IMG/VR virus record: IMGVR_UViG_3300009788_000007
Coordinates: 1-64,000 of that record
Reading direction: 5' to 3' (one strand)
DNA from: a virus
DNA: 64,000 nt
Position numbers and translations under genes: made by a program. The notes beneath the pieces were generated by a model, which made no database searches, was not told the origin of the DNA, and saw only the letters and a program-made list of their open reading frames with translations. Shown here one piece after another: positions 1-64,000 of this stretch. Numbering within the stretch: position 1 is the stretch's first letter; the number at the start of each line of letters is the position of its first letter.

Positions 1-13
1 TAATTTTACCCAT
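1..13 (-). CDS. 5' end of a gene running off the left edge
   Basis: Only the first four codons (MGKI) are visible. The ATG overlaps the TAA of the gene before it as TAATG, the coupling used throughout this arm, so a real gene probably continues outside the window. Nothing can be said about its function. Confidence 0.4.
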
Positions 14-303
14 TATCTATTCCTTGTTATCCCTGCGTTCATAAATGATATCGTGGCCTCAAGTACTTTAATATGGTTAAGTAAACCCTTCCTATCCATT
101 GTAGATAAATCTGGCTGCACGTATTGGTACGTGTAATTTCTCTTTTGTTTGTACTCAACTATCAAAACCTCATCAGCCTGGGTGCTTTGCTCTACCCCTT
201 TGGGGTGCTGCAACACTAATTTAAATTTATGCTTAGGTGCAAGTTGGTCAACAGTTCTTTCTGTATTATTAAACGGTCCCCCCACCAGCCTTATGTTAGG
301 CAT
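13..303 (-). CDS. hypothetical small protein (96 aa)
   Basis: I do not recognise a family. It opens MPNIRLVGGPFNNTE, is soluble and of mixed charge, and contains a TYQYVQPDLS stretch near residue 60. Its ATG overlaps the TAA of the preceding gene by one base, so it is probably translated by coupling within the leftward small-gene operon. Confidence 0.75.
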   Translation of the reverse strand: MPNIRLVGGPFNNTERTVDQLAPKHKFKLVLQHPKGVEQSTQADEVLIVEYKQKRNYTYQYVQPDLSTMDRKGLLNHIKVLEATISFMNAGITRNR

Positions 304-608
304 TATTTATTCTCCTTGTACTTATCAATAACTTTTTCAAATGGCGTCCCTGTTTTGTTTACTGATGCCCAGGACCATCTCCAACCCTGCGATTTAATTA
401 TAATTGCAAATTGTGTTGTGGCCTGTAAACCTATTAAAAAATCATTAGCATCTTTTATAGGTGCTAAAAAATCATTACGCCATGTCAACCCTGGGTTACT
501 ATTATTTTTAGGTGTATGGCTACGCGCTCTTAAATAAAATATATAATTTTTGTACTCCACATCAATAGTGTATTTATCATATCTGGTCACTGTTAATTTA
601 GTTCGCAT
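303..608 (-). CDS. hypothetical protein (101 aa)
   Basis: The ATG at 608 is preferred over one seven codons upstream because it has an AAAGG ribosome site eight bases before it. The protein is beta-rich with many aromatic residues (WRWSWASVNKTG) and basic ends. No family is recognised. It overlaps the end of the preceding gene by 11 bases, which suggests translational coupling. Confidence 0.7.
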   Translation of the reverse strand: MRTKLTVTRYDKYTIDVEYKNYIFYLRARSHTPKNNSNPGLTWRNDFLAPIKDANDFLIGLQATTQFAIIIKSQGWRWSWASVNKTGTPFEKVIDKYKENK

Positions 609-885
609 CGTAAAACCTTTCTTCCTCATGTTTTGCGTACCTTTTAAAAAGTTTAATAAGGCACTCCATAATTGTTAAGCGCTCATGCCTATAAAAATAA
701 AGTGTATCATTCAATACATTTAAACTTTCTAAAAGGTACACATCTTTCTTTATTTTTACTGGTACCATTGGTGTTTTTATAACAGGTTCATAGCTTGATG
801 CTTTTTCACGCTTGGGTAAATTAAGCACAGCAATTTTTAAATTTTGCCATGTACCGTCCCAGGTCCCGCCTATTAGTAAAATCAT
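598..885 (-). CDS. hypothetical protein (95 aa)
   Basis: The start at 885 is chosen because its ATG overlaps the TGA of the 29-aa gene before it (ATGA); a longer in-frame start exists at 957. The protein opens MILLIGGTWDGTW and then has a Lys-rich middle and a helical C-terminus. Function unknown. Confidence 0.65.
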   Translation of the reverse strand: MILLIGGTWDGTWQNLKIAVLNLPKREKASSYEPVIKTPMVPVKIKKDVYLLESLNVLNDTLYFYRHERLTIMECLIKLFKRYAKHEEERFYDAN

Positions 886-971
886 TTTGTAAAACTTTTT
901 ATAAAAGTTACTATCATCCAAGCAAAAGCCCAGCTGCAGCTGCAATAAAAAATACATTCGTTAAGGCTCAT
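882..971 (-). CDS. 29-aa membrane microprotein
   Basis: This very short frame begins MSLNECIFYC and contains one hydrophobic helix rich in Trp and Cys. Its ATG overlaps the TGA of the gene before it and its TGA overlaps the ATG of the gene after it. Being locked into an unbroken ATGA chain is the main reason to believe it. It is probably a single-pass membrane peptide of unknown role. Confidence 0.45.
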   Translation of the reverse strand: MSLNECIFYCSCSWAFAWMIVTFIKSFTK

Positions 972-1072
972 TCGTCTTCCTTTTTTAATTCATGTAGCGA
1001 CCATACTAACATCATTAAACTCATACCAGTAAATAACCCTACTAAAAAATATCCTAATTGTTCACCAGTCAT
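968..1072 (-). CDS. 34-aa single-pass membrane protein
   Basis: The sequence starts MTGEQLGYFLVGLFTG and forms one transmembrane helix with a short charged tail (HELKKEDE). An AAGG ribosome site lies six bases before the ATG, and the gene sits in the coupled chain with its neighbours. The layout resembles small phage membrane proteins, but no specific function can be assigned. Confidence 0.6.
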   Translation of the reverse strand: MTGEQLGYFLVGLFTGMSLMMLVWSLHELKKEDE

Positions 1073-1073
1073 T

Positions 1074-1343
1074 CTAACCTTCCCATAAAGTTTTATCTTC
1101 ATTGTCTTTTGGCCCACATAATATTTTTACCATATTATAAGCGTGTAACTCTTTAGCAATCATAGCTGACTGCGTTAAATAAGATAAAGTTACTAACCTT
1201 AAATACCATGGTGTTTCTTCCTTAAGTTTATCTTTTACCTTTTTCCAAGATTCAATTTCATGGCAAGCAGTTTTATATTTTTCTATTCTTTCCTCTACGG
1301 ACATCATTAAAGTTTTATCAATAATCCTATCTAGCTTGCTCAC
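1074..1343 (-). CDS. hypothetical protein (89 aa)
   Basis: The gene starts with GTG, which overlaps the stop of the preceding gene. The product is mostly helical and charged (IEKYKTACHEIESWKKVKDK) and has a hydrophobic helix near its end. No family is recognised. Confidence 0.65.
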   Translation of the reverse strand: MSKLDRIIDKTLMMSVEERIEKYKTACHEIESWKKVKDKLKEETPWYLRLVTLSYLTQSAMIAKELHAYNMVKILCGPKDNEDKTLWEG

Positions 1344-1624
1344 TACTCAGCCTCCAATATTTCTAAAAGTTTATTCTGGTAAAAATCATCATGCACCCAT
1401 ACAGTTTTTGAAGTTCTAGAAAGGTCCTTGCATAACTTTTTAGGTATCCACATAAGTAATTTTTTACCGTCTACATCAAGCCTAAATAAATAGCTTTTAT
1501 CTGTCATACTTTTTATACTTACGTATTTAATTTTCATAGTGGTAAATGTTGTGTAGTTCCTACTATCACCTTCACCATCTAACATACGGTCAAAACCATC
1601 GTACATATCTGCCATGTCACCCAT
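1343..1624 (-). CDS. hypothetical protein (93 aa)
   Basis: The internal ATG at 1624 is chosen because GAGG lies seven to eight bases upstream and it overlaps the TAA of the preceding 50-aa gene (TAATG). The protein starts MGDMADMYDGFDRML and continues as a basic beta-rich domain with WIPKKL. Function unknown. Confidence 0.65.
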   Translation of the reverse strand: MGDMADMYDGFDRMLDGEGDSRNYTTFTTMKIKYVSIKSMTDKSYLFRLDVDGKKLLMWIPKKLCKDLSRTSKTVWVHDDFYQNKLLEILEAE

Positions 1625-1776
1625 TACATAACCTCTTCCGTGTAACACTTACAATCTTCATACAATGGTGGTATTTGGCATTTATCTTTAATTACTATAC
1701 CATCTAAGGTATTGCACAATAAACCCTCTAAACTTTGTCTGCAAGGTTGGCAACATCTAAAAATTAAATTACTCAT
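1624..1776 (-). CDS. 50-aa cysteine-rich protein
   Basis: It begins MSNLIFRCCQPCRQSLEG and has further cysteines at NTLDGIVIKDKCQ and DCKCY, eight Cys or so in all, which suggests a small metal-binding fold. It overlaps the neighbours on both sides by one to four bases. It is one of many small zinc-ribbon-like proteins in this genome. Confidence 0.55.
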   Translation of the reverse strand: MSNLIFRCCQPCRQSLEGLLCNTLDGIVIKDKCQIPPLYEDCKCYTEEVM

Positions 1777-1880
1777 ATCCTAAACTCTTCCGTCTCTGTA
1801 AGCTCATTTAGTATTTCTATAATATCGCACATAGCCTGCCCTTTGTTAACAACAGGGGTTACCTTAAACTGCAATTTCAT
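1773..1880 (-). CDS. 35-aa hypothetical peptide
   Basis: The product is MKLQFKVTPVVNKGQAMCD followed by an acidic helix. The start immediately follows the TAA of the 28-aa gene upstream and the TGA overlaps the next ATG. Support comes only from this tight packing. Confidence 0.45.
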   Translation of the reverse strand: MKLQFKVTPVVNKGQAMCDIIEILNELTETEEFRI

Positions 1881-1967
1881 TTATGCATACTGGTCATGCC
1901 CATTTTCGTCTACTGCGTATTTTTTAACCCAGTCATAGATTAAACTTTTAGCATGGTCTTTACTCAT
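1881..1967 (-). CDS. 28-aa hypothetical peptide
   Basis: The product is MSKDHAKSLIYDWVKKYA plus a short acidic tail. GGAGG lies about 11 bases before the ATG, inside the end of the upstream gene, and the next ATG follows its TAA directly. It is likely translated but its role is unknown. Confidence 0.45.
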   Translation of the reverse strand: MSKDHAKSLIYDWVKKYAVDENGHDQYA

Positions 1968-1970
1968 ATT

Positions 1971-2204
1971 TTAAAATACCTCCTGCACATTTATAGCCCC
2001 ATGAAATTCTACTGCATCAATAAGCTTTTTTGCGTCATCGATACCTGCAGCTAATAGTGCCTTAAGTACAGGTAAACTATTTTTAGTAAAAGTCATATCA
2101 ATAACTTCTTCACCGCTTAATTTTCGTAAAGCATTTTTTAACTCGATGCTTAACGGGTTTGGGACATACTGCTGTGCTGGCCACCAAGTAAGGGTACTGC
2201 TCAT
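1971..2204 (-). CDS. hypothetical protein (77 aa)
   Basis: The start at 2204 has AAGGAG eight bases upstream and its ATG overlaps the preceding TAA, so the longer frame from 2237 is rejected. It reads MSSTLTWWPAQQYVPNPLS and then a helical domain (LKALLAAGIDDAKKLID). Unknown function. Confidence 0.7.
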   Translation of the reverse strand: MSSTLTWWPAQQYVPNPLSIELKNALRKLSGEEVIDMTFTKNSLPVLKALLAAGIDDAKKLIDAVEFHGAINVQEVF

Positions 2205-2524
2205 TAGGGTAACTCCTTTAATTGTTTGTCTATACATTCGTTAATAGCTTCAAAATAATTTTTTAGGGTATCTTTATTAATTTCTATAATTTCTTTTGTT
2301 TTACTTATGTCTACATTCTCACATGCTCCTGGTGTGTGCTCCATAGCTAACTTTAAAGATTCAGCTAATAGGAGTGGTACAAAAGTAAACATTAAATTAT
2401 GCTCATCACAAAGTTTAGCTGCGTGCATAACTAAATCTTTACTTACTTTTTCACATTCATCATACGAGCTATTTTTATTTTCTTCATACTCGTCCATAAT
2501 ATCTTTAAAATTTTTCCTACCCAT
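2204..2524 (-). CDS. hypothetical acidic helical protein (106 aa)
   Basis: The protein is acidic and predicted to be helical throughout, starting MGRKNFKDIMDEYEENK. It has two or three scattered Cys residues and no recognisable domain. Its stop overlaps the next gene's ATG. Confidence 0.7.
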   Translation of the reverse strand: MGRKNFKDIMDEYEENKNSSYDECEKVSKDLVMHAAKLCDEHNLMFTFVPLLLAESLKLAMEHTPGACENVDISKTKEIIEINKDTLKNYFEAINECIDKQLKELP

Positions 2525-2578
2525 TATTTACACTCCATTTTTAAAACATCTTTTATATAAAAACTGCCAATCCCTAAA

Positions 2579-2740
2579 CTATCCAACATCGTAGCTATCT
2601 AACTCGTATCTATCATACGTGTGTAGACTACCCTTAAGAATTTTTAATTCTATTAAGGCTTTTTCTTTATCTACATACACACCACATATATCTGAATAGC
2701 CGTAGTCTACTACAGCTGTAATAATCCAAACATTTTTCAT
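2579..2740 (-). CDS. 53-aa hypothetical protein
   Basis: The product starts MKNVWIITAVVDYGYSD and looks like a small beta-alpha fold (strand, YGYSDICGVYVDKEKA turn, helix). Phages often carry similar short proteins of unknown role. Its ATG overlaps the TGA of the upstream gene. Confidence 0.55.
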   Translation of the reverse strand: MKNVWIITAVVDYGYSDICGVYVDKEKALIELKILKGSLHTYDRYELDSYDVG

Positions 2741-2892
2741 GACAGATACTCAACAATTTCTTTTTTAAACTCTTCAGTACCTAAGTGCGCTATCCAAATT
2801 TGAGCCCATAACCAACTTTCATTTCTAGACAATCCATTATTTAAAAAATATATTTGTAACTTTATTTGGCAAGCCATTCCTACTAAGTCCAT
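2737..2892 (-). CDS. 51-aa hypothetical protein
   Basis: The product starts MDLVGMACQIKLQIYFLNN and contains a Trp-rich amphipathic helix (ESWLWAQIWIAHLG). It starts inside the stop of the RuvC-like gene (TAATG) and ends on the next ATG. Function unknown. Confidence 0.55.
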   Translation of the reverse strand: MDLVGMACQIKLQIYFLNNGLSRNESWLWAQIWIAHLGTEEFKKEIVEYLS

Positions 2893-3485
2893 TATTTACC
2901 ACACCCCATTTCTAAATGTTCACGTATATAGTAGCTGCCGATCCCCACAGCGTCTGCTTCATCTGCACGCTTACTGTCAAGTGTTAATCCCCACAGTCTA
3001 TTCATACGTTTCTGTGTAAGCTCTTTACTTAGCTGGCCCTTCCAAACGCCCACAGGCGCATAGTATACCTGCGATACATCATCCTCAATTAAAAACATCT
3101 CCCTAAGTGCAAAACATAGGCTAGTTAATTTTGTAATATCCCCTGCATTGTTAGCCTGGGCACCGTAAGGTAATTCAATAACTACAGTAGTGTCATCACA
3201 TTGTTGGGTCCACGCACACCACGCTTCATAAACTTTACCAGTCATATAATCAATACGCAGTACCCAATCATTAGCGTCATGTATGCCTTTATTAGCTAAT
3301 ACAGGGTTAGGTAAGCCACTTCTATTCAGCAAATAAAATTTAAAGTCCTTAGTAGTGTCTGCAGCTTTAAATTGCCCACTTTTAAAAAGGCTTACTTTAG
3401 GTTTTTTATCTTTTTGTTTTTTAATTTTAAAAAGTGCCCAGCCTAAACTGCGTAATGATGGATCAATAGCTAAAATATATTTCAT
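2892..3485 (-). CDS. RuvC-like Holliday junction resolvase / RNase H-fold nuclease
   Basis: The 197-residue protein opens MKYILAIDPSLRSLGWA, the classic first strand of RuvC-type RNase H folds, with the catalytic Asp at residue 8. The second acid fits E104 in VVIELPYG, and the C-terminal pair fits D175/D178 in RADEADAVGIG. Members of this family cut four-way DNA junctions; in phages they resolve recombination or replication intermediates before packaging. It lies among small genes rather than with the replication genes on the other strand. The fold assignment is strong; the exact substrate is inferred. Confidence 0.85.
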   Translation of the reverse strand: MKYILAIDPSLRSLGWALFKIKKQKDKKPKVSLFKSGQFKAADTTKDFKFYLLNRSGLPNPVLANKGIHDANDWVLRIDYMTGKVYEAWCAWTQQCDDTTVVIELPYGAQANNAGDITKLTSLCFALREMFLIEDDVSQVYYAPVGVWKGQLSKELTQKRMNRLWGLTLDSKRADEADAVGIGSYYIREHLEMGCGK

Positions 3486-3718
3486 TCTAGGTTTTCCTTT
3501 TTACTAATCTCCTGTAAAACTTTCATAACCATATTACTCGCTAATGCCCCAATTAGCTGAGTATGGTAACCATCGTCATGTGTCATCTTATTCATCCTAT
3601 CAATTAAATCCATAAGCTCACCATAGGGCATTTCTTTAAAAGTCTTTTTTGCCACTTCCCATTCTTGGTCAGTACGCATTTGCATTTTTAAAAGTTCGGT
3701 TTTACTAATATTAGGCAT
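3482..3718 (-). CDS. hypothetical protein (78 aa)
   Basis: This is a helical, Met-rich protein beginning MPNISKTELLKMQMRTDQEW. Its TGA overlaps the ATG of the RuvC-like gene, so the two are probably translated together. No family is recognised. Confidence 0.65.
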   Translation of the reverse strand: MPNISKTELLKMQMRTDQEWEVAKKTFKEMPYGELMDLIDRMNKMTHDDGYHTQLIGALASNMVMKVLQEISKKENLE

Positions 3719-3732
3719 ATTATTTTTTCTTC

Positions 3733-3912
3733 TTAGTTGTTTACTTTATGTGGGAGTATGCGCCATTTTTCTGAGCTATGCTTAATAGCTCGTCCTAAAC
3801 CACGTCGATATTTTGAAGCTTCGTTTTGTGAAGGCTCAACACCTGCTTTTCTACAGGCATCTAAAAATGGTTTGTACTCTTTTGAAAATTTAGCAATTGT
3901 CATCTTACTCAT
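3733..3912 (-). CDS. 59-aa basic hypothetical protein
   Basis: The product begins MSKMTIAKFSKEYKPFLDA and is basic (KYRRGLGRAIKHSSEKWR), so nucleic-acid binding is possible but unproven. Its ATG overlaps the stop of the HTH gene upstream. Confidence 0.55.
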   Translation of the reverse strand: MSKMTIAKFSKEYKPFLDACRKAGVEPSQNEASKYRRGLGRAIKHSSEKWRILPHKVNN

Positions 3913-4106
3913 TTTTTCTTAGCCTTTTCTTTTTTAAATTTCAAAACATCTGCACGTATTAAATACTTAATATTACAACCAGTTATAACGTAAGTTTTTA
4001 AAGCTTTAGTTGTAATATACCAGTGTACATTGCTGCGTGCCTCCTGCAGTATTTTAGCTGCACCTGTTACAGTTATGTATCCTGGTATTAATTTACTCTT
4101 TGGCAT
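3909..4106 (-). CDS. excisionase/MerR-like helix-turn-helix protein
   Basis: The 65-residue product contains a short winged-helix pattern: YITVTGAAKILQEARSNVHW looks like the two helices and TGCNIKYLIRADVLKFK like the wing used by excisionases and HTH_17 proteins. It probably binds DNA as a small regulator or recombination directionality factor. No integrase is visible nearby, so a regulatory role is as likely. The C-terminus is a Lys-rich tail. Confidence 0.6.
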   Translation of the reverse strand: MPKSKLIPGYITVTGAAKILQEARSNVHWYITTKALKTYVITGCNIKYLIRADVLKFKKEKAKKK

Positions 4107-4457
4107 TGTTGGCCCTTTCTTTTCTAAGTCTAGTCATTTGTTTATTAATGCTTTTTTGTGCTTGCTTACTTTGTACCATATAATTTACTATTTTAAATTC
4201 AGCTTCTTTATAACTAAGGCTATACCCACTAAAAGTAATATTCTTTGCCTTTTTTCTGTTTTCTAAAATTCTCATACTACCTGCCCAATACCCTGCTGCA
4301 TCTATCAGGTGGTCGATTGCCTCACTGTCTGCATAATATATAGTCGCGGCCTGTCTGTGTAAGTGCCAACCTTTACTTTTTTTTTACGCCTTATCTGCCT
4401 GCCACTATCTAAAGTAACAATAACAAATACGTGGTTTTTATGTACATCGGTATGCAT
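4093..4457 (-). CDS. small protein split by a -1 frameshift at an A9 run
   Basis: The zero frame starts at 4457 (MHTDVHKNHVFVIVTLDSG) and would stop at 4305 after an implausible tail. A run of nine A residues at 4377-4385 (minus-strand reading) lies in the middle. Moving to the -1 frame there gives a convincing continuation, HRQAATIYYADSEAIDHLID, running into the downstream frame MRILENRKKAKN and ending at 4093. Either the genome has a programmed frameshift or an indel, or the assembly miscounted the homopolymer. A separate 60-aa product starting at 4275 is also possible. Confidence 0.5.
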
Positions 4458-4495
4458 AGGTGTGTCACTCTCTTTTAAGCTTCTCTATATTGATA

Positions 4496-4524
4496 ATTGT
4501 ATGTCTAAACAGCCAATCTGTCTA
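4496..4524 (-). promoter_or_regulatory. sigma70-like promoter
   Basis: On the minus strand TAGACA (-35) is followed after 17 bases by TACAAT (-10). It lies about 40 bases before the gene that starts at 4457 and would drive the distal part of the left operon. Confidence 0.55.
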
Positions 4525-4555
4525 GCCCTTGTTTTTTGCCGTATTACTGGCTTTA

Positions 4556-4897
4556 TTAGCCATAAACTGACTTACCAAACAAGCAGGTCTGTATAAACAC
4601 ATCTGCTGTTTCACCGTCATCATTTTCTGCTAACATATCTGCAAAATGTTTAGGTTCATTTTTTGCGAATTGTTTTAAACCTAGAATTACTCTATCATAA
4701 TTAATTTGGTGATCAGTATATTTATTTGTGTCTTCATCATGTTCAGTAACTGTTGCATCAGTAATTTTAAGCTCTGCCATCGTATAGGGGCCTTCCCAAT
4801 TCCTGCACCAATAACCTATGGCCTGTTCTACACCATTAATAAGTAAGTTATCAATGTCACTTATTTTAATTTCAATTTCTATTTTTACGTTTGCCAT
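4556..4897 (-). CDS. conserved phage hypothetical protein (113 aa)
   Basis: The protein starts MANVKIEIEIKISDIDNLL and contains a central IGYWCRNWEGPYTMAELKI segment, followed by an acidic C-terminal half with a helical FAKNEPKHFADMLAEN stretch. It resembles a common phage hypothetical family whose function I cannot name. AAAGG precedes the ATG by eight bases. Confidence 0.7.
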   Translation of the reverse strand: MANVKIEIEIKISDIDNLLINGVEQAIGYWCRNWEGPYTMAELKITDATVTEHDEDTNKYTDHQINYDRVILGLKQFAKNEPKHFADMLAENDDGETADVFIQTCLFGKSVYG

Positions 4898-4958
4898 TTT
4901 AAGTACCTTTCTTTTTCTTAGTTAGTTTTTTAATTTTATGATAGTTTTTTTTTTATTA

Positions 4959-5198
4959 TTAAAACCATACCTCCCCTGTTTCCCAAGCTTCAATAATTTG
5001 TTTAAAAGATTTTATTAATGTCTTTTCACCTGTGTCGTAATAATCCATAGATAGAATACCTTCAGTACCTAATAAGTATATACGCTCTTGCTGACAATCT
5101 AAATCAGTTACGACGAGATAATCAGGCCCTAAATAGCTAAACTTAGCAAATTTTAATTTATTGCCATTAGGCGCTGTTACTTTTTTTAATGTTTTCAT
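4959..5198 (-). CDS. hypothetical protein (79 aa)
   Basis: The start at 5198 is preferred to 5243 because the preceding gene ends at 5200. The protein begins MKTLKKVTAPNGNKLKFAKF and looks like a small beta-sheet domain ending in an aromatic EAWETGEVWF tail. Unknown function. Confidence 0.65.
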   Translation of the reverse strand: MKTLKKVTAPNGNKLKFAKFSYLGPDYLVVTDLDCQQERIYLLGTEGILSMDYYDTGEKTLIKSFKQIIEAWETGEVWF

Positions 5199-5199
5199 A

Positions 5200-5493
5200 T
5201 TAATCTGTCTCTTTTTCTGAAAATTTTTCCCATCCATCCACATATTTCATTTGTTCAGGTTTTATACCTGTACAATCTTCAATAATTTTATAGGCTTTTT
5301 TATCGTTCCATTTATAAATAGTGTACGAAAACCAATTGTTCCCATTTTCATCTGGTTTGTTATACATACCAGCACTATTGAGTGTGAATATATAATTTCT
5401 AAAAGTTAAATTAAATAACTCAGTAAGTTCTTTTTTCTTACCAAAAAACTTAAATTTTAATTTCATGTCACTCTCAATTTTTTCAATTCTCAT
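5200..5493 (-). CDS. hypothetical protein, first gene of the left operon (97 aa)
   Basis: The ATG at 5493 has AAAGG about eight bases upstream and lies about 30 bases downstream of the operator-controlled promoter. The protein is basic and aromatic (KLKFKFFGKKKELTELF) with a C-terminal IKPEQMKYVDGWEKF segment. No family is recognised. Being first after the promoter makes it the most strongly expressed candidate early gene of this arm. Confidence 0.7.
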   Translation of the reverse strand: MRIEKIESDMKLKFKFFGKKKELTELFNLTFRNYIFTLNSAGMYNKPDENGNNWFSYTIYKWNDKKAYKIIEDCTGIKPEQMKYVDGWEKFSEKETD

Positions 5494-5521
5494 ATTCAGC
5501 CCTTTCAATTAAGCTATCTAT

Positions 5522-5551
5522 ATATTAATCAATAACTGTATACGTGTCCAG
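5522..5551 (-). promoter_or_regulatory. early promoter with 16-bp palindromic operator (site 1)
   Basis: On the minus strand TGGACA is followed after exactly 17 bases by TAATAT. The -35 hexamer and the start of the spacer are covered by an imperfect palindrome, CTGTATACGTGTCCAG at 5536-5551. The same element in the same register occurs at three other promoters in this window (24948, 57774 and 58937), which points to one repressor or activator acting on all four. Confidence 0.8.
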
Positions 5552-5579
5552 TAGATTTTTAAAGTTTTTTAAAATTAGG

Positions 5580-6075
5580 ATAATCTAAATATAAATATAG
5601 TTGTCGTAATTGTTGTAATGTGGATTTCAGCCCCGCCTACACCCAATCTGAATCAAAAGTTTTTACAGTTTCTTATTATACGAAAATCTCAACTTTCTTT
5701 TCAAATCCTCTCTATAGTCTCTATTATTATTATTACATATTATTATTATTATTATATATATTATTATATATATATTATATATATATATGTATTTTTAGTC
5801 TAAAAAGGGGGTTTTTACTAGTTAAAGGGTATAAATATAAATATAAATAGAGTTGTCATAATTGTCAGTATTCTAGCAAATTTTGATTTACCTAGTATTT
5901 TGCAACTTTTTTACAGAAAATAGGCCAAATATAGATATAATAAGAATTGTTGTCGTAATTATTTGTAATCGAAAAAACTCTCAATGTGCGGTATAATTTG
6001 TGGTGCCAACCAATAGTGGATTTAACTTTACAATTACAACTACAACTATTATATGTATATTTATATCTATTATTG
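5580..6075. other. divergent AT-rich control region with iteron-like repeats (possible origin)
   Basis: This gene-free stretch separates the leftward and rightward operons. Degenerate copies of a unit like ATAAATATA followed by TTGTCGTAATTGTTGTAAT occur near 5590-5620, 5832-5870 and 5930-5970, and an inverted copy lies near 6025-6070. Each contains two phased TTGTnrTAAT half-sites. Between copies 1 and 2, positions 5722-5790 are almost pure TA. Repeated sites beside an easily melted tract resemble an iteron origin, but they could equally be operators. Confidence 0.5.
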
Positions 6076-6101
6076 CCAAAACACATGCAATTTTGTATGC
6101 T
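6073..6101 (+). promoter_or_regulatory. rightward promoter of the replication arm
   Basis: TTGCCA and TATGCT are separated by 17 bases and lie 35 bases before the first rightward gene. A second TATAAT at 5991-5996 lacks a good -35 but sits just downstream of repeat copy 3, so it may need an activator. Confidence 0.5.
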
Positions 6102-6135
6102 ATTACTTAACCAAAATTGAAAGGAAACTAACAAA

Positions 6136-6948
6136 ATGAGTGAAGTAATTAAGTTTGAGGATGTTGAAGTGGAGCTATTTAGAGAGCATATAATGGTAAC
6201 TATTAAAGACACAGATTTTTTAGCAGAGTTAAGTAAAGAAGAGTTTTTAACCCTGTACGAAAAATTCATAAAGCCTGAAGTACCCGAAGTAATACCCGGC
6301 CAACACCTGCAAAAAATTATAGAGGATTTAGAGTATTACAAAGGCCCTGGGGATGTTATATGCAAAAGCGCCATTAGAATTATTAAAAAACTTGCAGTAG
6401 ACAATCAAGCATTAAATAATCAAATTGAAATTAATGGGTCTGTAGCGGCAGGCCCCAGGGGCGCACACCCTAGCCCATCCATAGCTGCATCAAAACACAG
6501 AGGAGAAATGCCATTTCAAATACTAAAAAGCACACGTATAGTACAGGTATCAGAAAAAGGTGTATCATTTGACCACATAAGGGATACAGTACACTTAACA
6601 CTTGATGAGCTTGTAGAAATGCAAAGAATTTACAGTAATCACCATAATGTCACGCTGTCACCTAAACCCAAAGAAGATAAATTTTACAGTGATACCCATG
6701 GCCGTTGGTTTAATTCCCAAACTGAAGAATTAATTTTTGGATTAGGGCTACAACAGCAGCAAATGAAAGACGCCCAAGCAAAAGCCAACAAAATAAAAGG
6801 GGAATACACAAATAACCTACAGCGCCTGGGAGAAGGTTTAGAAGCATTACTAAGTGTAGCAACAAAATTTGTGCCAGAGCTTAAAAGCATCATGGATGAG
6901 ACCCAATTAATGGAGGAAGATACAAAAAATAACTTTCACGGTGGGTAA
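6136..6948 (+). CDS. hypothetical protein (270 aa), first rightward gene
   Basis: The product starts MSEVIKFEDVEVELFREHIM. It has an acidic N-terminal third, a Gly/Pro/Ser linker (GPRGAHPSPSIAASKHRG) near residue 110, a basic middle domain, and a helical C-terminus rich in Gln and Lys. GAAAGGA precedes the ATG. No family is recognised. Its position at the head of the replication arm, beside the candidate origin, would suit a DNA-binding or regulatory protein, but no motif proves it. Confidence 0.7.
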   Translation: MSEVIKFEDVEVELFREHIMVTIKDTDFLAELSKEEFLTLYEKFIKPEVPEVIPGQHLQKIIEDLEYYKGPGDVICKSAIRIIKKLAVDNQALNNQIEINGSVAAGPRGAHPSPSIAASKHRGEMPFQILKSTRIVQVSEKGVSFDHIRDTVHLTLDELVEMQRIYSNHHNVTLSPKPKEDKFYSDTHGRWFNSQTEELIFGLGLQQQQMKDAQAKANKIKGEYTNNLQRLGEGLEALLSVATKFVPELKSIMDETQLMEEDTKNNFHGG

Positions 6949-7054
6949 TTATATACACACTTTGTAATTATAGTGTCACAGAAAAATGGGTTTACCCATG
7001 GGTGGCGCTACAAACGTTAATTATGATAGGATATATAAAGGGAGAAAATAAAAC

Positions 7055-7603
7055 ATGTTTATTGAGTTACAAGAAAAAGACACGGAAGAGCTACAACTTA
7101 TTAATATCAAGCACATTGTTAGCATAGAACCAATAACACATTATTTACAAAAAATACATTTTAATAACGATGACCAAACTACTTATTTAGTTAAGTACAA
7201 AGACCTAAAAGAAAAACTGCAAAAACTAACTGAACCAACTTTTTTTATCCATGCCCCAGGTGAGAGCCCATTTGATGCCAAAGCCGCACAAAATAAAGAG
7301 CTAGTGGCCGAGTGCGCTATCATGGTAGACACATTAACTACAATGTACCCAGGGGCTTTAGGTGATAGCTACACATATGAACACCTTGTAAATCTAGGGC
7401 ATAGATTGAACGGTAATGAGGTACCTCTAAAAGAAGAGCCCCTAAAAGAAGAGCCCCCTGAACCTATTATGGCAAAATTTGATTGCCACCACTGCGGGGT
7501 GTACGGGGTTAATGTGCCCTTATATGAATGGGAAGACTTAAACATAGAGCATGAAGACTGCCCAGAAAAACCAGACGAAAATCCAGACGAAAAACCAGAA
7601 TAG
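7055..7603 (+). CDS. hypothetical protein with a C-terminal zinc motif (182 aa)
   Basis: The protein opens MFIELQEKDTEELQLINIKH, a beta-rich region, and near residue 145 has a CHHCGVYG motif with another Cys and His in EHEDC, suggesting one bound metal. A duplicated PLKEEPLKEEP segment and an acidic PDENPDEKPE tail flank it. GGGAG precedes the ATG and a strong terminator follows the stop. Confidence 0.65.
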   Translation: MFIELQEKDTEELQLINIKHIVSIEPITHYLQKIHFNNDDQTTYLVKYKDLKEKLQKLTEPTFFIHAPGESPFDAKAAQNKELVAECAIMVDTLTTMYPGALGDSYTYEHLVNLGHRLNGNEVPLKEEPLKEEPPEPIMAKFDCHHCGVYGVNVPLYEWEDLNIEHEDCPEKPDENPDEKPE

Positions 7604-7606
7604 TCT

Positions 7607-7675
7607 AGTACCAAGGGGTTTGCTGCTCATAGCAGCTTTTTAGTGTCCCATCACTACCCCTTGGTACTTTTTATT
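7607..7675 (+). terminator. rho-independent terminator
   Basis: AGTACCAAGGGGT pairs perfectly with ACCCCTTGGTACT over 13 bp and is followed by TTTTTATT. A second small hairpin (GCTGCT CAT AGCAGC) sits in the loop, making a branched structure. It ends the first rightward transcription unit. Confidence 0.85.
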
Positions 7676-7722
7676 ATTTTACATTACTTTAGGGCTACTA
7701 ATGGCCCTTTTATATTTGCTTG

Positions 7723-7751
7723 TTGACTTTTACACATTACAACACTATTAT
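7723..7751 (+). promoter_or_regulatory. sigma70-like promoter
   Basis: TTGACT and TATTAT are separated by 17 bases, about 65 bases before the next gene and just after a terminator. It should start the second rightward unit. Confidence 0.7.
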
Positions 7752-7815
7752 ACTTATCTTTAAGCAGCTAACTAAAAAATCAACTGTAACTATTTAGAGC
7801 ATGGAGAAACTGGCA

Positions 7816-8598
7816 ATGGATAACGAAGACATAGTAAAAGAACTAAAAGAAGACACCACTGTAACAAAAAGTGACACCCCTTTAAGTATCGAAGATCACA
7901 TAACACACGACCCCACAAAATTAGAACAATTTTTAAAATTGTTGCCTTGTGAGTGGGTCAAAGCACTAGTTACAGGCGTAGATGAGCACAAACTCCTGCT
8001 TAATGATAAGAGTATATTATTTGTAAACCACATTGAAGATGTATCCCAGGACGCACAAAATAGAATATGGATTAAATTTACTTTACCCCGCAGGCGTGGC
8101 TGGTACCCCAACACTCCAGACACCCCCAGAGTACTTAATGACCAAATACCAAATAAGACCATGGCTATACCCAGCGAGTTCATAGCCGCAGTGATGCCCT
8201 TTAGTTGCAAACATGACGGCTACCTGCACCGCGACACCTGCGGCGATTGTGACATGCCTGTGGACGATATAATGCGCATAGCTAACGAAGGCTTCGTGAC
8301 CTCAAAGCGTTTCATTGATGATGACCCCAGCATTAAATATGCAAATTATGGTAACCGTAAAACACTCAAATTAGACATGCCTGTACCCAAGTACGCTGCA
8401 GGGGACACCCCTATAATTGAGGGTACTGAGTATTTAATTACAGACATAACTTATGAACTTACATACAAATTAGCTTACCCCAACGACCCCGACACCTGCA
8501 TAGCCGCTGTAACAGAAGAGATTTTACTAGCCCATCAACCTAGTTTAAATAACACAGAACCCACACCTGAACAAGAGGAAGGTAAAGATGAAAAGTAA
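7816..8598 (+). CDS. hypothetical protein with a His/Cys cluster (260 aa)
   Basis: The start at 7816 is chosen because GGAG lies nine bases upstream; the ATG at 7801 overlaps that site. Residues around 135-155 contain CKHDGYLHRDTCGDC, a likely metal site. The rest is a mixed alpha/beta protein with an acidic N-terminus and an acidic tail. It overlaps the next gene by 11 bases. No family is recognised. Confidence 0.65.
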   Translation: MDNEDIVKELKEDTTVTKSDTPLSIEDHITHDPTKLEQFLKLLPCEWVKALVTGVDEHKLLLNDKSILFVNHIEDVSQDAQNRIWIKFTLPRRRGWYPNTPDTPRVLNDQIPNKTMAIPSEFIAAVMPFSCKHDGYLHRDTCGDCDMPVDDIMRIANEGFVTSKRFIDDDPSIKYANYGNRKTLKLDMPVPKYAAGDTPIIEGTEYLITDITYELTYKLAYPNDPDTCIAAVTEEILLAHQPSLNNTEPTPEQEEGKDEK

Positions 8599-9199
8599 GG
8601 TGCTGGCACTAATAGACGGAATTGATATTGACATAGCTTTTAAAAATTCCTATGAAGCGTTCCACAAACCATGCGTAAAGTACATAAATTTAGTACGTAC
8701 TCAAAATTACACTGCTAAAATTTATGTTTTTGATAATGTTGAACTTAACGAACAAGGCTATTTAGTTAACCCACATAATCACGCATATAATTTTACAACA
8801 CATATATTAGTTGGGGGTGTGCGAAATGTTATCTTTGAAGTACAACCATATACATTAGGTGACTGGCAATTGTGTGAGTACAGCACCCCACTAAATGGGG
8901 GTGATGGAAGCGAGATAGTCACTAGGTGCAATTTAAAAGAAAAAAGTAATTATGACTACAACACATCAGTAGATATTTATAATATGGACCATAGACAAGT
9001 GCATACTATAATTCCTCGTACTGACAGAACTACAATACTATTTTTAGAGCAGTACAGAGACATAGTAGAAAAAACACATTACTTAAAACCTGAATTTGAC
9101 AACCACCATAATTGTATCCACCAAAAATTTAAAAATATTGCAGAATTTACTGAATGTTTAAAAACTATAAGAAGTTTAATAGTAGATGGTGATAACTAA
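8588..9199 (+). CDS. cupin-like protein (203 aa)
   Basis: The segment PHNHAYNFTTHILVGGVRN matches the first cupin motif pattern (H-x-H followed by a strand and G). A second His in DHRQVHTIIPRTDRTTILFL fits the second motif. Cupins are small beta-barrels that bind a metal; many are dioxygenases or isomerases, some are structural. GAGGAAGG lies before the ATG and the gene overlaps its neighbour. The fold is a tentative reading and no substrate can be named. Confidence 0.5.
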   Translation: MKSKVLALIDGIDIDIAFKNSYEAFHKPCVKYINLVRTQNYTAKIYVFDNVELNEQGYLVNPHNHAYNFTTHILVGGVRNVIFEVQPYTLGDWQLCEYSTPLNGGDGSEIVTRCNLKEKSNYDYNTSVDIYNMDHRQVHTIIPRTDRTTILFLEQYRDIVEKTHYLKPEFDNHHNCIHQKFKNIAEFTECLKTIRSLIVDGDN

Positions 9200-9573
9200 T
9201 GCCTGACCCTGACAACACCATACACATAATAAACAAATGGGTGCGCCTTGCTGATGTGTACCCCTGTGATATGTCGAACCCCCCAGGTACCTGCATAAAT
9301 AAAAAAATAAAAACAGGGCATAAGGTAAGGTACCTAAAATCTTGGGTAGTGGTGGAAGACCCAGATACAGGCGTGGCTGCCCCCAGGGTACTAGCACAAA
9401 ACCACCTGTGTAAATTCTGCTGGCAAAAACATAAAGCACTAATTTTAAAGCACCACAAGTTAGCAGCAAAACAAATACTACAGCAAGAGCATATGGCAGA
9501 CCTATTTGACAAAACAGTTGAGGCAACCCCTACAGGTAAAACAATGCCTGTTAAAAAAGAGAGTAGTGAATGA
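9199..9573 (+). CDS. hypothetical protein (124 aa)
   Basis: The product starts MPDPDNTIHIINKWVRLADV. It has Cys residues at PGTC and LCKFCWQKH, suggesting a small metal site, and a basic helical C-terminus. It starts on the TAATG overlap with the cupin-like gene. Function unknown. Confidence 0.65.
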   Translation: MPDPDNTIHIINKWVRLADVYPCDMSNPPGTCINKKIKTGHKVRYLKSWVVVEDPDTGVAAPRVLAQNHLCKFCWQKHKALILKHHKLAAKQILQQEHMADLFDKTVEATPTGKTMPVKKESSE

Positions 9574-9749
9574 TGGATATAAGCCGTATGCAGGATTTAA
9601 AATATGATCTAACTAAAGAAATAGCCAAAAAAATAAATGACTTCTGTTTAGAGACAGAATTAGAAGTAGATGGTATTGAGCTAACACCTGCACGTAGTAT
9701 AGGAAATCCTATAAGATACATAGTTAATATTGAAGTAAAGTTAAAGTAA
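9570..9749 (+). CDS. 59-aa hypothetical protein
   Basis: The product starts MMDISRMQDLKYDLTKEIA and has an N-terminal helix followed by two strands (ELEVDGIELTP, IRYIVNIEVKLK). Its ATG overlaps the TGA of the gene before it. Confidence 0.6.
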   Translation: MMDISRMQDLKYDLTKEIAKKINDFCLETELEVDGIELTPARSIGNPIRYIVNIEVKLK

Positions 9750-9761
9750 GGAGGTATGAGC

Positions 9762-10355
9762 GTGGGTAGGAAAAAACTAGTACCCAAAGGTAAATTTACT
9801 GTAGCATACCGTAAAGCGAAGAGCGCCCCAGAGCTTGCTGAAAAATTAGGTATAGCCATACCCACTGTGTATAAATTTATAACTAGGTACAACTTAAAAA
9901 ATTATGCAAGGGAACGAAAATTAATAACAGATAAAGAAATACTAGATGTTTTAAAGGAACACACATCGCTAAACCCTGCTGCACGTGAGCTTGATATACC
10001 CCCTACCTCATTAAGGCAGAGGTGTTACCGCTTAGGTATAAGCTTTACTGTAAATAGAAAAGTAAACAATAAAAAACTAGCCTTTAAATTTATTAAAGAG
10101 TACTGGGTTAAAACTGTTATTGACATAGCTAAATCTGCAAAAATGGAACCTAGACAAGTACGCTTTATGATGCAGAAATACAGTATTGATTTTTGTGTAG
10201 AAAACAAAGTGCCCATAATAACAAAGCTAACTGATTTAAAAATAGCAAATGAGATAATGAATAATAAGTCGCTGCGTAAAGACAGAAAAGCACTTGCTGA
10301 AGTAACAGGCCACTCTGTAGATTATATTAAAGAATATTTAAGGGGTGGTAAATGA
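9762..10355 (+). CDS. multi-HTH DNA-binding protein (197 aa)
   Basis: The protein is basic and contains at least three helix-turn-helix-like segments: SAPELAEKLGIAIPTVYKFI near residue 22, NPAARELDIPPTSLRQRCY near 72, and VIDIAKSAKMEPRQVRFMMQ near 120. Tandem HTHs of this sort are typical of phage transcription regulators and terminase-small-like proteins. GGAGG lies seven bases before the GTG at 9762, so GTG is preferred to the ATG at 9756, which almost touches the ribosome site. It is the best local candidate for a regulator of the repeated operators, purely by inference. Confidence 0.6.
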   Translation: MGRKKLVPKGKFTVAYRKAKSAPELAEKLGIAIPTVYKFITRYNLKNYARERKLITDKEILDVLKEHTSLNPAARELDIPPTSLRQRCYRLGISFTVNRKVNNKKLAFKFIKEYWVKTVIDIAKSAKMEPRQVRFMMQKYSIDFCVENKVPIITKLTDLKIANEIMNNKSLRKDRKALAEVTGHSVDYIKEYLRGGK

Positions 10356-10519
10356 CAATAAACAATAAAGATAAGTACGGCGCAAAAGAATGTTTTGCCG
10401 ATATTGTCGAATACCTTTACAGCAGGTCAACCGCTAGTGTTTGGTGGTTTAAACTGTCACAAATAATTATGTGGCTTATAGGATTTTTAACTGGGTTTTT
10501 ATTATGGGGGATCAAATGA
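10352..10519 (+). CDS. 55-aa membrane protein
   Basis: A charged N-terminus (MTINNKDKYGAKE) is followed by one or two hydrophobic segments (WWFKLSQIIMWLIGFLTGF). The ATG overlaps the preceding TGA and the TGA overlaps the next ATG. Probably a single-pass inner-membrane protein of unknown role. Confidence 0.6.
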   Translation: MTINNKDKYGAKECFADIVEYLYSRSTASVWWFKLSQIIMWLIGFLTGFLLWGIK

Positions 10520-10788
10520 CAGCAAAAGATAATGAGCTTAGCTATGAAGATCACCAAGCAAGGTTGTATAGAGTGTTATCTGTACCAATTGCAAAAGCCG
10601 TAATTGAGGACCCATTTTTAAACAACTGTTTTAATGTTGCAGTCAGAAACAAACTATCTGCCCATAAAATGTTAAGTTTAATGGTTGAAAAGCTTTATGA
10701 AAAAAGTACCGACCTTGACAAAAGGCTTCTTAAGATAGCTATGAACTCGACTACACCAGCCTGGAACACCCGTCCCAACACTAAATGA
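10516..10788 (+). CDS. hypothetical helical protein (90 aa)
   Basis: The start MTAKDNELSYEDHQARLYRV at 10516 is favoured by the GGGGG just upstream and by the ATGA overlap. The protein is helical with a Pro/Thr tail (TTPAWNTRPNTK). It is coupled to the helicase gene downstream and could be an accessory factor, but no family is recognised. Confidence 0.65.
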   Translation: MTAKDNELSYEDHQARLYRVLSVPIAKAVIEDPFLNNCFNVAVRNKLSAHKMLSLMVEKLYEKSTDLDKRLLKIAMNSTTPAWNTRPNTK

Positions 10789-12251
10789 TAGTTGATACCA
10801 CATACAGGCCCTTAGACAAGTTACAAAGTAATGCAGTAAGATTTGCCCACGATTTTAAATATTTATTTGGTCTTTTTATGGATGCTGGGGCAGGTAAGAC
10901 CCTTACTACAATAAGGCTAATTGCACCAGTACGACGTAAACAATTTTTACCCGCCTTAATATTCTGCAGGCGCGATGATTACCTAACCTGGAAATTAGAA
11001 TTAATGCGTGAAGGGTGGTCTGAAGATGATATGTTTTTTATCCACCATAAAGACAGTAAAAACCAAGAATTTATAGATACCCCCAAAGCCTGGAATTTTG
11101 TCACCTACGATTTAGTAAAAGGTAAGTACCCCAGGCACGAAAGCGGAAAGAAAAAGAAAAGAAGCAGAACAATTAACTTAACTGATGCAGGACAATGGGT
11201 AGAAGAGAACCAGCATGAATTTGAAATAGTAGCAGGCGATGAGCTGCATATGATTAAGTCATGGGATAGCTACCGCACCAAAGTAGTTCACAGCCTTATT
11301 AAACCCATCCCTAGAAGAATAGGTATGACAGCCACCCCCCAAACGAATAAGCTTATGGACCCATTCAGCATAGGCTTGTTCTGTGACCGTGGGAAAACAT
11401 TTGGTACTGACCACTATAAATTCTTAAGGAAATATTTTATTAATGTACCGGGTAGCGGGTGGTTTCCGAAGCGTGAAGCTAAAGAGCAGATAAGAGAAAA
11501 ATTCCAAAGGTTTAGTTACTGCGCAAAAGTAAAAGTAGATGTTATTGAGCGCCCACCCATTATTAAAGGCGTACCCATGATGGGTAAACAACGCAGGCTT
11601 TATGAACAGGTATTAAATGATTGGGAGCTTGAATTAGATAACGGCCAAATACTAGAATACAAATATGTGATGTCTAAAATGCACAAATTAAAACAAATAG
11701 CATCTGGATTTTATTATAAGGAAGATGGTACTGCTGTACGCTTCCCCTGCAAAAAGTTAGACTTAGTAAGAGAACATTTTCTATCGCCCGATTATTTTTT
11801 AAACAGAGATAAAATAGTTTTGTACGGATCATACCGTGAAGAAATAGATATGCTTTACGACCTTATGCAAAAATTAAATATCACTGCAATAAAATATGAT
11901 ATGACTGCACCGAAACAAAAAGAGGAAGCCCGGTTAGCCTTCCAAAACCAAAAAGAAATCAAAACATTTATAATAAACCAAGAAAAAGCTACAGGTATGA
12001 ACGAATTAATGGTTGCTTTTACAGCAGCCTATTTTTCACGCAGTTACAAAGTCACTGCAGAAAAACAATCTAAGGGTAGAATTTTACGCAAGGGGTCAGA
12101 GATACATGAGTTTATTGAGTACTATGATTACATGACAGAAAAAACAGTAGACCCACTTATCAGACAGGCCCTATACAGGAAAGTAGATATCGCACAATAT
12201 GTTATGCAGTTGGCAAATCGTGGGCATTCTGTCAGAAGCATCACATCGTAA
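10785..12251 (+). CDS. SNF2-type DEAD/DEAH-box helicase
   Basis: The 488-residue protein has the ordered motifs of superfamily 2: Q-like region at the N-terminus, Walker A FMDAGAGKT (residues 31-39), motif II AGDELHM (150-156), motif III GMTATP (180-185), and C-terminal half motifs including KIVLYGSYREEIDML and motif VI in SKGRILRKGS. Phage SNF2-like helicases of this size act in recombination, replication restart or DNA translocation. It lies two genes before the PD-(D/E)XK nuclease, and the pair may process DNA ends together. Family assignment is firm; the role is inferred. Confidence 0.88.
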   Translation: MIVDTTYRPLDKLQSNAVRFAHDFKYLFGLFMDAGAGKTLTTIRLIAPVRRKQFLPALIFCRRDDYLTWKLELMREGWSEDDMFFIHHKDSKNQEFIDTPKAWNFVTYDLVKGKYPRHESGKKKKRSRTINLTDAGQWVEENQHEFEIVAGDELHMIKSWDSYRTKVVHSLIKPIPRRIGMTATPQTNKLMDPFSIGLFCDRGKTFGTDHYKFLRKYFINVPGSGWFPKREAKEQIREKFQRFSYCAKVKVDVIERPPIIKGVPMMGKQRRLYEQVLNDWELELDNGQILEYKYVMSKMHKLKQIASGFYYKEDGTAVRFPCKKLDLVREHFLSPDYFLNRDKIVLYGSYREEIDMLYDLMQKLNITAIKYDMTAPKQKEEARLAFQNQKEIKTFIINQEKATGMNELMVAFTAAYFSRSYKVTAEKQSKGRILRKGSEIHEFIEYYDYMTEKTVDPLIRQALYRKVDIAQYVMQLANRGHSVRSITS

Positions 12252-12344
12252 CTACCGCACAAATGGCTTTAACTTAAATAAATTATACTTTAGTTTAGCT
12301 GAAACTTACTTTAGCTTATTTGAAAAATAACTTTAAAATAGTTA

Positions 12345-12374
12345 TTGACACGCTCCCACCTCCTATCCTATATT
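12345..12374 (+). promoter_or_regulatory. sigma70 consensus promoter
   Basis: A perfect TTGACA is followed by TATATT after 18 bases. It lies in the 217-bp gap before the nuclease gene and should drive the nuclease, recombinase and ssDNA-binding genes. Confidence 0.8.
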
Positions 12375-12409
12375 AAGCATCCAACCAAGCAGATAGAGGC
12401 GTGCATAAT

Positions 12410-12472
12410 ATGAGAGAGAAGAATTTTTTAACTGTAGTATCGCTACCCCTAATTTTAAGGGTTACAGCGTGA
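12410..12472 (+). CDS. possible 20-aa leader peptide
   Basis: A short frame MREKNFLTVVSLPLILRVTA starts 36 bases after the promoter with GAGG upstream and ends in GTGA, so that its stop overlaps the GTG start of the nuclease gene. The arrangement suggests translational coupling. An ACCC/GGGT hairpin and the nuclease's own AAGGG site lie inside it. Evidence is positional only. Confidence 0.35.
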   Translation: MREKNFLTVVSLPLILRVTA

Positions 12473-13449
12473 GGCCACTTTTAAGAGAGTGTAAATTCGC
12501 AGCCCCCATTATCCCTACCCGCTTTACCTGGACACACAGCTCTGTTAGTTTATTTCGCAGTTGTAAAAGAAAATTCTTTTGGAATTACTTAATGCTGATA
12601 CGGCCAAATTACCAAAATTATAATTTACTTATAGGCAGCGCTTTCCATAAAGCATTAGAAATTTGGTACAAGTTCCCACACAGACCCATGCATAGAATAG
12701 CCAGAAAGATATTTGAGCAGTTAAAAAAAGATATTATGGCCACTCAGAATTTTTATGATAGCTCAGACTGGGACAAGGCATCACAATTACTGCATGTGTT
12801 TACAGGAATGTGTCTAGGTTATGCAGCCCACTACAAAAATGAGCGTAAGAAATTCAGAAAAATTGAAGTGGAGAAAAATTTTAGAATTGAGTTTGAAAAC
12901 TTTGACTATGAAGGTCAGGTAGATATGCTCTATTCAACAAAGTACAAACGCTTTTTAGAAACAAAAACGGCATCCTTTGTAACTAATGTTTACATAAAAC
13001 GTTTAGAAATGGATAACCAGATACGGGGTTATTGGCTAGGCTTAAAAGAGGGACACGATTACACGCCTAAGTCATGCACTTACAATGTCATACGTAAGGC
13101 CCAACTGAGAAGAAAAAGCGGGGAAACACCAGATGAATTTAATGAGCGCATTGAGCTTGATTATCTTGAAAGGCCCGACCATTATTTTCATAGAGAAAAA
13201 ATAGTTATCCGCAAAGACGACTTAGAACGCTTTGTGGATAACTTACACATTGCAGATGCAGAATACCAGTACATTTTAAATAACTACGACCCTACAATAC
13301 CTGAAGCCTGGGGCACTAATGACAAACACTGCGATGCATACTTTAAACTATGTGAGTACTTTGAGCTTTGTACAGGTGGTTTAGACTACACCACAGAGGG
13401 CATGTTTGATCAACGCACAACAGCCCATAGTGAATTAGAGGATGCGTAG
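12469..13449 (+). CDS. PD-(D/E)XK exonuclease, Cas4/RecB-like
   Basis: The 326-residue product starts with GTG. It shows SSVSLFRSCKRKFFW (residues 24-38) and IGSAFHKALE (55-64), typical of the RecB/Cas4 nuclease fold, then the catalytic YEGQVDML (Asp152) and FLETKTAS (Glu164-x-Lys166). A Cys in CKRKF and three in HCDAYFKLCEYFELC near residue 290 could hold an iron-sulphur cluster as in Cas4 and AddB. Such phage nucleases resect DNA ends for annealing recombinases, and a Sak4-like recombinase lies downstream. Confidence 0.88.
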   Translation: MRPLLRECKFAAPIIPTRFTWTHSSVSLFRSCKRKFFWNYLMLIRPNYQNYNLLIGSAFHKALEIWYKFPHRPMHRIARKIFEQLKKDIMATQNFYDSSDWDKASQLLHVFTGMCLGYAAHYKNERKKFRKIEVEKNFRIEFENFDYEGQVDMLYSTKYKRFLETKTASFVTNVYIKRLEMDNQIRGYWLGLKEGHDYTPKSCTYNVIRKAQLRRKSGETPDEFNERIELDYLERPDHYFHREKIVIRKDDLERFVDNLHIADAEYQYILNNYDPTIPEAWGTNDKHCDAYFKLCEYFELCTGGLDYTTEGMFDQRTTAHSELEDA

Positions 13450-13743
13450 GTGGTAGATTTTAAAAAACTTTTAAAACCTAGGGTTATAAATAAACTCAAC
13501 AACACTACTGGTAGTTACGTATACATTGGCAGAGGTAGCCTTTGGGGTAATCCTTTTGTTGTAGGTAAAGATGGCTCTAGGGATGAAGTAATATTTAAAT
13601 TTATAAATTTCTATAAAAAGTCCCGCACCATAAGAGCCAAAAACATGCGGAAAAATATCAAGGATTTAAAAGGTAAAAACCTGGGGTGTTTTTGTGCCCC
13701 TGCAAAATGCCACGGTGATTTTTTATTAAAGAAGGCTAACTGA
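13450..13743 (+). CDS. DUF4326 protein
   Basis: The 97-residue product has the hallmarks of DUF4326: YIGRGSLWGNPF at residues 24-35, GKDGSRDEVI, and the C-terminal LGCFCAPAKCHGD motif. The start is GTG, directly after the TAG of the nuclease gene. DUF4326 proteins are common in phages and their biochemical role is not established; the conserved Cys/His cluster suggests a metal or catalytic site. Confidence 0.85.
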   Translation: MVDFKKLLKPRVINKLNNTTGSYVYIGRGSLWGNPFVVGKDGSRDEVIFKFINFYKKSRTIRAKNMRKNIKDLKGKNLGCFCAPAKCHGDFLLKKAN

Positions 13744-13744
13744 A

Positions 13745-14149
13745 ATGCAACATTACAAAACAATAGTTTTTTCTGAAATAACCTGCTATAAATGCCACAT
13801 TGTTTTTTGTGTTACAAATGACCATAAAGAAAGACTAATAAATACAGGTGATGAATTTTGTTGTCCTAGTGGCCATAACCAAAGCTACTCAGAAGACAAA
13901 GATAAAAAAAGAATTAAAAAATTAGAAAAAGAACTAAGTGACACCCACACTAGAAAAAACTTCTGGATGGACCAAGCCAACGCATCAGAGCGCTCTAAAT
14001 CTGCAATGAGAGGGCACTTAACTAGAAAGAAAAATCAATTAGAAAAAGTTAAAAAAGGCGTCTGCCCTTGCTGCGATAGATTTTTTGAAAACTTACATAG
14101 GCATATAAAAAACCAACACCCAGAATTTATACCTTTAGAGGATAACTAA
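13745..14149 (+). CDS. zinc-finger phage protein with coiled coil (134 aa)
   Basis: The N-terminus has CYKCHIVFC and FCCPSGHNQ, one zinc ribbon. A Lys/Glu coiled coil follows (residues 58-100), and the C-terminus is a C2H2 finger, CPCCDRFFENLHRHIKNQH. This three-part layout recurs in phage hypothetical proteins. It probably binds nucleic acid or protein; the target is unknown. Confidence 0.75.
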   Translation: MQHYKTIVFSEITCYKCHIVFCVTNDHKERLINTGDEFCCPSGHNQSYSEDKDKKRIKKLEKELSDTHTRKNFWMDQANASERSKSAMRGHLTRKKNQLEKVKKGVCPCCDRFFENLHRHIKNQHPEFIPLEDN

Positions 14150-14338
14150 ATGATAAAGAAAAAAGATTTGTTAGACCTTATTAAATGGGTTAATGATCAC
14201 CATCTTTTAAAACTAGAAGATGTCTTAATAAGTTGTCCAAAATGTGATAAATTGCATAATATAATTGATTTAAAAAGAGTTAAGCCAGCACCGCATTGTT
14301 TTGATTGTTTTATCAAAGAATTAAACAAAAATGAGTAA
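14150..14338 (+). CDS. 62-aa zinc-ribbon protein
   Basis: Two Cys pairs (SCPKCDKLHN and HCFDCFIKE) about 27 residues apart make a likely zinc ribbon. It starts right after the previous stop and overlaps the next gene by eight bases. Confidence 0.65.
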   Translation: MIKKKDLLDLIKWVNDHHLLKLEDVLISCPKCDKLHNIIDLKRVKPAPHCFDCFIKELNKNE

Positions 14339-14525
14339 TAAAGACAGAGCATATAGAAAATATTTAAGGATTGAGAAAATAAACGGCATGGCCAGTATCT
14401 CTGCAGCTGCATTAATAAAATATGTTAATGAAGATGATGATTTTAATATAGAAGATGCACATGAAATAGTTAAAGCTATGACTGATAGAATAGTATCTAT
14501 AATTGCAGAAAGAGAAAAAAACTAA
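14331..14525 (+). CDS. 64-aa helical hypothetical protein
   Basis: The product starts MSNKDRAYRKYLRIEKING and is helical and charged. It overlaps its neighbours at both ends by one to eight bases. No family is recognised. Confidence 0.6.
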   Translation: MSNKDRAYRKYLRIEKINGMASISAAALIKYVNEDDDFNIEDAHEIVKAMTDRIVSIIAEREKN

Positions 14526-14767
14526 TGAAAGTATTTTTTAAAGTAACTGAAACAGATAAGCAGATAGCATTAATTAATATTGATGATGTTGTGGCCATAG
14601 GCTCGATGACACGAAATCAGGCCCTAGAAACAATGAGTAACCCGCCTGAAAATTTCCCTGATAGAGTTTCTATAATGAGCATAAGGAACTCTACGGGAGC
14701 GAACGGCAAAATTGCTGTGCTTGAAAGTGTTTTAGAAATTTGGGATAACAAATTGGTAATTAAGTAA
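14525..14767 (+). CDS. 80-aa hypothetical protein
   Basis: The protein begins MKVFFKVTETDKQIALINID and contains a two-strand module with VVAIGSMTR and a C-terminal AVLESVLEIWDNK strand-helix. It is weakly like the N-terminus of the gene at 7055. Unknown function, probably co-transcribed with the Sak4-like gene. Confidence 0.6.
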   Translation: MKVFFKVTETDKQIALINIDDVVAIGSMTRNQALETMSNPPENFPDRVSIMSIRNSTGANGKIAVLESVLEIWDNKLVIK

Positions 14768-14775
14768 GGGAAACA

Positions 14776-15669
14776 ATGATTAAAAAGAAAAAACGTAAAG
14801 CAACTGAAGACAACGATTTACCAACAGCACCAAGTATGCCAGAACAAAGTATGGAGAGTGCAATATTTTGCTTCTTTGGTGTCCCCGGTATTGGTAAAAC
14901 ATTTTTAGTTAATGCTATGGCCCCAGGGAAAACTTACTTTTTATCTTTCGATAAGGGTACACGTTATCTTAACACTATGCGTAAAGAGATTGTTGATTAT
15001 GCAGGTATAGATGATATACTAACTAAGCTTGAAAAAAAACAAAGGAAAACAGGAAGCTTACCCTATGAAATTGTTTGTATTGACCATATAGACGCATTTG
15101 CATTGTGCTGCGAAACAAAAACAATTGAAGACTACAACGATAACAAAAAAGATAACCAACCTATTGCGACAAGACTAAATGAAGTCCATGGAGGCTGGGG
15201 AGCTGGTCAAGACATTTATGAAAAGCTAATGAGAAGATTACAAGCAAGGCTTTCACAGCTTGACGCTTTAATTGTTTTCATTGCCCATGAAGATGACAAG
15301 CCTGTAAAGATTGACGGTAAGGAATTTGAGCGTACCCAGCCCCGCATGGATAAAAGAACCTGGAAAGTTTTTACACCGTTAATGCATATCATAGGTAGGA
15401 TGTCATGGAAACGTGTTAAGGTAAAGGGTCGTGCTGTTAAAGTTCGCATACTGCAAACAATACAAACAACTGATGACCTCGTTACTAAAGACCAAACAAA
15501 TAGAATAAAACCAGATATTGATGAACCGCATGAGTTAATTGATACTACTAAACATGTAGAAAAATTTTTAAAGTCATTTCGAGAAAGGGAAAGCAATGGC
15601 GACAAAGACAACAAAGAAGAAGAAAAAATCAACAAAAAAAGGCGTAAAAAAGGGCGCAAAAAAAGATAA
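14776..15669 (+). CDS. Sak4-like RecA-fold annealing/recombination ATPase
   Basis: The 297-residue protein has Walker A FGVPGIGKT (residues 34-42) and Walker B EIVCIDHID (98-106), followed by HGGWGAGQDIYEKL and a sensor-like ALIVFIAHEDD strand. This is the pattern of phage Sak4/AAA_24 nucleotide-binding proteins, which are single-strand annealing recombinases of the RecA superfamily. Its immediate partner is a DUF669-type ssDNA-binding gene, a recurrent pairing. The last 24 codons overlap that gene and encode a Lys-rich tail (KKRRKKGRKKR). Confidence 0.82.
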   Translation: MIKKKKRKATEDNDLPTAPSMPEQSMESAIFCFFGVPGIGKTFLVNAMAPGKTYFLSFDKGTRYLNTMRKEIVDYAGIDDILTKLEKKQRKTGSLPYEIVCIDHIDAFALCCETKTIEDYNDNKKDNQPIATRLNEVHGGWGAGQDIYEKLMRRLQARLSQLDALIVFIAHEDDKPVKIDGKEFERTQPRMDKRTWKVFTPLMHIIGRMSWKRVKVKGRAVKVRILQTIQTTDDLVTKDQTNRIKPDIDEPHELIDTTKHVEKFLKSFRERESNGDKDNKEEEKINKKRRKKGRKKR

Positions 15670-16648
15670 TAAAAAAGACGAACACGGCAAATCATCAAGC
15701 CTGAAGAAAAAACTACGGGCTATGAAAAAAGAATGGAAAGATGCACCAGAGATAGATGATTTTGAGGATCTACCAGACGGTAAGTACCAAGTGCGCATCG
15801 ATGAAGCAGTGATGACTGAGACAAAAGAAACCGAACTGCCTATGGCTAAATTTGCAATGACCGTTGCAGGCGGTGAACAAGTGAACCGTAAGTGCTGGAA
15901 ATATGCAGTACTTGACTTAGAAAAAATGCCAAGGTGCCTTAGCTTCTTGAAAAAAGATTTGAATAAATTGGGTGTTGAAATGCCTGATGACCCTGCAGAA
16001 CTTGAAGATACTTTACCAGAACTTGATGGTTCATATGCAGAAATTCAAATAAAAACCTCTTCTAAAGGTGATACCGAATATAAAAATACTTATTTCCAAA
16101 TCGCCCTGGATGAAGATGAAGTTGATACTGATGACCTAGAAGAGTTGTCTGAAGAAGAAGATGAAGACGACCCAGAAGAAGTAGTAGAAGTAGAAGATCC
16201 CGAAGAGGATGATCCTGAAGAAGATGAGATCGAATGGGAAAAAGGTATGGAGTGTGTTGTTGATTTTGAAGGTGAAGATTTCACTGGAGAGATTAAAAGC
16301 ATTAAAGGTGATGTAGCTAACGTTAAGTTTGAAGACGGCACTACAGAGAAAGTAGACCTTGATGAACTCAAGCCCGTTGAATCTGATGAAGTAGAAGAGG
16401 ATGATCCCGAAGAGGATGATCCTGAAGAAGATGGCGATAGTGAAATTGAAATAACTTTTAATGATAAAAAATTAAAAGCAGAAGACAAAAAAGCTATTAA
16501 AAAGTTAGCCAAAAAGTTAGAATTTGACAAAGAAGACTATGATACTTCTTCTGAAATGCTGGCGGATATGGCTGTGTACCTCAAAGTAGAATCAGGTAAG
16601 TACAGCTCACCTAAGAAACTACTTAAGGCTATTGCGGAAACAGAGTAA
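15596..16648 (+). CDS. DUF669-like single-stranded DNA-binding protein with acidic repeats
   Basis: The first 40 residues are extremely Lys-rich. Residues 50-165 match DUF669 (LPDGKYQVRIDEAVMTETK, KKDLNKLGVEMPDDPAEL, GSYAEIQIKTSSKGD), which is linked to phage recombinases and thought to bind ssDNA. Acidic DDPEED repeats follow, then a Tudor/KOW-like barrel (ECVVDFEGEDFTGEIKSIKG), more acidic repeats and a helical C-terminal domain. The acidic linkers may dock other replication proteins, as SSB tails do. It overlaps the Sak4-like gene by 74 bases. Confidence 0.75.
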   Translation: MATKTTKKKKKSTKKGVKKGAKKDNKKDEHGKSSSLKKKLRAMKKEWKDAPEIDDFEDLPDGKYQVRIDEAVMTETKETELPMAKFAMTVAGGEQVNRKCWKYAVLDLEKMPRCLSFLKKDLNKLGVEMPDDPAELEDTLPELDGSYAEIQIKTSSKGDTEYKNTYFQIALDEDEVDTDDLEELSEEEDEDDPEEVVEVEDPEEDDPEEDEIEWEKGMECVVDFEGEDFTGEIKSIKGDVANVKFEDGTTEKVDLDELKPVESDEVEEDDPEEDDPEEDGDSEIEITFNDKKLKAEDKKAIKKLAKKLEFDKEDYDTSSEMLADMAVYLKVESGKYSSPKKLLKAIAETE

Positions 16649-16690
16649 CTTATTTATTAAGTTAAATATTACAAGCACAGCAGGTACTTA

Positions 16691-16724
16691 GGGGGCCAAC
16701 TTAGTAGGCTTGGCCCCCTTTTTT
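16691..16724 (+). terminator. rho-independent terminator
   Basis: GGGGGCCAA pairs perfectly with TTGGCCCCC around a 10-base loop and is followed by six T residues. It sits only 14 bases before the primase-helicase start, so it probably attenuates rather than fully separates the two units. Confidence 0.9.
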
Positions 16725-16737
16725 GAGAGATGGGGAA

Positions 16738-19641
16738 ATGGGCACATCATTAACAAAATTTGTACAAGATAATGTAAACCCTGCAGATTACTACCAGTGG
16801 GTGTTTTCCAACACTTCAATAACATCCGGTGAGAATCGGGTGCTATCTCCTTTCTCAAATGAAAAAACACCGTCCTTAATGATTAATGGGTCCAGTGGCA
16901 AATGGAATGATTTATCTGGTGGCGGTAAGGGCGAAAAATCAGGTGGGCCTTCTATCATATCATTTCATGCAGCCCTGGAAGACGAAAAACAAATCATTGC
17001 GGCACGACAACTATTCAGTAAGTTTATACATCCTACTATTAAAAGATCAGTTGTAAAACACTGGGCACGTGTTCTTAGAAAAACACCTATTGCTAAAAAA
17101 TATATCGTTATCAAAAGATTATTATCTCCTGAATTTATTAAAGAAATGAATATAGGGTGGGATGGGGACCGCATAACAATACCCGTAGAGAACGAATTTG
17201 GTTTATTTGTAAATGCAAAGCTTTATGATTTTGCTGCTAAAGCAAAGTCAACTAAAAAATTCACAGTAGCTAAGATGTTAAATTATTCTGATAAGAAAGA
17301 TCATAAAAAACCTAACGGCGAAAAAATGAAATTTGGCTCACCCGTTATGATTTACCCTTTCTCAGCTTTTAAGTTAGCCGAAAAAGAAGGTTACATTGTT
17401 GTCACTGAAGGTGAATGGGATGCTTTGTTTTTATTGTCCATTGGTATTCCTGCAGTAACAAGTACAGGTGGCAGCGAATCGTGGCCGGTACAGTACAACC
17501 ACATGTTTAGAAGTCTAGATGTTATTATAGCTTATGATAATGATTCTGCAGGATTTATTGGCCGTAAAAAATGGGTGATACCTAACCTTTCAAAATATGC
17601 GAAATCAATTAAAGTTTTAAAAATTCCTAAACTGGCCATAGGGGAAGGTAAAAAAACAAAAGATGTTTTAGACTGGGCATTAACTAAAAAATCAATGCGT
17701 AAAAAATCAGGGTGGTTAGAGAAGTTTGAAAAACGCGCAACTTTAGTTTTAAAAAATGATGAAAAAGATATAATACATGAAGAAATTTTACATGTACCTC
17801 TAGATAAAGCCAGCCTGGGGAAGTACTACCATAAACAAATAAAAGTAAAAGCACTTGTTAGCGGTAAGATAAATTCACCATATGTGATACCTAGAAAATA
17901 CCGTGTGTCATGTGCACAGCTTGACAGTTGTGACGCCTGCCCACTGCGAGAATACAACAAAGAATTCCAAGAAAATTCAGTGCAGGAAAACGACCCGGAA
18001 CTTTTAAAATTGTTAGATGTTTCTGATAAAGCCCAGCGGGAAATGCTGCAAAGGAAAGCAGGTTTTATTAAAACTACAGATGCTTGTAAGTGCAAAGTTG
18101 ACACTATCTCTAGCATGAACGTCGAGCAGCTTTTACTGATACCCACTCTTGATTCTGACAGTGTGTACACGAATCGAATGGCCTATTACGTGGGCCATGG
18201 TTTGGCGGCCAATAAAGCCTATGAATTTAAAGGCACTACCACATCATCCCCCAGGACCCAGCACGCCATACACCTGTTTGACAAAGCTTCGCCTATAGAG
18301 GGCGAAATTGACACGTTTTCAATGACTGATGATATCTATGCCCAGTTAAAAGTTTTCCAGCCTAAAGGCAAGGAGACCCCTCTGGGCAAGCTTATGAAGA
18401 TAGCAGACTGGCAAGCCCGTAATGTCACCGAGATCATAGAACGTCCTGACTTACATATGGCAGTTGACATGTCATTCCACAGCGTAAAAGAATTTAGGTT
18501 TAATGGCTCCCTTATGAAAAAAGGCATGATGGACGTGCTTATATTTGGTGATGGGGCTTGCGGTAAGGGCTGGGTTAGTGAGCGTTTAGGGGGGTACTAC
18601 GGGGTAGGCTCTGTGGTGTCTGGAGAGAATTGTACTTTTGCAGGTCTAGTAGGCGGGGTACAGTCCACAGGTAAGCAGTTTTTAGTCACCTGGGGGGCTA
18701 TCCCACTTAATAACGGGGGGCATGTGATCATTGATGAGGCTGGAGCGCTGGGGCATGAGGAATGGTCTAGGATGTCCAGGGTACGCTCTGAAGGTGTGGC
18801 TGAAATTAATAAAATTGTTTCAGAAAAAACTCAGGCATACACACGCCTATTATGGTTAGCTAATGAAAAAAACGGTAAACCCATAATGAGTTTAAATACA
18901 GGTGTTGAAGGTATCAAACAATTGATAGGTGCTAACGAGGATATCCGAAGATTTGATGTAGCCCTTACTGTAGCCATTGATGAAGTACCAAGCGAACTTA
19001 TCAATACACTTAATCCAGTCGATTATTCTGATTCTGGAAAGTACCCTGCAGAACTTTGTAAGCAGCTTTTAATGTGGTTGTGGTCTCGCACTGTAGACCA
19101 AATTGAATTTAGTGAAGCTGCAGAAAAAGAAATAATAAAACAATCGATAAAATTTGGTAGAATGTACTCTGCAGAAATACCACTAATACAAACTGAGAAT
19201 GTACGCTACAAGATTTGTAAATGGGCCATTTGGGCTGCAGGTAGACTGTTCAGTACTGACCCCACTGGAGAAAAATTAATTATACAGTCTAAACATGTGC
19301 GCACAGCCTGCCAAGTGGTAGACGGCTTTTATGAAAAAGAAAGCATGAATTATAAAATGTTCAGTGAACAGAAACATTCAACAGGTGGCAACCTGCATGA
19401 TAAAAAAGTTATTAAAATATTCAGCAGTAATGATGCTAACCGTGCAGTAGTTATTGAAGGGCTACTAAGACTGCATATAATAACAACAGATAACCTAGCA
19501 GACTATTGTGACGGTGACTTAGCAGAGGCCAAAATATTAATAGGTACATTGGTGCAGGCTAAATGTTTAAGCCGTGTTAAAAACGGTTACTTAAAAAACC
19601 AAGCTTTTTCTATGTGGCTCAGAGGCCAAGGGGGTATGTGA
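16738..19641 (+). CDS. TOPRIM primase fused to an MCM-like AAA+ helicase
   Basis: The 967-residue protein begins at the ATG at 16738; an upstream TTG is less likely. Residues ~45-80 (SPFSNEKTPSLMING, DLSGGGKG) resemble the zinc-binding front of DnaG-type primases but lack the Cys ligands. A TOPRIM domain follows with VVTEGEWDAL (~220) and IIAYDNDSAG (~265). A Cys cluster lies at ~395-460 (CDACPLREYN, CKCKVD). The C-terminal half has Walker A GDGACGKG (~605), Walker B HVIIDEAGALGHEEW (~663), then GVAEINKIVSEKTQAYTRLL and LANEKNG, which align with the MCM helicase core. It should unwind and prime the phage fork. Confidence 0.82.
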   Translation: MGTSLTKFVQDNVNPADYYQWVFSNTSITSGENRVLSPFSNEKTPSLMINGSSGKWNDLSGGGKGEKSGGPSIISFHAALEDEKQIIAARQLFSKFIHPTIKRSVVKHWARVLRKTPIAKKYIVIKRLLSPEFIKEMNIGWDGDRITIPVENEFGLFVNAKLYDFAAKAKSTKKFTVAKMLNYSDKKDHKKPNGEKMKFGSPVMIYPFSAFKLAEKEGYIVVTEGEWDALFLLSIGIPAVTSTGGSESWPVQYNHMFRSLDVIIAYDNDSAGFIGRKKWVIPNLSKYAKSIKVLKIPKLAIGEGKKTKDVLDWALTKKSMRKKSGWLEKFEKRATLVLKNDEKDIIHEEILHVPLDKASLGKYYHKQIKVKALVSGKINSPYVIPRKYRVSCAQLDSCDACPLREYNKEFQENSVQENDPELLKLLDVSDKAQREMLQRKAGFIKTTDACKCKVDTISSMNVEQLLLIPTLDSDSVYTNRMAYYVGHGLAANKAYEFKGTTTSSPRTQHAIHLFDKASPIEGEIDTFSMTDDIYAQLKVFQPKGKETPLGKLMKIADWQARNVTEIIERPDLHMAVDMSFHSVKEFRFNGSLMKKGMMDVLIFGDGACGKGWVSERLGGYYGVGSVVSGENCTFAGLVGGVQSTGKQFLVTWGAIPLNNGGHVIIDEAGALGHEEWSRMSRVRSEGVAEINKIVSEKTQAYTRLLWLANEKNGKPIMSLNTGVEGIKQLIGANEDIRRFDVALTVAIDEVPSELINTLNPVDYSDSGKYPAELCKQLLMWLWSRTVDQIEFSEAAEKEIIKQSIKFGRMYSAEIPLIQTENVRYKICKWAIWAAGRLFSTDPTGEKLIIQSKHVRTACQVVDGFYEKESMNYKMFSEQKHSTGGNLHDKKVIKIFSSNDANRAVVIEGLLRLHIITTDNLADYCDGDLAEAKILIGTLVQAKCLSRVKNGYLKNQAFSMWLRGQGGM

Positions 19642-19784
19642 TGGGAAAATCTAAAGGTAAGCATATTAAATGTATGACATGTTTTGTTAAAAAGACTGAG
19701 CATAAATTTGATAGTAATGATGTATGGGACATGCACACAAACGGTGTGCGTATTACCTGCAAGAAATGTAAAGGTAAAAAATAA
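19641..19784 (+). CDS. 47-aa zinc-ribbon protein
   Basis: Two CxxC pairs (KCMTCFVKK and TCKKCKGKK) frame a short acidic loop. The protein is basic overall. Its ATG overlaps the TGA of the primase-helicase and its TAA overlaps the next ATG. Confidence 0.65.
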   Translation: MGKSKGKHIKCMTCFVKKTEHKFDSNDVWDMHTNGVRITCKKCKGKK

Positions 19785-20053
19785 TGGCTGTATACGTTGA
19801 CCCCATACAAAATTGCCCCACAAATAAAAACTGGCCGTACACCCAGTTCTGCCACATGATTGCAGACACACCAAAAGAATTAAAAGCCTTTGCTTTAATA
19901 ATAGACTTGAAACTAAGTTGGTACCAAGAAAAATCATTTCCACATTTTGATTTAACAAAATCACGCAGGGTAGAGGCTATAAAAATGGGGGCTATAGATT
20001 TAAACTTAAGACAATTTGTAAAAAAGATGCAGGAGATTAGAGGAAATGGGTAG
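19784..20053 (+). CDS. DUF4031 protein
   Basis: The 89-residue product matches DUF4031 across its length: MAVYVDPIQNC at the start, WPYTQFCHMIADTPKELKAF, then SWYQEKSFPHFDLTKS and AIKMGAIDL. The family is widespread in phages and bacteria; its activity is not established. The conserved Cys, His and Asp residues suggest an active or metal site. Confidence 0.88.
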   Translation: MAVYVDPIQNCPTNKNWPYTQFCHMIADTPKELKAFALIIDLKLSWYQEKSFPHFDLTKSRRVEAIKMGAIDLNLRQFVKKMQEIRGNG

Positions 20054-20195
20054 AGTACCAGACCAAGTGTTTACAATTGAAGGTGTAGTAAGGCATTTCG
20101 AATGTAAGATAACAAACCACCAAGCACGCTACTATAGAGAAACTACAGCTTTTTGGTTGTACGTATATGAAAACTTTATTGTGGGTAAAAAATAG
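20046..20195 (+). CDS. 49-aa hypothetical protein
   Basis: The product starts MGRVPDQVFTIEGVVRHFEC and is rich in aromatic residues (RYYRETTAFWLYVYEN). It overlaps the DUF4031 gene by eight bases and its TAG overlaps the next GTG. No family is recognised. Confidence 0.55.
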   Translation: MGRVPDQVFTIEGVVRHFECKITNHQARYYRETTAFWLYVYENFIVGKK

Positions 20196-20884
20196 TGCTC
20201 TGCAAGATTGACACCTGCACTCAACCCCAACTAGAGGGTAGACCTTTCTGCTGTAAAAAACATTGGAATAAACTACCACGCAAAATAAAAACCGAACTAA
20301 ATAAATTGTATGACGATGGTAAAGGATCTATTACAGTTATCGCTCTTGAACGTTTAACTATAAAAGCAAACTTTGCAATTAAGCTACCCAGTACCTGGGA
20401 AAAACGCGCTGCATTTTACTTAAAGAAACTTAAAAAACAGGTTAAGAAAGAGCGCATATTAATTGTCACTGGGGATGTTACAAGAACTAATAAAAATAGG
20501 GGCTTATGGAAGATCTTAAATAAATTAATTGTTAGGGCTGGTATTGAAAATGAATCTGCAGTAAGAACAAATTTTAATAGTGAGCCCCACAGCATCGCAG
20601 TAGTCTTAGGTGTAGAAGGCTTTAAACAAACCCTACCACCCTATAAAGTAAAAAATGGTATAGTGCATATGCAAAACCAGATAGTAACACCTGAAGATTA
20701 TATAAACGCAGCTTGGGCCACACGCCCTAATAAAGGCACACGCTTGGGTAACACATATATGATATCTTGTGAGCCCCACCCAGAAGAGTATGACGAATTT
20801 GGTGAAGATGAAATAACTGAAATAAAATTTTGTTTAGCGTGGGCCGCAAAACTATATAAATCAAAAATGAAAGTTGGTATTTAA
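20195..20884 (+). CDS. hypothetical protein with N-terminal zinc motif (229 aa)
   Basis: The GTG start overlaps the preceding TAG. The N-terminus, CKIDTCTQPQLEGRPFCCKKHW, is a treble-clef-like zinc motif frequent in phage proteins. The rest is a mixed alpha/beta domain with LIVTGDVTRTNKNRGLWKIL and GVEGFKQTLPPYKVKNG, perhaps a nucleotide or nucleic-acid handling fold. No family is recognised. Confidence 0.6.
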   Translation: MLCKIDTCTQPQLEGRPFCCKKHWNKLPRKIKTELNKLYDDGKGSITVIALERLTIKANFAIKLPSTWEKRAAFYLKKLKKQVKKERILIVTGDVTRTNKNRGLWKILNKLIVRAGIENESAVRTNFNSEPHSIAVVLGVEGFKQTLPPYKVKNGIVHMQNQIVTPEDYINAAWATRPNKGTRLGNTYMISCEPHPEEYDEFGEDEITEIKFCLAWAAKLYKSKMKVGI

Positions 20885-21214
20885 ATGAAAGATAGTGTAT
20901 ACCCTATATGTTGCTGTGGTAAAGCAATGATAAGTACTATGGCGTTCCATGGTAAAGAATATTGGTGTTGGAATTGTGGAGAAACCGATAGCTTTTTTGT
21001 TTCTGGTGATCGTCGTGAAATAACAGAGGAAGAAGAAAAAGAACTACAGCAAAAACAAAAAGAAGCTATTGAATTTTTAGATGCTAGAGGCTGTAAATAT
21101 GGCGGCGGTATGCGAAAAGTAAATGATGGGTACACCCCGTTTGATTGCCTACCCGAAGAACTTAAAGAAGAGATTTCTAAACTAGCTGATTCCTGGGTAT
21201 ACCTAAATGAATAA
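20885..21214 (+). CDS. zinc-ribbon protein with coiled coil (109 aa)
   Basis: Residues 9-32 contain CCCGKAM and WCWNCGETD, a rubredoxin-like zinc ribbon. A Glu/Lys/Gln coiled coil (EEEEKELQQKQKEA) and a GYTPFDCLPEELK tail follow. Unknown function. Confidence 0.65.
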   Translation: MKDSVYPICCCGKAMISTMAFHGKEYWCWNCGETDSFFVSGDRREITEEEEKELQQKQKEAIEFLDARGCKYGGGMRKVNDGYTPFDCLPEELKEEISKLADSWVYLNE

Positions 21215-21680
21215 ATGGCAGTCACCAACATCTATAAAACTTAAAAATGGTAAACGTATGTACTTTAGACTTTATAGTATCTGGAGAGGGATGAAAATAC
21301 GTTGCTACAGTAAGAAAAATAAAGACTATGAAAAATATGGTGGCCGTGGTATTTTAATGTCCCTAGGCTGGTATGAAAGCTACGACGAATTTTATGAATG
21401 GTCTGTAAACAATGGTTACAAAGAAAACCTAAGCATTGATAGAAAAGAAAATTCTAAAGGGTACACACCTAATAACTGTAGATGGGTGGATAAATGGACC
21501 CAGACTAATAATAGAGATATCACATTAACTATGACTTATCAAGGTATGACAAGAAATTTATATTGGTGGTCAGACCAAATTGGGGTATCGTATGACACAC
21601 TAGTAAAAAGAAAACAAAGATACAAATGGTGTGATGCTAAATGTATTGAAACACCCTTGCATAAGGGTAGTACATGGTAA
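21207..21680 (+). CDS. HNH-type homing endonuclease
   Basis: The 157-residue product carries the phage HNH/AP2-type pattern: YSIWRGMKIRCYSKKN, YGGRGILMSLGWYESYDEFY and SIDRKENSKGYTPNNCRW, with the asparagine-rich NNCRW end of the nuclease core. The C-terminal part (MTYQGMTRNLYWWSDQIGVS) looks like a DNA-recognition helix-turn-helix. It is a free-standing gene placed directly before the DNA polymerase gene, a common landing site for homing endonucleases. Confidence 0.8.
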   Translation: MNKWQSPTSIKLKNGKRMYFRLYSIWRGMKIRCYSKKNKDYEKYGGRGILMSLGWYESYDEFYEWSVNNGYKENLSIDRKENSKGYTPNNCRWVDKWTQTNNRDITLTMTYQGMTRNLYWWSDQIGVSYDTLVKRKQRYKWCDAKCIETPLHKGSTW

Positions 21681-21690
21681 ATAATGTAAC

Positions 21691-23682
21691 ATGACAGCTT
21701 TAAAAAACCATTATAAAAAAACTAAAGTGCCTTACAAGTTATCTGGGAAATTAGTTGCACTTGACTTTGAGACCACAGGTTTAGACCTGTACCATGGGGA
21801 CCGTATTTTTTGCTGAGCTTATGTTACTGATGAAGCTGAAGCAGGTTTTATGTATAAAACAAAAGCTAACTTAAAATGGTTAGAGCGCCTAATGATGGAC
21901 CCTACTAAGCACGTTATTTTCCATAATAAAAAGTTCGATTTAACTGCTATGCTTGTAGAAGGTTTTAACATTTTTAATTTTAAAGCAATAACAGAATGCA
22001 CACTAAGACTAGCAAAACTTTTTAATGCTACCTGGAACAGTTACAAGTTAAAAGATTTAGGTGCTAGGCTACTGGGCGTACCGACTGCAGACAAAGATGA
22101 AATTGAAGAATGGGTTAAAGATCGTAAGCGTGTAAATTATTATCGTAGAGAGTTTAGCCGTAAACCTAATTTTTCTGACGCCCCTGCAAGCATAATTAAA
22201 AAGCGTGCCGTATGGGATGTTGAAACTACTTTGATGCTGTACCTTAAACTACGTCCTGCAATAAATAAGGCTGCTGAGAAACTATACCAAACAGAGCTTG
22301 AGTTAGCTTATGTGTGTGTTGACATGGAAAGCCATGGGGTACCCGTTGATATAACACGTGCCAAACAATTAAAATCTCAGGCTGAAAAAGACATGGCTAT
22401 TATTATGAAAGACCTGCGTAAACTAGTAGGTAATTTAATAGTAGATAAAACTAAAGCTGGTGAGCAAATAAAAGTGCCCATCACCGCAAAAGAATTTAAC
22501 CCAGGGTCCTCAAAACATTTAGCTGCTGCTTTTAAAAAAGTTGGTATTGAGCTTGAATATAAGACCGATAAAGGTAACTGGTCATTTGATGAGTATTCCA
22601 TGATTCGTTATGTATCAGACCCATTAGTTAAAGTAATGCGCAAAGCTTCAGAAAACGGGTGGCAAGCTAATCAGTTTTACAGACGTATTAAACATGCAGT
22701 AAAACGCTACGACCTGGACATTAAAGAATTATTACCGCCCCTTATTTTAAAACATCAAAATCTTAAAAAGATGATAAGTACTTACTATAATGCAATTATT
22801 AACAAGTCGCTAAATAAGTACACTGCACCAAACGGTATAGAGTACGGGACGTTGCATTGTTCGTTTAACCCTACTACAGCAGTAACAGGTAGATTTTCAG
22901 CAACAAACCCACCGCTACAAACTATACCTCGTAACAGCGGACCTAGAGAATGCTTTGTACCTCGTAAATCCAGGCGCAATTGGTACCTGGACTATGACCA
23001 AGTGGAAATGAAAATATTTGTGCATTTTGCCAAAGATGAAGACATGGCCCGTGAAATTGAGAATGATATCCACGCTTATGTCGCAGGGCAGGTGTACAAG
23101 GTCGCCAAATCCTCTGTAACGAAAGAACAGCGGAAAAGGGGTAAAGGGGTAGGCTTCGGGGTTTTGTACGGCTCAGGGGCTAATACGATGGCTGAGACGA
23201 TGACTAAACAGGGCCTTAAAACCACTAAAAAAGATGCCGTGTATCTGGTGCGCAATTACCATGAATCATTCCCTTCAGTGCGCAGAACAACACGGTACTT
23301 TGAAGCTCAACTGCGGAAAAAGGGGTTCCTTACAAACCCATTCGGCAGGCGGTACCATATACCCGTAAAATTCGCTTACAAGGCCCTTAACTATATGTGC
23401 CAAGGTACATCAGCTGACATCATCAAGCAGGCCATGGTGAAGCTGTGGAAGTGGTTACGCAAGCATAAATTTAAAACTAAACTTATAATGACAATCCATG
23501 ATGAAATTGTTCTAGAATGCCCCAGGAGTGAAGAGAAGAAAGTCATTCCCCAGGCCCTGCGAATCATGGAAGACCTTAAAAATTACTTTGTACCGATTAC
23601 TGCTAGTGCAGAAGTTGTCACGGAAAGATGGTCTAAAAAGAAAGATGCCGTGAAAGATTTAAATCTTGCATGGGCTGTTTAA
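21691..23682 (+). CDS. family A DNA polymerase with an in-frame TGA
   Basis: From the ATG at 21691 the frame reads KLVALDFETTGLDLYHGDRI (exonuclease motif I), meets TGA at codon 42 (21814-21816), and continues as AYVTDEAEAGF with exo II (HNKKFDL) and exo III (WDVETTLMLY). The polymerase core follows: motif A YLDYDQVEMKIF (~431), motif B RKRGKGVGFGVLYG (~482) and motif C TIHDEIVLE (~602). Without the TGA the product would be 663 aa, the usual size. As read with the standard code, translation would restart at 21850 and lose exo I, removing proofreading. The TGA may be recoded (Trp fits CWAYVTD), a mutation, or an error. Confidence 0.85.
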
Positions 23683-23706
23683 TTTTGGTGTTTGAGTGAA
23701 CGCCCC

Positions 23707-23750
23707 GCCTCCCTGTCTCTGGCACGCCTGCTACTCAGGGGGGCATTTTT
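23707..23750 (+). terminator. rho-independent terminator
   Basis: GCCTCCCTG pairs with CAGGGGGGC (one G-T pair) and is followed by ATTTTT, 24 bases after the polymerase stop. Confidence 0.75.
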
Positions 23751-23805
23751 AACACTAAAACTACAATTTCTCCCTATTATGTAGCCCTTTCGTATAATTA
23801 AAGTA

Positions 23806-23834
23806 TTGCTTTAAGTTACATTAAGCAGTATATT
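23806..23834 (+). promoter_or_regulatory. sigma70-like promoter
   Basis: TTGCTT and TATATT are separated by exactly 17 bases, just after the polymerase terminator and 50 bases before the next start codon. Confidence 0.7.
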
Positions 23835-23883
23835 TATATAGGTACAGATGCAAATTTGTAATAAGCAGCGAGAGAGAACATAC

Positions 23884-24096
23884 ATGTATAAGCCTTTAAA
23901 ACCAATCCAAATTGGTAAGCATATTGATATATTTGCAGGTGTTCTTTGTAGTGCTTATACACCGACAATAGCTCAACAAAAACTATTTAAAAATATTTTT
24001 GAACATGAGAAGAGAGAATGTAACAATGGATATAAATATAAATTTCAAATTTCTAAGTGGCGGCCACGCCCTCTTTACAGTAGGAAGCCCACGTAA
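23884..24096 (+). CDS. possible 70-aa protein overlapping the next gene
   Basis: The frame starts MYKPLKPIQIGKHIDIFAG, with GAGAGAGA upstream, shortly after the promoter. Its last 24 codons overlap the following gene in another frame and read as a basic tail. The N-terminal two thirds looks protein-like; the C-terminus may be only a shadow. Confidence 0.4.
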   Translation: MYKPLKPIQIGKHIDIFAGVLCSAYTPTIAQQKLFKNIFEHEKRECNNGYKYKFQISKWRPRPLYSRKPT

Positions 24097-24502
24097 TAGG
24101 TTTACATTTAAGATCATTAAAAAACCTGACAGCCCTTTTTATGTGTCGTATCTTACTGGTAAAGATAATACAAAAGATTATACATACTTGGGCTGTTTTA
24201 TCCCCCTATCAAAAGATAGGTTTTTAAAACTGACAAATAAAAGTAGGTTAGGGGTAGCCTCCCAACCTGTAAAAGTTTTTGAATGGGCTGCAGAGATATT
24301 AGCAGGCCGCAAAGACAATCATATAAACCACCCAAACACTGCAGGATGTTATATTATTCATGCGGGTAAATGTTGTGCTTGTGGTAGACAGTTGACGACA
24401 CCTGCATCAATAAAAAATGGTATAGGCCCTGTATGCGTTCAGCTTAGGGATGGTGCAAAGAAAATAAAACCTAAAAAAGAAAACCAAGCAGCATTATTTT
24501 AA
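24026..24502 (+). CDS. DUF6011-like zinc protein (158 aa)
   Basis: The start MDININFKFLSGGHALF at 24026 is preferred to an upstream ATG at 23999. The C-terminal part contains GKCCACGRQLTTPASIKNGI followed by GPVCVQLR, the signature of DUF6011: a zinc site in small domains that end many phage proteins. The N-terminal half is a beta-rich domain (FTFKIIKKPDSPFYVSYLTG). Function unknown. Confidence 0.75.
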   Translation: MDININFKFLSGGHALFTVGSPRNRFTFKIIKKPDSPFYVSYLTGKDNTKDYTYLGCFIPLSKDRFLKLTNKSRLGVASQPVKVFEWAAEILAGRKDNHINHPNTAGCYIIHAGKCCACGRQLTTPASIKNGIGPVCVQLRDGAKKIKPKKENQAALF

Positions 24503-24521
24503 AATTGAAAGGATCGCCTTA

Positions 24522-24719
24522 ATGAGTGGTTTAAAAGTAGAAGTAGATAAGAAAAAGAAAGTTCTTAAAATTGAGCTACCTTACGGGGACCCCCGCCCAT
24601 CAGCATCTGGAAAAAGTCTTATAGTGGCCACAACCAGTGGAAGCATCCAAACCGATACAAAATTTGAAGGTAAAAATTTAACAATTGGTATTAATGCCTA
24701 TATACCTAACATCAATTAA
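24522..24719 (+). CDS. 65-aa hypothetical protein
   Basis: The product begins MSGLKVEVDKKKKVLKIELP and contains LIVATTSGSIQTDTKFEGK; it is all beta. Short phage proteins of this type are common and unassigned. GAAAGGA precedes the ATG. Confidence 0.65.
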   Translation: MSGLKVEVDKKKKVLKIELPYGDPRPSASGKSLIVATTSGSIQTDTKFEGKNLTIGINAYIPNIN

Positions 24720-24771
24720 GCAGTAGTATATTAATCATAGCTTTCCTCAAATGGAATGCTCTCTTCTCTCA

Positions 24772-24807
24772 GGGGAGGCGGCTGCCCGGTCGTCTCCTCA
24801 TTTTTTT
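24772..24807 (+). terminator. rho-independent terminator
   Basis: GGGGAGGCG pairs with CGTCTCCTC (two G-T pairs) and is followed by ATTTTTTT. The remaining gap up to the next gene (24808-24947) shows only CT-rich and AT-rich sequence with no recognisable element. Confidence 0.75.
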
Positions 24808-24947
24808 GAGGCGGGGTTAAGTTGGGTAATTGTGGGTTTAAATGGGCTACCAAGGTCAAGTGCACTACCCCTTCCCCCTCTCTTTTTCCTTAAAAATAAG
24901 CATTTTTAAATTAATTTTAAAAATATGGTTATTTTTATTATTTTATA

Positions 24948-24977
24948 CTGGACACGTGTACAGTAATCAATTAATAT
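24948..24977 (+). promoter_or_regulatory. early promoter with 16-bp palindromic operator (site 2)
   Basis: TGGACA is followed after 17 bases by TAATAT, and CTGGACACGTGTACAG at 24948-24963 covers the -35. Sequence and geometry match sites 1, 3 and 4, but this one points rightward. Confidence 0.8.
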
Positions 24978-25030
24978 TTAGTTATGAGATTTGAAGAACA
25001 GCCCAACTAACCCAGAAAGAATTGAAGATT

Positions 25031-25243
25031 ATGAAAAAGCCAACCATGAAACAAATAGCCGCCTACTGTATCAGAGAGGTATTCGATAATGCCGCCTACA
25101 CTCTTGGAGACAACTTTGACAGCTTGACCGAGAAGCAAAAAGACGAGGCGGTAAGACACATGGAGAACATGTTGAAGCCCATGTATGACAGAATGGACAA
25201 TATCGTTGGTGAGCAGGATTCTGACATAGGGGACTTGAGATAA
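25031..25243 (+). CDS. 70-aa helical hypothetical protein
   Basis: The start MKKPTMKQIAAYCIREVF at 25031 lies just after the leader AGAAAGAATTGAAGATT, which recurs before other genes of the same regulon. The protein is helical and acidic (SLTEKQKDEAVRHMENM). Its TAA overlaps the next ATG. No family is recognised. Confidence 0.65.
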   Translation: MKKPTMKQIAAYCIREVFDNAAYTLGDNFDSLTEKQKDEAVRHMENMLKPMYDRMDNIVGEQDSDIGDLR

Positions 25244-25533
25244 TGAATCTGAACCACCAAAGAACACTGTTTGAAAAAGTAAATGGTCATCCTTGGGACA
25301 ATAGGCCAAAGGAAATAGCCCAACTGAAACCAGGGCAGAAAGAAGTGAAGATTATGAGCTGGAAAAAGAAACATTTTAAAAGGGTGTCGGTCCATTGGCA
25401 CGAGAAACTAAAGCAAGTGGAAGTAGTTCACGGAAGTATGAACGAAGACCCGGAATATTTTGACAGTTTTTTAGGGGAACTAAAAGAAGCCATAGCGTTT
25501 GGTTTGACTAAAAAGGCTGAACTAAACAGATAA
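25243..25533 (+). CDS. hypothetical protein with an internal start (96 or 59 aa)
   Basis: The long frame starts MNLNHQRTLFEKVNGHPWD. A second ATG at 25354 (MSWKKKHFKRVSVHWHEK) is preceded by a copy of the leader used by the neighbouring genes (CAGAAAGAAGTGAAGATT), so the shorter 59-residue product is a serious alternative or a second product. The C-terminal half has HEKLKQVEVVHGSMNED and a helical end. Function unknown. Confidence 0.6.
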   Translation: MNLNHQRTLFEKVNGHPWDNRPKEIAQLKPGQKEVKIMSWKKKHFKRVSVHWHEKLKQVEVVHGSMNEDPEYFDSFLGELKEAIAFGLTKKAELNR

Positions 25534-25601
25534 AATAATGCTTCTTAACCACCCAGACCCTATCAGACCGGATGACAATGAAACTAATTAGAAAGGTAAC
25601 A

Positions 25602-25868
25602 ATGAAATTTTTACACGTACAGTTACTTAGAATAGCTCAAAAATCTAGTGCAACAGATTTTTCAAAATTTTCGTACATAGAGCTAGAATCTTATTTAGCC
25701 TGGAACAACTTACTACCCTCAGAACACCAACAAACAACTACAGGAAAAGTTAACGAGTTATCAAACGCTTTAGGAAAAGATACAAAATTAGTATATGAAG
25801 TCGCACTATTACTTGCAGAAAATAAAATTGGTACAATAGACCAACTTAAGGTACAATTGCAAAAATGA
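25602..25868 (+). CDS. hypothetical protein (88 aa)
   Basis: The start MKFLHVQLLRIAQKSSATD at 25602 has AAAGG seven bases upstream; an earlier ATG at 25572 lacks this. The protein is helical, with a TTTGKVNELSNALGKDTK region. Its TGA overlaps the ATG of the lipoprotein gene. Confidence 0.65.
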   Translation: MKFLHVQLLRIAQKSSATDFSKFSYIELESYLAWNNLLPSEHQQTTTGKVNELSNALGKDTKLVYEVALLLAENKIGTIDQLKVQLQK

Positions 25869-26044
25869 AAAAAGTTACTCTATTACTGTTGATTATCTTT
25901 TGTACTGGGTGTTCCCATAAAACTAAAATGATGTTTGCTAATTTTGCTGCAGGCGCAGCCCAGGGGGCCATAGATCAACTATCTAATGACTTATTTGATA
26001 AAAGCCAAAAAGAATTTGCAAGGTTAGAGCGCCGTTTAAAATAG
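25865..26044 (+). CDS. 59-aa lipoprotein, o-spanin-like
   Basis: The N-terminus is a lipoprotein signal: MKKVTLLLLIIFCTGCS, with the lipobox ending at Cys17. The mature part is a short helical peptide (KSQKEFARLERRLK). Size and form match outer-membrane spanin subunits (Rz1-like), which fuse the two membranes at lysis, but no clear inner-membrane partner is adjacent on this strand. It ends inside the convergent tail operon's last gene. Confidence 0.65.
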   Translation: MKKVTLLLLIIFCTGCSHKTKMMFANFAAGAAQGAIDQLSNDLFDKSQKEFARLERRLK

Positions 26045-26554
26045 CCAAGCTATCACCCACCCCACAACTGCAATGAAAAAAGTTAAGTAAAAACCATAAC
26101 GCCATTTTTTATCAGCGTCTGCTTTACCTTCAGCCTTGTCTTCAACATCAGCCACTGCTGCGGCTGTAGCTTCCTTAGCTTCTAAACTAGTTTCAAAAAC
26201 AGTTTTTAAATTAGAAAACCCATTAGTTATCTTATCTTCCATATTTTTAGTATTTGATTGTATCTTATCTTCTAGGTTTTCTTTATTTGTACCGCACAAT
26301 GTTTCATTACTCTTTACTTTAACTTTTATTGCGGCGATATCACGTTCATGTTGTGCTTGATTTGTTGTAAGGTTAACGCATTGAGTGGCCATAGCATCAA
26401 CGCATTTTTCCATACTCTCAGCTGACTTATTAATTTGGGCTACGTGCTGGCTTTGTAATTCCATTTGCCCATTAACAGTGGCTTTGAAAGTTTTCATCTC
26501 GCCCTCCAATTCTATCAACCTTCTCAGGTTTGTTTCTGCTGTTGGTTCGGTCAT
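26036..26554 (-). CDS. coiled-coil protein with C-terminal membrane anchor (172 aa)
   Basis: Residues 1-145 form a long coiled coil rich in Glu, Lys, Asn and Ala, and residues 153-171 are a single transmembrane helix (YGFYLTFFIAVVGWVIAWLF). It is the last gene of the tail operon. The layout suits a lysis-related or membrane-tethered structural protein; an inverted spanin partner of the convergent lipoprotein is possible but speculative. Confidence 0.65.
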   Translation of the reverse strand: MTEPTAETNLRRLIELEGEMKTFKATVNGQMELQSQHVAQINKSAESMEKCVDAMATQCVNLTTNQAQHERDIAAIKVKVKSNETLCGTNKENLEDKIQSNTKNMEDKITNGFSNLKTVFETSLEAKEATAAAVADVEDKAEGKADADKKWRYGFYLTFFIAVVGWVIAWLF

Positions 26555-26558
26555 CCCA

Positions 26559-26753
26559 TTAACCTTTCAAATTATTTTTAACTATAAACTGCTCTAACAA
26601 CTTCCTAGCCGCTAGTCTTCTGTGTTGGCATTTTCTGTGGTCGCTAAACCTTATTAATGCAGTTGTCATCGCAGGCCATTTATCTCCCACAATTAAAAGT
26701 ATTTCAGCATCAGACAAATTTGAAAGTGCTGTCATAACTTTCAAATTCTTCAT
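26559..26753 (-). CDS. 64-aa hypothetical protein
   Basis: The protein reads MKNLKVMTALSNLSDAEILL and then a His/Arg-rich HRKCQHRRLAARKLL segment. An alternative start lies at 26735. It overlaps the preceding gene by 44 bases. No family is recognised. Confidence 0.5.
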   Translation of the reverse strand: MKNLKVMTALSNLSDAEILLIVGDKWPAMTTALIRFSDHRKCQHRRLAARKLLEQFIVKNNLKG

Positions 26754-27195
26754 CAGTGGGCATTTTACTAAATGCTACCTTCTGTTCCACTATTGCCCAA
26801 TCTTTTTGATTAGATACATCAAGGTTATCATGCACTAAACCCATCCAAATATACCTTTGTTCTCTTTTTACTTTTTCTAATACTTCCGCAGCTTTTAAAT
26901 CTACAGTATTCTGATTTACTTCAGCAACTCCGTCAATAATTTCGCCTGTATAAAAACAATGTGATACACCTTCTAAATCAAGAAAACATCCTAAAGGTAT
27001 TGTTTCGTCAAATTCAACTAACGCATAGTTTTTATTTTTAAATTGCAGTTTTGCAAAATGGTCTTCATCAGGGGTTTTTAATTTACCATCCTTACCTAAA
27101 CTACAGTGTACTTGTTTATGGCAAGCTTTGTTGACTGTAATAATAGGCATTTCTAATTTACCATCATCATCTATAGGTGTATAAAGTTGTAGCAT
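26710..27195 (-). CDS. hypothetical tail-region protein (161 aa)
   Basis: The product begins MLQLYTPIDDDGKLEMPII and contains GCFLDLEGVSHCFYTGEI. It follows a DUF2793 fibre gene directly, the place where tail-fibre assembly chaperones often sit, but no chaperone motif is visible. Unassigned. Confidence 0.65.
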   Translation of the reverse strand: MLQLYTPIDDDGKLEMPIITVNKACHKQVHCSLGKDGKLKTPDEDHFAKLQFKNKNYALVEFDETIPLGCFLDLEGVSHCFYTGEIIDGVAEVNQNTVDLKAAEVLEKVKREQRYIWMGLVHDNLDVSNQKDWAIVEQKVAFSKMPTDEEFESYDSTFKFV

Positions 27196-27902
27196 TAGTT
27201 CATCTCCTTAACTTCAATAGAAAACGCACCGTCTTCTTGGTCAATTTCAAGTATTAAACAGGTAGCACATGAAAATTGTTTCAATTCATCCATTTGCACC
27301 CTACACCCAGTAGGAGTACCAGCCCCAGTATCAGAAGTTTTATCTGTCACAGATTTTATATAAAGTGACTTGTCACCAGCTAACCTGTCATTAAGTTGGC
27401 TATTTATATAAACATTTGTTACAAGTATACCTGTAAATGTTAAATCATAAATTCCAGCACTTGGGTGAGACACAGCCACACTCGCCCCTACTTCACTAGT
27501 TTGTAATAGAATACTTCCTGCAGCATTAAAGCGTGCTAAAAGTAAAGTATTACCGGACCCTATTCCCCCAGTCACCCATGCAGTACCATTAAAATTATAC
27601 TCAACAGATTCATCTTCTACAAAGGCTCTCCAGCCCTGCAGTGGTGTAATAAAATTCCAGGTATTCCCAAAGAAAAAAGCTATGTTGTCTTCTTGCCCAG
27701 TCCAGTCACCAGAAGCTACCGAGGCAACTATATACCTATCACCTTCTGCAGGTGACCCTGGGGGTGCTGTAAGATCTTTGTCTTTTACTCTTGTTTGCAC
27801 CATGGCATCAAGAATATTTAAGGCTTCGTTATGGGTCACCTCTGCATTAGCCTGTGATTCACGCAGTAAGGGCATCTGTAGGTTTGGAGTAAAATCTACC
27901 AT
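27195..27902 (-). CDS. DUF2793-containing tail fibre protein
   Basis: Residues 1-110 match DUF2793: QMPLLRESQANAEVTHNEAL, then PPGSPAEGDRYIV and WNFITPLQGWRAFVEDES. The domain is an attachment segment in tail fibres of siphoviruses with GTA-like tails. The C-terminal half is a beta-rich domain (TGTPTGCRVQMDELKQFSC), probably exposed at the fibre tip. Its start overlaps the stop of the tail hub gene. Confidence 0.8.
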   Translation of the reverse strand: MVDFTPNLQMPLLRESQANAEVTHNEALNILDAMVQTRVKDKDLTAPPGSPAEGDRYIVASVASGDWTGQEDNIAFFFGNTWNFITPLQGWRAFVEDESVEYNFNGTAWVTGGIGSGNTLLLARFNAAGSILLQTSEVGASVAVSHPSAGIYDLTFTGILVTNVYINSQLNDRLAGDKSLYIKSVTDKTSDTGAGTPTGCRVQMDELKQFSCATCLILEIDQEDGAFSIEVKEMN

Positions 27903-30592
27903 TATAAAGTAGCCGCCTTTCCTTTTCCTCTTTGTTTAATTTCTGTAAGTTGGTATATGATCATGTTTACATCAGCCCCAGGTGCTAGCCCTGCAGCAGT
28001 TTGGTCTGCAGCTGTAAAAGTAAATTCTGGTAGTTGTGGTCTATCTACAGGCCATGGCCCCTCTACAGTAATAGTATCTACAATTACTGTAAATCCTGCA
28101 TCAAAAAAATCTATCTGGAATATTTCTCTATTTTCTAAAAGTGGGGTGGTTGTTCCTACTACAAAATGTTTTACTAGTGCCCTGGTTGCACGCTTCCAAA
28201 GTATCCTTAAATCGTTTGCCGTATTTCTAATACCTGTAATGTGTACGGGGCTAAAACCTTGTATTGTGTTTGCTTCTAAGGGTAACAGGGAAAACCCTGG
28301 GACCTGCCCAGGTAACACATTAGGGGGTACTGCTTTAAAAAATCTATCAAAATTTATTTCGCTTATGGCTACTTCATTAAACTGAACTCTCCCTATGTCC
28401 AATAAAATAAATCTTTCATCAGTTTGGGTGTGCGCCACTTCATCTGCAGTGTCCCTTCGTCCTCTGAGAAGTTTTGAAATCGTATAAATATTAGTGTCAA
28501 TGAGTACTGCATTTTGAAATTGTAAAACTTCTTCACCTATAATGCAGGTGTTAGCCCCTTCTAACATTTCTTCTTCAGTTACAGATTCTAAAGTACCATT
28601 AACCAAAGTAACATCTATAGTAGTGCCATTATCAAAATAACCTACTGGGCCTGCAGGAACAGCTACAGGCACAAAACCCATTGTGGATTCCTGAAAAATA
28701 GAACCTTTATAAAAAAAGTTTTGCCCATCATCTGATTTGAATATTTGCGCACTATTGAATTCTGCTGTAGGGTCTATTTTAGCTACTGCCATGTATACCC
28801 CAGGTGAATGATTTTGATCATTTGTAAATGGGGCAATATCAATAATTTCAAATAATAATGTGCCTCCTTGAAAAACAGCACGTGTAAGGTTTTGATTTGT
28901 ATTATCTTCTTCACCTACTTGTACGTTTGTCCTAATATCTTCAACAACACCTTCAATTAGCAAAACATGGTCTTTACCTCGGTCTATTTTTTTAGTAAGT
29001 ACTGTATAAGTTTCATCTTCAAAATTAAGATTAACTTTGTCATTTTCTTCTAAATCTATATATGCTATAGGTAAAGAAAATGTAATGGCTTGTCTACGTT
29101 GCCATGCGCTCCATAACTCACGCCTAGCAATAGTTCTAGCTTCTGCAGCACTCATAACAATAGGCACATTAAAAATAACTGATGTATTATTAGGTACATC
29201 TACTCTACGTTCTCTTTGGGCTGCTTCTTGAAAAGCTTGTTTTGGCTCAATAAATTTTACTATAATTTCGCTCGGTAAGTCAGGTCCAAAAGTATCTGAA
29301 ATTTCAAAAGGTCTTTGTATTGTGTTGTCTCTACCTGGAGAAGCTGCAAAATCTCCATCTTTAATTAGTTCTACAGTGGGGTCATCTTTCTTTTTAAATA
29401 TAATAGCCCCGTTACGCTCAAATGCATGAAGATTAGCGAAACGCATAAGTGGTATTAATAGTTCTACAGCTGGTTGAGGCCCTAATGCATGAAAGCCTTG
29501 CAATACATCTGTGGCCACAGAAGCATCAAATTCTGAGCTATCTAAACCTGCACGTGTTAATATTTTGTCAATACCACCCGCCACTGTTTCTGTAGCGGTT
29601 CGCTGCACAATAAATTGCATTTGGGGAAATTGGTTGCCAAAATTTATTAAATGTATTTTTTCTATAACTACATAACAAGTGCCTCTAAATGTAGGCACAT
29701 TACCAGTACCTTCTTTAGATTCTATTAATGGGTCTGCAGTTTGTACTAAATCACCTGGATAAAATCTAACATCAAAAATTTGATTAGGGTCAAAGGCATC
29801 AGTGTTTTCCTGTAAGGTTATAGTATTTCCTGCAGCCTCAGAGCCTGATGAGTTAGTTTCATTCTGTAAAGTCACAAAAGTCTCACTAGTAGCTGTATTT
29901 GTTCCTGATGAGCCTATAACCCAAGTGTCATTTAAAATGCTTGCGGTCCATCCTGACATAATCATTTCTTTACCACTTTGAAACACACTTAAGTCAACAC
30001 CAGATGCAACTGTAGCAATTACACGTACAAAGTTAGCCCCACCAACACTTTCTGCATTAGCCCTAATACCATCTGAAACAATATTTGTTAGTTCTGGGTT
30101 TTGATATATAACTTCACCATTGGCTATTATTTTGTCAAGCCTAGTACAGATTCCTTCACATAAACCTATAGCAAAATCTGCAAAATAATTGTAACCCACA
30201 ATATTGTTTTCAATAACTGTTTTAGACCTTGGTATAAGTTTTCCAGAATCTGAATTTGGTCTGGCTGTCTCTGAAGTTTCTGTTACGATTTCTTCGATTA
30301 AGCCTGATGTCCAAATAATTTGCCCTGCAAAACGATTTGTGGGACCAAGCACAAATGCCATAGGCCCGCCTTCAGCAGATGATTGTATTTGTAGCCCACC
30401 TACACGAGGCCCAACAGGGGATACAATTTCAGCCCCTAACCCACCATCACCAGCAATTTTTGGGAATAAATATTTGTTATCAATGTACGCACCTGCCGCG
30501 CTCCCAATTGCACCCCCAATTGCACCCCCAACTCCAGGTGCAATATAGTTACCAATTGCCGTACCAACGTAATTACCAACTATTGTTGCCAT
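27902..30592 (-). CDS. central tail tip / hub protein (GTA or gpJ-like)
   Basis: The 896-residue protein opens with a Gly/Ala-rich hydrophobic segment (YVGTAIGNYIAPGVGGAIGG), as in GTA-type tail tip proteins. The middle contains PRSKTVIENNIVGYNYFADF, the LSVNFEDET-like barrel region and RRELWSAWQRRQAITF, typical of hub proteins. Near the C-terminus are fibronectin-like strands (RNTANDLRILWKRATR). It follows DUF2163 and NlpC/P60 genes, the usual order in these tails, and should form the tip that contacts the receptor or fibre. It overlaps the peptidase gene by 13 bases. Confidence 0.85.
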   Translation of the reverse strand: MATIVGNYVGTAIGNYIAPGVGGAIGGAIGSAAGAYIDNKYLFPKIAGDGGLGAEIVSPVGPRVGGLQIQSSAEGGPMAFVLGPTNRFAGQIIWTSGLIEEIVTETSETARPNSDSGKLIPRSKTVIENNIVGYNYFADFAIGLCEGICTRLDKIIANGEVIYQNPELTNIVSDGIRANAESVGGANFVRVIATVASGVDLSVFQSGKEMIMSGWTASILNDTWVIGSSGTNTATSETFVTLQNETNSSGSEAAGNTITLQENTDAFDPNQIFDVRFYPGDLVQTADPLIESKEGTGNVPTFRGTCYVVIEKIHLINFGNQFPQMQFIVQRTATETVAGGIDKILTRAGLDSSEFDASVATDVLQGFHALGPQPAVELLIPLMRFANLHAFERNGAIIFKKKDDPTVELIKDGDFAASPGRDNTIQRPFEISDTFGPDLPSEIIVKFIEPKQAFQEAAQRERRVDVPNNTSVIFNVPIVMSAAEARTIARRELWSAWQRRQAITFSLPIAYIDLEENDKVNLNFEDETYTVLTKKIDRGKDHVLLIEGVVEDIRTNVQVGEEDNTNQNLTRAVFQGGTLLFEIIDIAPFTNDQNHSPGVYMAVAKIDPTAEFNSAQIFKSDDGQNFFYKGSIFQESTMGFVPVAVPAGPVGYFDNGTTIDVTLVNGTLESVTEEEMLEGANTCIIGEEVLQFQNAVLIDTNIYTISKLLRGRRDTADEVAHTQTDERFILLDIGRVQFNEVAISEINFDRFFKAVPPNVLPGQVPGFSLLPLEANTIQGFSPVHITGIRNTANDLRILWKRATRALVKHFVVGTTTPLLENREIFQIDFFDAGFTVIVDTITVEGPWPVDRPQLPEFTFTAADQTAAGLAPGADVNMIIYQLTEIKQRGKGKAATL

Positions 30593-31014
30593 GTCTCACT
30601 AACTCCTGGCCATTGGAAAGCATGTGTTATCCGCTCATCCCAATTATAGTGTGTGTGGGTCTCGACTACCTTTTTAACTTTATCATATGTGTGCAGGATA
30701 CCTATATCAGTCATCACACCTACATGCTGTGGATGTTTTGAAATATGGTTTACCCAATAAATAATAACATCTCCTGGTTGTCGGTCTTCCACAGCTATAG
30801 GTATAAAAACTTTTTTCATATGCTCCATTAATAAAGTACCATCAGAATAACGCTTATAAACTGTATGGTCATAGTTAAATAATTCAAGCTCTTTAGCTAT
30901 CCCAACTATTAAACCTATGCAGTCTACCCCTATACCCTTTTTTCTTGCTTGATGCACGAATGGAGTATTTAAATATTCCCTAGCTTTTTCTATAATATTT
31001 TTTCTTGTGACCAT
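30580..31014 (-). CDS. NlpC/P60 peptidase, tail-associated
   Basis: The 144-residue protein has the NlpC/P60 catalytic order: Cys32 in GIGVDCIGLIVG and His97 in HPQHVGVMTD, with a polar third residue likely downstream. PGDVIIYW between them is typical. In tail modules such enzymes cut cell-wall peptides during DNA entry. Its position between DUF2163 and the hub gene is the standard one. Confidence 0.9.
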   Translation of the reverse strand: MVTRKNIIEKAREYLNTPFVHQARKKGIGVDCIGLIVGIAKELELFNYDHTVYKRYSDGTLLMEHMKKVFIPIAVEDRQPGDVIIYWVNHISKHPQHVGVMTDIGILHTYDKVKKVVETHTHYNWDERITHAFQWPGVSETWQQ

Positions 31015-31886
31015 TATTTAGCCTTTGGTGTTTCTAACATCGCATCTGAGCCTGGGATAAAGGGGAACCCCCCGAAATTTTCTATAATGTTAAACTTATT
31101 TATACAGGTATCACGCAATTTGTCACATCCTGGCTGCACATTAAATGTGTCTAACACAGATATATTAAAATCAGTAGGCAGTTGCAATTCTAAAGTTTGC
31201 ACAGCTGCTGGTGTGCTGTGTAACTTTACTACAGATGTTTTAGCAGTGTTTGGACCTGTTAACCATGTAAGCCTGCCATGAGTGAAAAAATCAGCTGATT
31301 CTGTTAGTCCTGATGCCTCAAACAACGATCTATTATTAAGGCTACCCCCTGTAACAGATAGTATAGAGCCTGCCTCACTAAGCCCAACAACATCTACCCT
31401 ACACACAGCATCACCTAAATCATTATCACACTCTCTTGTGTACATGCGCCCTACTCTGGGTATTATCCAACGTGTTAAACCTTCTACCTTTGCTTCCCAT
31501 CTTTCAGCTGAATATTTGACTTCAGTAATCCAGTATTTTGCAGTTGTTATAGCAGGCATCCATGGGAATCTGTAATCAATCCAACTTTCAGTTATTTCTG
31601 CTTCATTAAAAAGACCTGAACGTAAATCTTCATGAGTTATTAAATTTGAGGTTATTGGCCCAATCATCTCAAGATTCTCTATAGCTAAATCAGCTTCTTT
31701 TCTTCTAGCGCTTACTTGCACACTATCTACAGGAGTATATAGCTCATTTTCAAAAGTTATTTCCTGAGTGTTACTTGTAAATCTAAAAACAGTACTATCT
31801 GTGCGTTCAATTTTCCACAAGGTAGCTAACCAGTGTTTTCTTCTTTTCAGAAGTTCCCTTGTACCGTTATCTAGAGGTATTGTCAT
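31014..31886 (-). CDS. DUF2163 tail protein
   Basis: The 290-residue product matches DUF2163 in its RRKHWLATLWKIERTDSTVF start, the ITYWITEVKYS-like centre and the RVGRMYTRECDNDLGDAVC segment, which carries the conserved Cys pattern. These proteins form part of the baseplate or distal tail ring in siphophages and gene transfer agents. It overlaps both neighbours by one to four bases. Confidence 0.9.
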   Translation of the reverse strand: MTIPLDNGTRELLKRRKHWLATLWKIERTDSTVFRFTSNTQEITFENELYTPVDSVQVSARRKEADLAIENLEMIGPITSNLITHEDLRSGLFNEAEITESWIDYRFPWMPAITTAKYWITEVKYSAERWEAKVEGLTRWIIPRVGRMYTRECDNDLGDAVCRVDVVGLSEAGSILSVTGGSLNNRSLFEASGLTESADFFTHGRLTWLTGPNTAKTSVVKLHSTPAAVQTLELQLPTDFNISVLDTFNVQPGCDKLRDTCINKFNIIENFGGFPFIPGSDAMLETPKAK

Positions 31887-32236
31887 GGTGCTAATTCTCC
31901 AGCAGTTGTGTTAGTTAGCCCAAATATTTTACCAAACCAGCGCTCCTGACCATCATTTTTAAACGCACCTAAAACAATACCTTCTTCAGTACCTAATGAA
32001 AATAAATCAAATCCATTAGGTGATTCAACATCAAAAGTAAAGGTGTCACTAGTATTAATTATATAAAAATGTGGCCCACCTTTTTTTAATTGTGCAGTGT
32101 CCGGTAGTTCTACAGTATACCCATTAGCATCAGGTGTGAGCACTTGCACACGTGGAGCCCCCCGGTACAAAGATGTGTTGGCAGTGAGCGCTATAAAAGT
32201 GCCATTACCCATAAATTCAAGCATACGGTTCATCAT
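31883..32236 (-). CDS. small tail protein sharing a domain with the DUF2460 protein (117 aa)
   Basis: Residues 45-110 contain LPDTAQLKKGGPHFYIINTS followed by GIVLGAF and ERWFGKI. The C-terminus of the DUF2460 protein (39931-38912) has the same pattern: LVDDLEPGGPYFYLENSGS, then MIVLLADNAGTKEWVGLL. The two probably share a small beta domain used at the tail tip. It overlaps the tape measure gene by four bases. Confidence 0.7.
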   Translation of the reverse strand: MMNRMLEFMGNGTFIALTANTSLYRGAPRVQVLTPDANGYTVELPDTAQLKKGGPHFYIINTSDTFTFDVESPNGFDLFSLGTEEGIVLGAFKNDGQERWFGKIFGLTNTTAGELAP

Positions 32237-34848
32237 GCGTTAGCCAATCCTGCTTGTAAGTCACCTAAAATTTGAGATCGTGACTGTTTAAAACTATTAG
32301 CATCAGTAGCGTTTACTGTAAAATTAATATTATTGTTAACTGTAGTACCCCCACCACCATCGGATGATACCCCAAGTTTACCATTCTTACGTTTGAGTGG
32401 TAGGATAGCTTCAGGGCCTACTTCAGACATAGATGAAAGTTTTCCGTTCGCCTGATTAAACAATGTTGGAGTATTTACAACACCCCCATTTTGAAATTGT
32501 TGGATATTACCTTGATTAAAAACATTACCGTTCGCACTTTGAAAATTCGTACCCGCACTACTAAATGTTTGTGTTTGTGCTCCTGCAGACTGTAAAGCTT
32601 CTGCATTAGTTTGTGTACCTCCAGAGAACCCTGCACTAATACCAGTTGTGATTGCTTGTGCAATAGCTTGTTTCGCTATCTGCTGTGTAATCTGTCTACC
32701 TGTTTCATTTAAAACTTCTCGTAAACTTTTTGCCTGGAATAACGCTGTAGTCAAACCATCGGCAATACCGCTACCGATAATTTGCCCGGTTTTTTCCATC
32801 TGGCCCATAGTTTCATTTGCATCTTTTAATTTTTTAAGAACTTCATCTAAACCATTATTTGTTTTTTCTATAGAATCAGGTATTTTTCCTGCTGAATTAG
32901 CCATTTTATCAAAACTAATAGCAACATCAAAAGATGCCTTACTAGTTAAATCTAAACCTAAATTGAGTTCATTGATTCCTGTGATAAGTTCTTTAACAGA
33001 TTTTTTTGCAGCTTTAAATATGTCACCTTTACTTTGCTTTTTACCAAACTCTTTTTGTATTCTTAAAAATTCTTCATTAGCATTTTTTCTTATAGCATTT
33101 AGTCTTACTCCAGATTCTAAAGCATCTGCTATGATTTCAGCATTGGCTTTTTTCTCAGCATCCACAATATCTTTTAGAGAATCTTTAAGTACCTGATTAG
33201 CTTTGTCATCAACAAACTTCCTAGCTAAACTAACATCTAAGTTTTTATTAAAAAAAGAAGCTACATCTAAGATACCATTTTCTATAAATCTCTCTGCTTC
33301 AGACCACGCAATTTTAAAACCACTAGTAAACGTCACCCAAATTTTAGTTAATTGTGACACGCCAGTATTCCAACCAAACCTAATACGCTCAACAATATTT
33401 AAAAAGAATTCAGCAAAAGCAGCTGCGGCTTCTTGGGCTATTTTAAATTCATTAAATAATGTTTTACCTATAACTATACCTGCAGCTAAAGCAACGAGGC
33501 TAGCAAATATAGTTAATAAAGGTGCTGTAGATATAGCAGCTGCTGCAGAGCCTTTAGCCAGTGCAAACATAGCCTTACTCATTCCAATAATTACCGCAGT
33601 AAATTTAAATGCAATAATAGCCCCTATAAAAATACTTATTGCCTTTAATGTTGCGGCAACAGCCGCAGCCCTTTGTGCCGTACCTGATAAACTATCCTGC
33701 AAACCTAACAAAAATCTTATGCCATCAGTTACGGCTTCCACCATATTTTTTAAACTACCCGCCGCCCCTGAATCACCGATAGATAAAATAAATTCTTCAG
33801 TTGCAGAGATAAGAGATTTAAACGCACCGCCTAAAGTATCAGCCATTACTCTAGCCTGTTCTTCTGCCGCACCTCTATTTTCTTTTTGGGCTTCTGTGAG
33901 TTCATCAACTCTGTTTGCAGCTTCACCGATAATAAGAGCAGCACCTGCAAATCTAGTATTAAAAACATTAGCCGCCCTGGGTAAGTCTGCGCCTGCCGCA
34001 ACAAATCTTCTTAATATTTCTGTGGCGGATACCCCTTGCTTATTAAATTCATCAAGGTCTAGACCTAAAGACCTAAAAGCTTTTCTAGCTTTTACTGATG
34101 GGTTTTCTAAACTAAGTAATATACCACGTAGGGCAACGCCAGCTTTACTACCTTGAATACCAGAATCACCAAGTACACCTAACTGTGATGCAGTTTCTTC
34201 TAAGCTTTGCCCGGCAGCCTTGGCAATAGGGGCCACATCTACAAATGCTTGCGCGAGTTGTGCAACACTTGTGTTTGCTCTATTGGATACGTTAACTAAA
34301 GAATCGACCACACGTGAAGTTTCTTTTGCTTCTAAGCCAAACCCGCTTAAGATGTTACTAGCCACATCTGCAGCCTCGCCTAGTTCAATGGCTCCCGTAG
34401 TGGCTAGATCTAAAGTAGCTGGTAAAGCGGCTATGGCTTCTTCAGTCTCAAATCCCGCCCTAGCTAAGAACAGGAGCCCATCAGCAGCCTCTGTAGCACT
34501 AAAACGTGTTGTGGCCCCTAGTTTCCTCGCAGTTACTTCAAGGGCTTCCAGTTGATCTCCAGTAGCCCCTGCCACAGCACCAAGTGTCACCATCGATTGC
34601 TCAAAATCCGCTATGGTCCTGATAGCATCTTTTGCCGCAGCCACTGCAGCAAGTACAGTAACAAATTGACCTAATGAGCTTGTTACAGACTTGGTTGATT
34701 TTTCAAGCTCTTTGTTCTTCTTATCGAATTTATCCAGCTCACCACGGGCACCTTTTGCACCTGTTTTTAATTTCTTAAAAGCTCTATCGGCTTTTGAGGC
34801 CCCTGTAGTGGCTGGTCGTGCATCAATGGCAACACTTAGTACTGGCAT
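32233..34848 (-). CDS. tail tape measure protein
   Basis: The 871-residue protein has an N-terminal coiled coil, then a TMP region with TRFSATEAADGLLFLARAGF, ASNILSGFGLEA and GVSATEILRRFVAAG, typical of the phage TMP core (TP901-like). Hydrophobic segments at ~400-460 fit the membrane-active part, and the C-terminus has a conserved FQNGGVVNTPTLF / SEVGPEAILPL motif. TMP sets tail length and is ejected into the cell; by the usual scale 871 aa implies a tail near 130 nm. AAGG precedes the ATG. Confidence 0.92.
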   Translation of the reverse strand: MPVLSVAIDARPATTGASKADRAFKKLKTGAKGARGELDKFDKKNKELEKSTKSVTSSLGQFVTVLAAVAAAKDAIRTIADFEQSMVTLGAVAGATGDQLEALEVTARKLGATTRFSATEAADGLLFLARAGFETEEAIAALPATLDLATTGAIELGEAADVASNILSGFGLEAKETSRVVDSLVNVSNRANTSVAQLAQAFVDVAPIAKAAGQSLEETASQLGVLGDSGIQGSKAGVALRGILLSLENPSVKARKAFRSLGLDLDEFNKQGVSATEILRRFVAAGADLPRAANVFNTRFAGAALIIGEAANRVDELTEAQKENRGAAEEQARVMADTLGGAFKSLISATEEFILSIGDSGAAGSLKNMVEAVTDGIRFLLGLQDSLSGTAQRAAAVAATLKAISIFIGAIIAFKFTAVIIGMSKAMFALAKGSAAAAISTAPLLTIFASLVALAAGIVIGKTLFNEFKIAQEAAAAFAEFFLNIVERIRFGWNTGVSQLTKIWVTFTSGFKIAWSEAERFIENGILDVASFFNKNLDVSLARKFVDDKANQVLKDSLKDIVDAEKKANAEIIADALESGVRLNAIRKNANEEFLRIQKEFGKKQSKGDIFKAAKKSVKELITGINELNLGLDLTSKASFDVAISFDKMANSAGKIPDSIEKTNNGLDEVLKKLKDANETMGQMEKTGQIIGSGIADGLTTALFQAKSLREVLNETGRQITQQIAKQAIAQAITTGISAGFSGGTQTNAEALQSAGAQTQTFSSAGTNFQSANGNVFNQGNIQQFQNGGVVNTPTLFNQANGKLSSMSEVGPEAILPLKRKNGKLGVSSDGGGGTTVNNNINFTVNATDANSFKQSRSQILGDLQAGLANA

Positions 34849-34857
34849 ATCAAAACC

Positions 34858-35681
34858 TTATTTCTTCTTTGATGTAGATGGTAAAAGTCTGTCTGAATCA
34901 TTACCATCTTCATCTGTTTCAGATTTTTTTCTAATGTACTGGAGATATGAACTTTCAACTGATTGAAACATTTCCATAAGAGTGACACGGTCATCAAAAG
35001 TGTAGTCATTATCACAGTAGAAATTAATCCAGCTAACCGCCTCAGAGAATAGAATAGGGGTGATGCCTTCGGTGTGTGGTCGTATGTTGTGTAACATAGT
35101 CCACATTTCCCAAATGAAAAAAACATGTTCTTCAAGCTCTGGCTGTTTAAGGGCTGTAATTTCTTTACCCTTAGCTTTAAGCCTTTCATTATGTTTTTTA
35201 AGTTTGTTCGCATACTTACCCCATTCTAAATGCCATCTAAGGCGGTCAGTTAGTTTTTTACGTCTTCTTCTTGCCCTTCAACTTGGTAAGCTTCAAAATC
35301 ACCTGCATACTCAGTAATAATTTCTGCGAACTTATCCATTTCATTTAAGTATTTAAGTGCAACTGCTTCTGAATACAAAACATCAAAAACTTTTCCATCT
35401 TTGCCTATATCCTGTAGATGCTTCCAATCAAGTAGAACATGCTTTGCTGTGACTTTATTATTTAGTTCTTCTATAATCTCAACCTCACCAGCTTGTATGG
35501 CTATTCTGTTTTTTCTATAAAGCTTATTTCTGTACGCTTTTGCTTTAGGGTTATTGGAACGGGCTATAAGCAGTTCTAGCCCGTTATGGTCTTGCCAAAC
35601 TCCCTCAACATCTTTTGATTTGTCAGTACGTAAAGAGGCGATATTAAACCCCTTTACGTCTGTTTTGTTATCATCACTCAT
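34858..35681 (-). CDS. tail assembly chaperone, -1 frameshift fusion (GT-type, 274 aa)
   Basis: At the last codons of the upstream frame (35253-35259) the minus strand reads A AAA AAC TAA, a canonical X XXY YYZ slippery heptamer immediately before the stop. Slipping back one base gives LTDRLRWHLEWGKY and a 131-residue extension ending at 34858. The extension is protein-like throughout (EEHVFFIWEMWTMLHN). This is the G/GT pattern of long-tailed phages: both products bind the tape measure and recruit tail tube protein. Confidence 0.85.
35250..35681 (-). CDS. tail assembly chaperone, unshifted form (G-type, 143 aa)
   Basis: The zero-frame product begins MSDDNKTDVKGFNIASLRTD and ends GQEEDVKN. 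It is acidic and helical, and lies between the tail tube gene and the tape measure gene as expected. AAGGA precedes the ATG. Most ribosomes should stop here, with a few per cent shifting into the longer form. Confidence 0.88.
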   Translation of the reverse strand: MSDDNKTDVKGFNIASLRTDKSKDVEGVWQDHNGLELLIARSNNPKAKAYRNKLYRKNRIAIQAGEVEIIEELNNKVTAKHVLLDWKHLQDIGKDGKVFDVLYSEAVALKYLNEMDKFAEIITEYAGDFEAYQVEGQEEDVKN

Positions 35682-35713
35682 TTGTGATTTTCCTTTCTGG
35701 TAGGCTCATACTT

Positions 35714-35755
35714 TTTTACTTTTACTTTTACTTTTACTTTTACTTTTACTTTTAC
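35714..35755. repeat. seven-copy hexanucleotide repeat (TTTTAC)7
   Basis: Seven perfect copies of TTTTAC (GTAAAA on the transcribed sense) fill the gap between the tail tube stop codon and the ribosome site of the chaperone gene. Slippage would change spacing in steps of six bases. It does not match any other repeat in the window. Confidence 0.95.
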
Positions 35756-38482
35756 TTAGCAGTCACCAACAATACCTGGGCCTGTGAACTTAGCTACACG
35801 TAAAGTAATGTCTTCACTTGGGCAGCGGACAGCGGTAAATTCCATGTCAGCAATGATGTCTGAGTTCTGGCCACCTGCAACTTTTTGACCTGAAGAGTAT
35901 TTAACTTTTGGTAAGTCGTAAACATAAACGTTACCCCCAGCGTCTGTAGCCAAGAATGCAATACTACTTGTTTCAAAATCCAGGTACCTTTGAATGATTC
36001 CAATGTTATTGAAATAACTTTGAAGAGTTCCAGTGATTGTCACAACACCAGCACCAATACTATCTGCACCAAGCACCCCAATTAATGGCCGTGCTCTTAA
36101 GTTATTTTCTACAGCCAGAGATAATTGGGTGGCTGCAAATAAAACACCATTTTCTAGAATAGCGTTTGTGTCTTCGATACCAGTCATAACCGGATTAGTT
36201 GAAAGTTCAAGTGCATCAACAGTACCTAGTGACACTATGTTACTTTGCTCATTTTTACCAATAAAACTAAATGACCCAGTGGCCACTGCTCCTGCAGCTA
36301 TCTCTAAAGACATAGTACTAACCACCATACCCTGGTATAAGTTAAATGCGCCGGGTACATCAGTAAACTCTTTCTCAATACTAAAGAAACTTGTAGTCAC
36401 ACCATTTGTAACTTCACTAAGTTGTTCAAACGTTGTCGTGTCACTGTTACCACTTCCTGCAGTAGTTGTACCTAGTGTCGCAGCATCAAAAAAGTTACTA
36501 CCAGACACAAATACTGAAGTAGTTACAATACTGTTTCCTCCAACACCTGCGAGGTCAGCTGTAATGATAGAATCATCAGTAGCAAAAGCACCAGCACCTG
36601 TAGTTGGGTGCTCAGTAGTTGCTAAAGAATAATCAGTACCTGGAGTACCTGTTAGGTTAATGGCTGCAACTGTGTTATTTTGAGCATCAGCAGCTGAAGC
36701 ACCTACATCAATAGCACCATCAAAATTAAGTATTGATGCGTCACTAACATATTGATAGGTTTTTGCATCAATAGTTATTGTGTCACCATCTACACCTGCT
36801 GTAGTTGTGCCAAGTGTTACAGCATCAAAAACGTTAGTACCTGCTGTAAAAGTTTGTGTAGTGCTCACAGAATCACCTAAAGTTCCAGGTAGTTTTGAAG
36901 TTAAGATTGCATCATCAACGATGAATGATGCAATACTTGCCTGCCCGTTAACTGTCATTGCAGCAGCATAGCCTACACCAGGAGTACCCGTAAGATTAAC
37001 AGCGTTTTCAATGTTGACTTTGCATTGTGCAAGTGTGATTGCATTTTCAATATTACCGTCAACATTAGTTAAGGTATCTTTAAAAGTGTAAGTTTTACTA
37101 CCTATGGTCATTGTATCCCCGTCAGTTGGGATAGTGTCTAAGGTAAGTGTACCCTGGGATTCTGTAGATGCTGTAGGTTGTACAGGCATAGTTAAAGTAC
37201 CTTGCGCCTGTACTCCGGTATCCTGTTCATCAACTACATCAGTAAACCCGCGTAAAACAGCTTTACCTGGAGTTACAGAAATAAGTTTAAAAAACCCATT
37301 ATTTTCTACATTCACCCAGTCTTTAGTATTGATCCATTTACCGACCACTAAACCTGCAGTAACCAAACCGTTACTCTCATCATTCAATGAGTTATCTGAA
37401 TCCAGCATGAAATAAGTTGAACCACTAACTATTACCGCAGTGTCAAACGGATCAGAAAACAAACCGCCTTCAATAAACTCTTCATGTGATTCATAAGACA
37501 GTTCTGTATTAATATCGCCTTCAGCTTGGATGTTTGTTCTAATCAAATCTGAAAGCTGTCTGTCATCACGAAGTTCTGCAGAGGCAGTGGTGTCTGTACT
37601 TTGAATAAGGCTCTCACTAGTTAGCCTTATCTCTTTCATTTGTATATCAGTACCCAGGGTGACATTACCCAAAGTGACAGCATCAAAAAAGTTACCTGCA
37701 TCAAAAAATGTTTCACTTAAGGGTATCGCATTTCCTGCAGTACCAAGATTATTTTTATCAGTCAATGTGGCAACATTCGCTACAAAACTAGTAGTGCTTA
37801 CATCAGGGTTTATTGTAGTAGCTGTTGAATATTGCGTACCAGCTACCCCTGTAAGATTAATTGCAGCGGCTGTGTTGTTTTGTGTGTCAGTAACTGTGGC
37901 ACCTATTTTAATTTCACCATCAATCAAGTTATCTAACGTATTTTTAAATGTGTACACCTTAGCATTAATAGTCATAGTGTCTGCAGTAGTACCACCCAAT
38001 AATGTAGCAGTTGAGAACCCATCGCCACCAGCAGTAAGACTACTGACTGTAGCAATACTATTACCTGCTGTACCTGCAGTTTGAGCCCGTACTACAGCCT
38101 CATTTACAACCAATGCCCCAAAGGCATCTATATCTACAGTAGGGTGTGCAGTCATTGACAAAGCATAATCAGTACCGGGGATACCTCCTGCAAGGTCAAC
38201 AGCATTTTCTAAGTTTAATTGTGCTTGTGCAAGTGACCCACCAATAGCGACATTACCATCAAAATCAGTAAGCGCTGTTTGAAAAGTATAAACTTTACCA
38301 TCAATTGTTACAGTGTCGGCATCAGTTGGCATAGTTGCAATAAGTAATACGTTTTGTGCTTTGGCCTCGCCTATAGGGTTTACAGCAATTGTCAAAGCAC
38401 CTTGTGCTGCCTGCGCAGTAGGTGGATTAGCAAAACCATTTTCCTTTAGGTAAGACACTTTAATTCTATCTGCATCAGACAT
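35756..38482 (-). CDS. major tail tube protein with inserted repeat modules (908 aa)
   Basis: Two segments look like the siphophage tail tube fold: residues ~276-443 (RLTSESLIQSTDTTASAELR, TELSYESHEEFIEGGLFSDP) and ~677-908 (TFEQLSEVTNGVTTSFFSIE through RVAKFTGPGIVGDC). The rest is four copies of a ~115-residue module, two before the fold and two inside it. Ordinary tail tube proteins have 200-450 residues, so half of this protein is decoration that should project from the tail surface. AAAGGAG precedes the ATG and the chaperone genes follow. Confidence 0.82.
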   Translation of the reverse strand: MSDADRIKVSYLKENGFANPPTAQAAQGALTIAVNPIGEAKAQNVLLIATMPTDADTVTIDGKVYTFQTALTDFDGNVAIGGSLAQAQLNLENAVDLAGGIPGTDYALSMTAHPTVDIDAFGALVVNEAVVRAQTAGTAGNSIATVSSLTAGGDGFSTATLLGGTTADTMTINAKVYTFKNTLDNLIDGEIKIGATVTDTQNNTAAAINLTGVAGTQYSTATTINPDVSTTSFVANVATLTDKNNLGTAGNAIPLSETFFDAGNFFDAVTLGNVTLGTDIQMKEIRLTSESLIQSTDTTASAELRDDRQLSDLIRTNIQAEGDINTELSYESHEEFIEGGLFSDPFDTAVIVSGSTYFMLDSDNSLNDESNGLVTAGLVVGKWINTKDWVNVENNGFFKLISVTPGKAVLRGFTDVVDEQDTGVQAQGTLTMPVQPTASTESQGTLTLDTIPTDGDTMTIGSKTYTFKDTLTNVDGNIENAITLAQCKVNIENAVNLTGTPGVGYAAAMTVNGQASIASFIVDDAILTSKLPGTLGDSVSTTQTFTAGTNVFDAVTLGTTTAGVDGDTITIDAKTYQYVSDASILNFDGAIDVGASAADAQNNTVAAINLTGTPGTDYSLATTEHPTTGAGAFATDDSIITADLAGVGGNSIVTTSVFVSGSNFFDAATLGTTTAGSGNSDTTTFEQLSEVTNGVTTSFFSIEKEFTDVPGAFNLYQGMVVSTMSLEIAAGAVATGSFSFIGKNEQSNIVSLGTVDALELSTNPVMTGIEDTNAILENGVLFAATQLSLAVENNLRARPLIGVLGADSIGAGVVTITGTLQSYFNNIGIIQRYLDFETSSIAFLATDAGGNVYVYDLPKVKYSSGQKVAGGQNSDIIADMEFTAVRCPSEDITLRVAKFTGPGIVGDC
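36455..38347 (-). repeat. four protein-level copies of a ~115-aa module
   Basis: Copies fall at residues ~46-165, 166-275, 444-562 and 563-676 of the tail tube protein. The shared pattern is DTxTIdaKxYTFk, then DGxIxIGA, AQNNTxAAINLTG, GTDYSxAT, GTAGNSI and NFFDAxTLG. The last two copies are the most alike. A fifth copy lies in the head connector gene at about 48773-49126. Confidence 0.85.
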
Positions 38483-38495
38483 TTCTAAATCTCCT

Positions 38496-38912
38496 TTATA
38501 ATAAGTTGTCTTTAAAGAATGGGCAACTTATTTCAGTTTGCCATTCGGAACCTTTGCGCCCTAAGTTACGCACCACCGGGGTTTGAAATGTAACGCCCTG
38601 GAACGTTAACCCCCTAAAAGCGTTTACAATAGCATCAGCCACTTCCAAGTTTTCACCGTCTCCAGCTTGTATTGGGAAGTGAACCAACGCTATTGCAACA
38701 CCACGTACCCTGAAGCGTCTTTTGGCTGCACCAACATCTACCTGACGACTAGATTCCGGTGTAATCCTAAGACGCACCCAACCATTAACGCAATCGTCTG
38801 GCTGGGGATCAGGGGCATTGTCATACTGCACAAATATAGGTAAAGCATCTTCTATATCTGTACCGAATTTACAGCGGATAGTATTGAATATGTCTACATA
38901 CACAGTAGCCAT
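38496..38912 (-). CDS. DUF4128-like tail completion protein, copy A
   Basis: The start MATVYVDIFNTIRCKFG at 38912 overlaps the preceding TAA; a longer start at 38930 is less likely. The centre reads PIFVQYDNAPDPQP and GWVRLRITPESSRQVD, followed by VADAIVNAFRGLTFQGVTFQ and EWQTEISCPF. These match the tail-terminator-like DUF4128 family. A paralogue lies at 42746-43222. Confidence 0.75.
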   Translation of the reverse strand: MATVYVDIFNTIRCKFGTDIEDALPIFVQYDNAPDPQPDDCVNGWVRLRITPESSRQVDVGAAKRRFRVRGVAIALVHFPIQAGDGENLEVADAIVNAFRGLTFQGVTFQTPVVRNLGRKGSEWQTEISCPFFKDNLL

Positions 38913-39931
38913 TACAGTAACCCTACCCATTCTTTAGTGCCTGCATTATCTGCAAGCAGCACAATCATTGTTTCATCTTGCAGCAAGTTACCTAACTCAC
39001 CGCCTAACCCTATACCTTGTTCCGGTACAATTCTTAAAAGGTTTGAGCCACTATTTTCTAAATAGAAATATGGGCCTCCAGGTTCAAGGTCATCAACCAG
39101 CGGTAGGATTATTTCAAGATTTGGAATAACACCAGATGTCATACGCAATACTCGACCCATGGCTACTGATATACGGAAGTCTGCGATGATGCTAAAGTCT
39201 TTGCCACCACCATAAAAAAATTCAGATTCAGTAAAACTTTCATTACGAATTTCGACAATAGGGATACTTGCACTGGCTGCTTTAAATGCATTCCACGTGA
39301 TACTTAATAGTTTGTCAGCTTCAGTACTAAATCTGCAGGGCACATCAAATTCACCACCCCAGGTTAGCTGTACTCCTGTAGCAGGGGCAATAGTGAATGT
39401 TACTTTTCCTGTAGTCGTGTCAACTGAGAATCCAGCTGTTTGCAGCGTACCATCAAAGGCTATCTTTACAGTACCACTTCTGGGTTTGGTGATATTGCGT
39501 ATTTTGGTATTCAGACCATCCTGGTATCGCTTGATAAGTTGGAATTCTGTTTGAGAAGAATCACCCACACCAAATACCACATCTTCAGCATCTGGGAGCG
39601 CTGCCCCATCCCCAAAGGTAATATGGTTACTTGTTGTGGCGTAATCACCCCAATCTTTGAATCTGAAGGACCCCAGGGCCCCCTCACGGGCTAAATAGAA
39701 CTCCATTACAGCACTAAGGTCATCTTGATCCCGCACCCCGTAACGGGCGTTATATTGCCTCAGGGCATCCGTCCAACGTGCGGTACGATGTTCAGCACCT
39801 GAATCTGTGGTCACAATGGCCGTATTGTACCCAGGGCCACCCCTTGAACCAAAGCTTATATTATCAGGGAATAGTGGCTCATCAAAGCCTGCCTGAACAT
39901 CTAAATTAAATAGTGTTGACACCTGGGCCAT
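38912..39931 (-). CDS. DUF2460 distal tail protein
   Basis: The N-terminal 210 residues match DUF2460: FPDNISFGSRGGPGYNTAIV, HRTARWTDALRQYNARYGVR, FYLAREGALGSFRFKDWGDY and the KPRSGTVKIAFDG loop. In GTA-like tails this protein is part of the distal tail ring. The C-terminal ~80 residues form an extra beta domain also present in the 117-aa protein at 31883. It is placed far from the DUF2163/hub cluster here, with the tail tube and tape measure genes in between. Confidence 0.88.
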   Translation of the reverse strand: MAQVSTLFNLDVQAGFDEPLFPDNISFGSRGGPGYNTAIVTTDSGAEHRTARWTDALRQYNARYGVRDQDDLSAVMEFYLAREGALGSFRFKDWGDYATTSNHITFGDGAALPDAEDVVFGVGDSSQTEFQLIKRYQDGLNTKIRNITKPRSGTVKIAFDGTLQTAGFSVDTTTGKVTFTIAPATGVQLTWGGEFDVPCRFSTEADKLLSITWNAFKAASASIPIVEIRNESFTESEFFYGGGKDFSIIADFRISVAMGRVLRMTSGVIPNLEIILPLVDDLEPGGPYFYLENSGSNLLRIVPEQGIGLGGELGNLLQDETMIVLLADNAGTKEWVGLL

Positions 39932-40677
39932 TAGTTCCCATCCTCTGCAATAACTTTGATGTTCAAACTTCCTATGTCATCTGTGGCGGGTACCCCGCTA
40001 AATGTCCTGGTTGATGAATCGAACATAAGCCAGTTTGGTAGCGGGTCGCCATTCTCAAGTTCGGCTGTATAGGTCAGCGTGTCCCCATCGATATCTTCAA
40101 AAGCATCACTAGGAAATTGGAAATTAAAGGCTGTGTCAGCTGTAGCTATCTGGTCTGATATCCCTTGGTCTACAGTAGGGCCATCATTCACATTTATTAT
40201 TTCAAGTTGGAATGTGTCAGAAACAGTGCTACCTACATCATCTTCAGCAATAACTTTGATATCTAAAAAACCCACATCATCATTAGTAGGGGTACCTACA
40301 AATCTACGGGTGGCCCCTGTGAAAGTTATCCAGGCTGGAAGAGGTGAATCATCACCTTTTGTTGCAGTGTATGTTAACGGCTGCATTTCAGGATCTTCAA
40401 AAGTGTCTTCAGCAAAAATAAAATCCCATATTTCATCTTCTAAATTTTGTTGATCAGGGATAGGGTTAGCCACTATAGGCGGTTCATTTATTGTAAAATT
40501 TACGCCTTGTTGAAAACTGGCAAATTTCCTAGTTCTAAATGAGTAGTTTTCGTCTAATGCCCATACAGCCGGATTAGAGCTTGAGAATTTACGTGTACGT
40601 TTAGAATAGTTCTCATCTAAAGCCCACACTGCAGGGTTAGAACTTGAAAATTTCCTAGTGAACAAAAAGTTAGCCAT
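39931..40677 (-). CDS. cadherin/Ig-like (CADG) virion surface protein with tandem repeats
   Basis: The N-terminus has two identical copies of FSSSNPAVWALDENYS. Two CADG/He_PIG-type Ig domains follow (residues ~68-160 and ~162-248), each with LTYTAxxxDxxPLPxWxxF, FxGTP and LDIKVIAED. The second domain stops at LNIKVIAEDGN, before its final strands, on a TAA that overlaps the next ATG. It likely decorates the virion or binds host glycans. Confidence 0.75.
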   Translation of the reverse strand: MANFLFTRKFSSSNPAVWALDENYSKRTRKFSSSNPAVWALDENYSFRTRKFASFQQGVNFTINEPPIVANPIPDQQNLEDEIWDFIFAEDTFEDPEMQPLTYTATKGDDSPLPAWITFTGATRRFVGTPTNDDVGFLDIKVIAEDDVGSTVSDTFQLEIINVNDGPTVDQGISDQIATADTAFNFQFPSDAFEDIDGDTLTYTAELENGDPLPNWLMFDSSTRTFSGVPATDDIGSLNIKVIAEDGN

Positions 40678-40678
40678 T

Positions 40679-42736
40679 TTATGTAGGTCCTACTGGTGAG
40701 CTTTTGAATGTACCACTGCTAAATTTAACATCATGGTAATTGTCATTCATTGGTGATTTATTATTAAAATCAGTACGTACCCATCTATCGATCCCTTCAG
40801 CATCCACACCTCCAGTGCCTTCGACACCAGAATCACTAGGGTCTCCAGTGCCTAGGTCATTCCAAATACCGCTAACAGCTGGGTCAGATACTCCATCGTA
40901 ATCAGTTGAAAATTCGTAAACACGTGCTGCATCGTAAAAATTTTCTAATACTGTATCATCAGCTTCATGGCTTGCGGCACTACCTGTATCAACAGGCCTA
41001 AACCCAGACCATCTATAAAAGAAATTAGCAATATCAGTACCTGTACCTGCAAGAATAACGAAGTTAGTTATAGCGCCTGAAACGGCAATACTCATTTTCT
41101 GAGTACCGGAATTATATGTGGGTGTGTACGTACCTGTGGCACTTGGTGCGGCTTCCATCTGTGTCTTAATTTCAGCAAGTACGGTTACAGTATTATAGAC
41201 ACCTACAGTTAGTGTAGCTGTACGTTCTGCACCACCATCTTCAGTAAAATTAATTTTGTTATCAGAAGTCGTGATATTTAAAGGCCATGCATCAAGAATA
41301 ACTAAGTCAGTATCCATATCAATATTTGAAGCCTGTAAAAATCTAGGCTGTACTGTACCTACACCATCAGGATCATCAGTAACTTTTGCGGCTAAGTAGA
41401 CTGGGCTAAAAGTAATAACATTTTTCGGTGACGCAACTTCTGCAATAGGAGGCAACATACCTAAAGCATTTTGGCATGGCCCTACCCCACGCTGTGAGAA
41501 TAAAGCATTACCATTTGCTGATGTTGCTGTACTGGGATCAACACTATCACCCCACAAGAAATTTAAACAATCGTAATCTTGATAGTCGTTACTACTTAAT
41601 GCATCAGTATGAAAAGAAAGTACTTCAGGAATACTACCTTTATCAAGTATTAGAGATGAGTTATTTAATGATGGGTCAGCATCAGAAACTATATCAGGGT
41701 CGCCTTCACTACTAAGTAAATCATAATTTGCACTAGGGCTAAATGAGCTTTCTACGGGCAGTGCAGAGTTCCATTTTGCAAAATCAGCACTATTTCTTAA
41801 CCAGTACCTATTATTATCACGCACCAAAACATTACTAATATCTGAAGACCCAACATTATTGTCATGGCATAATAGCCCTACTCCATCTAAATTAAAAATA
41901 CAATTCAAAGTTTCTGTTCTTGTGTTTATAGCTCCAGCCCAGTTATGTACTAAAATATTTTTTGTAGTATTGTGATAATAACAATTAACATGGAAGTAAG
42001 TGTCATTGTCAGCTGCAAATATATTATCAAATGGGTGTATTGAACAATCAAAAAATTGTGAGTGTGAATAACTTATCTCAGCAGCGCTTGTTGCTATTGG
42101 GTGTGAAGTTGTACCAACATGTGTATTACCTGCTTTAGTCGATGTACCACTATGACTACATCCGTAATATCTAATTCTGACACTATCTAGTATTGCCTGT
42201 GTTAGAGTAACTCTGATAGCAACATCTGCAAGATTAGCTGAATTATTTACAAATCTAATATCTTTCCATTCCATCAGCTTAGGGCCATGCAAATTTGAGG
42301 TTATAGTTCTTTGGAAATTACTAAACTCTGGTTTATGGGCTTGGCTTGCCCATCTTCCAGACTGGTCCCCGTAGAGTTGGTCACCCCATTCTTTTAGCCA
42401 TCCACGAAATGTAAATATAAATTGATCCGTAGAAGGGTATGTAGTATCAGAGTTATGGGTAATGGTCCCATAAGCACTTGCTTCATCATCATCAGTTAAA
42501 AATCTAAGTTCCCAGTCCTGAGTTACAAGCTCTTGACCTTCAAAAGCCCGTATCTCTTCCCAAGCTTGTTCAGGCGTAGCATAAGGAGCCCCTGCAACAT
42601 CACCACTGCGGCCATCTCCTGTTGTGTCATTACCAAGTTTCCAAGCCACACCGCCTTTAGTTTCAGGTACTCCTGTACCTGGGTCGTAACAGTAAACTAC
42701 TTTTAGGGCTGCTTGTCCGGCATTTAATGCACTCAT
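40679..42736 (-). CDS. putative beta-helix tail spike / receptor-binding protein (685 aa)
   Basis: The protein starts MSALNAGQAALKVVYCYDPG and its first 400 residues have the Asn/Ser/His-rich, strand-turn repeats of a right-handed beta-helix (YFHVNCYYHNTTKNILVHN, LNCIFNLDGVGLLCHD). A Thr-rich linker domain and a C-terminal WNDLGTGDPSDSGV region follow. Spikes of this sort bind or degrade surface polysaccharide. AGGAG precedes the ATG. Confidence 0.65.
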   Translation of the reverse strand: MSALNAGQAALKVVYCYDPGTGVPETKGGVAWKLGNDTTGDGRSGDVAGAPYATPEQAWEEIRAFEGQELVTQDWELRFLTDDDEASAYGTITHNSDTTYPSTDQFIFTFRGWLKEWGDQLYGDQSGRWASQAHKPEFSNFQRTITSNLHGPKLMEWKDIRFVNNSANLADVAIRVTLTQAILDSVRIRYYGCSHSGTSTKAGNTHVGTTSHPIATSAAEISYSHSQFFDCSIHPFDNIFAADNDTYFHVNCYYHNTTKNILVHNWAGAINTRTETLNCIFNLDGVGLLCHDNNVGSSDISNVLVRDNNRYWLRNSADFAKWNSALPVESSFSPSANYDLLSSEGDPDIVSDADPSLNNSSLILDKGSIPEVLSFHTDALSSNDYQDYDCLNFLWGDSVDPSTATSANGNALFSQRGVGPCQNALGMLPPIAEVASPKNVITFSPVYLAAKVTDDPDGVGTVQPRFLQASNIDMDTDLVILDAWPLNITTSDNKINFTEDGGAERTATLTVGVYNTVTVLAEIKTQMEAAPSATGTYTPTYNSGTQKMSIAVSGAITNFVILAGTGTDIANFFYRWSGFRPVDTGSAASHEADDTVLENFYDAARVYEFSTDYDGVSDPAVSGIWNDLGTGDPSDSGVEGTGGVDAEGIDRWVRTDFNNKSPMNDNYHDVKFSSGTFKSSPVGPT

Positions 42737-42745
42737 GAAATTCTC

Positions 42746-43222
42746 CTAACCTACTTGGTCTGCCTGAAACGGGCAATTAATTAAAATCATCCATTCAGAA
42801 TCAAATCTTTTCCTATCACCTGTAAAGGGTGTTCTAAATCTAATACCTGAAACATTTATTGCTCTAAAATTATCCATGATGATATCGCTTATTTCATTCA
42901 TGCCACCATCACCTATTTCTATGGGTGCAAACAATTGAAAACGTGTGATACCTGCAGTACGATAAGTACGTTTACTGCCAAACATCACTTGCTTAGATTC
43001 AAGCGTTTTTATTTCAGCCCTTATCCAATGTGTTTTCTTTGGTTTTATAAATGGTGCGTTGTCGTATTGAATTAAACAAGGCACTGCACCAAAATCAATA
43101 TTTCCTATTTTCTTTCTGATAAGGTTATGGATTGCAGACATAGTTGGCACAACAACGACCAACGAATCCGATAAACCCCCAGGTGGGCAAATATAGCCAT
43201 TTGTTAAAAGACCTGTACCCAT
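42746..43222 (-). CDS. DUF4128-like tail completion protein, copy B
   Basis: Residues 28-158 parallel copy A: MSAIHNLIRKKIG, VPCLIQYDNAPFIKPKKTHW, QVMFGSKRTYRTAGITRFQL, IMDNFRAINVSGIRFRTPF and EWMILINCPF. The N-terminal 27 residues are extra; a shorter start at 43141 is possible but has no ribosome site. Having two copies is unusual. Confidence 0.7.
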   Translation of the reverse strand: MGTGLLTNGYICPPGGLSDSLVVVVPTMSAIHNLIRKKIGNIDFGAVPCLIQYDNAPFIKPKKTHWIRAEIKTLESKQVMFGSKRTYRTAGITRFQLFAPIEIGDGGMNEISDIIMDNFRAINVSGIRFRTPFTGDRKRFDSEWMILINCPFQADQVG

Positions 43223-43776
43223 TAGCCACCTACTCTTGTTTGAGTAAAGCTAACTAACCTGCCCTGTGTGTCGTATGTTGCCAAAACATCGTATGTGTCC
43301 TGCAAACCTAAAGCCGTATTCGCTGCAGCGTTTGCCGCAGTATCATAAACTTTTGCGGTACTGACTGTAGGCTGACTGCTTACAGGGTCATAGGCTGTCG
43401 ATTCAATTACAATATTTTCATGCGATAACCCAAGTATGCGCGATACCTTTTCTTCAAGGCTATTAAAGAACGGGTCAACATATGCAAATAAAACTTCAGG
43501 CTGTATCGTTGCAGTTAACGCTTCATTTCTCGGTTCAATAACATAATTATTTGTATCTAAACCTAATGATGTATTAAAATCAAATTTCCAAAATGTCCTA
43601 TCAACAGTAGTTTCTACTAAAAGCATAGCCACAGACACACGGGTACCTACAAAAACTAACCCATCAAAATACTCATCATTTAATTTTTCTCGTATAAATA
43701 CTACACCCGATGCGCCCAATTCCATAACAGCCTCGATAGGTATAATTTCACCAGTCCTAAATTTTTCACTGCTCAT
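43222..43776 (-). CDS. hypothetical virion protein (184 aa)
   Basis: The protein starts MSSEKFRTGEIIPIEAVMEL, has beta-strands typical of small tail proteins and a helical segment, then SRILGLSHENIVIESTAYDP and an Ala-rich stretch. It is coupled to both the fibre gene and the DUF4128 copy B gene. No family is recognised. Confidence 0.65.
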   Translation of the reverse strand: MSSEKFRTGEIIPIEAVMELGASGVVFIREKLNDEYFDGLVFVGTRVSVAMLLVETTVDRTFWKFDFNTSLGLDTNNYVIEPRNEALTATIQPEVLFAYVDPFFNSLEEKVSRILGLSHENIVIESTAYDPVSSQPTVSTAKVYDTAANAAANTALGLQDTYDVLATYDTQGRLVSFTQTRVGG

Positions 43777-46700
43777 TTATGTAATCCTCTTAATCGTCAA
43801 GCCTGATGTGCCTGTACCGCTTGTAGTTGTCATTGTTACATTAGCAGGGTCAGTAAGCCCAGGCTCCCTACGTGCGCCCAATGTTAAAATATCATTAATA
43901 TTTACTGATAAAATATCAGATATTGACGAGGTGCCCTGATTTGCTGCAGAAGAATTCCTAACGTAAGCCGCCCCAACAGGACCTAAGGAAGCGTTATTTA
44001 TCTGAAATCTTGTTTGTATAATATTTCTGTTCACACCTACACCGATTAAATCACTGGTACTACTAACTTCTACATCGCCCGTAAAATCGAATTGTATTTG
44101 AGTATCATTTAACCTTGTAAAAAGACCGTTTATAGTTGTTGTTGAAATACCAAACACTGGAACATCTGTGTCAAAATCGGCTGAAGCTACATTTAGGTTT
44201 GTCGTTACGTCTATATTTATAGCTCTTACAAATTGTTTTGGTATATCTATTGCTTCAGTTAACCCCACAACATCGTTTATAGTTATAAGACTTAGAGCGT
44301 CAACAAATGATCTTCTTGAGGACCCGAAAAATAATGTGAAATTCTTTACTCCGCCAGCCGTACCTATTTTTTCACAAAGTACATGGTATCTAACACGATT
44401 ACCCACTGCAAAAATAAAATCTTGTGATAGAAAGCCAACTAACCTTATAAAGAATTGGTCGTTAGCATCCATGTTCAATTCAGCACTAAGCATTGTAAAA
44501 ACTGGACGTACTCCTAAGTCGCCAACGGGTTCAGAGAGTATACCCGAATCAATAACTACTCCTTGGTCATCAGAATCATAAACTTCTATATGCAATCTCT
44601 CTTGAGCATTGCTATTATTAACAGTTATTTCTAGTTGACTTGTATGTTCACCCTGAGAAGCGCTCAGTGAGTTAGCCAGAACTTCTGTAAGGTGGTCTTG
44701 ATCTGATCCAATTGTAGAATTATCATTAACAGGAACTACAACAGTAGCGCTAGTTATAGTTCCTTGGTCACTTCTCTTTGCTAAAAATACAGTCTCAGGT
44801 GTTGTAGTTATTTCCTCATCAGCAGTTAACCAAACTCTATCAACACCAACAGGCACAAGAGTATCACCTACTTGATTACTAGATACTGTGTTAACAAAAA
44901 TTATTCCTTCAGTTGCACTTACTTTAGAAACTTTCCCAACAACAAAAGCATTAATAGTTGGTTTAATGTTTGTTAAGTCTCCTGTAGTTACTGGATCAAC
45001 ATACAGAACGTCATTAATACTCCATAGGGAAGTGTTTGTATCTTTAACTTCACCATAAGTAGTAATTTTACCCTTTGCATTATTTAATAAACTAGTAGTG
45101 TTTATTCCCCATAACCCACCCTCAATAATCGTTGGGTCTGAAGCAAGCGCCTTAACAACATCATGAAAATCTTCATCGCCTATTTTTGCCCCCGTAGCTC
45201 TAAATACTTTTGGGTTCAATGCTGTTACTGCAACATCATTATTAAAAGCTAGAAAAAAAGTTTCTCGACCTAAGTTTTGAGTTTGGCCATCTTGTGTTTG
45301 AGGTAAACAAAAAGCATCTGTAAGTGCATCATATTGTAGCGTAATATTTTGCCAAGCATTACCCCCTAGTATAGGGACTATAGATTCAAATTTATTTTTG
45401 GTGTCACTAGCAAACCATATTTGGTTCGGGAAAGAAGAAGGATCTGATGCAAGAATATTAGCTTCTGTATCTACACCATCATATAGAGGTTCCGCAACAG
45501 TTCTTGTAAAAAATATAATAACTCCACAAACTCTATTATTTCCTAAATCAACTCCCGAATTTTCAATTACTATTGGAATTTTAAAATAAGTTGTGGCATC
45601 GGTAGGGTCACCCGTAACCCTGGCTAAATGAAAATTATCTGATTCAGCTGATTCTTGAATGTACAAACGATCATTATTTTTAAGTTGAGCAATTATGTTT
45701 GAAGCATCAACACCACTTTCAGCAATATTACTTATAAACATAAATGTTGATGCTGACTGTGTTGCATTATTTAGTCTAAAGTTTTTATTTCCGGGGTCGG
45801 CGTCCGTTATCGTTGTGCTAAAACGCCACGTTGTGCCGAGCGTTGCCCCACCTGCATTTGAAAGTTCATCAAGGGCACCTTTTACAAAAACAGCGTCTAG
45901 ACCAGAATCAGTATTATCGTAGGGAACATTAGCGGCTATTTGGTCACCCGTGTTTACACCAGATTGATTATCAAGATTTATAACCTGTGCGTCTGTTAAG
46001 TGATTTCTTTCCCCAGTTGTGCCGCCTTGAATATTACTTAAATTATTATGGTCATTGATTGAAGAGGTCATTTTAAACCACCGACCAACCCCCACCGTTG
46101 GCTGAACAATTCTATCTATGTCTTCTGTGTCTGTTGCGTCCCGGTCTAGTCTATACAGACCGTTATCCTCAACATTAATTAATGTCTTATCTGGGAAATC
46201 TACTGCAACAGTAGTATCGATTGCTTTTAAAGCCGTAATATCTTGAACAGGTGGAAGAAGTCTTGAACCTATATCTGCAGCAATATTATCTAATTCAGTT
46301 TGTATTTTTGTACCCGAGTACAGTGTAGTTAAAGAAGCGGTTACATCATCTATCTCACGGTGAGGGTCAAGGTCAGCAATATGCGAATCAATTTGTGCGT
46401 GTGAGTTTGTACCAATGTCTTGAATATTTAAATGGCTGATTGAACCTTCAGTAAAATGAATTGTTGGATCAGACATATGGCCATCAATCTGACTATGAGA
46501 ATTAGTACCGATATTTTGGATGTTTGTATGATCAATACTTGCTTCAGTAAAATGCTCTGAGGTATTATCTAAATGTGCTCGTAAATCAGCAGCGGTCACT
46601 TCGTTAGGTTGCCCATTATCTAAACTAGTATCAGTATTTTGTGTGTGTGTCGAACCTTCCAGGCTGTCAATACGTCCATCATTTTCATCTATGCCATCTT

Positions 46701-47445
46701 GTGCATTTGTTGCGGCCATTCCTGATGCAGTATTATCAAATGGTACCTCTGCAGCATTTTGGTCATCTTTAGCATTTTCTTCAATGTTAAATAATTTGGT
46801 TTTTTCAGCCCCAGTAAAAACTTGATCAATAGCTTGCACATCAGTTAATTCTAAGTCTGTTAAGTGGTTTACATTAGGTACACCATCATCTAAATGCAAT
46901 CTTAAATCAGCACTTGTTACTTCATTAACCTGACCATTATCAAGTTTAGTGTCAGAATCTTGAGCATGCAAACCTAGCCTTTCTGCATCAGTTATTATTG
47001 ACCCACTACCTGCACTATCTACGTCATCATGAGCAGTAACTAAACCAGCGTCACCAGCAATGCCTGCAGGGTCTACGAAAATAACCCCATTAGTTATATC
47101 TGATAGTAATATTTGCCCTACCTTTAAACCAGTTTCAGTTATGGTTAAATTACCATTAGCATCAGAAAATATTAAATCTAAATTTGAAAATGTAGCAGTG
47201 TTCACCCCTTCAACAAATCCTAATGCAGTGATAGAACCATTAGAATTATTTAATATTTCAGCATTAATTAATCCAGCAGGCTCGTCTGTTTCTGCAGTGA
47301 TAGCAGTAACAGTTGGTAGCCCAGAATCAAAACCAGAATACTTAACGACTTTCAAAGAAGTTAAAGTAACTCCTGAGATATTACGTACCTGCACGTTTGA
47401 TGGTTCATGCAGATCTTCACCTACTAATAAATGATGGAAGCCCAT
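43777..47445 (-). CDS. large tail fibre protein (1222 aa)
   Basis: Residues 145-370 hold repeating elements such as DTKLDNGQVNEVTSADLRLH, DTSLDNGQPNEVTAADLRAH and paired HTNIQNIGTNSHSQID / HLNIQDIGTNSHAQID, which look like trimeric fibre shaft repeats. The N-terminal 140 residues should attach to the virion. The C-terminal 500 residues are beta-rich with Asn/Thr loops and are probably the receptor-binding or head-fibre tip. It lies between tail and head connector genes. Confidence 0.75.
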   Translation of the reverse strand: MGFHHLLVGEDLHEPSNVQVRNISGVTLTSLKVVKYSGFDSGLPTVTAITAETDEPAGLINAEILNNSNGSITALGFVEGVNTATFSNLDLIFSDANGNLTITETGLKVGQILLSDITNGVIFVDPAGIAGDAGLVTAHDDVDSAGSGSIITDAERLGLHAQDSDTKLDNGQVNEVTSADLRLHLDDGVPNVNHLTDLELTDVQAIDQVFTGAEKTKLFNIEENAKDDQNAAEVPFDNTASGMAATNAQDGIDENDGRIDSLEGSTHTQNTDTSLDNGQPNEVTAADLRAHLDNTSEHFTEASIDHTNIQNIGTNSHSQIDGHMSDPTIHFTEGSISHLNIQDIGTNSHAQIDSHIADLDPHREIDDVTASLTTLYSGTKIQTELDNIAADIGSRLLPPVQDITALKAIDTTVAVDFPDKTLINVEDNGLYRLDRDATDTEDIDRIVQPTVGVGRWFKMTSSINDHNNLSNIQGGTTGERNHLTDAQVINLDNQSGVNTGDQIAANVPYDNTDSGLDAVFVKGALDELSNAGGATLGTTWRFSTTITDADPGNKNFRLNNATQSASTFMFISNIAESGVDASNIIAQLKNNDRLYIQESAESDNFHLARVTGDPTDATTYFKIPIVIENSGVDLGNNRVCGVIIFFTRTVAEPLYDGVDTEANILASDPSSFPNQIWFASDTKNKFESIVPILGGNAWQNITLQYDALTDAFCLPQTQDGQTQNLGRETFFLAFNNDVAVTALNPKVFRATGAKIGDEDFHDVVKALASDPTIIEGGLWGINTTSLLNNAKGKITTYGEVKDTNTSLWSINDVLYVDPVTTGDLTNIKPTINAFVVGKVSKVSATEGIIFVNTVSSNQVGDTLVPVGVDRVWLTADEEITTTPETVFLAKRSDQGTITSATVVVPVNDNSTIGSDQDHLTEVLANSLSASQGEHTSQLEITVNNSNAQERLHIEVYDSDDQGVVIDSGILSEPVGDLGVRPVFTMLSAELNMDANDQFFIRLVGFLSQDFIFAVGNRVRYHVLCEKIGTAGGVKNFTLFFGSSRRSFVDALSLITINDVVGLTEAIDIPKQFVRAINIDVTTNLNVASADFDTDVPVFGISTTTINGLFTRLNDTQIQFDFTGDVEVSSTSDLIGVGVNRNIIQTRFQINNASLGPVGAAYVRNSSAANQGTSSISDILSVNINDILTLGARREPGLTDPANVTMTTTSGTGTSGLTIKRIT

Positions 47446-47447
47446 TA

Positions 47448-47591
47448 TTAAATGCCCCTTACTACGTTGCCGTTAAGGTCTACTACCACTAAAGGCCCAT
47501 TAGGTAGCTCTTCACCCACGCCATCGAATTTATGTGTAATAATAGTATCAACATTAAATCCAGTACCAGCCGTTTCAAGATTTGCAATCAT
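47448..47591 (-). CDS. 47-aa hypothetical virion-region protein
   Basis: The product is MIANLETAGTGFNVDTIITH followed by ELPNGPLVVVDLNGNVVRGI. It overlaps the preceding gene's TGA and ends just before the fibre gene's ATG, so it is probably translated with the fibre. Confidence 0.6.
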   Translation of the reverse strand: MIANLETAGTGFNVDTIITHKFDGVGEELPNGPLVVVDLNGNVVRGI

Positions 47592-47986
47592 GCTTGCCCC
47601 CCTGGAAAAAGTAATAACAATTCTTCAAATGTTTCTGCAACCATACCGTTAGGTGCCTGGGGGCTTCCTGGTCCTGGTCTACCTTCTTCAAGAAAAATAA
47701 TATAGGGTACGTTGTTTGCAATGTAAACGATTTCAAAAGGTCCTAAATTAAGTTCAGGTACAGGTGGCTCACCTAAGTTAAATGTTTCTTCTTCAGCAGG
47801 CGCACCTATTGTCATTTGCCAACCACCACGCGCACGGCCAGTATCAACTGGAGTTTTCTGCACAATACGGCTAAAGGCTTCAATTGCAATTGCTTTTTGA
47901 AATATTACTATTTGTACTTGAGTTAGATTTTTAGAGAACGCATCTACTTCTTTATTGAACCTTTCAAGACTACCTATCCTAGTCAT
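47588..47986 (-). CDS. HK97 gp10-like tail completion/neck protein
   Basis: The 132-residue protein shows the gp10-like signature: IFQKAIAIEAFSRIVQKTPVDTGRARGGW then YIANNVPYIIFLEEGRPGP. Members sit at the head-tail neck. Gene order (connectors just upstream) fits. Confidence 0.85.
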   Translation of the reverse strand: MTRIGSLERFNKEVDAFSKNLTQVQIVIFQKAIAIEAFSRIVQKTPVDTGRARGGWQMTIGAPAEEETFNLGEPPVPELNLGPFEIVYIANNVPYIIFLEEGRPGPGSPQAPNGMVAETFEELLLLFPGGQA

Positions 47987-47990
47987 CGGC

Positions 47991-48377
47991 TCAACTCCTT
48001 ATCTGTAATTCCCACGCTGCAATAGATTCACCACTATAAATAGGGTTTGTACTAATGACTTCCCAGCAGATACTATCAATATCAATATTCCAACCATTTA
48101 AAGTTCCACCTTTAACAGGTGTAAAATCATTACCCTGATTTCCAAGTAACACTTTTGCATCACCTGCCTGGATTAAATCGCCATCGATAAAGAATTTTTT
48201 ATATGGATCTGGGGGAGATACTTTTGCGGTGTGTGTGGTTTGAGATGTCGGTGTAGTTACACCTGTATTACGATCATACTCCCCAGGCAGAGGAGCTGAG
48301 GTAAAGATAACTACTTTACCAAACTCATTAATAAGCCGTTCAGCAAGTGGTAAAAACACAGTGTCAAGTCGTGTCAT
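47991..48377 (-). CDS. head closure / neck protein (128 aa)
   Basis: The product starts MTRLDTVFLPLAERLINEFG and is beta-rich (VVIFTSAPLPGEYDRNTG, WEVISTNPIYSGESIAAWEL). Position between the connector and gp10-like genes supports a head-closure role, although no family match is certain. Confidence 0.65.
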   Translation of the reverse strand: MTRLDTVFLPLAERLINEFGKVVIFTSAPLPGEYDRNTGVTTPTSQTTHTAKVSPPDPYKKFFIDGDLIQAGDAKVLLGNQGNDFTPVKGGTLNGWNIDIDSICWEVISTNPIYSGESIAAWELQIRS

Positions 48378-49246
48378 CCTCTTCGTACCTCACCGGCTGG
48401 TCGTAAAATGTTCCAAAGTAAATCGGTTACTTTGCGATATCTTTTTATAGGCTCAAAACCACCAACATACCTAATACGCTCAAGTAGTGATGCAACTCTT
48501 ACTTCTGTTTCTGCAATAACACCATTATTATCTGAATCTGAATCAAATATATCTGTACCATCAACACCTTTTAAAGCCATCTCAGCAGTAGCATTTAATA
48601 ACTCTATTGGTAGTTCATTTGTCCCTAAAGAACGGCCATCATTTAAAACTACACCAGCACGTGGCCAATGGAGGCCCTGCTCATTAGAAAACCTGCTACC
48701 TATATAACGAGGTACGTATGTTGAATCTAGATACTGTGTACCAAAAATTAACGCCTGCTCTTTAGAATCTTCTCCACCTATTAAAAAATCAGATGAAAAA
48801 ATATTTAAAGCACTTAAAAAAGTTTCTGTAACTAAAATAGAATTACCCGCAGTACCGCCCACCTTTGCAGTAACCAAAACAGCAGCCGTACCGCTTAAAG
48901 CTGCAGCGACATCTGGGTGTGGTGTTGTCGTCGGTGGTATGTCGGGATTTCTCACAACATCACCATTAATCACATCTTTAGTATTTTTCAAAGATGCAGC
49001 AACATCTGCCCCTATGGGTATTTCACCGTCTGTAGGGGTTACTGTTGTTTTGTAAGTGTACACTGTTGCCCCTATGGTTATAGTTTCACCATCCAGGGGC
49101 AAAGTGCCCAAAGTCAAAGAGGTAGACGCTGCAGCATCAACCCAAGCAGCAGGGCTTCCGTGGTTAACGAAATATGCATCAGCATCTGCAACAGATAGAT
49201 AACTGTTTGCACCGACTACACCGCTACCGTCTTCGACTATGAACAT
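48374..49246 (-). CDS. head-tail connector with an inserted repeat module (290 aa)
   Basis: The outer parts match the connector family often called DnaT-like or gp6-like: MFIVEDGSGVVGANSYLSVADADAYF at the start and EQALIFGTQYLDSTY ... EQGLHWPRAGVVL later. Between them, residues ~41-158 are a copy of the ~115-aa module from the tail tube protein (GETITIGATVYTYK, DGEIPIGAD, GTAGNSILVTETF). The insertion splits helix 1 from helix 2 of the connector. AAGGA precedes the ATG. Confidence 0.8.
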   Translation of the reverse strand: MFIVEDGSGVVGANSYLSVADADAYFVNHGSPAAWVDAAASTSLTLGTLPLDGETITIGATVYTYKTTVTPTDGEIPIGADVAASLKNTKDVINGDVVRNPDIPPTTTPHPDVAAALSGTAAVLVTAKVGGTAGNSILVTETFLSALNIFSSDFLIGGEDSKEQALIFGTQYLDSTYVPRYIGSRFSNEQGLHWPRAGVVLNDGRSLGTNELPIELLNATAEMALKGVDGTDIFDSDSDNNGVIAETEVRVASLLERIRYVGGFEPIKRYRKVTDLLWNILRPAGEVRRG

Positions 49247-49263
49247 TTTCTAAAAGTCCTTCT

Positions 49264-49647
49264 CTACTCTTCTAATTCAAGAATAGAAATTACTTTATCT
49301 TTTTTCATTGAAAGAGTATCGCCATCAACAAAACCTGCATCAATGCTATACTCTTTTACGAATACATCCATATCTTTATTTGATCTGATATCACGAATAC
49401 TTTCTGCAGTAACCTCTTTACTAGAAGTTTCTCCAGTTTCAACATTTGAAGTTTTTATAGTAGGCTCTTTATGAATTTTAAAACCGTCACGTTCACATAG
49501 TTCTTTTGCTTTTTCTAGACTTACTTTACAAATACCTCCTGGACCTTTGACGGCTACCAGTTTAGTAGTAGTTGTTGGTTTTAGCCTCATATTATTATTT
49601 AGCTTAGTGATTGCTTTATTTACATGTTCTTCTGTATGGTTTGTCAT
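49264..49647 (-). CDS. hypothetical virion-region protein (127 aa)
   Basis: The product starts MTNHTEEHVNKAITKLNNNM, is highly charged and ends in a DTLSMKKDKVISILELEE strand-helix. It lies between coat and connector genes, where small head decoration or head-tail assembly factors occur. AAAGG precedes the ATG. Upstream (49648-49791) a CTGAGC/GCTCAG hairpin follows the coat gene without a clear T-run. Confidence 0.65.
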   Translation of the reverse strand: MTNHTEEHVNKAITKLNNNMRLKPTTTTKLVAVKGPGGICKVSLEKAKELCERDGFKIHKEPTIKTSNVETGETSSKEVTAESIRDIRSNKDMDVFVKEYSIDAGFVDGDTLSMKKDKVISILELEE

Positions 49648-49791
49648 TATTACCTTTCTGCTTAGTTAAAAAAATTCTATTTTAAAAATACCCACCCACC
49701 AACTACCTCTGAGCCTACCAGCTCAGTAGTGTGAAGTAACCCCAGCGAAAAGTTTAGAAAGCTCTCCACTAGGGCTACAAATTAGTGCGTG

Positions 49792-51042
49792 TTACCCAAG
49801 CAAACGTGCAGCAAGTTCTGCACGAATAAGGCGGGTACCCCATAAGATATCAAATTCCCAAACAACTTGTTTATGTTGCCTTGATACTTCAAGACGTAAA
49901 ACAATACCTGTTTTAGGGTCTTGCATTGACATGATTTTAGAACCCAAAGCCAAATCTTGAGTGCTTTGAGTAAGTGGGCGTGTCGCAAAAGCAAATGCGT
50001 CACGATGGAACACAAGGTTAACTACGTGGTCATCAATAACAGTCAACACTTCGTCATCAGCAACAGCAGTTTGCAAAGCTGGGAAAAATTTTAGTGCAGT
50101 GATAGCATTTGCAGCAAATGTGTACGTGCCAACTGTACCTGCTTGGTTATCAGTAACATTAGCAAATTCAGCAGAGGCTGCGTTATCTACAACCACATAA
50201 GATTGTGCATGACCAGCAAAAGTGAAAATGTCACCATTAAGCAAAGTGCCAGCAACAGACACTTCAGCACCATTGTCTATATTGATGGTGTCGATGCCAA
50301 TAGCATAACCAGCACCATTATTAACTGCAGCTGTACGTGTGGCACCCGCAAGAATAGTACCGGCTATGTGTGTGATAACTTCGTCATCAGCAACCCAGTC
50401 AATACCAAATTTCCGGCCAATCTCACCTTCAAGAATAACGTCTGCACTCAAAGTATTGTTTGCAGAAAAGAACGGTTCAAGCTCAAGCGCTTGGGCTTCT
50501 GCATCAAAATCAAGTACACCGCGCCTGTTATCTTTAGGGCAAACCTGCTGATTCAAAATTTTACGTACTTGAGTAGCTGATTTAACGCCTACGCTTGTAC
50601 CAAATGGAGTTGTGCCAGCTGTTCCGGTAACACCAAAAACACCACGCACTGGGCCACGGTACTCTTCATGAATAGAACGGTTTACATCATTGGCTAGTGT
50701 TCTGATAGCTTCTGACATTTGCATAGGTAAAAAATCTTCACGTGCGTCAATTTCAACCAAATCTTTATCGGTCAAATGGATAGCGTCGTTCTGCCTCCAA
50801 TAATTCAAAGGGATGGGCACTGTTTCAATCGTGGTGCTTGCAGGTACTGGGGGTGTGTTTGATGGTGCTACATCAGAAGTAGATACTGCAGAAGGAATGG
50901 GCACATTAATTGTGTCGCCTTTTTTTGCAGCCTCTTGTGCGTAGTCACCATTGACCAAACGAGGCATAACCGCAGCCTCGCGTAATGCCAAAAGTCCCCG
51001 TGCGAGAATTTTTGGTAGGATATCATCCAAATTATTTGCCAT
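49792..51042 (-). CDS. major capsid protein, P22 coat-like
   Basis: The 416-residue protein matches the P22 gp5-like coat family: LARGLLALREAAVMPRLVNG, KKGDTINVPIPSA, PLNYWRQNDAIHLTDKDLVE and ANDVNRSIHEEYRGPVRGVFG in the N-terminal half. A ~100-residue beta insertion (residues ~235-320) fits the family's insertion domain. The C-terminus DPKTGIVLRLEVSRQHKQVV then ILWGTRLIRAEL is typical. GGAGG lies eight bases before the ATG. Confidence 0.9.
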   Translation of the reverse strand: MANNLDDILPKILARGLLALREAAVMPRLVNGDYAQEAAKKGDTINVPIPSAVSTSDVAPSNTPPVPASTTIETVPIPLNYWRQNDAIHLTDKDLVEIDAREDFLPMQMSEAIRTLANDVNRSIHEEYRGPVRGVFGVTGTAGTTPFGTSVGVKSATQVRKILNQQVCPKDNRRGVLDFDAEAQALELEPFFSANNTLSADVILEGEIGRKFGIDWVADDEVITHIAGTILAGATRTAAVNNGAGYAIGIDTINIDNGAEVSVAGTLLNGDIFTFAGHAQSYVVVDNAASAEFANVTDNQAGTVGTYTFAANAITALKFFPALQTAVADDEVLTVIDDHVVNLVFHRDAFAFATRPLTQSTQDLALGSKIMSMQDPKTGIVLRLEVSRQHKQVVWEFDILWGTRLIRAELAARLLG

Positions 51043-51116
51043 TGTTATAGCCTCCTAGATAGAGCTTAATTGTTTACGATTCATGTTTAACAGAAAGCTA
51101 CCATCTCGGAAGCTAC

Positions 51117-51131
51117 GCAGCGTCTCGCCGC
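51117..51131. promoter_or_regulatory. hairpin with TCT triloop before the coat gene
   Basis: GCAGCG TCT CGCCGC forms a six-pair stem with one mismatch and the same CGTCTCGCC core as two hairpins before the scaffold gene. Confidence 0.45.
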
Positions 51132-51167
51132 GATTTATCTAGGGGATTTTTAGGATAACTTCAATCG

Positions 51168-51983
51168 TTAGCGTACGACCTTAGTGTTCCCTTTTGCAAT
51201 TGCCTCTAAGCTATTATTGATAGCATTTTGATCATTACCATCAACTTCACCTTTAACTACAGGTTTATTGCCACCCCCTGTGTTTCCTGCATTTTTATCG
51301 GATGAATCGCCAGACCCTCCACCACTGCCGGAATTTCCAGTACCACTAAAAGCAGCACCAAAACTATCTTTACTTTTCATTTCTTCGACTAATTGAGTTA
51401 TTGTCATTGCCGTACCTGCACTACCTGCAATGCGTGCCACACCTTCTGCATTAACAACTTCTGCTACAAACTTATCGTCTACCTGCTTCATCTTTACATG
51501 TTGTTTAACGTGCGGTAAAAGTAACTCAATAGAACCCCCAGCTTCTTGAATAGCCTTTGTTGCCTGGGCATCAATCAAGTTTGTTCTCAATTGCCCCATA
51601 GAGGCGTCCACTACTTGCTGCATAGTTGCCATCTCGGTAGTATGCGCTGTAATAAGATCACCTTTCATTCCTTCAAACTGCTCTTTAGCCTTAGCGTCCG
51701 GGTCCAAGTTTTTAAATTCTTCATACTTGGCTATGGCTACCTTTGCGGCTTTTGCATCAATACCATCAAAAACTTTTAAGGCTTTAACGCTTTCAGCGCC
51801 AGTATGCCTTTCAGTTTCGAGAGCTGATTTTAATGCGGCTGTGTTTGCAAATTCAAAACCGTCCATAGGTTTGATATCTGGGATGAATTTCCCAGGCTCT
51901 TTTGGGTTTTCAATGTACTCTGCTTTAATCACATCTTCTAGAGTGTCGTATGCTTCTTTGTTAATTACTGCTGCTAGTGTCAT
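51168..51983 (-). CDS. scaffolding protein (271 aa)
   Basis: The start MTLAAVINKEAYDTLEDVIK at 51983 has AAGGA seven bases upstream, so a longer frame from 52028 is rejected. The protein is helical with long coiled-coil segments (ALETERHTGAESVKALKVFD, AKYEEFKNLDPDAKAKEQF) and a Gly/Ser-rich linker before a basic C-terminal tail (SLEAIAKGNTKVVR), the typical layout of scaffolds placed just before the coat gene. Confidence 0.82.
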   Translation of the reverse strand: MTLAAVINKEAYDTLEDVIKAEYIENPKEPGKFIPDIKPMDGFEFANTAALKSALETERHTGAESVKALKVFDGIDAKAAKVAIAKYEEFKNLDPDAKAKEQFEGMKGDLITAHTTEMATMQQVVDASMGQLRTNLIDAQATKAIQEAGGSIELLLPHVKQHVKMKQVDDKFVAEVVNAEGVARIAGSAGTAMTITQLVEEMKSKDSFGAAFSGTGNSGSGGGSGDSSDKNAGNTGGGNKPVVKGEVDGNDQNAINNSLEAIAKGNTKVVR

Positions 51984-51994
51984 ATTTAATCCTT

Positions 51995-52028
51995 GGGCGT
52001 CTCGCCCTGTTGGGTGGCGTCTCGCCAC
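51995..52028. promoter_or_regulatory. pair of CGTCTCG hairpins before the scaffold gene
   Basis: GGGCG TCT CGCCC (51995-52007) and GTGGCG TCT CGCCAC (52014-52028) are perfect stems with an identical triloop. The first ends 11 bases before the scaffold start codon and would lie in its mRNA leader. Confidence 0.6.
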
Positions 52029-52128
52029 GTTTTAAAATACTGAGGTTTCGCTCAACTGCTTACTAAATAATATATGGTCTCAAAACAGACTTTTCAAACC
52101 CTTAAAATTTGGCGTTTCTGGTCCCTCC

Positions 52129-52140
52129 CTCCCTATAGGG
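52129..52140 (-). promoter_or_regulatory. CCCTATAGGGAG element B (possible phage promoter)
   Basis: On the minus strand CCCTATAGGGAG is followed by a purine-rich GGAGGGACC. The core resembles the initiation region of T7-type promoters (CACTATAGGGAG). It lies upstream of scaffold and coat genes. No single-subunit RNA polymerase gene is visible in this window. Confidence 0.35.
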
Positions 52141-52222
52141 GGAAATGTGGTTTTTAGAAAAAGTTTTAAATAGTCCTAAATAGTTACAAATATTTTAAAA
52201 TATTTCAAAGTATCTACACAAA

Positions 52223-54310
52223 TTAATCTAATTTTGCTTCAGCTGCACGCATCTGTGGAAGGGTAAGCTGCTTAGTTTTATCATTAAAAAAGAACTTATC
52301 GTTCAGCTTCCCGCGCCGAAATAACGCAGACCTTTCTTTGCCTAAAGCCATTTGCTGGGTAGCCTTTGACTGATTGCGTAACCACTGGGGGTATGTTTGA
52401 GTAGCCGGAACCTGCCCTTTAAAGGTATCGCTTGCTGATGCCCTGGTAGATGGTGGTAATTCATTAAGCCCTGGTATGCCTAAATCCTCAAATGATTTTA
52501 TTACAGGTACCGTGGTACTCCTGCAATTATGCACTAATAACCCATTAGCTAAATAAGTCTCGTCATCCACAACAGCTAGATTGTAAACATACCCGTTGTA
52601 GTACTCATCTACATTTGATATGCTTGATGAGGCAAACCAATTAGAGGGGGAGTTATGGCTACGTTCACTAAAAAAGAACTTGAAAAAATTATTAAAAGAG
52701 AGCACTGGAAATTGGGTAAACCTCTTAGACAAATTGAAAGAGAACTTGGGGTAGGTAAAACTGTTGTGCAAAGTAGTTGCAAACGCTTGGGAATTAAGAC
52801 ACGCACCAGAACCGAGAGTATTAGAAGTGGGCACGCTAATGGCCATCTTAAGGGGGCATCTGGTGCTGACCATTGGAGAAAACAGAATATCAAAAAAAGT
52901 AAAAAGCTTGCTAAACAAAGTTCTGCAAGAATGAAGAAGTCTAACCCAATGTTTGATAAAGGCACTAAAGAAAAAATTCTTAAAACACGTGCTGATAATT
53001 ATAGTAAAAATCCAACAAGACATGAAGCGGCACTTATTAAAATATTTCAACGCAGGGGTATAATATTTTGTTTTCAAAAATCTGTCAGGGGTGGTATTGC
53101 TGATTTTACTTTTGGTAAAGTTATCCTTGAGATTGACGGTAGAGGACATGCCAGCAGAAAAACTGCTGATGCTATACGGGATAAGGTCCTCAATACACTT
53201 GGTTGGCATGTTGTGCGAGTTAGTCAAGACAGCCTGCGTGATTACAGACGACACCCCAACGGCCATTGGCATCTTAGTAAACTTTTCAAAGTTTTGAAAA
53301 AGTACATCACCTGTACAAACATCCCTAGCATTAAGCCATCCTCTGGTTTTGGTAAGTATCGGGTGGTCGTCCGTGAGGCTAACACAGGTATTGAAAGACG
53401 TTTTTAGTTTTTTAATTTTACCGTTATGTGATTTAGCCATAACTGTATAAACTTTTTTCCATCTGTTTAAATGTGTCAATACCTCGTCACCTACCTTAAC
53501 ATCTTCAATAGGTGTTAAACCTTTTTTTGTAGTTATTAGAGTACCCCCCACAAGCGCATTAAAATGTTGGGGAGGCCTGGGGCCTTCACCAATTGGGAAT
53601 ACCTCACCATCAAGAGAAGCGCAGATAGGTGTTGTACGGCTGTCTAGTGTTGCGACATATTTTACTTTATCAATCACATCAGAATTTGCTTCGTAGGTTG
53701 CTTCTCTTGCTTTTACAGTTACCTCGGTCACAGATGTGCGCACTAACGTCTGCGCGTTATGGCGAGTACCATTAAAAACACCATCTGAAAAACCTTGTGC
53801 TTTTGTGCCGACAATCCTACGCGTCATATCCGGGATACTGTCACCCTCTGCTAAACCTATACTAAGCCGTCTTGTAATTTCATTGGCGTCCCGGTCTGCA
53901 TACTGATTAAAATATTTTTTAATAGTTTGCCCTCTTACTTTACCATTTACAATTTGCCGCATCACTGCTTGAGAGGGTACAGTTAGTGCTAATGAAATAG
54001 GGGAATTTTTATTAATAATACGTATTTGATTCTCTGCTTCATTATTTGCAATGTCTAAAAGATCACTCTTAAGGTCAACACCTAAACCCTTGTACCCTTC
54101 ACGCAAAAGTATTGTGTATGCTTTTCGCATTCTGATAAATCTATCCGCTGACATATTTCTGCGCAGTCTGCGGTTTATCTCTTTTTCGACATCAGGCAGC
54201 ACATCATCATTAAGCGTGGCTAAAATTTTATTGACTTCTTTATTACGCAGGCGCTCTAAAAAAATAGCATGCTTTATGGCCTCATCTTGTATGTCGTCAT
54301 TTATTGCCAT
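52223..54310 (-). CDS. MuF-type head protein interrupted by an intein
   Basis: The 695-residue precursor has exteins of 251 and 100 residues. The N-extein is a helical MuF/SPP1 gp7-like domain (FNGTRHNAQTLVRTSVTEVT, TLDSRTTPICASLDGEVFPI, GPRPPQHFN). The C-extein resumes at CRSTTVPVIKSF, completing the conserved PPxHxxCR motif. The mature 351-residue protein would be a minor head protein, packaged with or beneath the portal and often ejected with DNA. It is coded just after the DUF4055 portal. Splicing is needed to restore the motif. Confidence 0.88.
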   Translation of the reverse strand: MAINDDIQDEAIKHAIFLERLRNKEVNKILATLNDDVLPDVEKEINRRLRRNMSADRFIRMRKAYTILLREGYKGLGVDLKSDLLDIANNEAENQIRIINKNSPISLALTVPSQAVMRQIVNGKVRGQTIKKYFNQYADRDANEITRRLSIGLAEGDSIPDMTRRIVGTKAQGFSDGVFNGTRHNAQTLVRTSVTEVTVKAREATYEANSDVIDKVKYVATLDSRTTPICASLDGEVFPIGEGPRPPQHFNALVGGTLITTKKGLTPIEDVKVGDEVLTHLNRWKKVYTVMAKSHNGKIKKLKTSFNTCVSLTDDHPILTKTRGWLNARDVCTGDVLFQNFEKFTKMPMAVGVSSVITQAVLTNSHNMPTKCIEDLIPYSISSFSAGMSSTVNLKDNFTKSKISNTTPDRFLKTKYYTPALKYFNKCRFMSCWIFTIIISTCFKNFFFSAFIKHWVRLLHSCRTLFSKLFTFFDILFSPMVSTRCPLKMAISVPTSNTLGSGACLNSQAFATTLHNSFTYPKFSFNLSKRFTQFPVLSFNNFFKFFFSERSHNSPSNWFASSSISNVDEYYNGYVYNLAVVDDETYLANGLLVHNCRSTTVPVIKSFEDLGIPGLNELPPSTRASASDTFKGQVPATQTYPQWLRNQSKATQQMALGKERSALFRRGKLNDKFFFNDKTKQLTLPQMRAAEAKLD
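52526..53557 (-). other. Ala1 intein (344 aa) in the MuF gene
   Basis: The insertion begins ALVGGTLITTKKGLTPIEDV (block A with Ala in place of Cys1) after Asn251. Block B is VSLTDDHPILT (Thr313, His316). The C-terminal blocks read GYVYNLAVVDDETYLANG and LLVHN, ending in His-Asn before Cys+1. Ala1 with Cys+1 is the class 2 arrangement (KlbA-like direct attack on the upstream bond); the class 3 Trp and Cys markers are absent. The middle ~250 residues are low in charge and odd in composition because they are the antisense of an endonuclease gene. Confidence 0.88.
52655..53407 (+). CDS. Vsr/DUF559-like (EDxHD) homing endonuclease nested antisense in the intein
   Basis: The 250-residue product has an N-terminal HTH (PLRQIERELGVGKTVVQSSC) and a NUMOD-like DNA-binding stretch (SGHANGHLKGASGADHW, KKSNPMFDKGTKEKIL). 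The nuclease domain follows: Glu124 in RHEAALIKIF, Asp150 in GIADFTFG, Glu159/Asp161 in ILEIDGRGH and His165, then RDKVLNTLGWHVVRVSQDSL. This matches the Vsr-like EDxHD homing endonucleases. AGGGGGAG lies just before the ATG. It reads opposite to the whole head operon, wholly inside the intein. Confidence 0.85.
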   Translation: MATFTKKELEKIIKREHWKLGKPLRQIERELGVGKTVVQSSCKRLGIKTRTRTESIRSGHANGHLKGASGADHWRKQNIKKSKKLAKQSSARMKKSNPMFDKGTKEKILKTRADNYSKNPTRHEAALIKIFQRRGIIFCFQKSVRGGIADFTFGKVILEIDGRGHASRKTADAIRDKVLNTLGWHVVRVSQDSLRDYRRHPNGHWHLSKLFKVLKKYITCTNIPSIKPSSGFGKYRVVVREANTGIERRF

Positions 54311-54404
54311 TAGGTTTATTTTTCTTTTTAACAGTACGTTTAGTTATAGATCTTTTGGTTACAGATTTTTTAGGTGCAGTAGTTTTTTTAAGGTGTTTTG
54401 GCAT
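54297..54404 (-). CDS. 35-aa Lys-rich peptide
   Basis: The product MPKHLKKTTAPKKSVTKRSI then TKRTVKKKNKPNGNK is extremely basic. GGGAG lies seven bases before its ATG, and it overlaps genes on both sides. A DNA-binding or head-interior peptide is possible. Composition alone is weak evidence. Confidence 0.5.
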   Translation of the reverse strand: MPKHLKKTTAPKKSVTKRSITKRTVKKKNKPNGNK

Positions 54405-54564
54405 CAGTGTCTCCCATTATTTTATCTATATAGTGTTGCCGCATGCCTTTATCTAAATGGATAAAAATTCTTTCCATCATTTCACGCCCACGTATACCGC
54501 GCTTGTATTCAAGATATAATAAAAACGCTAGTTCTTCACTCGTCCATTTCAAGTTCGCTATCAT
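54388..54564 (-). CDS. 58-aa hypothetical protein
   Basis: The start MIANLKWTSEELAFLLYLEY at 54564 lies inside the end of the portal gene. The protein is helical and basic (RGIRGREMMERIFIHLDKGM). It links the portal and MuF genes; no family is recognised. Confidence 0.6.
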   Translation of the reverse strand: MIANLKWTSEELAFLLYLEYKRGIRGREMMERIFIHLDKGMRQHYIDKIMGDTDAKTP

Positions 54565-56044
54565 CTTGGTTTGTCCCATCATCATCGGGGTCATCATCGT
54601 CCCCTGTAATAAGTCCTAAAGCTGGGCCTTCAGCTAAAATAGCTTCTATCTCATCTTCAATATTTACATTTTCAGATAACACACTTCGGCGTTTCAACTC
54701 AGTTAAAAATGTAGTTTGTGATATTTCTTTAGCAGCTCTCATGTTAAAAAGAATTGTTAAATCTTCTTTATTGCTAAACACCACACCAAAGTCATTAAAA
54801 ATATCAAATGAAAAATCTTTAGGTAATTTTTTATTTAACCACCGCGCAGAAAATTCTGCAGATTTATTTAGGGCTTCTTCTTCTCGCCTAATCCAAGCTT
54901 GTACAGCACTCTCATTGTCATTAGCATCAATGGCCCTACCAGTAGCACTTACAGAAGGGCTTGTAATAACCAAAGGTTCAGTACCTACCACAGTCATTTT
55001 ATTTTCGATATCCATGATATCATCTTGACCTACTTTAATTGAATTTCCTGAATGTTCTACCCATTTCATATCAGCCTCATGGTTCGCTGTAGCAAATTGT
55101 GCACGAGGTCCTATAGTAATACCATTATCTACTTGTTCTTGTGTGACACCTTTAATAAAAAGTACACCTGCACGTGCAACATTAAGTAAGCTGCGTTGGT
55201 CAGAGTATGATTGCCAATGTGTAAGGTTTAACCAAGCTAGTTTTAAAAATGGTGGCTTTGCTGTTAGGTCTCCATCTTGATCTGTGTAGTAAGTAACTAA
55301 AGGTATCTCCCCAAATGTATGTGTGTCACTTTCCTTTAGAACCCAAGTACTAGAGCTATCAGCATTTTTACTTTCTTGCCATAGTTCCCATTTTGTACGT
55401 GTCCATCTTTTAATTTGTTTAACTACTTCGTCCCCAAAATCACCTTCACTAGAAATAAAACTTTGAAAATACCTTATCTCATCTAACTTTGTGTCCTCTC
55501 CCACCTTCCAGAAGAACAAATTTAACGGCGAAATCTCAGACCATACAGGCCTTGCCCCTGCAGATTTTTCTTCTGCTATTGTGGCTGTTCTTGGCACATC
55601 ATTTTTATCAAAAAATTTCATTGTGTTAAAATCTACAAGTACATGTGAAAGGCCCCACTTTAAAGATGTTCTAAAAAGGTCATACCCAAACTGAGTTACA
55701 CTCCTGCCTTTTTTATCCACATCTTTAAAAACAGCTTCTAAAGCAGGGTCTAAACCTTCAGTAGGAGCCCATGTAACCTGTTTTTTAAATGGTTTTGCAG
55801 ACAGCCTATCAATAGTGTTTCCCAAACCTTCAAACAAAAATGATCTATCTAACCTGTTTTCATATGCAGTTTGTGATTCGGCTTCCTGCTTAGGTAGCCA
55901 CTTGGTAGCACCTTTACGCATTGCTTTTGTGCCATCAAGTAAATCTGATATTAAATCCCAAGAGAACTTTTCACGCATGGTATCATAGCGTACTGAAGGT
56001 GTAGATACATCAGCTTTTTTAGGAGTACTTACAGTGTTCACCAT
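54536..56044 (-). CDS. DUF4055 portal protein
   Basis: The 502-residue product matches DUF4055 portals: RYDTMREKFSWDLISDLLDG, KWLPKQEAESQTAYENRLDR, FEGLGNTIDRLSAKPF, GLSHVLVDFNTM and IPLVTYYTDQDGDLTAKPPF. The acidic tail (GDDDDPDDDGTNQDD) is common. It forms the dodecameric ring for DNA packaging and tail attachment. Its ATG overlaps the stop of a 39-aa gene. Confidence 0.92.
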   Translation of the reverse strand: MVNTVSTPKKADVSTPSVRYDTMREKFSWDLISDLLDGTKAMRKGATKWLPKQEAESQTAYENRLDRSFLFEGLGNTIDRLSAKPFKKQVTWAPTEGLDPALEAVFKDVDKKGRSVTQFGYDLFRTSLKWGLSHVLVDFNTMKFFDKNDVPRTATIAEEKSAGARPVWSEISPLNLFFWKVGEDTKLDEIRYFQSFISSEGDFGDEVVKQIKRWTRTKWELWQESKNADSSSTWVLKESDTHTFGEIPLVTYYTDQDGDLTAKPPFLKLAWLNLTHWQSYSDQRSLLNVARAGVLFIKGVTQEQVDNGITIGPRAQFATANHEADMKWVEHSGNSIKVGQDDIMDIENKMTVVGTEPLVITSPSVSATGRAIDANDNESAVQAWIRREEEALNKSAEFSARWLNKKLPKDFSFDIFNDFGVVFSNKEDLTILFNMRAAKEISQTTFLTELKRRSVLSENVNIEDEIEAILAEGPALGLITGDDDDPDDDGTNQDDSELEMDE

Positions 56045-56163
56045 TATTTTTTACTCCGCTTTTCTCCAACAATATAAGTGCAGCTTAAGTAACCCCCAAC
56101 ACCCCAGGCACTACCTACACACCACTTAACACTAATGTATTGATCTTCTGAGTATCTAAGCAT
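56044..56163 (-). CDS. 39-aa hypothetical peptide
   Basis: The product is MLRYSEDQYISVKWCVGSAW followed by GVGGYLSCTYIVGEKRSKK. It ends in TAATG on the portal start. Support is from packing only. Confidence 0.4.
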   Translation of the reverse strand: MLRYSEDQYISVKWCVGSAWGVGGYLSCTYIVGEKRSKK

Positions 56164-56296
56164 TCGGTTGATCCATTTCTTTAGGATGATCTAAAAAATC
56201 TAGTTCTGATTCTATCTCTACTTCGTTGAAATTATCCCATTCAGGCAATAACCCTTTAAGTATTGAGAAAATGAATTCGCCAAGTGCAGCACACAT
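56156..56296 (-). CDS. 46-aa acidic peptide
   Basis: The product begins MCAALGEFIFSILKGLLPEW and ends in an acidic helix. It starts four bases after the stop of the previous gene and overlaps the next start. Function unknown. Confidence 0.45.
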   Translation of the reverse strand: MCAALGEFIFSILKGLLPEWDNFNEVEIESELDFLDHPKEMDQPNA

Positions 56297-56297
56297 A

Positions 56298-56549
56298 CTA
56301 AAAATTATCTATGGTCATATCATCATGTGTATGGCGGTCTTCACCACCTGGGGAAAATGTCACTTCAAACTTCTTTTTATCACCATCCCACCACATAGAC
56401 CAATTATGATCATGAAATCTTGAAGTGCGTGTACCGTCTAAAGTAGTTTTGCCAAATGCATGTGTTGCATTGTCATCAAGCCTTTTACCGTCTTCTTGCA
56501 TTGGCACAAACGCATGGCTATGGCCGTTAACTTCTGATGTTCTGGGCAT
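56298..56549 (-). CDS. His-rich hypothetical protein (83 aa)
   Basis: It starts MPRTSEVNGHSHAFVPMQED and contains HSHAF, RFHDHNW and DRHTHDD, eight or more His in all. Similar His-rich small proteins occur in phage head regions and may bind metal. Its ATG overlaps the preceding stop. Confidence 0.6.
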   Translation of the reverse strand: MPRTSEVNGHSHAFVPMQEDGKRLDDNATHAFGKTTLDGTRTSRFHDHNWSMWWDGDKKKFEVTFSPGGEDRHTHDDMTIDNF

Positions 56550-56761
56550 TATATCTTCTTTCCTTGAGATGACTTATCGCCGTCACGTGAAGCTGCAAAA
56601 CCAAGCAGGACGCCAACAGCCCCCAAAACTATTTTCCACTCTGGGTTAGTTGTGGGGTCATCGTCAATGTAGTACTGCACTTGTGGAAAAATAATAGCAC
56701 CTGCAGTGACAACACCTGCAGCAGTAGTTTTCCAATTAGTTAAAAATTTAGGTTTCTTCAT
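56549..56761 (-). CDS. holin-like membrane protein (70 aa)
   Basis: The start MKKPKFLTNWKTTAAGVVTA at 56761 has AAAGGA upstream. Two hydrophobic segments (AAGVVTAGAIIFPQVQYYI and IVLGAVGVLLGFAA) are separated by an acidic loop, and the tail is charged. The layout fits small class II holins, though no endolysin gene is recognised nearby. Confidence 0.55.
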   Translation of the reverse strand: MKKPKFLTNWKTTAAGVVTAGAIIFPQVQYYIDDDPTTNPEWKIVLGAVGVLLGFAASRDGDKSSQGKKI

Positions 56762-56850
56762 ATCCCATTCCTTTGCTAAAAGTATTTCAATAATAGCAAA
56801 AGAATTTATTTTTACCACATGAGGTTATTTAAGTATGATTTAGCAGCCTG

Positions 56851-56864
56851 CTCCCTATAGGGAG
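56851..56864. promoter_or_regulatory. CTCCCTATAGGGAG element A (possible phage promoter)
   Basis: A perfect 14-bp palindrome shares 12 bases with element B at 52129. It lies about 90 bases before the holin-like gene, at the head of the portal/MuF unit. GA-rich sequence follows it on the plus side. Confidence 0.35.
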
Positions 56865-56888
56865 CGAGGGAGGGAGGTAAATAAATAG

Positions 56889-56924
56889 AAAAACCCCAAA
56901 TGACATAATCAAATGGGGTAAAAA
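56889..56924 (-). terminator. terminator, possibly bidirectional
   Basis: CCCCAnnTGA and TCAnnTGGGG pair on the minus strand and are followed by TTTTTC; the other side also ends in an A-run. It closes the small-gene unit that ends at 56969. Confidence 0.65.
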
Positions 56925-56968
56925 GTAATTATTATGTGCTTAATATTATAGCAGATTTCTTATCTGGT

Positions 56969-57130
56969 TTATACTCTGTTCAATCCTTCCATTAAAATTT
57001 CTAAGGCTTTGTACTGGCTGTGGTGGAAAATTGTTTTACTCCTATCGTTTGCATTCTGAGCGTGAATGTACTCATCACAGTGTTTTTTGAATTCATCTTG
57101 ATAAATCTTTTTTAATTCTTCTTTTTCCAT
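56969..57130 (-). CDS. 53-aa helical protein
   Basis: The product begins MEKEELKKIYQDEFKKHCDE and is helical and charged. The leader CAGAAAGAATTGAAGATT before its ATG is nearly identical to the one before the gene at 25031. Unknown function. Confidence 0.6.
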   Translation of the reverse strand: MEKEELKKIYQDEFKKHCDEYIHAQNANDRSKTIFHHSQYKALEILMEGLNRV

Positions 57131-57192
57131 AATCTTCAATTCTTTCTGCCCTTGTTGGGCTGTTGGTGGTTAAGAAGTCGTTTCGATAGGGG

Positions 57193-57312
57193 TTATTTAG
57201 AGTTGACTGAATTTTTAAAACACTCAAAACTTAAGTACCCTAGATTTAAGTTAATTTTTCTTTGTTTGTAGATATCGTATGCCAATTCTATTTCCTTCAA
57301 TGTGTATTTCAT
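57193..57312 (-). CDS. 39-aa hypothetical peptide
   Basis: The product begins MKYTLKEIELAYDIYKQRKI. It carries the same leader type (AGAAAGATTTGAAGATT) right before the ATG, which argues that it is translated. Confidence 0.5.
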   Translation of the reverse strand: MKYTLKEIELAYDIYKQRKINLNLGYLSFECFKNSVNSK

Positions 57313-57328
57313 AATCTTCAAATCTTTC

Positions 57329-57502
57329 TTAAGCATTTCTGCTAATCAATGGCCAGCGTCCCGCCTCGTATTCTTTTAAATCTGGGGCCGGTACGTACAC
57401 CCCATCTTTTGCTTTTTTATATTTTTCAAGTGCCAAAATATTTAAGTGGTCTTGTGGGCATGTGTGCCTTGTTTGCCGCGCTGTTATAAATTTTACTACT
57501 TG
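57329..57502 (-). CDS. 57-aa hypothetical protein
   Basis: The start MQVVKFITARQTRHTCPQDH at 57502 overlaps the preceding stop. The C-terminus KDGVYVPAPDLKEYEAGRW looks folded. No family is recognised. Confidence 0.5.
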   Translation of the reverse strand, partial: QVVKFITARQTRHTCPQDHLNILALEKYKKAKDGVYVPAPDLKEYEAGRWPLISRNA

Positions 57503-57726
57503 CATGGCTCTGACCAAACATTAGTAATTTCAACATCATTTTTAAACTGCAGAAATAAATATCCATGTAAATTATATAATGGCGTGCCTTCTTCTTTTTC
57601 GAAATCAAAATCAAAATAGTCTATATTTATTAGTTCTGATACAAGGGATTCGCAACCCGCAACTTCAGATAAAATACTTTGATCTATTGTTTTAATTTCA
57701 CCGTTACCTTCAAAATTAAGTTTCAT
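57496..57726 (-). CDS. 76-aa acidic hypothetical protein, first gene after operator site 3
   Basis: The start MKLNFEGNGEIKTIDQSILS at 57726 has AAAGG eight bases upstream, so the frame from 57753 is shortened. The protein is acidic with YFDFDFEKEEGTPLYNLHGY. It lies directly downstream of an operator-controlled promoter, so it should be an early product. Unknown function. Confidence 0.65.
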   Translation of the reverse strand: MKLNFEGNGEIKTIDQSILSEVAGCESLVSELINIDYFDFDFEKEEGTPLYNLHGYLFLQFKNDVEITNVWSEPCK

Positions 57727-57759
57727 AATCTTTTCACCTTTTGTCATTTCCATATAACT

Positions 57760-57789
57760 ATAATACTAAACTACTGTACAGATGTACAG
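57760..57789 (-). promoter_or_regulatory. early promoter with 16-bp palindromic operator (site 3)
   Basis: On the minus strand TGTACA is followed after 17 bases by TATTAT. The palindrome CTGTACAGATGTACAG (57774-57789) is the most symmetrical of the four sites and covers the -35. Confidence 0.82.
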
Positions 57790-57812
57790 CAGAATAGTAT
57801 ATATTTTTAAAA

Positions 57813-58001
57813 TTAGTTTAAATGTTTGAATTTTGCTGCATAGTTAACACATTTTATTAAAGCCTTGGCAAATTTACGTGCCCTTTTATCACTTTTTGGC
57901 CTGTGGTCATTAAAAAATATGGCCGTATCTACCATAGGGAATTTGTCTGATAACTTCTGCTTAACAAATTCCTGCAAAAATATAGGTTGTGGCTTATTCA
58001 T
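57813..58001 (-). CDS. 62-aa basic hypothetical protein
   Basis: The product begins MNKPQPIFLQEFVKQKLSDK and has HRPKSDKRARKFAKALIKC, a basic helix. AAAGGAG lies upstream of the ATG. No family is recognised. Confidence 0.65.
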   Translation of the reverse strand: MNKPQPIFLQEFVKQKLSDKFPMVDTAIFFNDHRPKSDKRARKFAKALIKCVNYAAKFKHLN

Positions 58002-58037
58002 AATAAAAACTCCTTTTGCTAAGTCCTGTTACTTATG

Positions 58038-58066
58038 TAAAATCCCCAGGCACAAAGTACCTAGGG
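58038..58066 (-). terminator. hairpin, terminator-like
   Basis: A ten-pair stem (CCCTAGGTAC with GTGCCTGGGG, three G-T pairs) is followed by ATTTTAC on the minus strand, between two small genes. Confidence 0.5.
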
Positions 58067-58079
58067 TAAAAAGTATTTG

Positions 58080-58226
58080 CTAATCTTTTTTCTTTGGCCA
58101 AAATTTAGAGATTAGCCAAACTGTGATATTTAATATCACAGTAAGTATGATAGCTGACCATATGATATAGCCAATATCTCCTTGTCTTGCCTCTCCTGGA
58201 AAGTCTTTTGCAATTAATAGTAGCAT
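58080..58226 (-). CDS. 48-aa single-pass membrane protein
   Basis: The sequence MLLLIAKDFPGEARQGDIGY is followed by one transmembrane helix (IIWSAIILTVILNITVWLI) and a Lys-rich end. AAAGGAG lies eight bases before the ATG. It could be a small host-membrane or lysis protein. Confidence 0.6.
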   Translation of the reverse strand: MLLLIAKDFPGEARQGDIGYIIWSAIILTVILNITVWLISKFWPKKKD

Positions 58227-58247
58227 AATGTATACTCCTTTCTACTA

Positions 58248-58283
58248 GAAAAAGGCCCTGTTAACAGTTAAGTTAACAGGACC
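58248..58283 (-). terminator. strong rho-independent terminator
   Basis: On the minus strand GGTCCTGTTAAC pairs over 12 bases with GTTAACAGGGCC around TTAACT and is followed by TTTTTC. It separates the coiled-coil gene from the membrane gene. Confidence 0.9.
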
Positions 58284-58304
58284 ACAAACTAAAAGACTTA
58301 CTTT

Positions 58305-58517
58305 TTAAAGATCTTTGATACCTTGCATAATAGCTTCGATCTTTTGTATAGCAACGGTATGAAAAACTACTTCTGTGTTTGCTTTTTCTTTTTTCACATC
58401 GTCTGCAGCCTTCACAGCTTCATTAGCTGCTAATTCTGCTTTTGCTTTTAGTTCTCCATGCTTCTGCACTGCTTCCTCCAGTGCCTTAAGCATTTCTTCT
58501 TTGTCTTTTTGTACCAT
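58305..58517 (-). CDS. 70-aa coiled-coil protein
   Basis: The product MVQKDKEEMLKALEEAVQKH and onward is one continuous Ala/Lys/Glu coiled coil. AAAGGAGGG lies upstream, preceded by a GGCCAAAAGGCC hairpin in the leader. Unknown function. Confidence 0.7.
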   Translation of the reverse strand: MVQKDKEEMLKALEEAVQKHGELKAKAELAANEAVKAADDVKKEKANTEVVFHTVAIQKIEAIMQGIKDL

Positions 58518-58568
58518 AGGCGGTACCCTCCTTTCTGGCCTTTTGGCCGGTTAGTTGTTTTGTTTTAT

Positions 58569-58892
58569 TTAGCTTAAAACATCCTCCACATTTGCTACCC
58601 ATTTAGCCTTGCGGCCATCACTAACACCCTCACGTTTACTATGTGTGGCTTTAACAATCTTAAACCATGTGTCTATCATGTCATCTTTTAATTCGTGAGT
58701 TATCCAGTCACGACCACCTATGATTAGCTCAACTTTTCTACGCAAGCCAGAACCCAGCACTACTTGCGCTTTCCAGTCAACACCTACTTTATGTTGGTTA
58801 GTTACTTGCCCTTCTATTTGGTTATCCCTCACTGTATCAATAATGTGGCTCTTACTGATGAGTGTTTCTATTGATTCAAAAATATCTTTCAT
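58569..58892 (-). CDS. hypothetical protein, first gene after operator site 4 (107 aa)
   Basis: The start MKDIFESIETLISKSHIIDT at 58892 has AAAGGA seven bases upstream. The ATG at 58916 lies at the predicted transcription start and the one at 58937 upstream of it, so both are rejected. The protein is mixed alpha/beta with VVLGSGLRRKVELIIGGRDW and a basic C-terminus. No family is recognised. Confidence 0.7.
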   Translation of the reverse strand: MKDIFESIETLISKSHIIDTVRDNQIEGQVTNQHKVGVDWKAQVVLGSGLRRKVELIIGGRDWITHELKDDMIDTWFKIVKATHSKREGVSDGRKAKWVANVEDVLS

Positions 58893-58922
58893 TTTGTTTC
58901 CTTTGTCAGTTGTCATATAAAT

Positions 58923-58952
58923 ATTATCGTCTATCACTGTATGCGTGTACAG
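58923..58952 (-). promoter_or_regulatory. early promoter with 16-bp palindromic operator (site 4)
   Basis: On the minus strand TGTACA is followed after 17 bases by GATAAT. The operator CTGTATGCGTGTACAG spans 58937-58952 and covers the -35 in the same register as the other three sites. Confidence 0.8.
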
Positions 58953-58954
58953 TA

Positions 58955-59492
58955 CTTTATTAAAAAAATATTAAAATAAATATAATAGTGCGTTTTTTGT
59001 AAAATAATGGGGGTTATGGGGAAATAAAAGTACAGGAGGAAGGGCATACCGACCCTTCCCTTAATTACATCCTAGCATTGGAAGATACTCTCAATAATTA
59101 ATTCCTGCACAAAATGGTGGGATCTGCCAGATGTTTCCAGCATCGTGACTTTCTAATCACCGCAAAGGCTGTTAACCTTGAACGCCCATAATATGGGAGG
59201 AAGGGGAGGGACTTGCACCCCCTTTTAAATCCCCTCATCGCGTTTAGGGAAATACGGCTATCCGCTGCCTCGATTCTTCAGCATCACTTCCTATAAAAAA
59301 AATATGGTGGACGCGGCTAGGTGAGGGTGTCCCTCGATGTTCCCTACCCGTTTCCATGTAAAAATTGATGCTCGTTTGCCTCGTCACTTAATTTTAATGG
59401 TGATATTCTAGCCTAGATTGCTTATCGGTTAGGCGGTGATCTCTTATCACTATTGGCTATCCATTAAAAATAACATCTGCTTAACAGTATAC
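58955..59492 (-). ncRNA. structured non-coding block; possible degenerate tRNA cluster
   Basis: No convincing frame exists between the terminase stop and operator site 4. On the minus strand four segments end in CCA at plus positions 59115, 59194, 59305 and 59398, spaced 79-111 bases like tRNAs. The second (about 59194-59292) has a GGAAGTG/CCCTTCC acceptor-like stem, a GCTG/CAGC D-like arm and a GGGGG TGCAAGT CCCTC T-like arm. The first is cloverleaf-like with four short stems. None has a proper anticodon arm, so functional tRNAs are not claimed. Confidence 0.3.
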
Positions 59493-60986
59493 CTAAATAT
59501 CAGTAATCGCAATACCACCTTCTTCAATTGGGAATTTATTGACCACATAGTACCCTACTGCATCGGAAATGTGGGTTAAATGCTTTTCTGACTTTTTATC
59601 AATCTCGCCGCTGCCGCCCTCGACCACAGAAACACCTTCAAAATCTTTTACCACATGTGGTGCGTTATCGGGGTCAACTAAAAACCTTATCTGGCCGTCC
59701 ATAGTTTGTATACGTGAATTCATAGCATTAACACGCACACGCTCTGGTCCGTTTTTATTTGCAACTCTATATTTTAATCGAGTGCCAAACACAGGTTTTA
59801 ATTTCTTGCGTATCAAATCCCAGTCAGACCCGGCTACCTTTGCGCTGCCCTGATTACCCCCTGTAGAATCACCATATAAATATACATCACCTGTATGGTG
59901 TTTCCAGTCTTTGATTATTCGGTCACAGACTATCAATGTATTTGAATGCCTGGGAATATAAACTTCACCTATTACTGCAGTGAATCGTCGGGACACCTTT
60001 GGGTTTTTGCCTTTATACAATTGCTCCTGCATAACTGCACAAACACCTGGAGCGATATTAAAATCAAAGGCTAAGATAATATCTTTGTCTGGGTCGTAAT
60101 CTAAAGATTCAACGGCGTGCACCTCTGAATCAAAATCATAATAGGCCCTGCCCTGGAAATTAATAAAGAGCCCCAGGACCTCCTGCCGATATGACAGCTC
60201 ATCCATGTCAGCTTTCATGGCTTCAATTTCACTCGGGTCTAAAATGTCTTCAGCTGACCAATGGAAGTACCCCCAATTTTTATTACGCTTACCTTTGGCC
60301 TTCATTGCCAAATCGTAGTAATGGTTGCGCCCTTCAGGTACACCGATAAACCAAGCGAACCCAGGGCGGCCTATGGTGGCCAAAGCTGGACGGATATGGT
60401 CTATCCATGCAGTCTTTTTCATGTTGCCGAACTCGTCAAGTATGATGCCATCCAGAGGTGAGCCCTCAATACGCTCCGGTTTGTCCATCCCCATCACCTG
60501 GATTTTAGGACCATGTACCAATGTAATTGTCAAGTCAGATTCTGATATTTTGTCAACACAGGATTTAGGCACCAGCTGTTTCAGGTCTTCCCAGTAGATT
60601 TGCTTAGCCTGGGCTCTGGTGGGCGCTGCAGCCACAAACCACCCGTTAGCGTGCATACAACGCAAGGCTTTGATAATAAGTGCCCTTTTGCAGTATTCCG
60701 TCTTACCAGAGCGCCTGCCGGACGGTACAACGACAAAACGCTTTATTCCCGACACGATGGTGTGGTACAGCGCTAAACGTTCCTTGTGTGGCCTGAGAGG
60801 GTACCAGCGATGCCCCAGGGTGGTGTTTACGGCCTGCTGTATGGCGTCATCGGCTTCCTTGAGGGATGCAGCCTTGATCTCATTCTCACCAATAGGGTCT
60901 TTTTTGGCTTTTTTTGGGTGTTTTAAGGCCTTCTGCCCTTTGACCAAGCGCACCGATTTCTTCAAATTTACTGATTTTGTGGTCAT
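59493..60986 (-). CDS. terminase large subunit
   Basis: The 497-residue ATPase-nuclease shows Walker A VPSGRRSGKTEYC (residues 88-100), Walker B GIILDEFGNM (181-190), and a nuclease domain with ILAFDFNIAPG, YLYGDSTGGNQG and the final HISDAVGYY acid. It cuts and pumps DNA through the portal. The first ~55 residues are a Lys-rich extension. The ATG overlaps the SLOG gene's TGA. No small terminase subunit is recognised beside it. Confidence 0.94.
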   Translation of the reverse strand: MTTKSVNLKKSVRLVKGQKALKHPKKAKKDPIGENEIKAASLKEADDAIQQAVNTTLGHRWYPLRPHKERLALYHTIVSGIKRFVVVPSGRRSGKTEYCKRALIIKALRCMHANGWFVAAAPTRAQAKQIYWEDLKQLVPKSCVDKISESDLTITLVHGPKIQVMGMDKPERIEGSPLDGIILDEFGNMKKTAWIDHIRPALATIGRPGFAWFIGVPEGRNHYYDLAMKAKGKRNKNWGYFHWSAEDILDPSEIEAMKADMDELSYRQEVLGLFINFQGRAYYDFDSEVHAVESLDYDPDKDIILAFDFNIAPGVCAVMQEQLYKGKNPKVSRRFTAVIGEVYIPRHSNTLIVCDRIIKDWKHHTGDVYLYGDSTGGNQGSAKVAGSDWDLIRKKLKPVFGTRLKYRVANKNGPERVRVNAMNSRIQTMDGQIRFLVDPDNAPHVVKDFEGVSVVEGGSGEIDKKSEKHLTHISDAVGYYVVNKFPIEEGGIAITDI

Positions 60987-61336
60987 ACGTACTTAATTAT
61001 AACAACAGCTTTGCAAGATTCCTTGAACAAATCTATAGTGTGCCGGGTGCCGGGGGATTGGCCATCCCAGAAAGCTATGCATTCATCAGCGCGTTCTTCG
61101 ATCTCAGCATTACGGATAAAGCCTGCATCCTTGCCGTACAGGTCCCAGTCAGCCTTTAATTTTTCGTAGGGTATGTGCCAAACTTTTTTAGCCAGCTTCA
61201 CTGCGCAATCATCAGCCCCTTTGGCATCTCCGGTAATAATTTTAATACAGTCCAAATCGTAACGTTGCTTAATCTCATTAATCATAAATCTAGGTCGACA
61301 AAAATCACGACCACCAACTACTGCAAGGTTAAGCAC
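60983..61336 (-). CDS. SLOG-family (YspA/DUF2493-like) nucleotide-binding protein
   Basis: The 117-residue Rossmann-like protein begins LNLAVVGGRDF and has IKIITGDAKGADDCAVKLAK and IAFWDGQSPGTRHTIDLFKE, the GGR-D, GxAxGAD and WDGxSxGT motifs of the small SLOG proteins. They are thought to bind or process nucleotide derivatives, often in phage-host conflict. Close proximity to the terminase is probably not functional. Confidence 0.88.
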   Translation of the reverse strand: MLNLAVVGGRDFCRPRFMINEIKQRYDLDCIKIITGDAKGADDCAVKLAKKVWHIPYEKLKADWDLYGKDAGFIRNAEIEERADECIAFWDGQSPGTRHTIDLFKESCKAVVIIKYV

Positions 61337-61457
61337 CTCGTATTACCAAGCTCATAAGCATTACTATTGCAGAACCAACAAACACAATATTACCCTGTAT
61401 TGAGCCTACCAATAAAAATAATACTGCAATAATAAACCGTATAGGGTGCTTATTCAT
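61329..61457 (-). CDS. 42-aa two-helix membrane protein
   Basis: The product MNKHPIRFIIAVLFLLVGSI continues into a second hydrophobic segment (GNIVFVGSAIVMLMSLVI). It overlaps its neighbours at both ends. Confidence 0.55.
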   Translation of the reverse strand: MNKHPIRFIIAVLFLLVGSIQGNIVFVGSAIVMLMSLVIRGA

Positions 61458-61636
61458 TTTCTCTTCTTACTCTTCTTACGCTTTTTAGATTTTCTAGCCT
61501 GCTTAAGTTCTGCAGTACACGTGGTGCAGCGCTTTTTGTTGTCTACCCAAAACTGCTTAGGTGTTCTTAAGCCGCATTCTACACAAAGGCATTCAGGGTC
61601 ATGTGGCCTGAAGCCGCTTTCGTTAGTTGTACTCAT
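61454..61636 (-). CDS. 60-aa zinc-ribbon protein with basic tail
   Basis: The protein has CLCVECGLR and CTTCTAEL, two Cys pairs framing a short loop, then a KSKKRKKSKKRK tail. Probably nucleic-acid or protein binding. Its ATG overlaps the upstream gene by 14 bases. Confidence 0.65.
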   Translation of the reverse strand: MSTTNESGFRPHDPECLCVECGLRTPKQFWVDNKKRCTTCTAELKQARKSKKRKKSKKRK

Positions 61637-61826
61637 AGTGTCCCATTCTACTAAATTCTAAAAAAGTATTATCGTGCACGGTAAAAGTTTTACAGTGTAA
61701 GTTACCAACCTCATCTATTTTTATAAATCCAATTTTACCAGTTCGTCTTTTAGTTTCTTTTTCTGCAAATAACTCTTGGTAAATATCTTCACTGTATTTT
61801 AAATCAGTCTCATCTGTTATTGTCAT
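61623..61826 (-). CDS. 67-aa hypothetical protein
   Basis: The product begins MTITDETDLKYSEDIYQELF and has a basic centre (KRRTGKIGFIKIDE) and a beta-rich end. The 141 bases upstream (61827-61967) hold no convincing gene or signal. Confidence 0.6.
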   Translation of the reverse strand: MTITDETDLKYSEDIYQELFAEKETKRRTGKIGFIKIDEVGNLHCKTFTVHDNTFLEFSRMGHYEYN

Positions 61827-61967
61827 TTGTATGTGCTTTCTAAATGGTGGTAGTGTCAGTTTGCATTAGCATTTCCCCACTGCGGGTAATAAATGAGGTG
61901 GTAAAATGATTAAACAAAACCCACCCTCTAAGCCATGGCCCCATACCAAAGGCCACACTACCATATG

Positions 61968-62411
61968 TTATTTTTTCTTTTTAACTTTCTTTTCTTTCTT
62001 TTTAGGCTTAGGTTTTACTAATGGTATGCCTAAGCTCTTTAGCATAAATTCTAATTGTTTAACAGTCTTTTCACAACAGGCCCCAAACACTACATCCATT
62101 GCCATAAATTCTGGCTTAGTCATGAGCAGGCTAGCAGCCTTTCTGTATGTTTCAAATTCTGCATGTACTACGTGCAGCATTTCATGACGTATTGTGCGCA
62201 CTAAAATTTCTTCGTTTTCATGTAGTTCAAAGTTAATTTTTATAGTTGCAGTATTGTAGTCTGGATCAGGCCAACACTTACCATAAAAACTATCTTCAGC
62301 GTCGTCTATCCATCCGTATTGAAAGTTAAATATCCAATGGGGTAAATTTAAAAGCTTTTGATAACGTGGGACTTCTCGTTTAGCTATTTTTATTACTTCT
62401 GGTTTATCCAT
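61968..62411 (-). CDS. SprT-like zinc metallopeptidase (147 aa)
   Basis: The motif RTIRHEMLHVVHAEFE places the zinc-binding HExxH at residues 76-80. A beta-strand with TIKINFEL precedes it and a third ligand could lie in the following helix. The size and position of the motif are like SprT/SprTN or phage metallopeptidase-related proteins. The tail is Lys-rich. A role in proteolysis of a host or head protein is possible. Confidence 0.75.
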   Translation of the reverse strand: MDKPEVIKIAKREVPRYQKLLNLPHWIFNFQYGWIDDAEDSFYGKCWPDPDYNTATIKINFELHENEEILVRTIRHEMLHVVHAEFETYRKAASLLMTKPEFMAMDVVFGACCEKTVKQLEFMLKSLGIPLVKPKPKKKEKKVKKKK

Positions 62412-62638
62412 TAAAATAACCTTTTTATAATTTCTAATTCCTGGTCTTCATTACACACACCGCTATCACCATCAGCCCAAAATATAACACAGTCACCCGA
62501 ACCATAAGGCCCACCTATACCTTCTCCCAGTTTAATAGCGATGCCCTCGATATCCATACTAATAATACGCACTAGGTACGCAGGCTGCAGGCAATCATCA
62601 ATAGCTTTTAAATGCTTCTCAAAATCTTCCCATCTCAT
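62411..62638 (-). CDS. 75-aa hypothetical protein
   Basis: The product starts MRWEDFEKHLKAIDDCLQPA and contains GIGGPYGSGDCVIFWADGDS, an acidic loop. It overlaps the metallopeptidase gene by one base. No family is recognised. Confidence 0.6.
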   Translation of the reverse strand: MRWEDFEKHLKAIDDCLQPAYLVRIISMDIEGIAIKLGEGIGGPYGSGDCVIFWADGDSGVCNEDQELEIIKRLF

Positions 62639-63535
62639 TTATTCAATCTCCAGCTCTGGGCATTTGTGGTTTTGTAGCTTATCGTGGTCTTTAAATTTTT
62701 TATCACACAACATACATTTAAGTTCATTCACCCATTTATCTAAAGGGGCTGCATTTTTTAAATGGTAAGGGCTTTCTGTGCTGTACAAATCACTAGGGCC
62801 AATCATGGGCTGCACTAACGCTTTAGTTTTTTTGGCGATATTTGCCAACACTGGATTCATCAACGGGTGCTTTAATGGTAGTGCGCAGCCAGGGCTGCCA
62901 GCTTCCCCCATAATAACAGGGCCTTTAAGTTTAACAATACCACCACTAGCTAATCTACTTTTGCAGTTTTTTGTATGGCCAAATTTTAAAAAATCTGCAG
63001 GCTCTAATTCTGCAACAGCATCAGCACCACAGTCACAATTTTTAAGGCTGTCTAATATTTTTTGTCTAAACCCAGGCATATGGGGTGCTTTGGCTACGGC
63101 TTCTTCCATAACTTTTTTACCTGCATTTTTAAGCATAACCTCTTGTATATTACAGGCACATACAATCTGGTCATCTACCTTAAGTTCATAATCTTTTTTA
63201 CATGTTGGGCAGATATCCCCAGGGCGCTTTATTTCACCACTGCGTAATTTAGCATAATACTCATCTGTTAGCTTTTGGGCAATACTTGTATTCGTTGCAG
63301 GTGCTGTTGGCATGTTGGCCATAGATCTAATAGGGTCTTCAGTATGTACTATTTTTATAGGCCCTACCATTTCAAAATATCGTGACCACCTATCAGGGTA
63401 ATGGTACTCTGTAGTCCTGAATAAATCAGCTATGGCTAGTTCTGCTGTGTCCCCTGATCCTACATGCCGTAATAAATGTACTTCTGGAAAGCTTGCCCTA
63501 AAATGGTCAGTATGTTCTGTTATATTAATTTTCAT
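62639..63535 (-). CDS. multi-zinc-finger hypothetical protein (298 aa)
   Basis: Three Cys clusters are visible: CPTCKKDYELKVDDQIVCAC (~110-129), NCDCG followed by FGHTKNC (~167-193) and a C-terminal CMLCDKKFKDHDKLQNHKC, a C2H2-type finger. The N-terminal 60 residues (ITEHTDHFRASFPEVHLLRH) look like a small beta domain. The protein may bind nucleic acid or act as a scaffold; function unknown. Confidence 0.7.
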   Translation of the reverse strand: MKINITEHTDHFRASFPEVHLLRHVGSGDTAELAIADLFRTTEYHYPDRWSRYFEMVGPIKIVHTEDPIRSMANMPTAPATNTSIAQKLTDEYYAKLRSGEIKRPGDICPTCKKDYELKVDDQIVCACNIQEVMLKNAGKKVMEEAVAKAPHMPGFRQKILDSLKNCDCGADAVAELEPADFLKFGHTKNCKSRLASGGIVKLKGPVIMGEAGSPGCALPLKHPLMNPVLANIAKKTKALVQPMIGPSDLYSTESPYHLKNAAPLDKWVNELKCMLCDKKFKDHDKLQNHKCPELEIE

Positions 63536-63698
63536 TTTTACCTTTATTGTAGTAGGGCTCCATTACTTTAATAGTTTCTTCATAAAGTTTAAGTATCTCA
63601 CATTGCTTTTCTATAATTTTATCTTTCATCTCGGTCTGTTCTGTGTGACACTTAATTAATAAATCTTTTATTTCTTCTATTTTATCTATTTTATCCAT
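63525..63698 (-). CDS. 57-aa coiled-coil protein
   Basis: The product is MDKIDKIEEIKDLLIKCHTE followed by a continuous charged helix. It overlaps both neighbours by 8-11 bases. Confidence 0.55.
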   Translation of the reverse strand: MDKIDKIEEIKDLLIKCHTEQTEMKDKIIEKQCEILKLYEETIKVMEPYYNKGKNEN

Positions 63699-63840
63699 CT
63701 TCTTCCATTTCCTTTAAATGTTTCTCTACCCACTCCATCAATGCAGGGCTTTCATAATAAACTTCCATAGTGCCAGTTATAGTAATACTCCCAGATAAGC
63801 CTTTTGGTTTTTCCTCTGGTTTTGGTATGGGCATAATCAT
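63691..63840 (-). CDS. 49-aa hypothetical protein
   Basis: The product begins MIMPIPKPEEKPKGLSGSIT and has a beta-strand and an acidic helix (MEWVEKHLKEMEEDG). It starts four bases after the preceding stop. Confidence 0.55.
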   Translation of the reverse strand: MIMPIPKPEEKPKGLSGSITITGTMEVYYESPALMEWVEKHLKEMEEDG

Positions 63841-63843
63841 CAA

Positions 63844-64000
63844 TCAAATGGGTGGTTTATTTTACAGCTATCACACAGCCCATTATTCCTATAATCTGTT
63901 TCTTCAGTTATTGGTGTAAAACAATCATCGCAACACCGCGACATCATTAGTATGTTTGTGCCTACTGTAATAACTCTACCATCAGATTTAACATAACCTA
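63844..64000 (-). CDS. zinc-ribbon protein, cut by the right edge
   Basis: The frame is open to the window edge. The visible part reads YVKSDGRVITVGTNILMMSR, then CCDDCFTPITEET and NNGLCDSCKI, a four-Cys zinc ribbon. The start codon may lie outside the window, or be the internal ATG pair. Confidence 0.5.

Follow-up and report, generated by a model that had tools for sequence, protein, structure and literature searches.

Our analysis indicates that a single insert in a phage head gene is one mobile element in which one strand encodes splicing and the opposite strand cutting, a reading to which we assign a probability of roughly 0.86 and in which splicing, cleavage and the exact target are inferred. 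The insert lies in the window, the 64,000-nucleotide stretch analysed here (IMGVR_UViG_3300009788_000007, positions 1 to 64,000), which is part of an 80.6-kb IMG/VR phage record. The data establish both reading frames, their homologies and selection for the openness of each and, in relatives, an empty site and horizontal spread. The finding is more general than the original prediction, made from these letters alone, had supposed, and the function is well supported by comparison, splicing and cleavage remaining inferred.

How would such an element work? Read in the frame of the MuF gene, the intein would excise itself and restore a head protein of 351 aa. Read from the opposite strand, the insert would supply a gene for a free endonuclease of the EDxHD/DUF559 type, translated from its own ribosome-binding site; this enzyme would cut intein-free MuF alleles near the codons for PPxHPN/CRS (here and below the slash marks a junction), and repair of the cut allele would copy the whole element in. 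The means by which the antisense gene is transcribed, in the direction opposed to the head gene cluster, can only be inferred; a scan for promoters and terminators of the plus-strand gene gave nothing above shuffled background.

The intein and the gene opposite it

The host gene (52223..54310, minus strand) encodes a MuF-like minor head protein together with its intein in a single unbroken reading frame of 695 aa. The precursor matches Phage_Mu_F (E=8.3e-11, Pfam), phageSPP1_gp7 (1.1e-12) and phrog_241 (6e-91), and the neighbouring genes are those of a head gene cluster, namely portal, scaffold and major head genes. The intein takes up exactly 1,032 bases (52526..53557, minus strand), or 344 aa that run from A1 to H343-N344 and are followed by C+1, with junctions PPQHFN/ALVGGTLITT and LLVHN/CRSTT; its removal, computed from the sequence, leaves the predicted spliced product of the length given above.

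Block A, ALVGGTLITTKKG (53519..53557, minus strand), begins A1-L-V-G-G-T and is class-2-like by its sequence and by the alignment of relatives. Block B, T62-D-D-H65 (53363..53374, minus strand), overlaps the 3' end of the nuclease gene, and blocks F and G, YYNGYVYNLAVVDDETYLANGLLVHN (52526..52603, minus strand), carry a match to intein_Cterm (TIGR01443, 1.8e-06) above the NCBIfam cut-off. Three residues, H65, N344 and C345 (which is C+1), are invariant across 47 aligned inteins. Counting against the window copy are the absence of the usual Cys1, a score for intein_Nterm (TIGR01445, NCBIfam) below cut-off, and a score for Intein_splicing (PF14890, E=8.6e-09) that sits exactly at the Pfam cut-off.

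Ala at the first position is permitted in class 2 and class 3 inteins, and is normal for class 2. Among related MuF inteins, those of 1.266.O, 1.082.O and 1.265.O also have Ala there and that of 1.113.A has Cys1, while block F of the window intein reads VYNLAV and has no Cys, that is, the class 3 block F nucleophile is absent. When the intein family profile was compared with the PDB, the best match was the KlbA intein 2jmz (9.6e-11), a class 2 Ala1 intein, with which the combination of Ala1 and Cys+1 in the window agrees. An AlphaFold model gives the splicing blocks pLDDT values of 84-97 and the part opposite the nuclease mostly values <50, and its top Foldseek matches are all inteins (best E 4.7e-03). 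A KlbA-like class 2 type with Ala1 and Cys+1 is what these features fit, splicing activity itself being inferred from them.

On the plus strand, the predicted homing endonuclease gene runs from ATG to TAG over 250 aa (52655..53407) and is preceded by the Shine-Dalgarno-like site AGAGGGGGAG (52643..52652). Its product matches DUF559 (PF04480, E=1.8e-10, above the Pfam cut-off) and has homologues in Vibrio phages. The putative catalytic domain, of the PD-(D/E)xK or EDxHD kind, spans aa 110-200 (52982..53254), where the AlphaFold model has pLDDT 76-95 by blocks (mean over the whole model 79). The residues E124, D150 and E159, the acidic residues expected of a PD-(D/E)xK core, are invariant in 67 aligned members of the nuclease family, and the motif E159-x-D161-G-x-x-H165 is present in all four type I members (defined below). 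Against the PDB, the family profile ranked 3hrl first (2.4e-09) and I-Bth0305I, 3r3p, second (2.5e-08). The same I-Bth0305I structure, 3r3p_B, is the top Foldseek match of the model (E 1.9e-03, TM 0.77 normalised to target), no Foldseek match having E <0.001. The PDB entry terms I-Bth0305I a mobile intron protein, and we take its source to be a group I intron of a Bacillus phage; it is alike in being the best structural match of the catalytic domain and unlike in its DNA-binding part. In the window nuclease, aa 6-44 (52670..52786) are helical in the model (H6-20, H24-31, H35-44) and HTH-like, and HTH families match many of the 67 relatives. On the strength of these matches and of the model, we predict that the plus-strand product is a DUF559/EDxHD-type nuclease with a homing role, site-specific cutting of an empty allele being inferred.

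Most of the original prediction survives this scrutiny. The coordinates it gave for intein and plus-strand frame are exact, and the splicing blocks it saw at both ends are borne out by the sequence, Pfam and NCBIfam; so are a 250-aa gene with its own Shine-Dalgarno sequence and a Vsr/DUF559-like EDxHD nuclease. It had also proposed HTH and NUMOD-like parts, and here only the HTH-like helices stand: we found no NUMOD match in the window nuclease, and of the 67 family members just 2 match NUMOD1.

The same arrangement in other phages

By tblastn, Vibrio phages 1.266.O, 1.082.O and 1.265.O each proved to encode a version of the plus-strand protein (38-43% identity) antisense within their MuF intein, in each case unannotated. 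The window and these three phages make up type I. A long antisense frame is present as well in the MuF inteins of Guernseyvirinae and of another Vibrio phage, and this Guernseyvirinae-like set we call type II. The two nucleases are homologous (hhalign probability 98.9%, E 1.7e-17, 191 columns). Phage records matched by the type II protein number 107 and include phages or prophages of Salmonella, E. coli, Klebsiella, Pantoea, Vibrio, Gordonia, Mycobacterium, Aggregatibacter, Edwardsiella, Idiomarinaceae and Helicobacter, and all 13 nested loci examined from that list have the nuclease opposite the MuF gene and inside its intein.

Searches of viral and genome contigs with type II alignments added 126 loci, 97 of them distinct; the queries were two closer alignments, the 14-sequence type II alignment being too diverse for a pattern scan. 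Single-protein searches of the viral contigs returned the same phage only, and the type I alignment gave nothing in the genome contigs and one weak match in the viral contigs, with the nuclease in frame (L012, below). When the opposite-strand frames of 67 loci were scanned, Intein_splicing was found in 63 and Phage_Mu_F in 59. We conclude, from sequence comparison, that homologous nucleases lie antisense in MuF inteins at about 100 loci beyond the three Vibrio phages.

The original prediction had called the insert a composite homing element, had proposed a search of phage and metagenomic MuF inteins for an antisense DUF559/Vsr gene, and had allowed that disrupted antisense frames in relatives, or a product without similarity to EDxHD nucleases, would refute it. 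The search was productive in phages and contigs alike, only a few related loci have a disrupted antisense frame, the product does resemble EDxHD nucleases, and the composite reading both passes the sequence tests and generalises to about 100 loci, with splicing and cutting inferred. Three loci (L031, L149, L150) have frameshifts that resemble assembly noise and were left out of the inference. At a further locus (L069:2501-3199) a stop falls between the catalytic residues of the nuclease frame and the intein frame is still open, which is endonuclease decay preceding intein loss.

Openness of the two frames and rival explanations

The nuclease and intein frames lie on opposite strands in codon-aligned antisense register. 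In this register the stops of one frame appear as TTA, CTA or TCA in the other. In the window phage TTA and CTA encode 57% of leucines and TCA encodes 27% of serines, and none of the three occurs among the 16 Leu and 18 Ser codons of the nuclease gene, for which P is about 4e-9 at the phage's codon usage. Across 30 other genes of the same phage, 0 of 5,828 windows of 250 codons were free of these codons. Synonymous recoding of the nuclease left the intein frame open in 0 of 20,000 trials, with a mean of 14 stops, and synonymous recoding of the intein frame never left the nuclease frame open. The double-open overlap is not due to chance. As a separate observation, the longest antisense-stop-free stretch in this register among the 30 genes, 161 codons, is in the major head gene (49792-51042, minus strand) and probably arises from the codon bias of a highly expressed gene.

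The same signature recurs elsewhere. At all 19 nested loci inspected (the window and 18 annotated records) the codon-aligned antisense register is the sole open one and TTA, CTA and TCA are absent, and they are absent from the matched region in 95 of the 97 distinct further loci, whereas in the flanking ORFs they make up 19% of the Leu codons and 16% of the Ser codons. Since TTA, CTA and TCA all have synonyms, codon choice alone can keep the opposite strand open in this register, whatever the protein. The arrangement is thus easy to reach, which would explain why this register is used at every locus.

Could the plus-strand frame be a mere shadow of a conserved intein protein and not a gene? 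Codon-aligned antisense frames of conserved genes can mimic conserved reading frames without being genes, and the overlap is in the register where shadows arise most easily; in Guernseyvirinae, moreover, the Shine-Dalgarno sequence and ATG of the nuclease lie opposite HVYNL, a conserved motif of intein block F. Against a shadow stand the DUF559 match, the I-Bth0305I fold and the existence of homologues that are free-standing and face no intein. Identity of the nuclease protein exceeds that of the intein-frame protein in 15 of 15 pairs, and in the same pairs it is the third position of the nuclease codons that varies most. Within the Guernseyvirinae overlap conservation favours the nuclease reading at the centre (0.70-0.93 versus 0.39-0.65 for the intein, for example 0.93 versus 0.51) and the intein reading over the splicing blocks at either end (0.83-0.85 versus 0.77-0.81). 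There is also a conserved DFHGD in the intein frame that is opposite VAVEV, the strand of the nuclease that bears the catalytic Glu, so at that spot the shadow may be on the intein side. The codon-position evidence, the matches to Pfam and to known folds, and the homologues that stand free lead us to reject the shadow, which we regard as very improbable. The comparisons show instead that both frames are selected to stay open, with the constraint coming from the nuclease in mid-overlap and from the intein at its splicing blocks. The converse possibility, a real nuclease opposite a dead intein whose frame is open by chance and whose MuF protein is made without splicing, is somewhat less remote and still improbable. 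It draws on Ala1 in place of Cys1, on the weak N-terminal profile score and on the long uninformative middle, much of it with pLDDT <50. Yet Ala1 is what class 2 inteins normally have, KlbA is the best PDB match, and the block B His, C-terminal Asn and C+1 are invariant in 47 inteins; the absence of antisense stops has the very small probability given above, and at L069 the intein frame has stayed open even though the nuclease is broken.

Two further explanations concern the kind of insert. The nuclease could be a free-standing endonuclease between the halves of a split intein in a fractured gene, for EDxHD enzymes are reportedly known from such genes and free-standing relatives of the nuclease do adjoin intein-free MuF genes; the MuF-intein frame, however, is continuous in the window phage and in nearly all relatives, which leaves this as unlikely as the shadow. 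Least plausible of all, to the point of being negligible, is a group I intron or another RNA-level insert that carries the nuclease. Antisense endonuclease genes are known in such introns (PMC9548176), but here the insert is in frame and has intein motifs at both ends; no Rfam intron match was found in 52200-54320, and the intron was rejected. The composite element, with an intein on one strand and an endonuclease on the other, remains the reading that we prefer.

Mobility, known systems and other housings of the nuclease

Evidence that such elements move comes from relatives. The MuF of phage K1ind2 is intein-free, has an extein 96% identical to that of Snoke and is continuous at PPAHPN/CRSTT; the Snoke paper reports K1ind2 without the intein and mentions no endonuclease (PMC6776784). 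Snoke and Salmonella phage vB_StyS-sam share 93-97% identity over the element and only 57-80% over the flanking MuF, and because the element is more alike than its host gene we infer that it moves as a unit. For the window phage we found no close relative with an empty site, all relatives being <60% identical, so that mobility is demonstrated in relatives and not in this phage.

The component parts are of known kinds. Canonical inteins with an in-frame LAGLIDADG or HNH endonuclease share with the window element a conserved insertion site, Hint splicing blocks at both ends, an endonuclease between blocks B and F, horizontal spread and empty alleles; unlike theirs, the window endonuclease has a gene of its own on the other strand, of which the middle of the intein is the antisense reading. 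Dassa et al. are said to have described, in 2009, fractured genes in which the inteins are split and EDxHD (Vsr-like) endonucleases are free-standing. These have in common with our case a free gene of the same nuclease superfamily inside an intein, and phages; they differ in that the window host gene and intein are unbroken and the nuclease overlaps a coding intein on the other strand. In the ShiLan element, where a phage methylase contains an out-of-frame HNH endonuclease (PMC11855218), a hidden homing endonuclease is likewise overprinted on an insert that is open in the host frame, but on the same strand, with an HNH enzyme and no splicing domain found, whereas the window has an antisense EDxHD enzyme and a Hint domain. 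The antisense homing endonuclease genes of group I introns also lie opposite the host gene within a self-splicing element; in those introns a peripheral insertion of the ribozyme houses the gene, whereas both strands of the window element code for protein over the same bases. In the literature searched, which did not cover all of the work on fractured genes, we found no description of an antisense endonuclease in an intein. To that extent the opposite-strand arrangement is a new variant, and the original statement that no standard description is known holds.

More generally, the element shows that a homing intein can have its two functions written on the two strands of one stretch of DNA; the overlap extends for several hundred bases and recurs in many phage lineages. 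Here long antisense overlap between genes occurs naturally and repeatedly, with a double selection that can be measured. Published genomes contain these elements, those of many Salmonella and E. coli phages among them, and the antisense gene, which standard annotation misses, is unannotated in most. With intein and endonuclease overprinted, many of the mutations lethal to one would harm the other as well, which would slow the usual endonuclease decay after fixation; the arrangement makes the avoidance of such decay testable. It also points to a path by which inteins could become fractured genes: if our reading is true, a broken intein frame would turn the composite element into split inteins with a free-standing endonuclease. 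Whether these elements form a distinct class of composite mobile element, probably of single origin, with two overprinted strands and intermediate towards fractured genes, is to our mind evenly balanced.

The nuclease is also found without an intein opposite. In Acinetobacter phages IME285 and BUCT629 a free-standing homologue is convergent with an intein-free MuF (L022:455-1345 and L027:2806-3699), and in IME285 the opposite frame is closed because the gene uses 12 TTA, CTA or TCA codons, so that these phages serve as a natural control; locus L127 resembles these two, with a free-standing nuclease and an intein-free MuF. Escherichia phage BEU35 (L024:287-2278) has its intein with antisense nuclease at another MuF site, STTC...NCRARDG, and its PPAHPN-CRSTT site is empty. 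In the helicase inteins of Vibrio phages CP-T1 (L007:2683-3429) and 103E44.1 (L008:2812-3438) a DUF559 nuclease frame is on the same strand at offset 1, both frames being stop-free over the overlap. A MuF intein in IMGVR_UViG_3300035698_010612 (L012:3876-6113) holds a DUF559 nuclease in frame, which is the conventional layout for an intein endonuclease with an unusual type of nuclease. Taken together, the antisense, same-strand offset and in-frame cases imply that this nuclease family is housed in inteins in at least three ways. A few of the MuF proteins with such inteins also carry ADP-ribosyltransferase domains (ADPrib_exo_Tox in 3 of 67, ART in 1 of 67).
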